A stretch of DNA of 41,985 nt, from NCBI RefSeq assembly GCF_000331535.1, contig NZ_AMZN01000022.1, positions 1 to 41,985 of the forward strand, written 5' to 3'. Of this stretch, positions 1 to 41,985 are shown one piece after another (positions within the stretch are counted from its first letter, which is position 1; each line of letters opens with the position of its first letter). The stretch comes from Fulvivirga imtechensis AK7. Lineage in GTDB: Bacteria; Bacteroidota; Bacteroidia; Cytophagales; Cyclobacteriaceae. Both the position numbers and the translations under genes were made by a program. Under the pieces are notes generated by a model that saw only the letters and a list, made by a program, of their open reading frames with translations, had not been told where the DNA came from and ran no database searches.

Positions 1-34
1 AACAAAAAAAGTCAAGGCTGTGAGTAAATGGCTA

Positions 35-130
35 AATTTCAATGCCTGCGATGACAAATCACAAACTCACCCCGTGAAAAACGGGGCTCAAACAGTGTGA
101 TTTATAAAGGGTACGTGTGGCATTGAAATT
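35..130. repeat. Nested inverted-repeat element (three concentric stems)
   Basis: Three perfect inverted repeats lie inside each other. AATTTCAATGCC at 35-46 pairs with GGCATTGAAATT at 119-130. AAATCACA at 56-63 pairs with TGTGATTT at 96-103. CCCCGT at 70-75 pairs with ACGGGG at 81-86 around a 5-nt loop. The 96-nt segment would fold into one long interrupted hairpin in RNA or as a cruciform. No open reading frame fills 1-277, and no T-run follows either end, so it is not a simple terminator for the glycosyltransferase gene that ends at 278. It could be a miniature mobile element or a structured RNA; I recognise neither. Confidence 0.6.
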
Positions 131-277
131 CTTAACGCTATTTTCTCAAGGGCCGGGTAACTGTCATTATCCATAAAATCAACTGAAAGTTGTTGGCCTC
201 CTCAGAATAACCTTAACTAGAGATTTTTGCCCGGTTCTCTGAAGCTAGTCGAAACCAGAAGTAGCGGGCAGATTAAC

Positions 278-1462
278 TCAGTCTTTATCTGCCTTAAGTC
301 CGGCTATTACCTTATCCAGCTCTTTAAGCTGCTTTTCAGGGGTAAACTCATCTGCTAAGCCACGGGCGTTTTGTTGTGCTTTCCGCAGTACCCCCGGATC
401 TGCCAGATAAGGTTCTATCTTATTAAAAAAGGATCGTGGCTGCCCGGGAGGGTAACTGAAACCACATTTGTGCTGCTCGATGAGGGATTTGACCCATCCT
501 CCGAAGTTAATGATGATAAGCTTTCCGGCAGCCAGGCCATCAAATAGTTTATTGGGACTACCGGAAGATAGAACAGGCACATGTTTAAAAGAGACAAAAA
601 TGGCATCCGCAATATTCATCAACTCGTTTACACCCAGCTTGTCCATAAAGGAGTAAAACGAAATATTTTTTAATGCGCGTACTTCAGCTTCCTGGCGGAC
701 TGCATCCCAACGAGCACCCTCTCCGGCTACAATAAAGTGTAAGTGATGTTCCTTATCCAATGCAGCGATATCTAACAGGTATTCCAGGTGATTGGCAAGG
801 CCGACTGTGCCGGCATAAACAATGACAAAGCGGTTTTGAACACCAAACTTCTCTTGCAGACCGGAATTTTTTTGTTCAAGAGAAAAAAGGCGGGTATCTG
901 CCATATTGGTGATCACTGCGACTTCACGACCGGGTATTTTCTTTTCTATGGCCCGTTTGATATCAGGAGACAATGCTATCAATGCGCTGGCGTTTTCATA
1001 ACTTATTTTTTCAAGCTTGTATGCCAGCTTTTTGAGGAGCTTGTTCCTGAGCACACCAAGAGCGATGGGTGCATCCGGCCAAAGGTCGCCCACCTCAAAA
1101 ACGTAGGGAATGCCCCGCCTTTTTTTTGCATACAAGGCAATTAGCCCTGTGGTCAGCGGAGTGGTGATCACATAGTTGAGGTCAGGCCTTGGGAGCTTGT
1201 TGAACAGTGAAAGGGACATTCTCACAAACCTGTAAAAAGCATGTATACGGCTTAGAAAGCTGAGATGGTTAGTATAATATACCGGCAGGTAGTGAACATG
1301 GAAGCCTTTGATCTGCTTTTTCCTGTAGTGCTTCTCATTATAAGCGGTGATCACTTCCACTTCATGACCTCTTGCTGCAAGCCACTCAGCTATATAAAAT
1401 GATCTTATGGCTCCACCCTCCTCAGGAGTTTTGAAATACTGATGAATAATAAAGATCCTCAT
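278..1462 (-). CDS. GT4-family glycosyltransferase (WbuB-like)
   Basis: A 394-residue GT-B fold glycosyltransferase that probably transfers a sugar from a nucleotide donor during cell-surface polysaccharide synthesis, at the cytoplasmic face of the membrane. The N-terminal acceptor domain starts with a Rossmann strand (MRIFIIHQYF) and the GGAIRSFYIAEWLAARGHEV helix. The segment VFEVGDLWPDAP near residue 122 is typical of WbuB-type enzymes. The donor domain begins around residue 212 (FVIVYAGTVGLANHLEYLLD) and carries GSPNKLFDGLAAGK near residue 302. There the family's usual LFE has an aspartate (LFD), so the EX7E-type site is conservatively altered. It ends a minus-strand run with nth 6 nt upstream. 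Donor and acceptor cannot be told from sequence. Confidence 0.85.
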   Translation of the reverse strand: MRIFIIHQYFKTPEEGGAIRSFYIAEWLAARGHEVEVITAYNEKHYRKKQIKGFHVHYLPVYYTNHLSFLSRIHAFYRFVRMSLSLFNKLPRPDLNYVITTPLTTGLIALYAKKRRGIPYVFEVGDLWPDAPIALGVLRNKLLKKLAYKLEKISYENASALIALSPDIKRAIEKKIPGREVAVITNMADTRLFSLEQKNSGLQEKFGVQNRFVIVYAGTVGLANHLEYLLDIAALDKEHHLHFIVAGEGARWDAVRQEAEVRALKNISFYSFMDKLGVNELMNIADAIFVSFKHVPVLSSGSPNKLFDGLAAGKLIIINFGGWVKSLIEQHKCGFSYPPGQPRSFFNKIEPYLADPGVLRKAQQNARGLADEFTPEKQLKELDKVIAGLKADKD

Positions 1463-1468
1463 AAGCCG

Positions 1469-2113
1469 CTAGAGATAGTTCTTCTCAAAATAACGGCAGA
1501 AGGAGGTGATTTTACAATCTTCGCATTTTGGTTTTCTGGCTAAACACACATAGCGACCATGAAGGATCAACCAGTGATGGGCTTTGGCGACATGCTGCTC
1601 GGGAATATTCTGTAAAAGCTGCTTTTCAACCTCAAGAGGAGTCTTTGCGTTTTGGTTGACCAGTCCGAGACGCTTTGATACTCTGAACACATGTGTGTCG
1701 ACTGCCAAAGTGGGTTGATCATAGACAACAGAGGCTATAACATTGGCTGTTTTGCGGCCTACCCCCGGAAGCTTCTGAAGTTCCTTTACATCAGAGGGCA
1801 CTTCTGAACCAAAATCTTCCACCAGCATTTTTGCCATGCCAATGAGGTGCCTGGTTTTGTTATTGGGATACGATACCGACCTGATATAAGGGAATACCTC
1901 ATCAAAATGTGCTGCGGCCAGGTGCTGCGGTGTGGGAAAATCTCTGAAAAGAGCAGGAGTAACCTGGTTGATGCGCTTGTCGGTACATTGAGCGCTCAAG
2001 ATCACCGCTATAAGTAATTCAAACGAATTGCCATAGTTGAGTTCAGTCTCCGCCTCCGGCTGATGAGCCGTAAAATATTCTATAAATTTCTGAAATCTTT
2101 CTTTTCTCTGCAT
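1469..2113 (-). CDS. nth: Endonuclease III (DNA glycosylase/AP lyase)
   Basis: Base-excision repair enzyme that removes oxidised pyrimidines and nicks the abasic site by beta-elimination. At 214 residues it has the usual length. The helix-hairpin-helix LPGVGRKTANVIASVVY lies at 115-131 and contains the catalytic Lys121. Catalytic Asp139 is in AVDTHVFR. The C-terminal [4Fe-4S] cluster loop has Cys190-x6-Cys197-x2-Cys200-x5-Cys206, so every key residue is present. It lies between the small gene at 2117-2353 and the glycosyltransferase with gaps of 3 and 6 nt, so the minus-strand genes from the sigma factor downward are probably co-transcribed. Confidence 0.96.
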   Translation of the reverse strand: MQRKERFQKFIEYFTAHQPEAETELNYGNSFELLIAVILSAQCTDKRINQVTPALFRDFPTPQHLAAAHFDEVFPYIRSVSYPNNKTRHLIGMAKMLVEDFGSEVPSDVKELQKLPGVGRKTANVIASVVYDQPTLAVDTHVFRVSKRLGLVNQNAKTPLEVEKQLLQNIPEQHVAKAHHWLILHGRYVCLARKPKCEDCKITSFCRYFEKNYL

Positions 2114-2116
2114 TCC

Positions 2117-2353
2117 TTATTTTCTGGAAAGCAAATTTAAAGATTTTGAATAATTTAGAATGTTTTGCGTCACCTTATCAGAAGGTGTTTTCATACTTTC
2201 ATCCAGTTGCGTTTTCACGGCAACGATTTCTTTGTACAGGTCCTGAAGTTCTGAGTCACAGATAATCGCTTGCATGATTTCTTCATGCTCACTGCCGGAC
2301 GTTTCTTCGTAAACATACCTGATTACATCATCTTGGGTAAATGTTTTGATCAT
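2117..2353 (-). CDS. Small protein overlapping the ECF sigma gene; possible sigma regulator
   Basis: A 78-residue soluble acidic protein with no membrane segment and no HxxxCxxC zinc motif. I prefer the ATG at 2353; a TTG lies 6 nt upstream. Its 5' end overlaps the 3' end of the ECF sigma gene by 26 nt, an arrangement that implies translational coupling. The N-terminal TQDDVIRYVYEETS and the central helices resemble the helical start of anti-sigma domains, and its place directly after a sigma gene fits a modulator. That role is inferred from position only. The C-terminus (NILNYSKSLNLLSRK) is basic. Confidence 0.72.
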   Translation of the reverse strand: MIKTFTQDDVIRYVYEETSGSEHEEIMQAIICDSELQDLYKEIVAVKTQLDESMKTPSDKVTQNILNYSKSLNLLSRK

Positions 2354-2927
2354 AGGCAATATTGTATTGTTTCATTTTCTTCCTCAGATTAATGAGGGCA
2401 TATCGCATTCTTCCCAAAGCAGTATTAATGCTTACTCCTGTACTTTCGGCTATTTCCTGAAAGCTCATATCCATGTAATGCCTCATTATTAATACCTCTT
2501 TCTGGGCTTCAGGTAACTCCTGTATAAGGTCCCTTAGCTTAGAATGGGTATCTTGTTTTATCTGAAAGGACTCAACAGAATCCTCAGCAAATTCCAATGT
2601 GTTAAAAACTTTACTTCCATCTTCAAGAACCACAGTCGGATATCGCTTATCCTTTCTGAAATAATCAATAGACAGGTTGTGCGCTATCCTGGTAATCCAG
2701 GGTAAGAACTTACCTTCTTCGTTGTATCTGCCTCCTTTGATCGTGTTAATCGCCTTTACAAAAGTCTCCTGTAAGAGATCTTCTGCCACATAATTATCCT
2801 TTACGATAAGGTAGATGGTTGTGTAAATACGTGCTTTGTGACGGTTTAGCAACTGTTCAAAAGCCTCTTCGTTACCTTTTATGTAAAGTGATACCAACTT
2901 ACTATCACTGATCTTGTACTTCTCCAT
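2328..2927 (-). CDS. ECF RNA polymerase sigma factor (sigma-70 family, RpoE-like)
   Basis: A 199-residue group IV sigma factor. Region 2 spans about residues 25-95, with the core-binding and -10 recognition segments (YVAEDLLQETFVKAI, FLPWITRIAHNLSIDYFRK). Region 4 spans about 130-185, with a helix-turn-helix (MSFQEIAESTGVSINTALGRMRYAL). Regions 1 and 3 are absent, as expected for the class. It overlaps the next gene (2117-2353), a possible partner. A good Bacteroidota-type promoter lies about 80 nt upstream of the start (3014-3047). No classical membrane anti-sigma factor is adjacent, so its signal is unknown. Confidence 0.93.
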   Translation of the reverse strand: MEKYKISDSKLVSLYIKGNEEAFEQLLNRHKARIYTTIYLIVKDNYVAEDLLQETFVKAINTIKGGRYNEEGKFLPWITRIAHNLSIDYFRKDKRYPTVVLEDGSKVFNTLEFAEDSVESFQIKQDTHSKLRDLIQELPEAQKEVLIMRHYMDMSFQEIAESTGVSINTALGRMRYALINLRKKMKQYNIAYDQNIYPR

Positions 2928-3013
2928 TAAGTTATTACAATTTAGTTAACGTAGAGGTCTATATCATATTGTTGCTCGGGGGTTAAAAGTTGGTGTTATT
3001 TTTTCACAGAACT

Positions 3014-3047
3014 CAAATGTATAAAATTACTCAAATAACATGCAAAA
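3014..3047 (-). promoter_or_regulatory. Bacteroidota-type housekeeping promoter for the ECF sigma gene
   Basis: On the minus strand TTTTG (3047-3043) is followed after 21 nt by TACATTTG (3021-3014). This matches the Bacteroidota consensus of a -33 TTG box and a -7 TAnnTTTG box at about 19-21 nt spacing. A start near 3009 would give an untranslated leader of about 80 nt before the ATG at 2927. The surrounding DNA is very AT-rich. Confidence 0.5.
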
Positions 3048-3212
3048 TTTTTCTGCAATAATTTTTTATACTGTGGAAATCCCTCATCAACTGTTAATTT
3101 TTTGAAAATCAATAAATTTTTCAGAATAATATTTTAGGTGATGTCAAATCTTTTATTACTTTTCCAGTCTGATTTGAAACAGAAAAAAACAAAGAGTGTT
3201 AACATACTCAGG

Positions 3213-3509
3213 ATGGAAAAGAAAAGAGTAATTAAAAGTTTAGACAACCTGGATCCTGCTTTGAAAAATCAACTGAAGAAGAAGTATCCGGATGGTTTTG
3301 AGAGTAATCTGATGCGATTGACCAATGCTAAAAATGAGCCATTCTTCGTTGTTCCATTGGAAACAGAAGATACCATGTACCTGGTCAAGATCGCAGTTAC
3401 CAGAAACAGTGAGGGTGAATACGATCTGGATGTGGATGATAATGAGAGCGTGGATGATGATGAAGACATTGATGTAGGGGATGATTACGATCCTGATTTT
3501 GAAGGGTAG
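3213..3509 (+). CDS. Small conserved-type protein with an acidic C-terminal tail
   Basis: A 98-residue protein of unknown function. An upstream in-frame start at 3138 exists, but those extra 25 residues are Lys/Leu-rich and the [17 protein letters not shown] start at 3213 looks natural. Residues 1-25 are basic and helical ([14 protein letters not shown]). The middle ([20 protein letters not shown]) looks like two beta strands. The last 35 residues are almost entirely Asp/Glu/Ser/Gly. Such tails occur on proteins that contact RNA polymerase or nucleic-acid-binding partners, but that is only an analogy. The gene lies 57 nt before uvrA in the same direction. Confidence 0.75.
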
Positions 3510-3549
3510 TAATTATCTTCAGAACATTCTAAATCTCTCATTTGTGTAG

Positions 3550-3557
3550 TATCTTTG
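3550..3557 (+). promoter_or_regulatory. -7 box (TAnnTTTG) immediately before uvrA
   Basis: TATCTTTG is an exact match to the Bacteroidota -7 consensus and ends 9 nt before the ATG at 3567. A start a few bases past the box would leave a leader of about 5 nt or none, so uvrA may be translated from a nearly leaderless mRNA. No convincing -33 TTG lies at the expected distance, which lowers confidence. Confidence 0.4.
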
Positions 3558-3566
3558 CAGGTCCAT

Positions 3567-6383
3567 ATGCAAGATACTACCACCAACCCTGAAAAAATTC
3601 TCGATACTCTTGACCCTAAGGAGCACATCATCATTAAGCGGGCCCGGGTCAATAATCTAAAAAATTTAAGCGTTGCCATACCCAGAAACAAGCTGGTAGT
3701 GATCACCGGTTTGTCAGGCTCCGGAAAATCTTCTTTAGCTTTCGATACCCTTTTTGCCGAGGGGCAGCGCATGTATGTTGAAAGCCTCAGCTCATATGCC
3801 CGCCAGTTTTTAGGCCGGATGGAAAAGCCGGAGGTAGACTACATACGTGGTGTCTCTCCGGCCATAGCTATTGAGCAAAAGGTAAATACAAGAAACCCCC
3901 GGTCAACGGTCGGTACTACTACCGAAATATATGACTACCTGAAATTGCTTTATGCCAGGATTGGTGTTACATACTCGCCCATTAGCGGGCAAAGGGTGTC
4001 AAAGAACTCTGTTTCTGATGTTGTAAAATATATCAATAGTCATGAGCAAGGCGTCAAAGTAATGGTATCCTGTCCGCTTAAGCTGCATAAGGAACGCTCT
4101 ATGGAGCAAGAGCTTAACATTCTGTTGAGCAAGGGCTACACCAGGGTGTTAAACAATGGCGAGGTTGCCTTCATTGAAGATCTGTTGGAGAACCTGGCGC
4201 AGTTGGGTAAAAAGCCGGAGTTGGAGATCCTGATAGACCGCGCTGTGATCAACCCTGATGATGAAGATACGCAATTCCGCCTGGCGGACTCCGTGCAGAC
4301 AGCATACTTTGAAGGTATAGGCGACTGCTACGTTTACATTGTTGATAAAGGCAAAAAAGAGTTTTCAGACCGCTTCGAGGCAGATGGCATGCGTTTTCAT
4401 GAGCCTAATGTTAATTTTTTCAGCTTCAACAACCCTTATGGCGCCTGCAGAACATGCGAGGGCTTTGGAAAGGTACTGGGCATTGATCCCGACCTGGTGA
4501 TCCCCGATAAAAGCTTGTCGGTCTACGAAGGTGCAGTGGCTCCCTGGCGAAGCGAAACGATGAAAAAGTGGGTTGAGCCTTTGCTAAAGAACGGAATACG
4601 TTTCGACTTTCCGATCCATCGGCCATACAATGAGCTTACGGAGCAGGAAAAGGAACTGCTGTGGACGGGCAATGATTACTTCAAAGGACTGCATAAGTTC
4701 TTTAAGCATTTGGAATCCAAAACTCATAAGATACAATATAGAGTACTGCTGTCCAGATATAGGGGCCGCACTACCTGCCCTGACTGCCGGGGTACCCGCC
4801 TGCGTAAGGATGCTTCTTATGTGAAGATCAATGAAAGATCCATAACAGACCTTGTGCTGATGCCGATCACTCGGGTAATAGAATTTTTTGACGGACTGAA
4901 ACTTTCCGAGCACGACCAGGCTATTGCGAGAAGGCTGCTGAAGGAGATTAATAACCGGCTTTCTTACATCGACCGAGTCGGGTTAGGATACCTCACCCTT
5001 AACAGGATGACTGCCACCCTGTCCGGGGGTGAGTTTCAGCGCATCAAGCTGGCGACCTCCCTTGGCAGTGCATTGGTGGGTTCGATGTATATACTTGACG
5101 AGCCGAGCATCGGCCTGCATCCGCGAGATACCAAAAAGCTTGTCGGGGTGCTTAAATCTCTAAGGGATATGGGTAACACCGTGATAGTGGTGGAGCACGA
5201 GGAAGAAGTGATGCGGGCGGCCGACCAGATCATCGACATAGGACCGGATGCCGGTATTTATGGAGGAAAGTTAGTTTTCCAGGGCAACCTGTCGGACCTG
5301 AACGGTTCGGATTCTTATACGGCAAAATATCTTTTGGGTAAAGAGCAAATATATGTTCCTACTCAGAGGAGATCGTGGAAAGATTATATCAAAATATCAG
5401 GGGCGATAGAAAACAACCTCAAAAATATTGAGGTAAAATTCCCACTTGAGGCGCTTACGGTCATTACCGGGGTGAGTGGCTCCGGTAAATCTACGCTGGT
5501 GAAGAAGATCCTTTACCCCGCGGTGGGGAAAATACTGGGCACAGTATCAGAGGCTACGGGGAAGTTTGATAAGATGGAAGGCGACTATGAAAAGATCACA
5601 CAAATCGAATTTGTTGATCAAAACCCTATCGGCAAGTCGTCCAGGTCGAACCCGGTTACTTATGTAAAAGCCTATGATGCTATCCGGCAGCTTTTTTCAG
5701 ACCAGCCATTAGCCAGGCAAAGGGGCTACAAGCCTTCACACTTCTCCTTCAATGTAGAAGGTGGCCGCTGCGAGACGTGTCAGGGTGAAGGTGTGGTAAA
5801 GATAGAAATGCAGTTTATGGCCGATATTTTCCTGACATGTGAAAGTTGTAAAGGCAAACGGTTTAAGCAGGAGATATTGGATATCGAATACGAAGGCAAA
5901 AATATAGCCGATGTGCTGGCGCTCACGGTTGAGGAAAGCCTTGAATTTTTTGCAGATAAAAACCCTATCCTCAACAAGCTACAGCCGCTGTTCGATGTGG
6001 GGTTGGGTTATATCGGTCTTGGTCAGTCGTCCAATTCCCTCAGTGGTGGCGAGGCGCAGCGGGTAAAGCTGGCGTCTTTCCTGGGAAAGAACTCTCGTGA
6101 CAGCAGAGATCACATCCTGTTCATTTTCGATGAACCGACAACAGGCTTGCATTTTCACGACATCACCAAACTGCTGTACTCCATACAAGCACTGGTAGAC
6201 CAGGGACACAGCGTCATTATCATAGAGCATAACATGGAAGTGATCAAATCCGCTGACTGGATCATTGACCTGGGCCCGGAAGGTGGTGAGGGTGGTGGAA
6301 AGGTCTGCTTTGCCGGTGTACCAGAGGACATGGCGAAGTTGAAGGACAATTATACCGCTGAATTTTTGAGGGAGAAGTTGTAA
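3567..6383 (+). CDS. uvrA: Excinuclease ABC subunit A
   Basis: Damage-recognition ATPase of nucleotide excision repair, working with UvrB and UvrC. It has 938 residues from the ATG at 3567; a TTG 12 nt upstream is in frame but overlaps the promoter box. Walker A motifs are GLSGSGKSS at 48-56 and GVSGSGKST in the second half. ABC signatures are [12 protein letters not shown] and [12 protein letters not shown]. The second zinc module is intact (CETC ... CESC within the GGRCETC region). The first is reduced: C294/C297 (GACRTC) are present, but the upstream CPxC pair is replaced by EADGMR at 271-276. I recall this as a trait of Bacteroidota UvrA proteins. Neither uvrB nor uvrC is in the window. 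Confidence 0.97.
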
Positions 6384-6569
6384 GGGTAAAAGTCTATGCG
6401 TGTCGCGTGTGCTTTCCCTCAAGGAGGATGCGTTTGCAACGTGTCTACTGATATATGAGTTCAACAATCCTGCCGGTAGGTTTGCTGATTTTAAGTAGGG
6501 CTTTGAGTGCAATTCGCGCTCGAAAGGGCGTAATAAAGATTTTAACAAGCTCCCATGTGAGAACAATCA

Positions 6570-6776
6570 TTATGATAGTTTAATATGGTAGTTGGGATTG
6601 GGAATAAAGGGCTCAGCTATTACCCCTTGTGAATCAACTTTCCAACATCCTACTATATATTCTGGCGGGACTTCTTCCTTATCAGTATATGCTTCATCAA
6701 TGACATAAACATATCCATTGGGATATTTAATTGCTTCTTCTTGAGCTTCTTTGGTTGGGGTTTTATATTGGCTCAT
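6570..6776 (-). CDS. Small protein of unknown function (NGYVYVIDE...PNPNY type)
   Basis: A 68-residue soluble protein, unrecognised by name. It has the aromatic/acidic pattern YPNGYVYVIDEAYTDKEEVP, then IVGCWKVD and a C-terminal IPNPNY. Similar short proteins appear in accessory regions of Bacteroidota, as far as I recall, without an assigned function. Its start overlaps the 3' end of the 6763-7116 gene by 14 nt, so the pair is probably translated together. An immunity-type role is conceivable from the locus but has no direct support. Confidence 0.62.
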   Translation of the reverse strand: MSQYKTPTKEAQEEAIKYPNGYVYVIDEAYTDKEEVPPEYIVGCWKVDSQGVIAEPFIPNPNYHIKLS

Positions 6777-7116
6777 CTTTTTTCTGTTTTATATTGGCTT
6801 TATAAGCTTCTAGGCAATCCTCAAAAATTGGATAGAGGATTTGTATTTGCCTTTCAATGTTCTTGCTTGAAGCTTTAAAATACTCTTTTCGGGTCAACTT
6901 TTTTTGGACTTCCTTTATGGAGCACTCGCAGTATTCTTTCGTTAAATCGGGATAATCTTCAGTCATTTTTCCAGCATTTTTCAAACATTTTTGAACAAGC
7001 ACCTTAAAATCTCCTCTTTTCCAGTTCTTCTTTTTTTTATCCTCTGATAAGTTGGAATATAAGCTATAACCGGAAATTATTACTATACTGATGATTATCC
7101 AATGTTTATTCTTCAT
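6763..7116 (-). CDS. Small membrane-anchored or secreted protein with clustered cysteines
   Basis: A 117-residue protein. Residues 4-22 (KHWIIISIVIISGYSLYSN) form a signal anchor or uncleaved signal peptide. The remainder is Lys-rich and helical, with four cysteines: one in VQKCLKNAG, a YCECS pair and EDCLEAY. The arrangement suggests a helical periplasmic domain with paired disulfides. Such C...CxC...C helical modules recur in small Bacteroidota envelope proteins, but I do not recognise a named family. It is first in a two-gene minus-strand unit with 6570-6776 and is divergent from the HExxH gene. Confidence 0.65.
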   Translation of the reverse strand: MKNKHWIIISIVIISGYSLYSNLSEDKKKKNWKRGDFKVLVQKCLKNAGKMTEDYPDLTKEYCECSIKEVQKKLTRKEYFKASSKNIERQIQILYPIFEDCLEAYKANIKQKKDEPI

Positions 7117-7190
7117 AACTGGGATTTACCTTTGTTGTCCATTTTTTGATACTCATGATGCGTTCCGGCAAATGCCTTTCAGGTTTTTAT

Positions 7191-7198
7191 TAGCTTTG
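7191..7198 (+). promoter_or_regulatory. Possible -7 box for the HExxH gene
   Basis: TAGCTTTG matches the TAnnTTTG consensus exactly. It lies about 100 nt upstream of the ATG at 7298, in the divergent intergenic region. No -33 TTG was found at 19-21 nt, so this is a weak call. Confidence 0.28.
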
Positions 7199-7297
7199 GA
7201 TGCACCAAACTATTAATTTTAAGGTTTGATGCCAACATATTGAAAAAGATGTTTGGAGTTAAAAAGCACCTTAAAAAGGTATGATTATAGCATATAT

Positions 7298-8128
7298 ATG
7301 GTTTGGAAGTTTTGGTCTGGTAAAATAAAATGTCCGATTACTGATGATGACCGGGAGTGGCTTGAGGGCTGCTTGCTATGGTATGAGCAGGAGTTGGGGA
7401 GAGACTTTATCCTTCACAGAAGAACCTTCACCAGAACTACTGGTTTCTCCTGATCATACTCAAAGCCGGACTTTATCCTTCACAGAAGAACCTTCACCCC
7501 CACCAAAGTGGATTTTAACTGGCATTTTAAAGGAGGAGAAGATGATGCTCATCATGTTTTAAGACAGGTGTGTCAGGTGATGGGTGTAGATGCTAACAGG
7601 TTACATCTTGTCTTTTATTCAGAGCCTGGACAAATAGAATTTTCAGAAGGCTTAATTAGTCAGCAAGGTCACTATTTATCCACAGCGGGAAAGTATGTAG
7701 AGTTTGAGAATGGCCTTATCGAAATTATGATTGAAGAGAAACAACTAAAAAATCCGACATCACTAATAGCAACCATTGCTCATGAACTGATGCACGTCAG
7801 GCTTTTAGGTGACCGAATGATTGAAGAAAATGATGAATATTTAACAGATTTAGGGGCATTGGTATATGGTTTTGGTGTTTTTGTTGCTAATGCAGCCGTA
7901 GTAAAAATGAATACATGGTCAGGAATAAGTCACACAGGCTGGCAAGTATCCGGTGGTGCCGGTTATCTTCATTACAAAGTTCAGGCATTTGCATTAGCTC
8001 TTTTGGCAAATTATAAAGGAGAACAAGAGCCCGAATGGATAGACTTTCTGGAGGAAGATGTAAAGAAGACTTATAGGCAAAGTAGAAAATATATCGAGGT
8101 TAATTTTGAATCTATACGGTTTAAATAG
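7298..8128 (+). pseudogene. HExxH zinc-metalloprotein gene interrupted by an in-frame stop
   Basis: Two ORFs in one frame make a single gene. Part one begins at ATG 7298 (a TTG at 7253 is an alternative) and encodes CPITDDDREWLEGCLLWYEQ before a TGA at 7451-7453. The frame reopens at once and runs to 8128. The second part holds AHELMHVRLL, an HExxH zinc site (His92, Glu93, His96 counted from the GTG at 7508), followed by DEYLTD, which could give a third ligand, and a hydrophobic helix (LVYGFGVFVANAA). The only lesion is a 66-bp segment bounded by 30-bp direct repeats. Without it the ORF would be 254 codons. The 206-residue C-terminal piece could be expressed from GTG 7508. Function unknown; metallopeptidase-like. 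Confidence 0.75.
7403..7498 (+). repeat. 30-bp direct repeats flanking a 36-bp spacer inside the HExxH gene
   Basis: The 30 bases at 7403-7432 recur without mismatch at 7469-7498, an offset of 66 nt (22 codons), so the reading frame is kept. The spacer 7433-7468 carries the TGA stop. Both copies are read in the same frame as DFILHRRTFT. Loss of one copy plus the spacer would restore an uninterrupted gene. The spacer bears only a faint likeness to the sequence after copy two, so this is either a decayed tandem duplication or an insertion. Confidence 0.9.
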
Positions 8129-8183
8129 ATTTCTTCCCAAACCTACTGAGGGCGGAAGCTAATTCCTGTACACGGAGAGGCAC

Positions 8184-8216
8184 GCGTTGCGCTTCGCTAA
8201 ACGCGCGCCAGCGAAG
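8184..8216. repeat. GC-rich intergenic hairpin
   Basis: CTTCGCT at 8192-8198 pairs perfectly with AGCGAAG at 8210-8216, and CGCGTT/AACGCG can form a competing stem within the same stretch. The 8129-8385 gap holds no gene, and its GC-rich centre contrasts with its flanks. It may be a remnant of a dispersed repeat. The following base run does not fit a terminator. Confidence 0.4.
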
Positions 8217-8385
8217 TTGTTGGAAATGGAGTCGCAGGGCATACGTTACAAACGCGCCCGAATGAGAAAAGCCTATCCTTTTCCTCGGAGTCGGGAATAT
8301 TTCAAGGTACCAATCTCATCCCAAAATAAATTTATAAACACATTGAAATAGAGAAACTTTCAAACCAATCTCCTGTTAAAAAATC

Positions 8386-9690
8386 ATGCAGACCATATTT
8401 ATTGTGCTATGTGGCGTGTTGGTTGTTTCTTGTAATGGCATAAAAGATGCGCTGAAAAAAGATACTCCTTACGAAGAATATAAGGAACTTCTGTTACGCA
8501 CGAAGTTGCATGAAACCGCTATGGGAAAACAGTGGTTGGAGGCTGGAAATAAAGCTTTGAATGATTCAGTATTTATAGAATTACCACATGCAGAATCCGG
8601 TTTTTTTAAAGCAGACAATCCCGCTGCTCATGCGTACCGCTTCGAGGTAATGGCAGGGCAGCAATTGGAGGTGGAAATTTACCCTACTCTTCAGGAAAAA
8701 GGCAAACTTTTTATTGACCTTTTCCAGTGGGAAAAGGACAAATGGGCTTATGTAGCGCATGCCGACACCACATATTCCCTGTCGGTAGAGTTCAAGGACA
8801 AGGCCCAATGCGTGTTGAGAATACAACCGGAACTGCTGACCAATGCCTACTATGTGATCAATCTTAAGATCTACCCGCAGTTGATCAATCCCGTTTTGGG
8901 GGCTTCCGACCTGTCGATAGGCAGCTTCTATGGAGCTCCTCGTGATGGAGGAAGAAGAAAACATGAGGGGATCGATATATTTGCTAATCGCGGTACCCCG
9001 GTAATCGCTCCAACCGGGGGCAGGATCTCAAGAGTGGGAGTATCTCGTCTCGGAGGCAATGTGGTATGGCTGAGGGATACAAAACGAGGACTATTATTTT
9101 ATTTTGCCCATCTCGAAGAGCAACTTGTAAATGTTGCCGAACAGGTAAGTGCCGGTGATACCATCGGGTTGGTGGGCAATAGTGGCAATGCGCAATATAC
9201 CACACCACATCTGCATTTTGGCGTATACAATCGCGGAGCGCTTGACCCGCTGGGCTTTGTGCAGCAAATAGACAATTCATTGCCCGATCTGAAGGCAGAC
9301 CCCGCTGTTTTGGGGTATCCCTATCGCGTAACGAGGAGAAGTATCAACCTCAGAGCCGGCCCCGGCATTAAATATTATATCAAAGCACAGCTAAGTGCGG
9401 GATCCTTCCTTTCGGTCGTTGGGGAAACTGACAAGTGGTACCGTGTGCAGCGCCCGGATGGCAGAGCAGGGTATGTTCATCGTATGCTTATAGAAAAAAT
9501 ATCTTCAGGCACACCAAAAAAAATTCACACCAATATCGCTGTTTTAGCGCAACCAAAGCAGAAAAGTCCACCTATCGCAAACGTTTCCGCCCCAAATGAG
9601 GTGGAGGTATTAGCTGATTATGAAAATTTTCAGTTTATTCGAACTGAAAATGGCCTGTTGGGATGGATAAGCGCGCAAACTTTGAGGTAA
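8386..9690 (+). CDS. M23 metallopeptidase lipoprotein with SH3b domains
   Basis: A probable peptidoglycan endopeptidase anchored as a lipoprotein. The N-terminus has a hydrophobic stretch and the lipobox VVSC with Cys16. Residues 60-170 form a beta-rich domain. The M23 (LytM) domain spans about 175-290, with all zinc ligands: His193 and Asp197 (HEGID), His242 (FAHL), and His275/His277 (PHLHFG). An SH3b domain follows at about 310-372 (INLRAGPGIKYY ... GRAGYVHRML), with a second, weaker one at about 395-434. M23-SH3 combinations usually act in cell-wall remodelling. It stands alone, 65 nt before gdhA. Confidence 0.92.
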   Translation: MQTIFIVLCGVLVVSCNGIKDALKKDTPYEEYKELLLRTKLHETAMGKQWLEAGNKALNDSVFIELPHAESGFFKADNPAAHAYRFEVMAGQQLEVEIYPTLQEKGKLFIDLFQWEKDKWAYVAHADTTYSLSVEFKDKAQCVLRIQPELLTNAYYVINLKIYPQLINPVLGASDLSIGSFYGAPRDGGRRKHEGIDIFANRGTPVIAPTGGRISRVGVSRLGGNVVWLRDTKRGLLFYFAHLEEQLVNVAEQVSAGDTIGLVGNSGNAQYTTPHLHFGVYNRGALDPLGFVQQIDNSLPDLKADPAVLGYPYRVTRRSINLRAGPGIKYYIKAQLSAGSFLSVVGETDKWYRVQRPDGRAGYVHRMLIEKISSGTPKKIHTNIAVLAQPKQKSPPIANVSAPNEVEVLADYENFQFIRTENGLLGWISAQTLR

Positions 9691-9755
9691 TTACCTCACT
9701 TTGAAAGCGATACGATTCGAAAACAAAAATCAGAAATAAATAAACTTAAACCTCC

Positions 9756-11105
9756 ATGTCCGATTTACTAAGTATTGTAAAAGAGAGAAACCCTGGTGAG
9801 CCGGAGTTTCATCAAGCAGCAGAAGAAATAATCGATTCGATTAAACCGGTGTTAGACAAAAACCCTAAATACAGAAAGTATAAAATATTGGAAAGGATGC
9901 TGGAACCGGAGCGGCTGATCTCCTTTCGGGTAACCTGGATGGACGACAAGGGTGAGATACAGGTCAATAAGGGTTATCGCGTACAAATGAATAGCGCCAT
10001 CGGACCTTATAAAGGGGGACTAAGGTTTCACCCATCGGTATACCCTGGCATACTGAAGTTTCTCGCTTTTGAGCAGGTGTTTAAAAATGCACTGACCGGC
10101 ATTCCTATGGGTGGGGGTAAAGGCGGTTCGGATTTTGACCCGAAAGGGAAGTCTGAAAACGAGGTAATGCGTTTTTGTCAAAGTTTTTTTACTGAGATGA
10201 CAAAGCATGTCGGGCATAGAACAGACGTGCCTGCTGGCGATATAGGCGTTGGCGGCCGTGAGATCGGCTATATGTTCGGTACTTACAAAAAACTGCAAAA
10301 TGAATTTACAGGTGTACTTACCGGAAAAGGCGTTGGCTGGGGAGGTAGCCTGATGCGCACAGAAGCTACCGGATATGGGCTGGTTTATTTTGCGGAAAAC
10401 ATGCTGCATAGAAGAAATGACAGCATGAAAGGAAAGGTTTGCCTGGTATCGGGTTCTGGAAATGTGGCGCAGCATGCTATAGAAAAGATCCTTCACATGG
10501 GCGGCAGGCCGATTACCGCGTCTGACTCCTCAGGGTTTATTTATGATGAAGAAGGTATTACTCCTGAAAAATTAGAGTTTATAAAAGACCTCAAGAACAA
10601 CAGACGAGGCCGTATCCATGAATATGCTGATAAGTACAAGTCGGCCAGGTTTACAGAGGTACAGCAGCCCGCGGCCTTTGACCCGATGTGGGATATCAAA
10701 GCGGATTGTGCTTTCCCTTGTGCCACACAAAACGAGATCAATGGCAAGGATGCCGAAAATCTGGTGAAAAACGGGATTAAACTGATTGGTGAGGGCGCCA
10801 ATATGCCGCTAACCATTGAAGCTATCAATACTGTTATTGATAATGGCGTAATGTATTCACCGGGAAAGGCCTCCAATGCAGGCGGTGTGGCTACTTCCGG
10901 AATAGAAATGATGCAGAATTACCTGGGGTCTTACTGGTCGGCAGAAGAGGTAGATAAGAGATTGCAACATATTATGAAGGAGATACATGATACTTGTCTT
11001 ATTGCTGCAAGGCAGTATGGCTTTGAAGGAAATTATATGGTTGGCGCCAATATAGCAGGCTTCACTAAAGTAGCAGACGCTATGATAGCGCAAGGAATTA
11101 TCTAA
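9756..11105 (+). CDS. gdhA: NADP-type glutamate dehydrogenase (hexameric)
   Basis: Catalyses reversible reductive amination of 2-oxoglutarate to glutamate and so links nitrogen and carbon metabolism. At 449 residues it matches the class I hexameric enzymes. The substrate-binding region has GPYKGGLRFHPSV and PMGGGKGGSDFDPKGKS with the conserved lysines; PAGDIGVGGREIG carries the catalytic Asp. The Rossmann domain has VSGSGNVAQHAIEK, and Ser/Asp-containing TASDSSG follows the second strand, in line with NADP use, although cofactor choice cannot be fixed from sequence alone. It is a single-gene unit closed by a strong terminator. Confidence 0.97.
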   Translation: MSDLLSIVKERNPGEPEFHQAAEEIIDSIKPVLDKNPKYRKYKILERMLEPERLISFRVTWMDDKGEIQVNKGYRVQMNSAIGPYKGGLRFHPSVYPGILKFLAFEQVFKNALTGIPMGGGKGGSDFDPKGKSENEVMRFCQSFFTEMTKHVGHRTDVPAGDIGVGGREIGYMFGTYKKLQNEFTGVLTGKGVGWGGSLMRTEATGYGLVYFAENMLHRRNDSMKGKVCLVSGSGNVAQHAIEKILHMGGRPITASDSSGFIYDEEGITPEKLEFIKDLKNNRRGRIHEYADKYKSARFTEVQQPAAFDPMWDIKADCAFPCATQNEINGKDAENLVKNGIKLIGEGANMPLTIEAINTVIDNGVMYSPGKASNAGGVATSGIEMMQNYLGSYWSAEEVDKRLQHIMKEIHDTCLIAARQYGFEGNYMVGANIAGFTKVADAMIAQGII

Positions 11106-11131
11106 TTGGTTGACCGAATAATTCAGTCAAT

Positions 11132-11164
11132 GAAGCCCCAAGAACATTCTTCGGGGCTTTTTGT
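11132..11164 (+). terminator. Rho-independent terminator of gdhA
   Basis: AAGCCCC at 11133-11139 pairs with GGGGCTT at 11153-11159. AAGAA/TTCTT extends the stem around a CA loop with a single bulged C. The stem runs into a T-rich tail, starting 26 nt after the gdhA stop. Confidence 0.88.
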
Positions 11165-11221
11165 TTGATTAAATTACTATTCTTTTACTACATTAGAGGA
11201 AAAACCTCAAGTGGCGAATTT

Positions 11222-13960
11222 GTGAAAAGGCTCTTTCTTTATAAGTTATTGACGTGTCTGTTGTTTTTTACAACGCTATTAAAAGCACAGGATGGTGATT
11301 TTTTTCTCACGCATTATACTCCTGGTGAAGGTTCGGCCGACAACGTCAATTTCGATATTGTTCAGAACCATCGTGGTATTATTTACATTGCCAACCGAAG
11401 AGGCATTTTAACCTTTGACGGCAGAGATTGGGACTTTACCAAAACACCTTCGGCTATCTTCTCCCTTGCTATAGATGATGATAATACGCTTTTTGCAGGA
11501 GGACGAAGCGGTTTTGGGAAAATAAGCAGAGACTCACGATTTAACCTGAAATACATATCGTTATCTGATACTGAACATGATGTCAGTGATATTTTCAATA
11601 TTCTCATTCACGATAAAAAGCTGTATGCGATCAATCGTAATCATATTTTTATCTATAATATCAACAACGGCTCTATTTCTAAGATCACGCCCAGGTATAG
11701 TGGAGAGATCCTTAACCTGGTGCGCTTTGTCAATGATGTGTACGTAGTTACCGCCAATAGTGGCTTACAGCTCATTGAAGGAACCAAGCTAATGAGCCCC
11801 AGGCACGAGGCGATCAGGGACCTGGACCCGCTGTTCATATCAAAAGGCCCCAAAGATAGCAGCTATCTCATAGGTACTAATAATAACGAACTTTACTTGT
11901 TTGCAGAAAATAAGCTCTCCCCGTTAACCATTAATAGTGGCAGGGAGTATATTACTGAAAGCGGCTTACAAAACGGAATTTGGTTCAGCGATACACTGGC
12001 TGCGCTTTCTACCTTAAAAGGGGGGGTGGTTTTTATTAACCCTTTACAGGGAAAAATTGAGGAGATCATCAACTACCAGACCGGGTTGCCGGATAATGAG
12101 ATCTTTGCTATCGCAATAGATAGGAACTTTGGTGTTTGGGCGGCCCATTCTGCAGGCCTTACCCGTATATCTCCTACATTTCCTTTCAGAAACTTTAACC
12201 GGTACCCTGGATTAGAGGGTAAAATGCTTTCCGCAAAGAATCATCAAGGCAAGCTTTACGTAGGTACGAGCCTGGGAGCCTACTACCTGGAGGAGGTGCG
12301 TGACTATAATGAAATAGTAAAATACATAAGGATAGAACAACCCGTGAAAAATGAGCCCTCTGCACAAGAAGAGCAGGTGGAGGAAGCCGAACCGGAAAAG
12401 GAACGCGGAGGGGGTATTTTTGCATTTTTAAAACGAGGGAAAAGAAAGGAAGACAAAAAGAATGATGTATCGGATGTAGGGAATGCCGAGCAGGTAGAGA
12501 ATCCTGCTCCTACTCGCACAGTTTACAAAACGGAAATTGAAAGAGAGCTGCAATCTATTAAATATACTTATAAGAAGGTGGAGGGGATTGACTCTAAAAC
12601 CTTTCAGTTTGTATCAGTGGGCTCCAGGCTTTTCTGTGGGGGGCTGGATGGGCTCTTTGAAATAAATGGAGGATCATCCAGGGCGATCACACGCCTGCCG
12701 GTAAGGTATTTCTATATCTCTAAAAATCAAAAAAAGATCTTTGTGAGTACGTATACTGATGAACTCAAGGTATTTGACTATACGCGGGAATTTAAAGAGA
12801 TAGACATCTTTGGAGATTATAAAGACTATGTGCAATATATTTTTGAGGATGAGCAGCAACGCATATGGTTTTGTAGTATCAATGATTTGTATTGGGTAAA
12901 GCTCCGCGACTCGGAAATAGTGGAGATGGATGAATACCAAATGGAAAATCCATACTATTATGAAACCTATGGCATTTCCAGGAATGACAGCATATTATTC
13001 ATTAACGAATCGGGGCTATACGCCATTGATGAAGAGGCGAAGAAACTGGTGGCTTTGAAAAATAAAGCCATTATAGACAGGTATCTGCCAGATAACAATG
13101 GCCGCATTTGGATCCACGCTGATCAACGGTGGGCTACATTGGTGCCGCATGAGATATCAAGCAAGCTGGACCTTCTCAGCCTTTTCAAGAATATCAACTA
13201 CATATCCTCCGATGATAACGACCAGGACTATTGGGTGATTACCGACAGCAACGACCTGTACCGACTGTCGCTAACCGCTACCAACATGCTGTCCAATAGC
13301 TACGCCCTTTATTTGAAAGATATTAGGATACAGTCAGAGGTTATTCCCCCGGCGCCCAAATTAAGATTTGAGCAACAAAACAGTAACCTGATCTTTGAAT
13401 TTGTACAACCTGAGTATTCGGGGGTATTGGATATCCAGTATCAATATAAGCTGGATGGCCTGAATGATACGTGGTCGGAATGGTCGTCAAGCTATAATGT
13501 TATCAACTTTCCGTATTTGCCTGAAGGAGAGTATACATTGTTAGTGAAATCAAAAAATGCTCTGGGAAAGATCAGTGAAGCCAGCCCTGTTGTTTTTGAG
13601 GTTATCCCTCCTTACTGGAAGCGGCCATGGTTTTATGCCCTGGAGTTCTCCAGTTTGGCGCTGCTGCTATTTATTTCGGTAAAATTGAAGAAACTGGGAT
13701 ACAAATACCGGCTGTTGAGCCGGCTATTGGCACTGCTAACACTGATCATCATTATCGAATTTATTCAGACACTGGCAGAGGGGAATTTTAGTACCATGAG
13801 CTCCCCTGTGCTTGACTTCATTGTACAGGTGCTGGTGGCTTTTATTATACTGCCTGTAGAGGGTACTATAAGAAAATATATCCTTAAAGAAAAAGAAGTA
13901 GATTTACGGGACTTTATCAGGATAAGAGAAAAACCTATTAATCCCAAAATAAATGAATAG
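11222..13960 (+). CDS. Propeller-type sensor protein (reg_prop/Y_Y_Y) without a kinase domain
   Basis: The GTG at 11222 is preferred over a TTG at 11165 because it gives a clean signal peptide (MKRLFLYKLLTCLLFFTTLL, then KAQ). Of 912 residues, about 30-710 form two-component-regulator-type beta-propeller repeats (RGIIYIANRRGILTFDG, GVWAAHSAGLTRISP, LFCGGLDGLFEING). A charged low-complexity insert interrupts them at about residues 375-440. A Y_Y_Y domain follows (YQYKLDGLNDTWSEWSS ... LPEGEYTLLVK), then three membrane helices and a short basic tail. In known relatives this is the periplasmic half of a hybrid histidine kinase; here no HisKA, HATPase, receiver or HTH follows. It overlaps the next gene by 8 nt. 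Confidence 0.87.
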   Translation: MKRLFLYKLLTCLLFFTTLLKAQDGDFFLTHYTPGEGSADNVNFDIVQNHRGIIYIANRRGILTFDGRDWDFTKTPSAIFSLAIDDDNTLFAGGRSGFGKISRDSRFNLKYISLSDTEHDVSDIFNILIHDKKLYAINRNHIFIYNINNGSISKITPRYSGEILNLVRFVNDVYVVTANSGLQLIEGTKLMSPRHEAIRDLDPLFISKGPKDSSYLIGTNNNELYLFAENKLSPLTINSGREYITESGLQNGIWFSDTLAALSTLKGGVVFINPLQGKIEEIINYQTGLPDNEIFAIAIDRNFGVWAAHSAGLTRISPTFPFRNFNRYPGLEGKMLSAKNHQGKLYVGTSLGAYYLEEVRDYNEIVKYIRIEQPVKNEPSAQEEQVEEAEPEKERGGGIFAFLKRGKRKEDKKNDVSDVGNAEQVENPAPTRTVYKTEIERELQSIKYTYKKVEGIDSKTFQFVSVGSRLFCGGLDGLFEINGGSSRAITRLPVRYFYISKNQKKIFVSTYTDELKVFDYTREFKEIDIFGDYKDYVQYIFEDEQQRIWFCSINDLYWVKLRDSEIVEMDEYQMENPYYYETYGISRNDSILFINESGLYAIDEEAKKLVALKNKAIIDRYLPDNNGRIWIHADQRWATLVPHEISSKLDLLSLFKNINYISSDDNDQDYWVITDSNDLYRLSLTATNMLSNSYALYLKDIRIQSEVIPPAPKLRFEQQNSNLIFEFVQPEYSGVLDIQYQYKLDGLNDTWSEWSSSYNVINFPYLPEGEYTLLVKSKNALGKISEASPVVFEVIPPYWKRPWFYALEFSSLALLLFISVKLKKLGYKYRLLSRLLALLTLIIIIEFIQTLAEGNFSTMSSPVLDFIVQVLVAFIILPVEGTIRKYILKEKEVDLRDFIRIREKPINPKINE

Positions 13961-14744
13961 ACAGATACTATATTTCGCTCTTGTGGCATTTCTTTTCTTC
14001 GCCTGTGACCCTTCACAGCAGAAAGAAGAGCCGCAGTCGGGTGAAGAAAATCCGGCTGCCGAGGGTTTTGATCAACATGGTTCGGATGAAAAAGCCATAG
14101 CCATTGCTAATACAGTGATGAAAGCTATGGGCGGCAGGAAGGCATATGACAACATGAGGTTTATTGCCTGGAATTTTTTCGGAGCCCGCGACCTGGTATG
14201 GGACAAGCATACCGGGCGTGTGAGGATAGACGTGCCTGTTCGGAAGACCACTTACCTGGTTAATATACACACCCTGGAAGGAAGGGTAATTAAAGACAGC
14301 GCAGAGATCACCCATCCTGATTCATTGAAAGCTTACCTGGATCAAGCTAAGAGTATTTGGATTAACGATTCTTATTGGCTGGTGATGCCCTTTAAGCTAA
14401 AAGATACTGGAGTAACACTGAAATACGCTCGTGAGGATACTACAAAAGCAGGCACCCCTGCTGACGTTTTGACCCTTACCTTTGAAAATGTAGGAGACAC
14501 CCCAAACAACAAATATGAAGTATATGTTGATAAGTCTGATAACCTGGTGAAGCAGTGGGCCTACTATCAGGAGGCAGGCCAGCAAGCGCCATCAGCGATA
14601 TGGCCATGGGATAACTACAAAGAATACGAGGGGGTGCTACTTTCGGCTGACAGGTCAGATGGCAAAGGCCCAAGGAATGTCAGAGTTTATCGAGAGCTTC
14701 CTGACGAGGTATTCTCTTCTTTTGATACCCCTCAGCTTCACTGA
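13953..14744 (+). CDS. Lipoprotein, possibly LolA-like fold
   Basis: A 263-residue lipoprotein: hydrophobic N-terminus with lipobox FFAC (Cys18), then a Glu/Gln/Ser-rich linker to about residue 45. The mature domain starts with AIAIANTVMKAMGGRKAYDNM, a helix-then-strand pattern like the LolA/LolB-type or DUF6503-type sheets that bind lipid or acyl chains. Later strands include YLVNIHTLEGRV, WLVMPFKLKDTG and NKYEVYVDKSDNLVKQW. The assignment is by pattern only. Translation is probably coupled to the propeller sensor (8-nt overlap). The aminotransferase start lies 53 nt downstream. Confidence 0.72.
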   Translation: MNRQILYFALVAFLFFACDPSQQKEEPQSGEENPAAEGFDQHGSDEKAIAIANTVMKAMGGRKAYDNMRFIAWNFFGARDLVWDKHTGRVRIDVPVRKTTYLVNIHTLEGRVIKDSAEITHPDSLKAYLDQAKSIWINDSYWLVMPFKLKDTGVTLKYAREDTTKAGTPADVLTLTFENVGDTPNNKYEVYVDKSDNLVKQWAYYQEAGQQAPSAIWPWDNYKEYEGVLLSADRSDGKGPRNVRVYRELPDEVFSSFDTPQLH

Positions 14745-14797
14745 TATTTCATCTTTTGCCTACGGTAAAAGACAGTCAAAAAAACTTCTATATTCTC

Positions 14798-15976
14798 ATG
14801 GATATTGAATTGATCAGAAATAATACTCCGGGGGTTAACTCGGTAACACATTTTAATAATGCCGGGGCTTCGCTGGTGAGCCAGCAGGTGCTGGAAACCC
14901 AGCTCGGTTATCTGCAACAAGAGGCCCACCTGGGAGGCTACGAAACAGCCGCGCTGTTTCACGACCAGCAAGAAGACTTTTACCGGCAGGTAGCAAAGCT
15001 GATCAATGCGTCTCCTGAAGAAATAGCCTACACCGAAAGCGCTACTGTTTCGTGGCAGCGGGCATTTTTTTCTATACCGTTTAAAAAAGGGGACACTATT
15101 TTAACAGCAAAGGCTGAATATGCCAGTAATTATATCTCATTTCTGTATCTGAAGGAAGAAAAGGGGGTCAACATCAGGATCATACCTTCCAATAAACCCG
15201 GAGAGATCGATCTGGGCGAACTTGAGAGGAGTATTGATGATAGCGTCCGGCTGATCTCGCTTACACATATGCCCACTAATGGAGGACTGGTGAACCCTGC
15301 TGAGGAAGTTGGCGCTATTGCGAAGAAGCATGGAATACTATTCTTACTTGATGCCTGTCAGTCGGTAGGGCAGTATCCGGTAGATGTTAACAGGATCGGG
15401 TGCCATTTTTTATCAGCAACAGGTCGCAAGTTTTTAAGAGGCCCACGTGGTACAGGGTTTTTATATGTAAAAAGGGAACTATTAAAGCACTTAAGGCCTA
15501 TCAACGTTGATCTTCACTCCGCCAGTTGGACCGAAATCGAGAGCTATTCGTTGCGGGATGATGCCAGAATGTTCGAAACCTGGGAATCGAACATAGCAGC
15601 CAAACTGGGGCTTGCTGAGGCGGTGAAGCAAGCCAATACTCTCGGTGTGGACCTGATATGGGAAAGGGTTACATTTCTGGCAAATGACCTCAGAGAAAAG
15701 CTAATGAGTTTGCACGGGGTTGAAATACGGGATTTGGGTAAAATTAAGAGTGGAATTGTTACCTTTACTACCTTTACCCCTGCTCATGCGGTAAAGGAAG
15801 CGCTAAAAAAGCGAGGTTTTAATACCACCGTTGCGGTAATGGGGAGCACTTTACTGGATATGTCTGACAGGAATTTGGCAGAAGTGGTTAGGGCCTCGGT
15901 TCACTATTATAATACGGAGGAAGAAATAGACAAATTCATAATTGCACTAAAGGATATTTTAGAAACCAGTTCATGA
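14798..15976 (+). CDS. Class V aminotransferase-fold PLP enzyme
   Basis: A 392-residue fold-type I PLP enzyme of the class V group (cysteine desulfurase/isopenicillin-N-epimerase-like). The ATG at 14798 gives MDIELIRNNTPGVNSVTHFN, a normal start; the TTG at 14756 is unlikely. Seen: HFNNAGASL near the N-terminus, ESATVSWQRAF in the phosphate-binding loop, Asp185 and Gln188 in LLDACQSVGQYPVDV, and Lys211 in SATGRKFLRGPRGTG as the Schiff-base lysine. No desulfurase catalytic-cysteine loop is evident near the C-terminus, so a lyase, epimerase or aminotransferase role is more likely than sulfur transfer. The stop overlaps the start of the PagL-like gene (ATGA). Confidence 0.87.
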   Translation: MDIELIRNNTPGVNSVTHFNNAGASLVSQQVLETQLGYLQQEAHLGGYETAALFHDQQEDFYRQVAKLINASPEEIAYTESATVSWQRAFFSIPFKKGDTILTAKAEYASNYISFLYLKEEKGVNIRIIPSNKPGEIDLGELERSIDDSVRLISLTHMPTNGGLVNPAEEVGAIAKKHGILFLLDACQSVGQYPVDVNRIGCHFLSATGRKFLRGPRGTGFLYVKRELLKHLRPINVDLHSASWTEIESYSLRDDARMFETWESNIAAKLGLAEAVKQANTLGVDLIWERVTFLANDLREKLMSLHGVEIRDLGKIKSGIVTFTTFTPAHAVKEALKKRGFNTTVAVMGSTLLDMSDRNLAEVVRASVHYYNTEEEIDKFIIALKDILETSS

Positions 15977-17088
15977 GATTCATTTTTACGGCATTGTTGT
16001 TGGTCTTTTTGCATGTTAATTCCTTCGTATCAGGACAGGGAAAACCCTCGTGGTCATATGGTATAAATCCGTATTATGGTGGTGTGCTGAGGTATAAAGA
16101 GGATATGCCCAAGCTTGACATGACCGGCCTGCATGGCATTGAGCTTTATACAGTAAAAATGACCAACGGCAAGCATCGCTGGGAGAAGTTGTACAATTAT
16201 CCACATATTGGATTTGCCGCGTCTTATTTTAACTATGGTGTACCTGATGAGCTGGGAGAGGTTTACTCACTGGCCAGCTACATGGATGTGACCGCCAATA
16301 ACAGGAAAAAATTTCAATGGCGATTGAATATTGGTACCGGTTTCGTTTATTCTACCAAACGCTTTGATGCCCAGACCAACCCTGATAATAAGGCCATCAG
16401 CAGCAGGATAAGTTATGTGCTGAGAGGGACGATCCATCATGAGATACAGTTAAGCGAACAATACTATTTCAACCTTAATTTGGCCTTCAGGCATTACTCC
16501 AACGGAAAGCTGAATATCCCTAACAATGGCATGAATTTCCCGGTTGTAGGGGTTGGATTGCGATATGTCCCCAACCCGCAAAAAATTGACTTCAAAAAAG
16601 ACACCACAAGTGCCTTTAACAAGAAGCTACTAATAAATTTGATGGGTGGCACGGCCTGGAGAGAAGTGCTTAGAGAGGATTACAAACAGAAAGCATATAG
16701 TGCAAGTCTTTATTTAAGCAAGCAAATCACCAGGTACAATACACTGCTACTTGGGGTGGATGGGTTCCTTTATGATAAGGAATCAGTACGCAAAGCCACA
16801 CAGGTATACAATACTCAAAATACTGCCGTTCCTGAAGATCAGTTGGTTGATGATGATGGAAAGCAAATGGCTGTTACCATTGGTACGGAGCTTCTTTTTG
16901 GAAAACTATCCGTAATACTGCAGGGCGGAGCCTATGTGTATAAGCCACAGATCTATTATGAAGCGACCTGGTATCAGCGATACGGCTTCAAGTATCAGGT
17001 CACTCCTTATCTTTTTCCACAGGTGACCCTCAAATCGCACAGTCGCACGGCAGATATGGTGGAGTTTGGTTTGGGTGTATCGTTTTAA
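15973..17088 (+). CDS. PagL-like lipid A deacylase (acyloxyacyl hydrolase family)
   Basis: An outer-membrane beta-barrel protein of 371 residues with a signal peptide (cleavage near VSGQ, residue 21). The segment RHYSNGKLNIPNNGMNF at 173-189 holds the HxS motif (His174, Ser176) that forms the catalytic core of PagL, and VVGVGLRYVP follows as the next strand. Alternating hydrophobic strands cover the rest. PagL removes the 3-O-acyl chain of lipid A. This protein is about twice the length of the classical enzyme and has an extra C-terminal half (about 205-371) that may add barrel strands. It overlaps the aminotransferase gene by 4 nt, so the two are translated together. Confidence 0.8.
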   Translation: MRFIFTALLLVFLHVNSFVSGQGKPSWSYGINPYYGGVLRYKEDMPKLDMTGLHGIELYTVKMTNGKHRWEKLYNYPHIGFAASYFNYGVPDELGEVYSLASYMDVTANNRKKFQWRLNIGTGFVYSTKRFDAQTNPDNKAISSRISYVLRGTIHHEIQLSEQYYFNLNLAFRHYSNGKLNIPNNGMNFPVVGVGLRYVPNPQKIDFKKDTTSAFNKKLLINLMGGTAWREVLREDYKQKAYSASLYLSKQITRYNTLLLGVDGFLYDKESVRKATQVYNTQNTAVPEDQLVDDDGKQMAVTIGTELLFGKLSVILQGGAYVYKPQIYYEATWYQRYGFKYQVTPYLFPQVTLKSHSRTADMVEFGLGVSF

Positions 17089-17097
17089 TAAACTGTT

Positions 17098-18438
17098 TTA
17101 AAATTCTAAATGAAAGGCTGTACCCTTACCGGGGTCTGATTGCACAGTGATGCTACCATTGTGGAGTTTCATGATCTGTCGGGCAAAGCTTAAGCCTATT
17201 CCGGTCCCTTTCTTCTTAGTAGTGTAAAACGGAATAAACACCCTGTCTATCAGCTCCTTGGGGATGCCCGGGCCATTATCTTCTATGGTTATGGCCACTT
17301 TTCTGGCTCCCGTTCGCCTGGCTGAAATGGAAATTTCCGGAGCTTCCTGGTCTTCCAGTACTTCTATGGCATTTTTTAGCAAATTTATCAGTACCTGTTC
17401 GAGCAATTCATGGTCAGCCCTTACTTTTAGTTCCTTACTCTTAAGGCCAAGGTTTAGCGTAATACCTGCCCGGTCAAGGTCTGGCCTTAATAGCAGGGTG
17501 AGCCTTTCTATCATCGCTGTGATATTGACATCACTGATCTTGAGCTCAGGCGTTTTGGCGAAATCCTTATACGCATGTACAAATCTGAGGAGTCCTTTGC
17601 TTCGGTTTTCAATGGTTTGCAGGCTGATGACTACATCGTGTTTATCTTCATCAGAGAGCGCTTCCAGGTCATCGACCTGCAGGATCTGGTTCACTGCTGT
17701 GCTCAGCGAGGCAATTGGGGTTACTGAATTCATGATCTCATGGGTAAGCACGCTGATGAGCTTTTGCCAGGCTTCCACTTCCTTCTGATCAAGCTCTATA
17801 TGAATGTTTTGCAAGAGCACAAGCCTGAAATTTTTTTCCTGCAGGATAAAATCCTTTACCTGAACGGATAACTGTACCATCTCATCTTTAATAAAAACCT
17901 TTATTACCTGCCGGTCTCCGGAAGGCAATTCGGTAATCACCCGGTACAATAGTGGGTCAATAGCCACCACATCATTGATATGCTTCAGGTAGGGCTTTTT
18001 TAAAAGGGTTTTGGCCGCAGGGTTCATCAGTTCAATATTTCCATCAACAGTAAAGCTGATGATCGACACGCCAATATTTTCGTTTAATGTCCGGAGGTAT
18101 TGATACTGCGACTCCTTTTCAATACTTATTTTCTGAAATTCCTCTATCACCTCGTTAAAGGCCTTGCTCAGCTCTGCCTGGTTGGCCCCCTTTCCCGTAC
18201 CTTTAAAAATATTGGTGAAGCCGCTTTGTTTGATTGACAGGAGGAAATGCGTAAGCTCGCTGTTCATTCTTTCTGCATAGTAAATAAGATTGATGACTGT
18301 TATCAGTAATAATATCGCAATAACCAGTGGGGTAAAAAACCACTCTGTGCTGACTAAAACGAATGCCAGCCCCAGTGTCAGCGCCATCATGAGCAACACA
18401 CGAATAAGGATGTTCAGTCTAAAATTTTTAAGGTTCAT
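17098..18438 (-). CDS. Sensor histidine kinase, NtrY-like, partner of the sigma-54 regulator
   Basis: A 446-residue membrane kinase. Two N-terminal helices (about 10-30 and 34-54) leave almost no periplasmic loop, so the signal is probably sensed in or under the membrane. A linker and a PAS domain (about 112-215) follow. The H box ISVLTHEIMNSVTPI has His233. The ATPase domain has LLKNAIEVL (N box), IEDNGPGIP (G1) and GTGIGLSFARQIM (G2). This box layout is typical of NtrY/NtrB-type partners of sigma-54 regulators. Its gene lies downstream of the regulator gene on the same strand, but 266 bp of repeat-bearing DNA separate them. Confidence 0.92.
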   Translation of the reverse strand: MNLKNFRLNILIRVLLMMALTLGLAFVLVSTEWFFTPLVIAILLLITVINLIYYAERMNSELTHFLLSIKQSGFTNIFKGTGKGANQAELSKAFNEVIEEFQKISIEKESQYQYLRTLNENIGVSIISFTVDGNIELMNPAAKTLLKKPYLKHINDVVAIDPLLYRVITELPSGDRQVIKVFIKDEMVQLSVQVKDFILQEKNFRLVLLQNIHIELDQKEVEAWQKLISVLTHEIMNSVTPIASLSTAVNQILQVDDLEALSDEDKHDVVISLQTIENRSKGLLRFVHAYKDFAKTPELKISDVNITAMIERLTLLLRPDLDRAGITLNLGLKSKELKVRADHELLEQVLINLLKNAIEVLEDQEAPEISISARRTGARKVAITIEDNGPGIPKELIDRVFIPFYTTKKKGTGIGLSFARQIMKLHNGSITVQSDPGKGTAFHLEF

Positions 18439-18480
18439 TTTTATCTGCTATGGCCGCTCCTACTAAATTTTGTCTTGTAT

Positions 18481-18693
18481 GATTACCGATTACTAACCTC
18501 AAGCTTCAAGCTGTAAGCAAACATCAAACACATACTTCCCACTTCGATCTTCCAGCTCTTCCGACTCCCATACCCACCTCTGTATCTCCTCCCGGGAGGA
18601 GAGTGGTTCGCGTGTGAAAAACCGATTGCCGATCACTTGACCCAAACGGACAAACTCTAACCGACAAACATCAAACACCAAACACCAAACACA
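18481..18693. repeat. Tracts with 7-bp periodicity around a dispersed repeat
   Basis: The gap between the kinase and regulator genes contains several unrelated sequence tracts, each with a 7-bp period. GATTACC/GATTACT is at 18481-18494, TCAAGCT twice at 18499-18512, AAACATC/AAACACA at 18519-18532, and AAACATC, AAACACC, AAACACC, AAACACA at 18666-18693. They flank the palindromic repeat core at 18558-18614. No gene is credible here; a 69-codon ORF on the minus strand is read through the repeat. Confidence 0.8.
18558..18614 (-). repeat. Dispersed repeat with CTCCTCCCGGGAGGAG core (copy 1)
   Basis: Read on the minus strand, this 57-bp segment matches the repeat copies at 37263-37319 and 37564-37620 at nearly every base. 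It runs from CACGCGAAC through the self-complementary CTCCTCCCGGGAGGAG and GATACAGAGGTGGGT to GGGAGTCGGAAG. A related CGGCAATCGG tract sits just beyond it. All three copies are intergenic. It resembles REP-like dispersed repeats and carries no ORF of its own. Confidence 0.88.
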
Positions 18694-18704
18694 TACCTCC
18701 GACT

Positions 18705-20081
18705 TCAATACCTAATTCCATACTTATCCATTTTTCGGTAGATGGTAGTTCTTCCCAGTCCCAATTCCTTCGCTGCTTTGCTGATATTACCCTTGTTTTT
18801 AACTATGGCTTTTTCAATGGTCATTTTTTCTACTTCGTCCATATTTACACTGTCAGGAGGTCCGCTGGTCTGGACCTTTTCATTAAGCAAAAAATCCGTT
18901 GGTTGTAATATGCTATCATCAGCCATAATTACAGCTCGTTCGATCGCATGTTGTAGTTCCCGAATATTGCCAGGCCATGAAAATGAGGAGAGGAAGTCCA
19001 ATGCTTTTTTGCTGATCGTCAGATTATTTTTGCGGTACTTCTGTGAATATACTTGTAAAAAATGTTCTGCTAGCAACGGGATATCCTCCTCTCGCTCACT
19101 GAGCCTCGGCAGATGTACTTCCACCGTATTGATCCGGTACAAAAGATCCTCCCGGAATTTTCCTGCAGCCACCAATTGATTAAGATTGCTATTGGTAGCG
19201 GCTATAATTCTGCAATCAACAGGTATAGACTCGTTTCCACCTACACGTACAATTTCCTTATGCTGTATAGCAGTTAATAGCTTCGCTTGCATGGGAAGGG
19301 AAAGATTGCCGATTTCATCTAAAAACAATGTACCCTGATCAGCTAATTCAAATCGCCCGGTGCGGTCTTCCCGTGCGTCCGTGAACGCTCCCTTTTTATG
19401 TCCGAAAAGCTCCGACTCAAACAAATTTTCGGAAATAGATCCGAGATCCACTTTGATGAAAACCTTATCATTGCGCGGTGATTTATTATGTAGCGCCCGG
19501 GCTACCATTTCCTTGCCGGTGCCATTATCCCCTAAAATAAGAATATTGGCCTCAGTGCCTGCCACCTTGTCTATAGTGACAAATATTTTTCTCATCGCTT
19601 CCGAGCGCCCGATAATCTCTGCTTCCTCACCTCCCAAAAGCTGGGTCAACCCACTATTTTTTGACTTCAACAGCTCCACTTCCTGCCGGGACTGATGGTG
19701 ATTGTAAGCAGCATATACAGTCGCCTGAAGCTTTTCATTCTCCCATGGCTTGACCACAAAGTCTGCCGCTCCTATCTTCATGGCTTCTACAGCCAGTTTG
19801 ATATCGCCATAGGCGGTCATCATAATTACCTGCTGGCCCGGATTTTTGTTGATGACATTTTTTAACCAGAAAAGTCCCTCTTTACCGCTGGTGGCGCCAG
19901 TGGTATAGTTCATATCCAGGAGAATAACGTCATAATGGTTATGATTAAGCAAATAATTGATCTGTTCAGGACTGCTTTCTACAGTGATATTCGAAAAATG
20001 AGGTTTGAGTACTATCCTGGCCGTATGCAAAACATCGGGATCATCATCAATGACAAGAATATGAGCTGGGACTTTTTTCAT
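18705..20081 (-). CDS. Sigma-54-dependent response regulator, NtrC family
   Basis: A 458-residue activator from the ATG at 20081; the TTG/GTG-type extension upstream adds 20 unlikely residues. The receiver domain (about 5-125) has IDDDPD and phospho-acceptor Asp56. The AAA+ domain has Walker A GDNGTGKE (184-191), Walker B TLFLDEIGN (251-259) and the sigma-54 contact loop KKGAFTDA, where the canonical GAFTGA has Asp instead of the second Gly. The C-terminus is a Fis-type helix-turn-helix (NISKAAKELGLGRTTIYRKM). The kinase at 17098-18438 is its likely partner. The promoter region of the divergent permease contains matching activator sites. Confidence 0.95.
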   Translation of the reverse strand: MKKVPAHILVIDDDPDVLHTARIVLKPHFSNITVESSPEQINYLLNHNHYDVILLDMNYTTGATSGKEGLFWLKNVINKNPGQQVIMMTAYGDIKLAVEAMKIGAADFVVKPWENEKLQATVYAAYNHHQSRQEVELLKSKNSGLTQLLGGEEAEIIGRSEAMRKIFVTIDKVAGTEANILILGDNGTGKEMVARALHNKSPRNDKVFIKVDLGSISENLFESELFGHKKGAFTDAREDRTGRFELADQGTLFLDEIGNLSLPMQAKLLTAIQHKEIVRVGGNESIPVDCRIIAATNSNLNQLVAAGKFREDLLYRINTVEVHLPRLSEREEDIPLLAEHFLQVYSQKYRKNNLTISKKALDFLSSFSWPGNIRELQHAIERAVIMADDSILQPTDFLLNEKVQTSGPPDSVNMDEVEKMTIEKAIVKNKGNISKAAKELGLGRTTIYRKMDKYGIRY

Positions 20082-20135
20082 ATATTTAACGGTCTTGTTC
20101 CTACTAAGTGCTTCTAAGAAAAACTCACAATTTAT

Positions 20136-20238
20136 CGTCATCGGTAACGAAGTGCGGCAATCCCCCTTCTTTAGCGTGCATTAAGAAGGGGTCGCTTCGA
20201 TTCCTCCCCGTGGCAAGCCCGGGACAGGCGCGATGACG
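20136..20238. repeat. Inverted-repeat intergenic element
   Basis: Terminal CGTCATCG (20136-20143) pairs with CGATGACG (20231-20238). An inner perfect 9-bp stem, CCCCTTCTT (20163-20171) with AAGAAGGGG (20183-20191), has an 11-nt loop. The right half contains, on the minus strand, GCCTGTCCCG..CTTGCC...CGGGGAGG, also present at 41897-41922 on the plus strand, so two members of one dispersed family lie in this window. It fills most of the gap between the sigma-54 regulator and its presumed target promoter. Confidence 0.75.
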
Positions 20239-20279
20239 GCAAGAGCTTTCTTATAGACACTGATTATAAAGTACAGTAA

Positions 20280-20296
20280 TGTTTCAGTATGAAACA
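20280..20296. promoter_or_regulatory. Upstream activator site 1 for the permease promoter
   Basis: The inverted repeat TGTTTC-N5-GAAACA is 17 bp long. It has the same architecture as the second site 23 bp away (centre to centre), about two helical turns, as expected for dimers of an NtrC-type activator on one face of the DNA. Its centre is about 120 bp upstream of the predicted start site. Confidence 0.66.
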
Positions 20297-20302
20297 AATA
20301 AT

Positions 20303-20319
20303 TGTTCCTTATTGGAACA
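20303..20319. promoter_or_regulatory. Upstream activator site 2 for the permease promoter
   Basis: The inverted repeat TGTTCC-N5-GGAACA, a perfect dyad, differs from site 1 by one paired position (TGTTYC-N5-GRAACA as joint consensus). Its centre is about 98 bp upstream of the predicted transcription start. Confidence 0.68.
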
Positions 20320-20363
20320 TACGGAGTATCAACTCTGATAATGTTCACTCATAAAACACTGAT

Positions 20364-20379
20364 AATCAATATATTGATT
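20364..20379. promoter_or_regulatory. Palindromic IHF-consensus site between activator sites and promoter
   Basis: AATCAATATATTGATT is a perfect 16-bp palindrome and matches the enterobacterial IHF consensus WATCAANNNNTTR on both strands. It lies between the activator sites and the -24 element, where a DNA bend is needed in NtrC-type promoters. Bacteroidota have HU/IHF-family proteins, but whether they share this consensus is not known to me. Confidence 0.5.
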
Positions 20380-20383
20380 TTAA

Positions 20384-20399
20384 TGGTACAGTTGTTGGC
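20384..20399 (+). promoter_or_regulatory. Sigma-54 -24/-12 promoter of the FtsX-like permease
   Basis: TGGTAC-N5-TTGG fits the sigma-54 consensus TGGCAC-N5-TTGC, with GG and the -12 G at the right 11-bp distance; C-to-T at -22 and the last base are the deviations. A start near 20409 gives a leader of about 22 nt before ATG 20431. Upstream dyads and the adjacent sigma-54 activator gene support it. Confidence 0.62.
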
Positions 20400-20430
20400 T
20401 TCTCATATTAAAAATTAACTATTTGTTAAG

Positions 20431-22854
20431 ATGTTCAAGAACTACCTAAAAATCGCTGTCCGAAATATACTGAAGAATAAGCTCTATTCTTTCATCAACA
20501 TCTTTGGGTTGGGTTTCGGCATTGCATGTGTGCTGCTTATTGTGCTTTATGTGCAGGATGAGCTTAGTTATGACAAGTTTCACGACCACGCAGGCGATAT
20601 CTACAGGGTTGCCTGGTTTAACGATAACCCACAAACACGTACGCCACATCCTATGGCCCAGGCCATGGTGCGTGATTTTCCTGAAGTAGCTGCTGCTACT
20701 ACCCTTTCTCCTATCTGGGGACCGGGTTTAACCAAACAAACCTTTTCGGTGCGAAACCTTGATAATGACATAACTTATGATGAAAGGAATGTGTTGGGGG
20801 TAGACAGCACATTCTTTGATGTATTTTCTTTCAGGCTGACAAAAGGCAACCAAAATGAGGTACTTCGAAATGTGGGGGGCCTCCTGTTATCTGAAAGTAC
20901 CGCCAGGAAATACTTTGGCGATGATGACCCAATTGGAAAGTCATTAGCCATCAATGATGATGAGACATTATTAATTGTGGAGGGTATTTTTGAAGATGTA
21001 CCGAAACATTCTCATTTTCATTTTGATATATTGGTTTCGTATGTTACACTTAAAGCTTCGAATCCCGGAAGTTCCTATTACTCATGGGCTGATTTCGGAC
21101 ATTTCAATTATATCAGGCTCCATGCAGGAAGTGATCCTCAAAAACTTGAAGACCAACTGGTAGATTGGGCATTAGGCTATGTAGAGGTGCCGGAGGAAGA
21201 GATAAGGGCGGCAATGGAGAATAATGACCATTTCAAATTACAACCTTTGACAGACATTCATTTAAAATCCAGGATCAGGTGGGAACTGGGGCATAACGGT
21301 AATATAGAATATATTTACATTATGACGGCAGCAGCCTTATTCATCCTGATCATAGCTTGCGTGAACTTCATGAACCTGACCACTGCCCGTTCCACAGAGC
21401 GATCAAAAGAAATAGGCATTAGGAAGTCTCTCGGAGCATACAAAAAGCAGGTATCATTACAATTCCTGGGAGAATCTTTACTTACGGCTTTTTTAGCCAT
21501 GGTGTTGGCAGGGTTTATGGCAGAAGTATCATTGCCATTCTTTAATGCAATAACTAATAAATCGCTGGATATTGAATACATCGAGAAGCCGCAACTAATG
21601 ATGACTTTACTGGGTTGCGGATTAGTCACCGGCTTGATAGCAGGCTTATATCCCGCATTGTTCCTTTCATCAATACATCCCGTAATAAGTCTGAAAGGAA
21701 TAGACAAGATAAAACCAAAAGGAGCTATGTTCAGAAAAGCACTGCTCATCTTTCAGTTTGTGATCTCAATGGTCCTCATTTGTGGTAGCATTGTGATCTA
21801 TGATCAGCTATACTTTATCCACAACAAAGATCTTGGCTTTGAAAAGGAAAGGGTAATAACCATACCTTTGAAGAATTATGAATTGCTTGGAAATTTTGAT
21901 GCACTGAAAAACGAATTGCTTACCGTTCCCGGGGTGCAATATGTGTCTGCGGCCTCTAATATTCCGGGGACTCAATACAACCAAAATCCGATTTTTTCCA
22001 CTGCTGACATTCAAAACAGGGTAGACGCCTCGGAGGTATTCGTTGACTATGATGTATTTAAAACGCTTGGCATTGAAATGATAGCCGGAAGAGGCTTTTC
22101 AGCGGCAGCAATTTATGACAGTGCCAATGTGTTTGTTATCAACGAAAAGGCGGCAAAAAATCTTGGTCTGGAAGAGCCGGTAGGAAGTGAAATTGTCTGG
22201 GAGTGGGATGTTGAACCTTCGCCTATGCGTGGAACGGTCATAGGAGTAGTAAAAGACTTTAATTATCAATCGTTGCACCAGCAGGTACAGCCACTGTTAT
22301 TCAAGCTACGCCCTTCCTACAATCACGTTTTGTTAAAGCTCAATTCGGATAACCCTGGAAGAAGTATGGAACAGGTAGAAATAGTCTGGAGAAAATTTGA
22401 AGACAGATTTGCATTCGATTATTCGATACTGTCAGATGACCTTTCAAATCAATATATTTCAGAGGAAAAGACAGCCCAGGTATTCAGTGGGTTTTCACTG
22501 GTAGCTGTTCTTATTGCATGTTTTGGGTTGTTCGGGTTGGCATCATTAAGCTTCAGCCAGCGGGCTAAAGAAGTAAGTATCAGGAAAGTACTCGGTGCCT
22601 CTACATCCAGAATACTGGCGCTATTGATCAGTGACTTCACCAGGTTGATAGCTTTAGCGATCATCATAGCCGTGCCATTGGCATGGCTACTTATGAGCCG
22701 GTGGTTGGAAAACTTCACTTTTAAGGTGCAGATCAACCCACTGAGTTTCCTGATAGCAGCAACCGCGCTAATACTTCTTGCCTGGATTACTGTTTCATAC
22801 TTAACCATAAAAGTTGCGAGCGCCAATCCTGTCGATAAACTGAAAGAGGAATAG
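20431..22854 (+). CDS. FtsX/MacB-like ABC transporter permease with two FtsX units
   Basis: An 807-residue inner-membrane protein made of two FtsX-type units. Each has a leading helix (18-41; about 430-452), a large periplasmic domain, and three helices (about 290-410; about 685-795). The N-terminus FKNYLKIAVRNILKNKLYSFIN and the end ANPVDKLKEE are typical of Bacteroidota MacB-like permeases. Members move lipoproteins, peptides or small molecules or transmit conformational signals across the envelope, powered by a separate ATPase. No ATP-binding protein is encoded here, so the partner must lie elsewhere. Regulation is predicted to be sigma-54 dependent through the divergent regulator. Confidence 0.9.
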   Translation: MFKNYLKIAVRNILKNKLYSFINIFGLGFGIACVLLIVLYVQDELSYDKFHDHAGDIYRVAWFNDNPQTRTPHPMAQAMVRDFPEVAAATTLSPIWGPGLTKQTFSVRNLDNDITYDERNVLGVDSTFFDVFSFRLTKGNQNEVLRNVGGLLLSESTARKYFGDDDPIGKSLAINDDETLLIVEGIFEDVPKHSHFHFDILVSYVTLKASNPGSSYYSWADFGHFNYIRLHAGSDPQKLEDQLVDWALGYVEVPEEEIRAAMENNDHFKLQPLTDIHLKSRIRWELGHNGNIEYIYIMTAAALFILIIACVNFMNLTTARSTERSKEIGIRKSLGAYKKQVSLQFLGESLLTAFLAMVLAGFMAEVSLPFFNAITNKSLDIEYIEKPQLMMTLLGCGLVTGLIAGLYPALFLSSIHPVISLKGIDKIKPKGAMFRKALLIFQFVISMVLICGSIVIYDQLYFIHNKDLGFEKERVITIPLKNYELLGNFDALKNELLTVPGVQYVSAASNIPGTQYNQNPIFSTADIQNRVDASEVFVDYDVFKTLGIEMIAGRGFSAAAIYDSANVFVINEKAAKNLGLEEPVGSEIVWEWDVEPSPMRGTVIGVVKDFNYQSLHQQVQPLLFKLRPSYNHVLLKLNSDNPGRSMEQVEIVWRKFEDRFAFDYSILSDDLSNQYISEEKTAQVFSGFSLVAVLIACFGLFGLASLSFSQRAKEVSIRKVLGASTSRILALLISDFTRLIALAIIIAVPLAWLLMSRWLENFTFKVQINPLSFLIAATALILLAWITVSYLTIKVASANPVDKLKEE

Positions 22855-22874
22855 CTGAGGTGACGCAATATAAA

Positions 22875-23000
22875 TAGTGTCTCTAAAAAAACGCCAATGT
22901 CTGCGTTGTGCTTGTCCCAAAAATGCTCACGTACCTCAGTATGCTCCGCTTTTTGGGACTTCATTTCTTAAAACCACTTAGAGTTTTCTTACAAACACTA
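22875..23000. repeat. MITE-like inverted-repeat element
   Basis: The 126-bp segment begins TAGTGT...TAAAAAAAC and ends in the near-complement GTTTTCTTA...ACACTA (15 of 18 positions pair). A perfect inner stem, GTCCCAAAAA (22914-22923) with TTTTTGGGAC (22950-22959), sits inside. TAAATAG occurs at both outer edges and could be a target-site duplication. It has no transposase ORF and lies between the permease and the YwqK gene. The inner hairpin may also act as a transcription barrier. Confidence 0.66.
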
Positions 23001-23140
23001 AATAGACGCAGAACTTTACACACCAAAGACCGGGATCTATTGAATGATTTCACTTAACAGTTTCACCACTGAACTTTTAGGCACGTAAATTTATTTGAGA
23101 TAAAAAATAAAAAATGGTTATTTACGTTGCCAAACTATGA

Positions 23141-23146
23141 AGGAGG
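23141..23146 (+). promoter_or_regulatory. Strong Shine-Dalgarno fixing a GTG start
   Basis: AGGAGG lies 7 nt before the GTG at 23154. Such a perfect site is unusual beside the other genes of this window, which mostly lack one, and it decides the start against the TTG at 23127. Confidence 0.72.
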
Positions 23147-23153
23147 TCATATC

Positions 23154-23960
23154 GTGAAATACATTCTCTATTTTCTTCTCTGCTTTATAGCTGCCGCCAG
23201 CTACAGCCAGGTGGTGGATCCTGAGAGTACCGATCAAATGTTTACGATCGATACCCCTATTACCATTGATCTTGATGATGAAGAGGAAGAGGAGTATGTA
23301 GAGCCTAAGAAGAAAAAAACCAAAAAGAATGTATTTTATGGGCTGAAGACCAAAAAACGTTATACCCAAAAAGGCAGTGGTAATAGTAAAACCTATGAAC
23401 TCTTTTATGTACTTAAAGAATATGAAGATCCGGATCCGTATGTACGAGATATCTATTGGATTGACTATAGAAGGGGAAACATAAGAAGCGAGGGCCAGGT
23501 AGACAAGGAATACGGTGCCATCCTGCACGGGCCTTACAAGAAAATGCAGGGAGACCAGGTACTGGAACAGGGAATATTTTACAAAGGGATGAAGCACGGG
23601 CGCTGGGTAAAATACGATAAGGATGATATTCTGGTAGATAAAGAAAAATACTATAAAGGCTGGCCGAAAGAATCGCTTGTTAGCTACTATGATCGTGAGC
23701 GCCAGAAAATGAAAGAGATCGTGCCCATTGAATATGGTGAAAAGGAAGGCTACTACTATTATTTTCATAAGAATGGAAAGGTGGCCGTGAAAGGGGAATT
23801 CAAATGGGATAACCGAGTCGGGGATTGGGTGGAATACTATCCTAACGGAAGAAGAAAAAAGATTATCCGGTATAGCAAAGAGCCTTTTAATAAATCACAT
23901 ACACCATATATCTGGAAAGAGTGGAACCTCCGGGGGCAGTTGGTATATGAAAAACGCTAG
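23154..23960 (+). CDS. Secreted YwqK/MORN-variant repeat protein
   Basis: A 268-residue exported protein starting at GTG 23154, which gives the signal peptide MKYILYFLLCFIAAASYSQ. A strongly acidic then Lys-rich linker (DLDDEEEEEYVEPKKKKTKK) spans residues 39-58. Then come repeats of the YwqK/MORN-variant type: ILHGPYKKM, GIFYKGMKHGRWVKYDKD, EGYYYYFHKNGKVAVKGEFKW, GDWVEYYPNGRRKK. The family name mentions antitoxins, but most secreted Bacteroidota members have no shown toxin partner, and none is encoded nearby. A second protein of this type is at 40245-40823. Confidence 0.85.
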   Translation: MKYILYFLLCFIAAASYSQVVDPESTDQMFTIDTPITIDLDDEEEEEYVEPKKKKTKKNVFYGLKTKKRYTQKGSGNSKTYELFYVLKEYEDPDPYVRDIYWIDYRRGNIRSEGQVDKEYGAILHGPYKKMQGDQVLEQGIFYKGMKHGRWVKYDKDDILVDKEKYYKGWPKESLVSYYDRERQKMKEIVPIEYGEKEGYYYYFHKNGKVAVKGEFKWDNRVGDWVEYYPNGRRKKIIRYSKEPFNKSHTPYIWKEWNLRGQLVYEKR

Positions 23961-23991
23961 CTGATCTTCTTCTTCTTCATAAGTTATGCTT

Positions 23992-24009
23992 TTATTACAC
24001 TTGTAATAA
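23992..24009. promoter_or_regulatory. Perfect 18-bp palindrome upstream of the signalling operon
   Basis: TTATTACA-CT-TGTAATAA is a full dyad in the 229-bp gap before the ethylene-receptor-like kinase gene, about 180 bp from its ATG and 31 bp after the preceding stop. It could be an operator for a dimeric regulator or a weak AT-rich terminator of the YwqK gene; no T-run strong enough to choose. Confidence 0.45.
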
Positions 24010-24189
24010 TTTAATTTGCTACCAGATCATGACTTTCTTTATATTTGGAAATTTATAAGTCCAATTTGCGGCTAAAAAACTAAAACACTTCTTGCCACAA
24101 ACTTACATGTGCCAATTTTCCTGATTTTAAAAAACGGGAACATTTTGTTACATTACTTTATTACTATTTCCGTACTGCTGAAATTATAA

Positions 24190-26781
24190 ATGACAATGAG
24201 AAGTGCCTTTTGGTATTTACCAATATGTTCGGCCATATTGTTAATAGTACTAATAATAGTAAATATATTTGCGAAGGAAAGGCCTGACCGCAACCGATCA
24301 ATTTCAACCTGTGAAACAGCTCCCTCAGTTGCGATTGAACCAATAAAACCAGCGGACCCGAAGTTTGATCTAAAACTTGCACAAACAGAGCAAAGCTTCT
24401 TCTCGAATATTTTTAGTACGGACGATTGGCCTGCGCGTTGGAATTGTGGTATTTGGACACCTTTCCACGGATGGTTATATATTACCTCCGATGTCCTGAT
24501 TTGGCTGGCCTATTTCATGATACCACTCATCCTCGGCTTTTACCTGTACAGGGCGAAGGAGAAGCTCCCTTTCAGGTCGATCTTTATTTTGTTCATAAGT
24601 TTTATTCTGGCATGTGGTCTCACACACTTGATGGACGCTGTTATCTTTTGGTGGCCTGCTTATGGCCTTAGCGCGGTAATCAGGTTCGCTACGGCTGTGG
24701 TTTCCCTGGGTACAGTATTTGCGCTTGTTAAAATTACCCCGGAAGTACTCAAATTCAAAAGTCCTCAGCAGCTTGAGAAACTCATTAACGAACTTACTTT
24801 TTTAAATGAAAGGCTGCATCTCGAGATAAAGCAACGTGAGGCCGCTGAAGCTGAGCTTAGACGGCTCAATGAGGAACTGGAGCGGAAAGTAGAGGATCGT
24901 ACGGCTGACCTTCAACAATCAAATCAGAATCTGAAGAGGATAAATGATCTGTTCAGGTCAGCACAAAAAGCGGCAGGCATAGGTATATGGGAAGTTGATC
25001 TGGAACGCCAACGGGTCTTTTTTTCACGGGAGGTAAATGAGATCTATAATGTGGACTCGCAAGGGCCTTTGACGGTTCAGGAGTGCCTGCAGTACATACA
25101 CTCTGAAGATCGCCAGGCGGTGTTGAAGCTTGCAAGGAAAGCAGTGGCAAAAGGAATACCCTATGACAAGGAAATAAGAATCATTACAGGTGACAAGAAG
25201 ATGCTTTGGTCAAGGGCGGTAGGTATACCTGTGAAGCCCGAAGATGAAGTTGTAGCCTTACGGGGGCTGATAATGAATATTGATCCGCTCAAAACTTCAC
25301 AACAAAAAATTGAGGAGAGCAGGCGGGTGCTCACTATGGCTTTGGAAGCAGGGGAAATAGGTGTATGGCACTGGCATATCAAAGAAAATAAGCTGGAATG
25401 GGACGATTATATGCATCAGCTTTTTGATTACCCTAAGGCGCAGTTCAAGGGTACTCTTGATGAATTTATGCAGCGCATACATCAAGATGATACTCAGAAA
25501 GTAAACAAAGCCATTGCCGTAGCATTGGAAAGAGAGGTGAAGCTTGATGTTACATTCAGGATACGCACCGGCCAGGGTAAAATAAGGATCATACAGTCTA
25601 AGGGAGAGGTGATTACCGATGATCAGGGTAATGCTGAATCAATAGTGGGCCTTTCCATAAATATTACGGCCGCCAAAGCATATGAAGAAACACTTAAGGA
25701 AAGTGAACAAAGGTTTAGGGCTGCGGTTGACTATTCGCCCATTGGTGTAGCATTGGTAAGTCTGAAGGGAAAACTGTTTAAGGTTAATCAGGCGCTTGCG
25801 AGTATGCTCAATTATTCTGAAAAAGAATTGCTCAACCTGGATTTTAGCGAGATAACGCATCCCTCCGATGTGAACAGTGACGCTAAGCAAATTAAGAAGC
25901 TTCTGCAAGGCAGAATAGCCAGTTTTCAGGCTGATAAGCGCTATCTGAGAAAAGACGGTAAAAGCATTTGGATCCAACTCAATGTTTCCCTGGTCAAAGA
26001 TGCTAACAAGGAACCAAAATACTTTATCGCTCAGATACTGGACATCACGGAAAGGAAAATGGCTGAGGAGAAAATTCAGGAGACAGTGAGGCAGCGTACC
26101 GCGCAGTTGGAGGCAATGAACCAGGAGCTGGAGGCGTTCAGCTATTCAGTGTCACATGACTTGCGGTCACCATTGAGAAGTATTCATGGCTTTAGCCAGG
26201 CCCTGCTTGAAGATTATGCCACTTCACTCGATGAAATGGGTAATGACTATCTTAACCGGGTTTCTGCAGCTAGTGTGCGCATGGGCCATCTTATTGACGA
26301 TCTGCTTGCCCTGGCACGGATTACAAGACAAGATATGAAGATTGATATTATAGATGTATCTGAGGTGGCTGAGCAGGTGGCTACAGCATTAAAGGCCGAA
26401 AGATACCAAAACACAGAATTTATAATCAAGCCGGGCCTGAAAGCGCATGCAGACCAGGGGTTGCTGACTGTAGCCCTTGAAAACCTGTTCGAAAATGCAG
26501 CGAAATATTCTCGGGTAAAAGATCATCCGAAAGTGGAGTTTGGAGAGCATTCTGCCAATGGAAAGAATACTTTCTTCATTAAGGATAATGGGGTCGGGTT
26601 TGACATGCAATATGCGGATAAGCTGTTCGGAGCGTTTCAACGACTGCATACCGCAAAGGAATTTGAAGGAACAGGAATTGGGCTGGCGACCGTAAAGCGA
26701 GTGATCCATCGCCATGGAGGTGAGATCTGGGCGGAGAGCGAACTGGGGGTCGGCTCTTGTTTTTATTTTACTTTAACTTAA
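24190..26781 (+). CDS. Ethylene-receptor-like sensor histidine kinase with PAS domains
   Basis: An 863-residue membrane kinase. An N-terminal helix (about 10-28) and a loop of about 60 residues precede a three-helix module (about 98-182) that matches the ethylene-binding domain of plant ETR1 and its bacterial relatives. Asp101, Tyr108, Ile111, Pro112, Cys142 and His146 correspond in identity and spacing to ETR1 Asp25, Tyr32, Ile35, Pro36, Cys65 and His69. Cys65/His69 bind Cu(I). Coiled coil (about 195-245) and three PAS domains (about 255-370, 375-500, 505-625) follow. HisKA has His656 (SYSVSHDLRSPL); HATPase ends in GTGIGLATVKRVI. The next gene, 11 nt downstream, encodes the Rcp1-type receiver usually paired with such kinases. 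Confidence 0.9.
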   Translation: MTMRSAFWYLPICSAILLIVLIIVNIFAKERPDRNRSISTCETAPSVAIEPIKPADPKFDLKLAQTEQSFFSNIFSTDDWPARWNCGIWTPFHGWLYITSDVLIWLAYFMIPLILGFYLYRAKEKLPFRSIFILFISFILACGLTHLMDAVIFWWPAYGLSAVIRFATAVVSLGTVFALVKITPEVLKFKSPQQLEKLINELTFLNERLHLEIKQREAAEAELRRLNEELERKVEDRTADLQQSNQNLKRINDLFRSAQKAAGIGIWEVDLERQRVFFSREVNEIYNVDSQGPLTVQECLQYIHSEDRQAVLKLARKAVAKGIPYDKEIRIITGDKKMLWSRAVGIPVKPEDEVVALRGLIMNIDPLKTSQQKIEESRRVLTMALEAGEIGVWHWHIKENKLEWDDYMHQLFDYPKAQFKGTLDEFMQRIHQDDTQKVNKAIAVALEREVKLDVTFRIRTGQGKIRIIQSKGEVITDDQGNAESIVGLSINITAAKAYEETLKESEQRFRAAVDYSPIGVALVSLKGKLFKVNQALASMLNYSEKELLNLDFSEITHPSDVNSDAKQIKKLLQGRIASFQADKRYLRKDGKSIWIQLNVSLVKDANKEPKYFIAQILDITERKMAEEKIQETVRQRTAQLEAMNQELEAFSYSVSHDLRSPLRSIHGFSQALLEDYATSLDEMGNDYLNRVSAASVRMGHLIDDLLALARITRQDMKIDIIDVSEVAEQVATALKAERYQNTEFIIKPGLKAHADQGLLTVALENLFENAAKYSRVKDHPKVEFGEHSANGKNTFFIKDNGVGFDMQYADKLFGAFQRLHTAKEFEGTGIGLATVKRVIHRHGGEIWAESELGVGSCFYFTLT

Positions 26782-26792
26782 TCATCAAAACC

Positions 26793-27224
26793 ATGTCAGG
26801 AAAAATACTTTTGGTAGAAGACAGCGAAGACGATATAACACTTACACTCAGAGCGTTAAAAAAGAAAAACATAGCCAATGAAGTCGTTATAGTGAGGGAT
26901 GGCGTGGAAGCGCTGGACAAACTCTTCGGAAGAAATGGAGAAAACTTGGTGAAACCTGCGCTAATTCTCCTGGATCTTAAACTACCAAAGCTGGATGGCC
27001 TGGAAGTGCTCAAAGAGATCAGGAAAAATGAAAAAACCAAAGGATATTCGGTAGTGGTTTTAACCACCTCTAACCAGGAAGAAGATATTGTTAAAAGCTA
27101 CTCCCTGGGAGCAAATAGTTATATCAGAAAACCTGTTGATTTTGCCCAATTTACCGAAGCGGTAGGCCAGCTTGGGCTGTACTGGCTTGTATTAAACGAA
27201 CCTAATCCTGTAATAAATGAATGA
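26793..27224 (+). CDS. Rcp1-like single-domain response regulator
   Basis: A 143-residue receiver with no output domain, starting at ATG 26793. VEDSEDD provides the acidic pocket, Asp61 in LILLDLKLPKLDG is the phospho-acceptor, the switch Thr is in VVLTTSNQEED, and Lys in YIRKPVDF. The longer beta-4/alpha-4 region with QEEDIVKSYSLGANSY is typical of the Rcp1 family, which receives phosphate from phytochrome- and ethylene-receptor-type kinases. It overlaps the next gene by 8 nt. It is most likely the direct partner of the 24190 kinase and passes phosphate onward. Confidence 0.92.
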   Translation: MSGKILLVEDSEDDITLTLRALKKKNIANEVVIVRDGVEALDKLFGRNGENLVKPALILLDLKLPKLDGLEVLKEIRKNEKTKGYSVVVLTTSNQEEDIVKSYSLGANSYIRKPVDFAQFTEAVGQLGLYWLVLNEPNPVINE

Positions 27225-28668
27225 GGAGTTGAAAATACTGGTTATCGAAGATTCCGTTGACGACTTTGACCTTTTGGTTAGGGAGATCAGGCGGGCAGGC
27301 TATAATGTTTTGGCGGAAAGGATAGAAACTGCCGAAGAGTTGGAAAAAAACCTTGCCCGGCATTGGGACCTGGTGATCAGTGATAACCGGCTTCCGAGGT
27401 TAAATGCACCCACGGCCCTTAAACTCACCCGCTCCTTCGATCAGAATATACCTTTTTTTATAGTATCAGGCACAATAGGAGAAGAGGCGGCAGTGGAGGC
27501 CATGCGTGCGGGAGCAAATGATTACATGTTAAAGGGAAACTTAAAGAGACTGATCCCCGCTATAGCCAGAGAATTAAAAGAAGCGAATAATCGCCAAAGA
27601 AGGAAAGCGGCGGAGCAAAAGCTTGCCAAAAGCCAGAAGATGTATCAGTTTCTGTCAGGAAGCATTGAAGATGCCTTTATAGCATTGGATCATTCGCTCA
27701 ATATTATTCATTGCAATGGTGCGGCAAAAAAGGAATTTAACGTAAAGAATGATGTACTGGGAGCAGCTATCCTGTCTCTATTTCCCGAGTGGAGAGATAC
27801 CAGGATCGAGAAAAAGATAAGGTCTGTACAGAAAAACAGCAAATCTGAGCACATTTCGTTTGAGTATGATGGCCGTGAATATTTTGAAGGCAGTATTTAT
27901 CCTACCGAAGAGGGCGTGTCTATAATTGTAAGAAAGATCACCGAACAAAAGCAGGCAGAAGAAAACCTTCGCAAGATCAATACGGAGCTGGAAACCCTGA
28001 TGTACCGTATTTCTCACGACCTCAAAGGGCCTGTGGCCTCTATTCTCGGCCTGATCAATATCGGTTATATGGATTTCCACGATGAGGAATTCAGGAATTA
28101 TCTGGGCATGTTGGATAAGAGCGCTTTCCAACTGAAGAAAACATTGGATGAATTGCTGAACCTGACCCGGATAAAGCAGGGGCAGATCGTTCCGGAGGAA
28201 GTTTTCGTCTCCGAAATAATAAGTGATGTAAGCGAAGGACTGAAATATAACGAAGGCTTTTCAAAAGTTGAGATAATGATGAACCTTAATAGCGAACACA
28301 GGGTTTGCAACGACAGAAGGTTGTTGTCCTCTATATTTCAAAATCTATTGGAAAACGCTATTAAATACAGAAGCACCGACCGCAATCGTAAATCCTGGGT
28401 GATGGTGAGTGCCAATAAGGTCAAAGGCGGCTTGAGGGTACAGGTTCAGGATAATGGGGAAGGTATTTCCAGCAAGTTGCAGGAAAAGGTCTTTGATATG
28501 TTTTACCGGGCCAATGAGTATTCTTCCGGTTCAGGTTTGGGTTTATATATAGTAAAAAATGCGGTGGAAAAGATAAAGGGCTCTATAACTCTTGAAAGCA
28601 AAAAAGGAGAGGGTTGCCGCTTTGAGGTCACTATTCCCGACCTGGAACAAAACCCTTCGACTGAATGA
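27217..28668 (+). CDS. Receiver-PAS-histidine kinase hybrid
   Basis: A 483-residue soluble protein. The receiver (5-122) has EDSVDD and acceptor Asp56 in the SDNRLP loop. A PAS-like domain (about 140-245) with IALDHSLNIIHCNGAA follows. HisKA has His267 in YRISHDLKGPVAS; the HATPase has LLENAIKYRS, VQDNGEGIS and GSGLGLYIV. With the input receiver at the N-terminus, kinase activity is probably controlled by phosphorylation from another kinase, such as the gene two upstream. It is translationally coupled on both sides (8-nt overlap upstream, ATGA downstream). The kinase core closely resembles that of 33046-33777. Confidence 0.93.
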   Translation: MNEELKILVIEDSVDDFDLLVREIRRAGYNVLAERIETAEELEKNLARHWDLVISDNRLPRLNAPTALKLTRSFDQNIPFFIVSGTIGEEAAVEAMRAGANDYMLKGNLKRLIPAIARELKEANNRQRRKAAEQKLAKSQKMYQFLSGSIEDAFIALDHSLNIIHCNGAAKKEFNVKNDVLGAAILSLFPEWRDTRIEKKIRSVQKNSKSEHISFEYDGREYFEGSIYPTEEGVSIIVRKITEQKQAEENLRKINTELETLMYRISHDLKGPVASILGLINIGYMDFHDEEFRNYLGMLDKSAFQLKKTLDELLNLTRIKQGQIVPEEVFVSEIISDVSEGLKYNEGFSKVEIMMNLNSEHRVCNDRRLLSSIFQNLLENAIKYRSTDRNRKSWVMVSANKVKGGLRVQVQDNGEGISSKLQEKVFDMFYRANEYSSGSGLGLYIVKNAVEKIKGSITLESKKGEGCRFEVTIPDLEQNPSTE

Positions 28669-31022
28669 TCGAAAAAATACAACATTCACCGCATCCGGAG
28701 ACAGAAGACGATCCGCAGCATATTAACATCCTCGTTGTTGAGGATACAGAGGATGATTATAACCTTATCATCAGAAAAATAGAAAATGAAGGCTATCAGG
28801 TCAACTCTTTGCGTGTGGAAACGGCTCAGGAGTATGAGAAGGCCCTGGAAACGGATAATTGGGATGTTGTACTCAGTGATAACAGCCTGCCGCAATTTGA
28901 TGCTATCTCAGCCCTCAAAATTACCAGAAAGAAGTACCCGTTCCTTCCTTTTATTATTGTATCCGGCACTATAGGTGAGGAGGTAGCCGTGGAGGCCATG
29001 CGCTCCGGGGCTAATGATTTTTTACTTAAAGACAACCTGGCAAGGCTTGCACCGGCAGTTGAAAAAGAAATCAGGGATAGTAAAATAATTATCTCCAAGG
29101 CAGCGGCTGATGAGGCGCTGAAAGAAAGTGAAGAACGCTACCGGCTGCTGGCTGAAAATATCCAGGACCTTGTGTGCCTTCACAATCCGGACGGCAGCTA
29201 TTTATGGGTGAGCCCATCGGTGTATAAAATTCTGGGATATTCACCGGAAGAGTTAATAGGCAAAAAGCATTTTGACCTTATTCACCCGGATGATACAGCC
29301 AACCGGAAAGAAGAATACAGCAACCTGTTCAAAACTAATATTCCCGGTAAAGTGGTGCGCTTTTCATACCGGATGAGGCGCAAAGACGGCATCTATATTT
29401 ACGTAGAAACTATTCTGCAGCCTGTATTTAAATCCGATGAACTGATCAGGGTGCTGAGTACCTCCAGGGATATCACCGAGCAAAAGCTGGCTCACGATCT
29501 GCTGATTGAAAGTGAGGCCAAATACCAGAGCGTGGTTGAATCCATTGCCGAAGGGGTTATATTATATGACGATGAAGGCCATATTGGAGCTTTTAATAAA
29601 AGCGCTGCTCAGATTCTGAGGTCTAAGGCAGCAAGTAGCAAGGCTTTTGAGAAAGAGCTTCTGGAGAATTTCCAATTTATCAAGCCAAACATGTCTGTCT
29701 ACCCTCAGGACGAAATGCCTGCACCTGTAACATTGCGCACAGGTAAGCCCTGCTCACAGGTAATTATGGGTGTGCGAGACCGGGGGGATCTTATTTGGCT
29801 TTCAATGAACTCACAGCCTTTTTTGCAGCCCAATGGCAACGTTGGTGTAGTAGTATCATTTTCCGACATCACCGAACAAAAGGTGTATGAGGACCGGGTT
29901 ACGGCAGTCGCCCAGGAGCTGACCAACCTTATTGATACTGCTAACGCACCCATTTTTGGCATTGATTGGAATGGTAAGATCAATGAATGGAACCAGGTGA
30001 CAGCAAAGATCACAGGGTATGCAAAATCAGAGGTAATGGGAAAGAAGCTTATCGATGAGTTTATTCTCGATGGCTACAAAGTGGCGGTTACTGACCTGCT
30101 TAAGAATGCCCTGAGAGGAAAGGATGTGACGAACTATGAGCTTCCGATCTATACCCGAAATGGCAAGGTGGTGACCATGCTTTTTAACGCCACTCCTCGC
30201 AGAAATCTGCACGCGGAGATCATTGGTGTTGTGGGCGTTGGTCAAAATATCACTGAGCTGATCGAGTATCGGGAGCGCCTGGAACTGAAGGTCGCCGAGA
30301 GAACTAAGGAACTTAATGAAGCTTTAATGAAAGAAAAAGAGCTGGTGGCATTGAAATCCAAATTTGTTTCTATGGCTTCGCACGAATTTCGCACTCCGCT
30401 GTCAACGATCACTTTTGCCACTAATTTTATTAAAAAATACTTGTCCAGGTTGCAACCCGAGGAGGTACTGCGTAAGCTGGATAAGGTAGAAGAACAAGTG
30501 GGGCATATGACCTACTTGCTCGATGATGTATTGCTTATCGGAAAGAGTGAGTCAGGAAAGATCAAGCTTCATCCGGTTGTAATCAACATCAGCGACTTCT
30601 GCAAAAAAATAATTGAGGAGGTTTCCCATAGCACTAAAAATACTCATAAGATCTTATTCTCAATTTCATGCAAAACCAAAGAGATCAGCATAGATGAGAA
30701 GCTACTGAGAAATATATTGATCAACCTGCTTACCAATGCGATTAAATTTTCTCCCGGAAAGGACAAAGTGTTGTTAGACGTAATATGTACTGCTTATAAA
30801 TTAACCATGCTGGTTAGAGACTGGGGTATGGGTATAGAAAAAGAAGATCAGGAAAAGATCTTTGAGCCTTTTCACAGAGCCAGTAGCGTTGGAGCCATAC
30901 AAGGCACAGGCTTGGGCTTATCAATAGTGAAAAAGGCCATAGAGCTGCAAGGCGGAACTATTGAGGTAAACAGTGCGGTTGGAAAAGGCACGGCAATAAA
31001 GATTGAGATACCATTTGCATGA
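28665..31022 (+). CDS. Receiver-triple PAS-histidine kinase hybrid
   Basis: A 785-residue soluble protein. The receiver (about 20-140) has VEDTEDD and Asp72 in LSDNSLPQFDA, closely like the receiver of the preceding protein. Three PAS domains follow (about 150-275 with a PAC ending DITEQKLAH; 280-405; 410-535). A coiled coil leads to a HisKA of the MASHEFRTPLSTI type, a different subfamily from the SHDLKGP kinases nearby. HATPase motifs are LLTNAIKFSPG, VRDWGMGIE and GTGLGLSIVKKAI. ATGA overlaps at both ends show tight coupling. It may integrate several cytoplasmic signals, but no cofactor can be assigned from sequence. Confidence 0.93.
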   Translation: MIEKIQHSPHPETEDDPQHINILVVEDTEDDYNLIIRKIENEGYQVNSLRVETAQEYEKALETDNWDVVLSDNSLPQFDAISALKITRKKYPFLPFIIVSGTIGEEVAVEAMRSGANDFLLKDNLARLAPAVEKEIRDSKIIISKAAADEALKESEERYRLLAENIQDLVCLHNPDGSYLWVSPSVYKILGYSPEELIGKKHFDLIHPDDTANRKEEYSNLFKTNIPGKVVRFSYRMRRKDGIYIYVETILQPVFKSDELIRVLSTSRDITEQKLAHDLLIESEAKYQSVVESIAEGVILYDDEGHIGAFNKSAAQILRSKAASSKAFEKELLENFQFIKPNMSVYPQDEMPAPVTLRTGKPCSQVIMGVRDRGDLIWLSMNSQPFLQPNGNVGVVVSFSDITEQKVYEDRVTAVAQELTNLIDTANAPIFGIDWNGKINEWNQVTAKITGYAKSEVMGKKLIDEFILDGYKVAVTDLLKNALRGKDVTNYELPIYTRNGKVVTMLFNATPRRNLHAEIIGVVGVGQNITELIEYRERLELKVAERTKELNEALMKEKELVALKSKFVSMASHEFRTPLSTITFATNFIKKYLSRLQPEEVLRKLDKVEEQVGHMTYLLDDVLLIGKSESGKIKLHPVVINISDFCKKIIEEVSHSTKNTHKILFSISCKTKEISIDEKLLRNILINLLTNAIKFSPGKDKVLLDVICTAYKLTMLVRDWGMGIEKEDQEKIFEPFHRASSVGAIQGTGLGLSIVKKAIELQGGTIEVNSAVGKGTAIKIEIPFA

Positions 31023-31381
31023 AAAAAATATTAATTATTGATGATACGCTGCATCTGCTGGAAGAGATCAGCGATATTTTACGCATGGAAGGTTATGAGG
31101 TGATTACAGCCTATGATGCTTTTGATGGCATGAGAAAGATCAGCACGTCTAATCCGCATCTGATCATTACGGATATACTCATGCCTGAAATGGATGGATT
31201 TGAACTTATATCGAAGATAAGGTCAGTAGACAAACATCAAACTACCCCTATTATTGTACTTTCTGCGCAGGCCGCTAAGGAAAATATGCAAAAAGCTGAA
31301 GAACTTAAAGCAAATTTATACCTTAGAAAGCCTTGTACTGCGGATGAATTGTTATCTTCCATAGAAAAATTGCTTAACTAA
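31019..31381 (+). CDS. CheY-like single-domain response regulator
   Basis: A 120-residue receiver: IIDDTLHL acidic pair, phospho-acceptor Asp52 in IITDILMPEMDG, switch Ser in VLSAQAAKE and Lys in LRKPC. No output domain, so it acts by protein contact or as a relay step. It overlaps the 28665 kinase gene by 4 nt and is followed after 5 nt by the LuxR-type regulator. It is a plausible direct substrate of the upstream kinase. Confidence 0.93.
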   Translation: MKKILIIDDTLHLLEEISDILRMEGYEVITAYDAFDGMRKISTSNPHLIITDILMPEMDGFELISKIRSVDKHQTTPIIVLSAQAAKENMQKAEELKANLYLRKPCTADELLSSIEKLLN

Positions 31382-31386
31382 TATCC

Positions 31387-32043
31387 ATGGCACTTATAAG
31401 AATATTGTTAGTAGATGATCATGCCTTAATGCGAGAAGGTGTTGCGTCAATGCTTAAGAATGTAGAATTCATAGACGTAGTCGGAAAAGTGGAGAGCGGT
31501 GAAGACGCGATCAATGCCGCTCAGGACCTTAATCCTGATATTATACTCATGGATATTATGATGAAAGGGATGACTGGTATCGAGGCGTCTCGTTGGATCA
31601 AAGAACAAAACAGCAACATAAAAGTAATCCTGCTTTCGGGTGAAGTAAACCAGGATTTTATTTCGCTGAGCGCAAAGGTAGGGGTAAATGGCTACCTGCC
31701 AAAAGATGTTAGCAAAGAAACGCTCGTTGACGCGATCAAAAAGGTATACGCAGGTGAGAAATATTTTAGCCCTACGGTAATGAATATTGTTTTTGAGCAG
31801 TTTTATCAGCAGGAGTCGGACGAAAAAAAGCCGGTACAGAAAAGTAAGGATCTGACCACTCGCGAGTTTGAGGTGCTGGAACAGGTTGCTCTGGGAAAGT
31901 CTAACCAGGAAGTAGCTGACTCATTGTTTATCAGCATCAAAACTGTAGAAACACATAAAACCAATATTCTTTCAAAGCTAGGGTTAAAAAATACGGCAGA
32001 ACTGGTAAAGTACGCCATTAAAAATAACATTATCGAACTCTGA
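31387..32043 (+). CDS. NarL/FixJ-family response regulator with LuxR-type HTH
   Basis: A 218-residue DNA-binding regulator. The receiver (1-125) has VDDHALMREG and Asp56 in IILMDIMMKGMTG, and the switch residue is in LLSGEVNQ. A linker leads to the LuxR-type helix-turn-helix at about 150-215 (LTTREFEVLEQVALGKSNQEVADSL ... IKTVETHKTNILSKLGL; here split). It is the only member of this operon with a DNA-binding output, so it is the best candidate for the transcriptional endpoint of the cascade. Confidence 0.94.
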   Translation: MALIRILLVDDHALMREGVASMLKNVEFIDVVGKVESGEDAINAAQDLNPDIILMDIMMKGMTGIEASRWIKEQNSNIKVILLSGEVNQDFISLSAKVGVNGYLPKDVSKETLVDAIKKVYAGEKYFSPTVMNIVFEQFYQQESDEKKPVQKSKDLTTREFEVLEQVALGKSNQEVADSLFISIKTVETHKTNILSKLGLKNTAELVKYAIKNNIIEL

Positions 32044-32078
32044 TAGCATCACTTAGTAGTGGTTGTCAGTAATATCCC

Positions 32079-32115
32079 CTAAGTCAGGTTCGGGGTTTCC
32101 CCCGGCTTCCCTTAG
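32079..32115. terminator. Hairpin after the signalling operon
   Basis: CTAAG (32079-32083) pairs with CTTAG (32111-32115), and CGGGG (32091-32095) with CCCCG (32100-32104) around a TTTC loop. It starts 36 nt after the LuxR-type gene. No T-run follows, so it may be a factor-dependent terminator or an RNA-stabilising structure. Confidence 0.35.
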
Positions 32116-32294
32116 ATGAACTCTGAGTTTGAACATACAGTTTTCATAACACCCTGTCCGCACCTGTGATAAAGGTCGCTATATCCTCTTTTCTCGCCCC
32201 TTTTTATCAGCAAATTTCTGATTTTTTACTTTCAGGGATACCCTCATAAAATGCCTCTTGTGTTTGTCCACTTTTGCATAAAGAATTTTTTAAT

Positions 32295-33035
32295 ATGAGA
32301 GCTGACAACAGATTTTTTGCAGGACTTATTCAATTAGGTGTTTTCCTTTTGACCTTGCTTGCTCTTACGTTTTATGCCAACGCTCAAGGATTATCTTCAA
32401 GCCAGGATGTGTCTTCGGATATTAGGGTGGAGGAAGAAAATAATTCGATTTTCAAATACAGAGGTATTGAAGCTTCCTTGGGCACGAGGCATTTATTTTT
32501 GGAAAGTGATATTCCGGAGATCAGTAATCTTGAAGTATTGCAAGAGGGCGGTAATGCCGCATTTACCTTTGGCAATAGTTACAGCCGCATTACACTTAGG
32601 CTAATCGGGCTTTATTATTCAGCCGCGAGTATCAGCAGGACTATAGATATGCTGGAAATGGAGCTGAGCTCTAATATTTATGCGTTCAAGGCCATGCACA
32701 TTCCCTCTGATAGATTTGATTTTTACTTTTTAACTGGGGTCAGCAATCAACTTCTGAGGTTCTATGGCCACTATATTGACAAAGCTGATCGCGCTGAAAG
32801 CAAAGGAGCTGCGGGCCGGGAGCCTTACCTGGGAAGGATCAGCATGATCAATCTTAATCTGGGAGTAGGAATAGAATATAAGATAGAGCGAGAAAGGGAT
32901 TTTGTCCATGTTTTTCTGGAGGGAAAATCCGGTTTCCCTCTAAGTACGGTAGCTGATACAGAGGCCTTTGACAACACCCGTATTGAAGACATTTATGCAC
33001 TCAATATTGGAGTGAGGTTTGGCAGGAAAAATTAA
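32295..33035 (+). CDS. Exported, probably outer-membrane beta-strand protein
   Basis: A 246-residue protein from ATG 32295, with a long signal peptide ending ALTFYANA before QGLSSSQ. The mature part alternates polar and hydrophobic residues in strands (GNSYSRITLRLIGLYYSA, FDFYFLTGVSNQLLRFYG, LNLGVGIEYKIERE, FVHVFLEGKSG) and ends in IYALNIGVRFGRKN, consistent with a small outer-membrane barrel, though it lacks a C-terminal aromatic. I recognise no named family. It lies 10 nt before a sensorless histidine kinase, which hints at a functional tie. Confidence 0.72.
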   Translation: MRADNRFFAGLIQLGVFLLTLLALTFYANAQGLSSSQDVSSDIRVEEENNSIFKYRGIEASLGTRHLFLESDIPEISNLEVLQEGGNAAFTFGNSYSRITLRLIGLYYSAASISRTIDMLEMELSSNIYAFKAMHIPSDRFDFYFLTGVSNQLLRFYGHYIDKADRAESKGAAGREPYLGRISMINLNLGVGIEYKIERERDFVHVFLEGKSGFPLSTVADTEAFDNTRIEDIYALNIGVRFGRKN

Positions 33036-33045
33036 TTACAAAGCA

Positions 33046-33777
33046 ATGAGAACACCACTAAGCATTAAAGAAATGAACCTGCTCCTGAACAGGGAGCTGT
33101 CTGAAGCGAATACCGTACTGGATAAATTCGTTTATAGCTGTTCTCATGATCTTAAAGGACCACTGGCATCTATTAAGGGGTTGATCCGTTTAGCAGAGAA
33201 ATCCTCCAGAAATGATGTAACGGATGAATGCCTGCACCTGATCAACGAAAGTGTGGTGCGCATGGATAATTTCATCAAATCGCTTGAAAGCTTCGTGGCC
33301 AACGCCAGGGGCCCTGTATTGAAAAATGAAGTAGACCTGCTTGGCATCATCAATCGTATTTTAGAAGAGAGAGTAGAGCATGCAAAGATCCACAAGATCA
33401 AGCTGCGGGTAAGGGTTAAGCAAATGCAAAAATTCTACTCTGATGACGCGAGGCTTAATGTAATACTGCACAACCTTATCGAAAATGCCATCAACTATCA
33501 GGACATGAAGAAGACTGAGAAATTTGTAGATATAGAGGTAAAGGTTAGCACAGAGCAGGCGCAAATAGAAATATGTGATAACGGAGAGGGAATAGCCAAA
33601 GAGGCTATGTCTGATATTTTCAAAATGTTTTATCGCTCTTCAGAAGCCTCCAGAGGGTCAGGCCTTGGTCTTTATATAGTTCAGGAAGCGGTTACCAAGC
33701 TGAGAGGAGAGATCTCTGTGGCCTCTTCAAAGGGCGTAGGAAGCAATTTTGTGGTGAAAATTCCAAATACCAAATAA
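33046..33777 (+). CDS. Short soluble histidine kinase without a sensor domain
   Basis: A 243-residue protein starting at ATG 33046, made almost only of the catalytic core. HisKA has His34 in YSCSHDLKGPLASIKGL; HATPase has LHNLIENAINY (N box), ICDNGEGIA (G1) and GSGLGLYIVQEAV (G2). Only about 25 residues precede the H box, so input must come from another protein. Its core is close to that of the 27217 hybrid, which suggests duplication. It may act in the network encoded upstream. Confidence 0.9.
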   Translation: MRTPLSIKEMNLLLNRELSEANTVLDKFVYSCSHDLKGPLASIKGLIRLAEKSSRNDVTDECLHLINESVVRMDNFIKSLESFVANARGPVLKNEVDLLGIINRILEERVEHAKIHKIKLRVRVKQMQKFYSDDARLNVILHNLIENAINYQDMKKTEKFVDIEVKVSTEQAQIEICDNGEGIAKEAMSDIFKMFYRSSEASRGSGLGLYIVQEAVTKLRGEISVASSKGVGSNFVVKIPNTK

Positions 33778-33816
33778 TTTTTTAACACTAAAATTTTTTA
33801 AACTCTAAGATCAAAA

Positions 33817-34389
33817 ATGAAAAAGTTAGTACTCGGTTTTTTAGTATCATTAACATTTACAGCCTGCGACATCCAGATAGACTCTCCTTTTGATCTGGAT
33901 GGAGAGAAGGTCTATATTATAAAAGAGGGAGCTCATGAATCCAACCGGACCCCAAAACCATTTGATAAAAAAGCCATGAGCTTTGCCGCAAAATTTGATA
34001 AAAGCGCTATCTATGAAACACAAATAGAAGAAAATCAGGCTGATATAAATAAGCTACTGGGCTTCTCAGACTGTAATAATCACCATCAGGATAACAGCGC
34101 CAGGTTTGGATGGAGATGGTATAACGAGCAGCTCGAGATACATGCTTATTGCTATGTAAATGGCAACCGAACCATCAAATACATTACCAGTGTCTCATTA
34201 GATCAAATGAATGATTATAAAATTGAAATCGTAGATAACAAGTACGTTTTTACAGTTAACAATACTGTCCGGGTGGAGGTAAATAAAAATGCTAACTGCT
34301 CAGGGGGTATCAATTACATGTTGTTTCCTTACTTCGGAGGTGATGAGACTGCACCGCATGACATTAGCGTGACAGTGCATATGGACTAA
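33817..34389 (+). CDS. Lipoprotein of unknown function
   Basis: A 190-residue protein: signal MKKLVLGFLVSLTFTAC with the putative lipidated Cys17 (FTAC, a slightly atypical -3 residue). The mature domain is beta-rich (ARFGWRWYNEQLEIHAYCYV, YKIEIVDNKYVFTVNNTVR), a jelly-roll-like pattern with paired Asn/His residues (CNNHHQDN). No family recognised. Its stop overlaps that of the convergent methyltransferase gene by 4 nt, and its terminator lies inside that gene. Confidence 0.75.
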   Translation: MKKLVLGFLVSLTFTACDIQIDSPFDLDGEKVYIIKEGAHESNRTPKPFDKKAMSFAAKFDKSAIYETQIEENQADINKLLGFSDCNNHHQDNSARFGWRWYNEQLEIHAYCYVNGNRTIKYITSVSLDQMNDYKIEIVDNKYVFTVNNTVRVEVNKNANCSGGINYMLFPYFGGDETAPHDISVTVHMD

Positions 34390-35099
34390 AACCAGCAAAC
34401 GATCTGCCATCTGAAGGCCCACATCCATCGGATACTATAATTTTCGATGGATGTTTTTTTCATAATAGATTCTATTTCCGACTGGTGAAATGAACGAAGA
34501 ACGGAAACAGCGGCATCATTGCGCACCATCTCTGATCTGGAAAATGCCGCAGTCAGCATTTTGATGCTATGATAGGCAAACCAATGGCGGTGCAGGTCAT
34601 TGATTACCATTCCCAATGATGCTTGCATTCGTAGCTGACCGAAGAGCGCAGCCAACTGCTCATTGGTAAAGTGATGGGTAAACAAAGTAGAGGTTACAAC
34701 ATCAAACGACAGTGCTTTAAACTCATCAGAGAAAATGTTGATAGCCTTATAACTTATTTCAGGATATTCCCTGGTATTTTTTTCAGCAAAGGCCACAATG
34801 TTGGGGTTGGCGTCAATGCCGATCAGCTCGATGTCCAGCTTTTTTTTCCGACCCCACCTGGCAATAAGCTTAAGCATATCGCCACCTCCACAACCCAGGT
34901 CTACTATTTTCAGCTTCCTGATGGGTAGCGCTGCGTTTGTCACCAGCCTGTTAAGCCCGCTTATAGTCACCTGATTGCCACCAAGCCATTTATTGATCAC
35001 CTCCAGCTCACGCAAAGTCTGATCGATCACCTCTCCGGAGCTCTCCAGGTCGTCCATCAGTTCGGCTTCGTTGCTTCGGGATGCAAATTTTGATGCCAT
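34386..35099 (-). CDS. SAM-dependent methyltransferase of the type III PKS cluster
   Basis: A 237-residue class I methyltransferase. Motif I is VDLGCGGGDMLKL, and the acidic end of strand two is in IGIDANPN. The later motif is FDVVTSTLFTHHFTNEQL. The start is the ATG at 35099, which shares one base with the PKS stop (TGATG), so translation is coupled; a TTG 6 nt upstream is less likely. It probably methylates the polyketide product on O or C. The substrate cannot be read from sequence. Its 3' end contains a terminator for the opposing lipoprotein gene. Confidence 0.88.
   Translation of the reverse strand: MASKFASRSNEAELMDDLESSGEVIDQTLRELEVINKWLGGNQVTISGLNRLVTNAALPIRKLKIVDLGCGGGDMLKLIARWGRKKKLDIELIGIDANPNIVAFAEKNTREYPEISYKAINIFSDEFKALSFDVVTSTLFTHHFTNEQLAALFGQLRMQASLGMVINDLHRHWFAYHSIKMLTAAFSRSEMVRNDAAVSVLRSFHQSEIESIMKKTSIENYSIRWMWAFRWQIVCWF
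34422..34460 (+). terminator. Terminator of the lipoprotein gene embedded in the methyltransferase CDS
   Basis: CATCCATCG (34422-34430) pairs perfectly with CGATGGATG (34445-34453) around a 14-nt loop and is followed by seven T residues (34454-34460). It serves the plus-strand lipoprotein gene ending at 34389, yet lies entirely within the coding sequence of the convergent methyltransferase. Confidence 0.82.
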
Positions 35100-36190
35100 C
35101 AGCAATAGTTTATAGTTAGCAGCATACTTTCCAGTGTGAGGCCGGGACCAAAGGCTAGTCCCAGTATGTTTTTTCCTTCATCGCTCTTTTGCAGGCGCTC
35201 ATAAATTAATTTCAGCACAAATAACACAGTAGGGGACGACATGTTTCCGAAGCCTGCCAATACTTCATGGGCGGCAAAATTTTCCGTTTTGCTTATACCC
35301 AGCTCATTCTCTATCACCTGCAGTATTCTTTTTCCACCCGGGTGGATGGCATAATAATCAAATTTTTCGATCCCGGATCGTACTTTGAGTTTTTGTACTA
35401 ATGATTGTATTCCTGATTCTATACAGTCAGGGACATAAGCCGACAGCCGCATCTCGAATCCAAAGTCACCAATTTTCCAGGCCATGTCATCATGCCCGTT
35501 GCGATAAAGATCGTTATAAAAAGCACTTGTTTTCAAATTGATCCCCGGTTCCGGCTTTCCTTTTACCAACAGGGCAGCAGCCCCATCGCCAAAAAGTGCA
35601 TTTGAGAGCAGATAGTCTTCTGTTTTTTCCTTTTGGAAGTGAATACTGCACAACTCCACACATACTACCAGCACCTGTGCTTCTTCGTTTGCCGTACATA
35701 TGGCATTGGCAACTTTTAGGGCGTTAAATGCAGCATAACACCCCATAAAATGTATTCCGGTCCTTTCCACATGAGTATTTAGCCCTAACAGGTCTACGAG
35801 CTCTATATCCAGACCGGGAGCATACATACCTGTACAGCTTACTGTGATCAGGTGTGTTACCGCCTTGGCAGGTGTGTTGTGTAGCGCCTCTTTGGCGGCC
35901 CGCTGGCACAAGGGAAGTGCCTCTTGCTGAAACAACCGCATACGCAGGCCTGTTGACGGAAATGGCTCCAGTGCGTCATTGTCTGGGTAGAATGTATTTT
36001 GAATAGGGGACTTATAATCTTCTATGACGGAATATCTGGATCTTATCCCGGCAGCACGGTAAAGCACCCTGAGCTCCTTCGCCTCAGAAGGGCTTAATTG
36101 GTGTGCCTTGGTCATAAACTGAAGTACTTCTTGCTGATTAACCTGATGGTCGGGGTTAGCCGTTCCTATAGATGTTATATATGAGCTCAT
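35099..36190 (-). CDS. Type III polyketide synthase (chalcone/stilbene synthase-like)
   Basis: A 363-residue condensing enzyme that extends a CoA-linked starter with malonyl-CoA and cyclises the product. The catalytic triad is complete: Cys151 in GIHFMGCYAAFNAL, His283 in YAIHPGGKRIL, Asn316 in GFGNMSSPT. The C-terminal LAFGPGLTLESMLL matches the family's GFGPG loop. Length is usual for bacterial members. It is coupled to a methyltransferase downstream and is divergent, by 54 bp, from a UbiA prenyltransferase gene, suggesting a methylated and prenylated phenol, pyrone or resorcinol. The starter unit is unknown. Confidence 0.94.
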   Translation of the reverse strand: MSSYITSIGTANPDHQVNQQEVLQFMTKAHQLSPSEAKELRVLYRAAGIRSRYSVIEDYKSPIQNTFYPDNDALEPFPSTGLRMRLFQQEALPLCQRAAKEALHNTPAKAVTHLITVSCTGMYAPGLDIELVDLLGLNTHVERTGIHFMGCYAAFNALKVANAICTANEEAQVLVVCVELCSIHFQKEKTEDYLLSNALFGDGAAALLVKGKPEPGINLKTSAFYNDLYRNGHDDMAWKIGDFGFEMRLSAYVPDCIESGIQSLVQKLKVRSGIEKFDYYAIHPGGKRILQVIENELGISKTENFAAHEVLAGFGNMSSPTVLFVLKLIYERLQKSDEGKNILGLAFGPGLTLESMLLTINYC

Positions 36191-36244
36191 TTACTCAATA
36201 ATAATAAATTAAAAATTGATAACTTGGGACAAACCACTATCAAT
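36191..36244. promoter_or_regulatory. Divergent promoter region of the PKS and UbiA genes
   Basis: The 54-bp AT-rich gap must hold both promoters. Toward the PKS, TTG is followed after 18 nt by TAATTTAT, a partial match to the -33/-7 pattern. Toward UbiA, TAACTTGG resembles the -7 box with one change. The small size implies joint control. Confidence 0.3.
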
Positions 36245-37144
36245 ATGTTTAAAAGATCAACCTGGCTGCACCTGCGGATACCATTCTCATTTTTCTTACT
36301 CCCTGTTTTTTTGTTTGCATTAGCCATTTCTCCAAATATTAATGTTAGCAGGATCATCATTGTTTTCATCAGCTTACATTTTTTTCTCTACCCGGCAAGT
36401 AATGGTTTCAACAGCTATTTTGACAAGGATGAAAAAAGCATAGGCGGATTAAAGCATCCGCCTAAGGTAACAAAGGGGCTTTACTATACGGCCCTGTTTT
36501 TTGATTTCATAGCGATAGTTCTTGGCCTTATGATCAGTTGGGAATTTGCCATCATGCTTTTTGTCTATGGACTGGTATCCAAGGCTTATAGCCATCCAGC
36601 AGTGAGAATTAAGAAGTACCCCTGGCTGAGCTGGTTTATTGCCGGTTTTTTTCAGGGTACTTTCACCTTTCTAATGGCTTATATGGGACTTAATGCATTT
36701 GATTTTATGGTATTCGGTCAATGGCATGTTGTCTTTCCCGGATTGCTTACTTCTATGATACTGTGGGGCTCTTATCCTATGACCCAGATCTATCAGCATG
36801 AGGAGGATGTAAAACGTGGAGATATCACGCTGAGCTACCGGCTTGGGCTGAGAGGGACTTTTTATTTTACAGCCTTTTCTTTTTCAATAGGAGCAGCTAT
36901 GTTTTTCTACTACTTTTTGGAGTACCATCAGGAAAAGTACGCATGGCATTTTATTTTGAGTATGGCTCCGGTCGTTCTGTATTTCGGTTATTGGTATCTG
37001 CGTGTGCATAAGGATGCTTCCAAAGCGGATTATTCGCACACCATGCGACTTAATACTGTGTCTGCATTATGCCTGAATATATTCTTCATCTGGTTTTTTC
37101 TTGACAGTAGTCAGGTGCTGCAGGCTTTAAAGGCGGGATATTAG
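36245..37144 (+). CDS. UbiA-family prenyltransferase
   Basis: A 299-residue integral membrane enzyme starting at ATG 36245 (a TTG at 36224 is less likely), with eight or nine hydrophobic helices. The first Asp-rich motif is NGFNSYFDKDEKSIGG (Asn56, Asp60, Asp62). The second lies in YPMTQIYQHEEDVKRGDITLS. Both bind the magnesium-diphosphate of an isoprenoid donor. The motifs deviate from NDxxDxxxD in the way I recall for Bacteroidota relatives. Its divergent position next to the type III PKS suggests it prenylates the polyketide. A quinone, heme or chlorophyll role is less likely from context. Confidence 0.87.
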   Translation: MFKRSTWLHLRIPFSFFLLPVFLFALAISPNINVSRIIIVFISLHFFLYPASNGFNSYFDKDEKSIGGLKHPPKVTKGLYYTALFFDFIAIVLGLMISWEFAIMLFVYGLVSKAYSHPAVRIKKYPWLSWFIAGFFQGTFTFLMAYMGLNAFDFMVFGQWHVVFPGLLTSMILWGSYPMTQIYQHEEDVKRGDITLSYRLGLRGTFYFTAFSFSIGAAMFFYYFLEYHQEKYAWHFILSMAPVVLYFGYWYLRVHKDASKADYSHTMRLNTVSALCLNIFFIWFFLDSSQVLQALKAGY

Positions 37145-37320
37145 GTGAGCGGTGAGTTGTAAGCCCGAAGACCGAAGCCATCCCCGAATTCAAGTCGGCA
37201 ATCGGCAATTTTTTAGTCTTTAGTCGTGAGTCTTGAGTGGAAGACGAGTTTGCATCGAAACCACGCGAACTACTCTCCTCCCGGGAGGAGATACAGAGGT
37301 GGGTAAGGGAGTCGGAAGTT
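37144..37320. repeat. Dispersed repeat, copy 2, with heptad tracts
   Basis: 37197-37319 is a 123-bp unit that recurs 301 bp downstream with one mismatch. It contains the CTCCTCCCGGGAGGAG palindrome shared with 18558-18614. Tracts with 7-bp period surround it: GGTGAGC/GGTGAGT (37144-37157), CCGAAGA/CCGAAGC (37165-37178), GTCGGCA/ATCGGCA (37194-37207) and AGTCTTT/AGTCGTG/AGTCTTG (37215-37235). The short ORFs that cross it are in several frames and follow the repeat, so they are not genes. Confidence 0.88.
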
Positions 37321-37392
37321 CACCCTTCTGTTCTTCGGGCATCTTCCCAGGCCGGGGAGACTTTAGCGATGAGGTTCGGTGCTCTTCAGTTT

Positions 37393-37432
37393 GTCCACCT
37401 CCGGCCTTTGGCCACCTCCGCCAGCGGAGGAC
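37393..37432. repeat. GC-rich palindromic element between the direct repeats
   Basis: CCTCCGC (37415-37421) pairs with GCGGAGG (37424-37430) around a 2-nt loop. GGCC-TTT-GGCC lies just before it, and GTCC (37393-37396) can close with GGAC (37429-37432). This GC-rich block contrasts with the AT-rich flanks and looks like another dispersed palindromic repeat inserted between the two 123-bp copies. Confidence 0.6.
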
Positions 37433-37497
37433 AGTGCTAATAAAGTTACGATAATTTGATTTAGCATTTTCCCGAGGACAAGTTGGCAATCGGCAAG

Positions 37498-37632
37498 GGC
37501 AATCGGCAATTTTTTAGTCTTTAGTCGTGAGTCTTGAGTGGAAGACGAGTTTGCATCGAAACCACGCGAACTACTCTCCTCCCGGGAGGAGATACAGAGG
37601 TGGGTTAGGGAGTCGGAAGTCCGAAGTCGGAA
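37498..37632. repeat. Dispersed repeat, copy 3, with heptad tract
   Basis: 37498-37620 matches 37197-37319 at 122 of 123 positions; the only difference is A to T in the GGGTAAGGG segment. It is followed by GTCGGAA/GTCCGAA/GTCGGAA (37612-37632), again a 7-bp period, and preceded by a partly duplicated CGGCAA tract. The near identity shows a recent duplication of about 300 bp or recent gene-conversion-like copying. Confidence 0.9.
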
Positions 37633-37714
37633 GAACGGTCAATTGTTATGGTTGGTGCTTCTGCCTACTGATTTATTGTTTGCTTGCTGCTTGTAGCTAT
37701 AATGGTATTAAAAT

Positions 37715-37738
37715 TAAAAAGCCCCCGAAAATCGGGGG
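37715..37738 (-). terminator. Terminator of the YodC-like gene
   Basis: CCCCCGA (37722-37728) pairs with TCGGGGG (37732-37738) around an AAA loop. On the minus strand the stem is followed by a C and a T-rich run toward 37715. It begins 7 nt after the stop of the small gene at 37745-37927. Confidence 0.82.
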
Positions 37739-37744
37739 ACTTTA

Positions 37745-37927
37745 TTAACTCGCTTTTAAAAGTTTATCTTGTTTTAATTTGTAGGTCCTGATCTCTTTCT
37801 TCTCTAAATCAAACCAGGCACATTCCACTAAGTAAGAGCTTTTATCTTTGATGTACTTCAAGACTTCCATCACTTTTCCATCTCTTCGATTCTTCACCCG
37901 CTCTCCTTTCTTAAAGAGTCTTTTCAT
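37745..37927 (-). CDS. YodC-like (DUF2158-type) small protein
   Basis: A 60-residue soluble protein from ATG 37927 (MKRLFKKGERVKNRRDGKVM). FKKGERVKNRRDGKVMEVL followed by a beta-strand with CAWFD matches the pattern of YodC-like small beta-barrel domains (GDxVxLKSGGPxMTV ... CxWFD), although the Gly-Gly-Pro turn is altered to DGK. Function in this family is not established. It is a single gene with its own terminator, between the repeat region and the protease gene. Confidence 0.7.
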   Translation of the reverse strand: MKRLFKKGERVKNRRDGKVMEVLKYIKDKSSYLVECAWFDLEKKEIRTYKLKQDKLLKAS

Positions 37928-38031
37928 AGGCAATTCCAACTATTTTAATTCAAAGATCTTGTTCTTTAGTTACTATAAGTATACGAAATTTTTCTAACCT
38001 TGGATGCATAAAACGAAATTTTATATGGCTT

Positions 38032-39540
38032 TTATGACAATCCCAACGCATAATAGTAAGTGCCAGGTGTATTTTCGTATACTCCCTCTATCAGGATGCC
38101 TCCCTCCTTACCTTCCAGTGTTTTAACAACATCTTCTTTTGACTTCACGGCCTTACCATCAATTTTTGTTATGATAAACCCGGCACGCATATCGGTAGAT
38201 TTCCTGATGAGGCCGGGGCGAAGCGACTTTACGCGTACTCCGGAGTTGATATTGAGCTTTTTAAGTGTTTCTTTATCCACAGATTCAAGCTCGGCCCCTA
38301 GTTTGGTCAATACCTCTTTTCGTTCTACTTTTACGATTTCAGTAGTGCCCTCCCGGTTCTTTAATGTAACAGTATGCTCTTTTTCCTGACCCCCACGGTT
38401 TACAGTAACCTTTATCTTATCACCAGGTCTTTTACTACCAATGTACCCGATCAATTGAGCAGTGTTGTTAATATCTCTGCCATCAATAGCCACAATTACG
38501 TCTCCTTCTTTTACTCCTGCGTCTCTGGCTCCGCTTGAAGGATCAACACCCATTACATATGCTCCGGAGATAACTTTAAGATCCTGATCTTCCATCAGTT
38601 TCTTAGTTACATTTTGGATCTGTACACCCAGCCAGCCTCGCTGTACAGTACCATAAGCCATCAGGTCTTCTACTACCTTGCTCACAATATTAGATGGTAC
38701 CGCAAATGAGTAACCGGAGTACGAGCCTGTGGGACTGGCAATTGCCGTGTTAATACCGATCAGGTCACCATTAAGGTTGACTAATGCTCCTCCGCTGTTT
38801 CCGGGGTTAACGGCAGCATCGGTTTGAATAAAAGATTCAATAGCTGTTGTCAGGTTATCACCGGTAATATTTTCACTTTGAAGTATGCCGATGCTTCTTC
38901 CTTTGGCACTGATAATGCCAGCGGTAACTGTTGAATTCAGATTAAAGGGATTTCCGACTGCTAATACCCATTCTCCTACTCTGGTGGCATCGGAATTCAC
39001 GAATGACAAGTAGGGCAATCCTTTTTCTTCAATTTTGATAAGCGCTATATCTGTGGCCGGATCGGAGCCGATAATCTTAGCGCTGTAGCTTCTGTTGTTA
39101 TGAAGCGTTACATCTATTTCATCGGCATTCGCTATAACGTGGTTGTTCGTAACTATATATCCATCGGAGTTAATGATCACACCACTGCCGCTACCCACCC
39201 GTGGCATTGGCTGTCGTCCATCTTCTCTCAGGAAGGGGCCAAAAAAGTCTCTGAAAGGCTCCGGGATCTGCTGGCGTTGGTCCTGTGCGGTATAGCTATT
39301 AGTTTGCCTGGACGTGATATGCACTACTGTCGGCATTACTTTTTCCGCTGCAGCGGTGAAATCCAGGGGTGCAAACTCTCCTTTTTCATTTTTACTGTAA
39401 ACTGCCTTTATTGCAGGTACGCTATCCACATGCTCCACTTTCAGCACCTTGCTATCATTCAGATCAAAGACCTGAAAAGAGCCTATGGTTAACGCACTGC
39501 CCAGTACTGCGGCAGCAATTAATGCGCTAAATCTTTTCAT
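38032..39540 (-). CDS. Periplasmic serine protease, HtrA/DegQ family
   Basis: A 502-residue exported protease and chaperone for misfolded envelope proteins. The N-terminus (about 5-25) is a signal peptide or anchor. The trypsin-like domain holds His134 (TNNHVIANAD), Asp164 (DPATDIALIKI) and Ser249 (VNPGNSGGALVN). Two PDZ domains follow, at about 300-385 (GAYVMGVDPSSGARDAGVKEG) and about 410-495. The Q-linker region with QDQRQQIPEPFRDFFG corresponds to the LA loop. It lies downstream of the Hsp20 gene in the same direction, so protein-quality-control functions are grouped. Confidence 0.95.
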   Translation of the reverse strand: MKRFSALIAAAVLGSALTIGSFQVFDLNDSKVLKVEHVDSVPAIKAVYSKNEKGEFAPLDFTAAAEKVMPTVVHITSRQTNSYTAQDQRQQIPEPFRDFFGPFLREDGRQPMPRVGSGSGVIINSDGYIVTNNHVIANADEIDVTLHNNRSYSAKIIGSDPATDIALIKIEEKGLPYLSFVNSDATRVGEWVLAVGNPFNLNSTVTAGIISAKGRSIGILQSENITGDNLTTAIESFIQTDAAVNPGNSGGALVNLNGDLIGINTAIASPTGSYSGYSFAVPSNIVSKVVEDLMAYGTVQRGWLGVQIQNVTKKLMEDQDLKVISGAYVMGVDPSSGARDAGVKEGDVIVAIDGRDINNTAQLIGYIGSKRPGDKIKVTVNRGGQEKEHTVTLKNREGTTEIVKVERKEVLTKLGAELESVDKETLKKLNINSGVRVKSLRPGLIRKSTDMRAGFIITKIDGKAVKSKEDVVKTLEGKEGGILIEGVYENTPGTYYYALGLS

Positions 39541-39626
39541 TTTTTAACAATTTTAAGTAAAACATTCATTGACCGGATTGACAATCAAAAGTTTCAAACT
39601 AATTCTGCTGATCCTGAAGGTAAGAT

Positions 39627-39649
39627 GAGCAGGCGCAACCGGCCTGCTC
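39627..39649 (-). terminator. Hairpin between hsp20 and the HtrA gene
   Basis: GAGCAGGC (39627-39634) pairs perfectly with GCCTGCTC (39642-39649) around a 7-nt loop, 8 nt after the Hsp20 stop on the minus strand. Only a poor T-run follows, so it may attenuate rather than end transcription into the protease gene. Confidence 0.5.
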
Positions 39650-39656
39650 GTAAGTT

Positions 39657-40082
39657 TTACGAAATATCGATTACTCTTGATGCTTTTTGCTTGGCTTCTT
39701 CCTTTTTAGGGATCGTAAGCCTCAAAATACCCTCATCGTATTTCGCATTGATCTTGTCGCTTTCTACCGTGTTGGGTAGGGTAAAGGACCTTCTGAAAGC
39801 CTGGTAATTAAACTCTCTTCTGGTATATTGACCTTCTTCACTTTTCTCTTCCTTATCCTCCTTTCGTTCGTAAGAAATAGTCAATGTATTGTTATCTAAT
39901 TCTATTTTAAAATCCTTTTTACTCATACCAGGAGCAGCAACCTCTACCTCAAACTCATTTTTGTTCTCCTTGATATTAACGGCAGGCATACTCGTGGTCC
40001 TCTCTATGTTGGACCAATCATTTCCTAAAAAGTCATTAAAGAAAGTAGGAAACAAATCATTTGATCTTCTAACAAGTGACAT
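39657..40082 (-). CDS. Hsp20/alpha-crystallin small heat-shock protein
   Basis: A 141-residue ATP-independent chaperone that holds unfolding proteins. The N-terminal segment FPTFFNDFLGNDWSN precedes the alpha-crystallin domain (about 33-130): MPAVNIKENKNEFEVEVAAPGMSKKDFKIELDNN (split here by me), then YTRREFNYQAFRRSFTLP, and the hallmark DEGILRLTIPKKE. A strong Shine-Dalgarno (AAGGAGG, 40087-40093) fixes the ATG at 40082. A sigma-54-type promoter lies upstream at 40134-40149, unusual for this family. Confidence 0.95.
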   Translation of the reverse strand: MSLVRRSNDLFPTFFNDFLGNDWSNIERTTSMPAVNIKENKNEFEVEVAAPGMSKKDFKIELDNNTLTISYERKEDKEEKSEEGQYTRREFNYQAFRRSFTLPNTVESDKINAKYDEGILRLTIPKKEEAKQKASRVIDIS

Positions 40083-40086
40083 AATA

Positions 40087-40093
40087 CCTCCTT
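40087..40093 (-). promoter_or_regulatory. Strong Shine-Dalgarno of hsp20
   Basis: On the minus strand AAGGAGG stands 4 nt before the ATG at 40082. It is one of only two perfect sites noted in the window and fits a gene needing high translation during stress. Confidence 0.72.
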
Positions 40094-40133
40094 ATTTAAT
40101 CAGTTTAACATCATTAGTTTTTACTAATAAGAA

Positions 40134-40149
40134 ACAACTCTTGTGCCAG
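40134..40149 (-). promoter_or_regulatory. Sigma-54 -24/-12 promoter of hsp20
   Basis: On the minus strand CTGGCAC-N5-TTGT (written without the shared C: TGGCAC, AAGAG, TTGT) matches the sigma-54 consensus TGGCAC-N5-TTGC with one deviation at the last -12 base. A start near 40122 gives a leader of about 40 nt. No TGTTYC-N5-GRAACA activator site was seen upstream, so its activator would differ from that of the permease. Confidence 0.6.
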
Positions 40150-40214
40150 ACATGATGTGGAGCGCTAAGTATGAAAAAATGACAGTAGAAGGGCTTCCGA
40201 GGTCTTTAAATTTG

Positions 40215-40229
40215 TCAGCCTGAGGCTGA
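40215..40229. repeat. Short perfect hairpin after the YwqK lipoprotein gene
   Basis: TCAGCC-TGA-GGCTGA is a perfect dyad 15 bp long, 16 nt past the stop of the 40245 gene and about 70 bp upstream of the hsp20 -24 element. It could be a weak terminator or an activator site for the hsp20 promoter; the sequence alone does not decide. Confidence 0.4.
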
Positions 40230-40244
40230 AATTAATTTTTAAAA

Positions 40245-40823
40245 TTACTTTACAAGTTCCCCGTCCTTGTACTCGTATTCGATGCTAACATTGCCTTCCT
40301 GGTCGTACCATTTCGCCAGTCCATGTCGCTTGCCGTTAACATATGGGCTCTCTTCCAGTAGCTTGCCATCAGGATAGTATATCTTCACCACCCCTTCCAA
40401 TTTTCCATTTATATATTCCCTTTTTTCTTTGGTTCTTGCCCGGTTGTACTCAATGTAGCTACCGTGTAGCTCTCCGTTGTGATAGTAAGCCTTTTTTTGT
40501 ATTTGGCCTGTATTTTCCAGTTCCACAAAAACCCCCTGCTGTATGCCATTTACATAACTCGTTACCGACTTCACAACCCCGTTGGGAAAATACTCTGTCC
40601 AGTTGCCGCTTTTCTTGCCCTCAAGATAGTCACCTTCAAACTGTATGTTCCCGTCAGGATAATTAATAGATACTTTTACCAGATCAGAATTATCTTCATA
40701 AGGTTCTTTTGTGGCCCCTGCGGGAAGCTCAGACAGCCCCTCAATGGTTGCTTCGCTAAATTTCTCCTGCTGATTACAGGCAATTATACTTATGGAAAAT
40801 AAAATTGCTAGTATCTTTTTCAT
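40245..40823 (-). CDS. YwqK/MORN-variant repeat lipoprotein
   Basis: A 192-residue lipoprotein from ATG 40823; the upstream ORF extension is not credible. Signal MKKILAILFSISIIAC with Cys16 in a lipobox (IIAC). Residues 50-190 are about six YwqK/MORN-variant repeats of the form YxxGxxxGxWxEY (SGNWTEYFPNGVVKSV, QGVFVELENTGQIQKKAYY, HGSYIEYNRARTKEK, EGVVKIYYPDGKLLEES, HGLAKWYDQEGNVSIEY). Despite the 'antitoxin' family label, a surface lipoprotein is unlikely to be an antitoxin. The role is unknown. Confidence 0.87.
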   Translation of the reverse strand: MKKILAILFSISIIACNQQEKFSEATIEGLSELPAGATKEPYEDNSDLVKVSINYPDGNIQFEGDYLEGKKSGNWTEYFPNGVVKSVTSYVNGIQQGVFVELENTGQIQKKAYYHNGELHGSYIEYNRARTKEKREYINGKLEGVVKIYYPDGKLLEESPYVNGKRHGLAKWYDQEGNVSIEYEYKDGELVK

Positions 40824-41004
40824 AGTCACGTGTTTTAAGGAATAATTTGCAAAAAATGATCTCAATATTAAATAATACAATGATAATGGAAAAAACGAAC
40901 AGCTATTTTTTTATTGAAATAATGGCTGATAGTACTAATTTACACCTACTAACGGTGCGATGAATAATATGAGAGTTACCATTCACACACTGTGTTGAAG
41001 AATT

Positions 41005-41811
41005 ATGAAAGATACCATTTATCAACGTATTGACCCTGCCCCGGGATTGACAGAATTCATCGATTGCTACTGGATCATTGAAAATCTGCAGCAGGAGGAG
41101 GTCAGGGAGCAAAAGATCATACCGGATGGCTATACCGAACTGATATTTCATTATAGCGATGCCTATGAGATCAAGCTGGAAAGCGACTGGCAGACCCAGC
41201 CCTACAGCCTGGTGGCAGGACAGATCAGAAAGCACTTCTTTCTTAGAAATACGAGACATGTCGGAATGGTGGGCGTCAAACTTAAGCCAACAGCGCTTGC
41301 TGAATTGTTCGGTCTAAAGATGAATCAGTTGGCAGACAAAGTAGTGGATGCGCAAAAGCTTATACCTGGGGTGGATAAGTTAGCACTAAGGCTCAGAAGC
41401 GCTACTGACAACCAGAAGCGAATTGTGATGGTGGAGGACTACTTTAAAGAGGTGCATTCTCGTGGTGCAATTCAGAACAAGGTAAGGATGGCTATTGAGA
41501 TGATGCGAAAGGGTAGCCGCCAAATAAAGGAAATTACAGAAGCTATTGGTTTGAGTGAAAGGCAGTTGGAGAGGCTGTTTAGCCATTATGTTGGGCTATC
41601 CCCTAAGTTTTATGCTCGCATACTACAATTCAATACCATCTTTGAACTGATGCAAAAAGGAGATCCTTCGTGGAGTGATATCGTTTTCGAATCGGGTTAT
41701 TTTGATCAGTCTCATTTTATCAAAAGCTTTAGGCAGTTTACGGGTGAAGACCCTTCGAAATACATTTTTGACCAACCTGATATGGCCAATTTTTTTCTGA
41801 GGAGATGTTAA
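41005..41811 (+). CDS. AraC-family transcriptional regulator
   Basis: A 268-residue regulator. The N-terminal half (about 1-150) resembles the DUF6597-type ligand domain often found in Bacteroidota AraC proteins (GLTEFIDCYWIIENL, IIPDGYTELIFHYSD). The C-terminal part (about 160-258) has two helix-turn-helix units: ITEAIGLSERQLERLFSHYV and WSDIVFESGYFDQSHFIKSF, ending in GEDPSKY. It has no close neighbour on its strand, and no ligand or target is evident. Confidence 0.9.
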   Translation: MKDTIYQRIDPAPGLTEFIDCYWIIENLQQEEVREQKIIPDGYTELIFHYSDAYEIKLESDWQTQPYSLVAGQIRKHFFLRNTRHVGMVGVKLKPTALAELFGLKMNQLADKVVDAQKLIPGVDKLALRLRSATDNQKRIVMVEDYFKEVHSRGAIQNKVRMAIEMMRKGSRQIKEITEAIGLSERQLERLFSHYVGLSPKFYARILQFNTIFELMQKGDPSWSDIVFESGYFDQSHFIKSFRQFTGEDPSKYIFDQPDMANFFLRRC

Positions 41812-41887
41812 TTTAACGTGAGTTCGATATAGTAGAACCGATTAAATTGTATTCGTACCCAAAAATAACCTAAAAACCTCTTTTAAG

Positions 41888-41985
41888 GTCATTCTGCCTG
41901 TCCCGAACTTGCCTTCGGGGAGGCACGAAGAATCTTACTAAGTTCAAGGATACTACCAACAACTTAGGAAGATCCTTCTCCCGAA
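41888..41985. repeat. Dispersed inverted-repeat element cut by the window end
   Basis: GTCATTCTGCCTGTCCCG at the left matches the right half of the 20136-20238 element read on its minus strand. CTAAGTT (41938-41944) pairs with AACTTAG (41961-41967), and TTCGGG near 41914 with CCCGAA at 41980-41985. The pairing arm continues beyond the window. 41812-41887 holds nothing recognisable. Confidence 0.72.

Follow-up and report, generated by a model that had tools for sequence, protein, structure and literature searches.

The window, i.e., the whole analysed stretch of 41,985 nucleotides of Fulvivirga imtechensis AK7, contains the gene of a large permease and, divergent from it, those of an NtrC-type response regulator and a sensor kinase (Table 1); the sequence-only reading had proposed this arrangement of an FtsX-like permease facing a sigma-54 activator and its kinase, and the domain profiles agree with it. 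The regulator has the features of NtrC-type enhancer-binding proteins, including the domains, the GAFTxA loop (GAFTDA at residue 251), the Walker A and B motifs (GDNGTGKE at 204 and LFLDE at 272) and the phospho-acceptor Asp (LLDM at 74), and its recognition helix reads GRTTIYRK. Translation probably begins at the ATG at 20081 rather than at that at 20141, because the latter falls inside a repeat and the relatives for which an alignment start is given match the protein only from residue 17-26 or so. A crude hydropathy scan of the kinase, together with its sequence, revealed two hydrophobic stretches near the N-terminus, separated by a very short loop, and no periplasmic sensor domain. The genome contains one sigma-54 gene (a single PF04552 match, E 2.3e-54), and its MacB_PCD matches number 88, frequently as two in one gene.

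The intergenic region was described in the sequence-only reading as carrying two 17-bp dyads 23 bp apart and a -24/-12 element, and all three can be read directly from the letters. In particular, the starts of the dyads are 23 bp apart and dyad 2 precedes the -24 element by 81 bp, start to start. An exact match to the IHF consensus WATCAANNNNTTR lies at 20364-20376, between the putative upstream activating sequences (UAS) and the promoter, and the core WWTCAR-N4-TTR, at the same positions, begins 20 nt upstream of the -24 T. The -24/-12 element follows the sigma-54 rule, with GG at -24, G[C/G] at -12 and 10 bp between them, the -12 reading GG and not GC. The probable promoter elements of the regulator gene are named according to the TAnnTTTG and -33 consensus.

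Table 1. Genes and sequence elements at the locus, with positions in the window.
Feature	Position	Strand	Basis and remarks
Sensor kinase, HATPase_c	17098-18438	-	domain profiles; H, N, G1 and G2 boxes present
NtrC-type response regulator: receiver, Sigma54_activat (AAA+), HTH_8	18705-20141	-	domain profiles; divergent from permease
Interspersed repeat	~20107-20262	no strand	seen by eye, ends approximate; between regulator start and operator
Probable -7-like box of regulator gene, TACTTTAT	20266-20273	-	two mismatches to TAnnTTTG
Dyad 1, TGTTTCAGTATGAAACA (TGTTTC-AGTAT-GAAACA), 17 bp	20280-20296	no strand	sequence letters and pattern search; distal operator half (putative UAS)
-33-like element TTTG of regulator gene	20295-20298	-	pairs with -7-like box, dyad 1 in between
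Dyad 2, TGTTCCTTATTGGAACA (TGTTCC-TTATT-GGAACA), 17 bp	20303-20319	no strand	sequence letters and pattern search; proximal operator half
IHF-like palindrome, AATCAATATATTGATT, 16 bp	20364-20379	no strand	own reverse complement; matches IHF consensus
Sigma-54-type -24/-12 element, TGGTACAGTTGTTGG (TGGTAC-N5-TTGG)	20384-20398	+	sequence letters
Predicted 5' leader of permease transcript	20409-20430	+	inferred, start set ~12 nt past -12 element
Permease, two MacB_PCD and two FtsX stretches, 807 aa	20431-22854	+	domain profiles; ATG at 20431; predicted target

On contig C56, a near copy of the interspersed repeat precedes the gene of a paralogous regulator. A repeat search of 20050-20450 reported none at the settings used, so the dyads rest on pattern searches and on the letters themselves. 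An RNA element was discarded, as Rfam gave no match in 19900-20600 at the gathering threshold, and so was a minus-strand terminator at dyad 2 (one terminator-like match, 0.3 expected), whose stem is dyad 2 itself, while dyad pairs recur elsewhere as pairs. E. coli-type sigma-70 promoters were found once against 1.2 expected and were likewise set aside.

In the 6.7-Mb genome TGTTYC-N5-GRAACA occurs at five places, against two for the reversed control, and four of the five make up two pairs, the second of which, with 21-bp spacing, is located on contig C14, around position 124350, upstream of an unlinked permease array. A Crp/Fnr-type gene adjoins this second pair; a lone dyad of the kind that arises by chance is found inside an ORF on contig C4. 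A genome-wide search for 23-bp pairs with up to three mismatches returned only the window and no further target (control 0). The IHF-like plus -24/-12 pattern alone is not specific, giving 50 genome-wide matches with up to two mismatches versus 18 for the reversed pattern; only the window fits it exactly, and seven sites, the C14 promoter among them, have one mismatch. Two promoters of F. imtechensis are predicted to answer to the regulator.

The conservation of the dyads upstream of orthologous permeases, which had been suggested as a check, is borne out in relatives, where the 23-bp spacing, the phased -24/-12 element and the IHF-like site in its place recur. Exact pairs proved rare in motif-only scans: 9/196 genomes of the family have them, at 11 places, and 5/396 at class level, at 7 additional places; F. 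imtechensis is counted in both, and the reversed control gave 0 each time. All 18 places head FtsX-containing transcription units; FtsX is directly downstream in 11/11 family places and in 6/7 class-level ones, the seventh heading an HlyD-ABC-FtsX operon. The genomes encoding regulators whose recognition helix reads GR[TS]T[IL]YRK (class A) added 11 new places, again with 0 reversed pairs, for a total of 29 distinct exact-pair places; 5 of the 14 such genomes searched lack an exact pair and have adjacent pairs with mismatches. A regulator gene adjoins the pair in 8 of the 11 family-scan places, and a regulator of the same helix class is encoded elsewhere in all five tested genomes that have a pair without an adjacent regulator (controls 3/10). 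In F. lutimaris (L179) the pair precedes a regulator with no adjoining transporter, and for this reason it was left out of the set of 37 places analysed below. Second copies (L056, L057, L169, L171, L172, L174, L175, L177, L180) were counted once, the N-masked L051 enters only the regulator-first survey and the motif-free palindrome search, and orientation at the first 26 places was that of the better box, which agrees with the permease direction. The loci are related and the counts do not represent independent events.

In 35 of the 37 places the distance from dyad 2 to the start of the best -24 box is 68-71 or 78-81 bp, and in one it is 91 bp; these distances proceed in steps of about one helical turn, and the tandem palindromic sites are phased to the promoter in 36/37. 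UAS of enhancer-binding proteins usually lie about 70-200 bp upstream. Among the first 33 places 32 are in phase, the window round 91 bp having been added only after L135 had been seen, versus a shuffle mean of 3.3 and a maximum of 9 in 500; L054 has its best box out of phase at 146. On well-supported branches the 70/80 shift takes no fewer than three changes (with L054 taken as 81). The resolution of the period is not sharp, the resultant being 0.74-0.78 across periods 9.5-11, and the 23-bp dyad spacing amounts to 2.2 helical turns and hence not to an integral number. In the -12 pair the first G, scored but not required by the search, is invariant (37/37).

The 16-bp palindrome fitting the IHF consensus that the sequence-only reading had pointed out is present in the window, and its core and position are conserved, but the palindromic form is not general and only the paralogue L020 comes close to it. 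What is kept across loci is WWTCAR-N4-TTR and its place, 18-21 nt before the -24 T in 28/37 places, with no match in 9/37; for the first 33 places the site is found in 25, against a shuffle mean of 0.74 and a maximum of 6 in 500. The 11 places found after the rules were noted behave alike, 10 lying within the two ranges of distance seen for the first 26 and 10 having the IHF-like site. It is possible, though we lean against it, that the regulator activates as proposed while this AT-rich element is UP-like or contacts the polymerase. The element is indeed locked to the -24 T while its distance to the dyads varies, the IHF sites usually described for such promoters lie farther from -24, a single HU/IHF-family gene, on contig C66, was found in the genome (the same gene by two models), and the element also precedes -24 boxes facing regulators of other helix classes in 4 of 8 loci examined. 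Against this, its conserved letters fit WATCAANNNNTTR, the consensus of E. coli IHF, with at most one mismatch at the conserved place in 18/37.

The pairs track one helix class of NtrC-type regulator, dyads 23 bp apart standing beside regulators of class A. When the survey started from the regulator, 24 of the 26 class-A loci, second copies (two) included, had a pair of dyads at this spacing with at most three mismatches each; of the remaining two, L051 is N-masked and the pair of L058 was seen in other searches. A motif-free palindrome search, which made no use of TGTTYC-N5-GRAACA, recovered the same half-sites upstream of the regulator class, GTTCC-N5 and TGTTC-N7 each in 10/24 non-redundant loci (maximum 3 in 20 shuffles), as well as a class-B operator candidate, CGGAC-N6-GTCCG, in 6/27 loci. 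The co-occurrence of pairs and regulator, whether side by side as in 8 of the 11 family-scan places or apart as in the five tested genomes, supports the putative binding of the regulator to the dyads. Class-A regulators with no pair nearby are L196, L203, L204 and L207, and L190 has a single dyad only. A strict recognition-helix code within class A was rejected, since GRST is uneven (variant dyads in L020 and L197, a single one in L190, none in L203 and L207) and two GRTT regulators, L196 and L204, likewise lack dyads nearby. The operator that had been proposed for Bacteroidota kinase/regulator/permease sets does recur in relatives; to judge from these comparisons, TGTTYC-N5-GRAACA is used by a single subclass within the regulator family.

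The dyads likely also overlap the promoter of the regulator gene, whose -7-like box is 22-24 nt from dyad 1 in 13/22 (shuffle mean 2.1, maximum 8, 500 shuffles), and they probably serve in its autorepression. This overlap, the distance of only 16-77 nt between dyads and start of the regulator match in 16/20 loci, the Crp/Fnr-type gene on C14 and L060, where one of two pairs fronts the regulator alone, would suit dyads that serve another dimeric regulator or only autoregulation, the sigma-54 box belonging to a different activator. Such an arrangement is improbable: in the other 4/20 loci, one of which is the window, 138-466 nt separate the dyads from the regulator start and yet they stay in position ahead of the permease, permease units are headed by a pair with a phased box even where the 3-kb locus gives no regulator match (L008, L011, L017, L131-L137, L170, L173, L176, L178), and the motif follows one helix class. 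An origin by chance or composition, as palindromes of an AT-rich intergenic region, is hardly credible given that, although lone dyads do arise by chance, reversed-pattern pair controls gave 0 and shuffles fell short of the observed values. The C14 target, the probable autorepression and the restriction to one subclass go beyond the sequence-only reading.

Taken as a whole, an enhancer-type sigma-54 promoter very probably drives the FtsX/MacB-type permease through the regulator acting on the paired dyads. The kinase would phosphorylate the response regulator, two dimers of which would occupy the dyads, whose centres lie some 98 and 121 bp ahead of the predicted start of transcription, and build the AAA+ ring; an HU/IHF-family protein directly upstream of the -24 element would bend the DNA, so that the ring could meet the sigma-54 polymerase on the right helix face and the promoter open. 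The same dyads, overlapping the probable primary promoter of the regulator, would probably hold it down, and the same regulator may drive the C14 permease array in trans through the 21-bp-spaced pair. What the comparison of sequences shows is that the sites are conserved, keep their spacing and phase, and go together with permeases and with a single helix class; binding, phosphorylation, bending, autorepression and the trans target are inferred.

The overall UAS/IHF/sigma-54 architecture is textbook: NtrC/NifA/CbrB-type promoters likewise have tandem palindromic UAS, an IHF-like site between, GG-N10-G[CG] and an AAA+ activator with HTH_8. In the passages of PMC6296734 on these sites, the CbrB sub-sites are TGTTAC/GTAACA and the NifA site is TGT-N10-ACA, so that the outer TGT...ACA is common to both and to the window dyads. 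The window differs in the half-site TGTTYC, the N5 inside, the 23 bp between dyads, the IHF-like site abutting the promoter, the FtsX/MacB-type permease targets and the host in Bacteroidota. According to passages of PMC12316311 (2025), Bacteroidia is one of the classes in which predicted sigma-54 promoters are enriched ahead of COG0577 permeases, and the link of sigma-54 with the FtsX-like family had gone unrecognised before; 'UAS' occurs 0 times in its main text, whose passages on COG0577 permeases name no activator, operator or phasing. No description of the TGTTYC-N5-GRAACA operator with a permease regulon was found in the literature searched, most subscription papers being outside its reach, and both appear undescribed so far.

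Bce-type modules use an OmpR-type regulator, whereas that of the window is an NtrC-type sigma-54 activator. In Firmicutes, BceRS-BceAB-type modules combine a kinase lacking an extracytoplasmic sensor domain with a large permease taking part in sensing (a passage of PMC7828314). The window kinase resembles theirs in its two membrane helices and very short loop, as seen by the crude hydropathy scan and the sequence; the permease is of the duplicated MacB/FtsX type, unlike the Bce permease, and sensing through it is hypothetical. It is not filed as a member of the ADOP family (TIGR03434), because its full-length match scores 313.4 bits, below the curated cut-off of 622.3.

To our knowledge, little is known of the control of MacB/FtsX-type permeases in Bacteroidota, and the literature searched on the control of such permeases yielded only the prediction of sigma-54 control. 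An activator and an operator would now be added to the recently predicted link between sigma-54 and FtsX-like permeases (passages of PMC12316311). The gain is a concrete operator, a regulator class and a prediction of the responding permeases, testable by helical phase, dyad changes and recognition-helix swaps. Tentatively, the locus may represent what Bce-type envelope modules are elsewhere, in a Bacteroidota form that is wired via sigma-54, in which a kinase devoid of a sensor domain would read the FtsX/MacB permease or the membrane state, and in which paralogous regulator subclasses, each with its own helix and operator (GRTT[IL]YRK with TGTTYC-N5-GRAACA; TRASLYRR with TGTCCG-type sites), would each induce their own set out of the many permeases of the genome from a common IHF-like/-24/-12 core.

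The gap between the regulator and permease genes of Fulvivirga imtechensis AK7 contains two dyads of the form TGTTYC-N5-GRAACA (17 bp), a palindrome fitting the IHF consensus and a -24/-12 element, in the order given by the sequence-only reading; the divergent NtrC-type activator and its kinase, which that reading placed opposite an FtsX-type permease, are recovered with their domain parts and catalytic boxes. The layout is that of the NtrC, NifA and CbrB promoters. The genome (6.7 Mb) has one sigma-54 gene and a single detected gene of the HU/IHF family, and the closest named relatives of the regulator protein are found in Fulvivirga kasyanovii (80%) and F. marina (79%). A PagL-like lipid A deacylase domain is encoded at 15973-17088 by a gene ending right beside the kinase gene.

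Features of the regulator-permease locus in the window
Feature	Position	Strand	Remarks
Kinase	17098-18438	minus	partner of the NtrC-type regulator; catalytic boxes present
NtrC-type regulator	18705-20141	minus	divergent from permease; receiver, AAA+ (GAFTDA) and HTH_8
Dyad 1	20280-20296		first element in the regulator-permease gap
Dyad 2	20303-20319		second element, after dyad 1
IHF-consensus palindrome	20364-20379		third element, between dyad 2 and -24/-12
-24/-12 element	20384-20398		last element before permease
MacB/FtsX-type permease	20431-22854	plus	

The dyad occurs at five places in the whole genome, four of which make two pairs, one in the window and the other on contig C14, where the spacing is 21 bp, TGGCAC-N5-TTGG lies 81 bp from the second dyad and an array of permeases follows. 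At least four permease genes are arrayed behind this second pair (locus L005, G000:C14:116000-132000), and a Crp/Fnr-type (cNMP_binding) gene is divergent from them. The search of related genomes suggested by the sequence-only reading has been run, and dyad pairs with -24 boxes recur upstream of permeases in family and class-level genomes. Of two gene-blind scans, each counting the window's genome, the family one gives exact pairs at 11 places in 9 of 196 genomes and the class-level one at 7 further places in 5 of 396, while the reversed pattern gives none in either; an FtsX gene is immediately downstream at 11/11 and 6/7 places respectively, and at the seventh class-level place (L131) the pair heads an HlyD-ABC-FtsX operon. 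A third search, covering 14 genomes from sixteen named loci and biased because these were chosen as carrying the regulator, gives exact pairs in nine genomes at 12 places, one repeating an earlier one, with FtsX next to the pair at 10 of the 11 new places. The exception (L179) precedes the Fulvivirga lutimaris regulator; a separate pair, about 4.8 kb off, belongs to the permease there. In the F. lutimaris locus L060 two genes separate regulator and permease, each of which has its own dyad pair (153-192 and 4931-4970), with a phased -24/-12 box at the permease pair only. Genes whose starts read by eye like HtpG-type chaperones are divergent from a permease with a dyad pair in L186 (7210-9126) and two genes from such a permease in L185 (3559-5409).

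The regulators with the recognition helix GR[TS]T[IL]YRK, here class A, to which the window's regulator belongs, comprise 26 loci drawn from the scans of the family and of the genome itself and from relatives of the regulator protein; L015 is incomplete and assigned via its second copy L057, and L056 duplicates L012. A motif-independent palindrome search ranks GTTCC-N5-GGAAC and TGTTC-N7-GAACA highest, each in 10 of the 24 non-redundant loci against at most 3 in any of 20 shuffles, and regulators with the helix TR[AST][SA]LYRR have a different palindrome, CGGAC-N6-GTCCG, in 6/27 loci. Dyads exactly 23 bp apart, with at most three mismatches each, are present in 24/26 class A loci; of the remaining two, L051 reads N at that stretch and the pair of L058 was seen in other searches. 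In the same-genome paralogue L020, whose helix is GRSTLYRK, the dyads are variants with unchanged spacing. All five pair genomes lacking an adjacent regulator (G025, G389, G522, G196 and G472) encode at least one regulator with a class A helix (E up to 1e-120), as do 3/10 control genomes without exact pairs, where the helix of L224 is unread in a genome already scored as positive. Among these three controls, one has a one-mismatch pair with a box at 71 before a start that looks permease-like by eye, a second shows a weak four-mismatch pair, and in the third no pair was found. TRASLYRR regulators in Algoriphagus (L063, L064, L066, L067, L069-L077) and in L065 are divergent, by eye, to an FKBP-type isomerase-like gene.

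The best -24 box, sought without position filter over 180 bases past dyad 2, begins 68-71 bp from the start of dyad 2 at 9 and 78-81 bp at 16 of the first 26 places scored; the sole exception, L054, has its best box at 146 and a three-mismatch box at 81. Ten of the 11 later places fall within the same windows and L135 is at 91, one turn further, so that 36/37 are in phase once a third window is added for it. Among the first 33 places 32 are in phase, versus a shuffle mean of 3.3 (maximum 9 in 500), with a poorly resolved period that fits 9.5 to 11 about equally. In a tree built from 25 regulators (22 belong to class A; L054 is scored as 81), the state of roughly 70 or 80 changes at least three times on well-supported branches, as between the window (81) and F. 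marina (68). Pairs spaced by 21 bp occur at five places, with boxes at 80-81 and no regulator match in the 3-kb locus. Among the 20 distinct loci whose permease starts within 700 bp, dyad 1 is 128-188 bp upstream of that start in 18, all but L055 and L085. It lies 16-77 nt from the start of the regulator match in 16/20, the distance being 138-466 in four, window included. In the window an interspersed repeat (about 20107-20262) sits on the regulator side of the dyads; the regulator ORF's ATG at 20141 falls within it, and near copies precede two paralogous regulators, the L023 upstream region included.

Between dyad 2 and the box, WATCAANNNNTTR is found on one strand or the other, with one mismatch allowed, at 17/26 places (shuffle average 4.5; 0/100 reached 17). 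The letters truly common to the places are WWTCAR-N4-TTR, beginning 18-21 nt upstream of the -24 T, a form fixed before the later places were known and a window fixed during analysis of the first 33; with at most one mismatch it is in place at 25/33 versus a shuffle mean of 0.74, and at 28/37 overall, 10/11 among the later places. Since its distance to the promoter is kept while the position of the dyads shifts by roughly one turn, the putative IHF site is, judged by position, part of the promoter core. The comparison with other helix classes covers eight loci, seven where FtsX is at most 1 kb from the regulator plus L019, which has an HlyD gene, and leaves out five with FtsX more than 2 kb away. 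In all eight a -24/-12 box is present with no more than two mismatches, and four have the IHF-like element in place.

The Bacteroidota -7 consensus is TAnnTTTG, and on the regulator strand its best match lies 22-24 nt past the dyad 1 start in 13/22 places (shuffle average 2.1, maximum 8 of 500). Dyad 1 would thus lie between the -33 and -7 elements of the regulator gene, from which we infer autorepression through dyad 1. In the most likely mechanism a signal would reach the kinase, the phosphorylated regulator would bind both dyads and form its AAA+ ring there, and a bend at the IHF-like site would bring the ring to the sigma-54 polymerase on the proper face of the helix, so that the permease gene is transcribed, while the regulator would limit its own synthesis.

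Sigma-54 control of FtsX-like permeases is predicted, and termed previously unrecognised, in PMC12316311, whose consulted portion names neither activator nor operator for them; in the main text of the Flavobacterium psychrophilum transcriptome paper (PMC9723704), as far as available, FtsX has 0 mentions. Literature searches gave no paper recognisably describing TGTTYC-N5-GRAACA as an operator, and the comparative support for this predicted system is strong.

By crude hydropathy the window kinase and its fully read class A relatives show two hydrophobic stretches at the N terminus, separated by a short loop, and no extracytoplasmic sensor domain, and several distant Bacteroidales relatives have one stretch only; the cue may therefore be the membrane state or the permease itself. 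Sensing through the permease would, speculatively, resemble Bce systems, in which the permease serves as cue for the kinase according to the available part of PMC7828314. Opposite the regulators of the wider family stand permeases alone, an HlyD-ABC-permease operon, as in L061, or HlyD and ABC genes, as in L047 of the window's genome; these neighbours point to a role in envelope stress or efflux.
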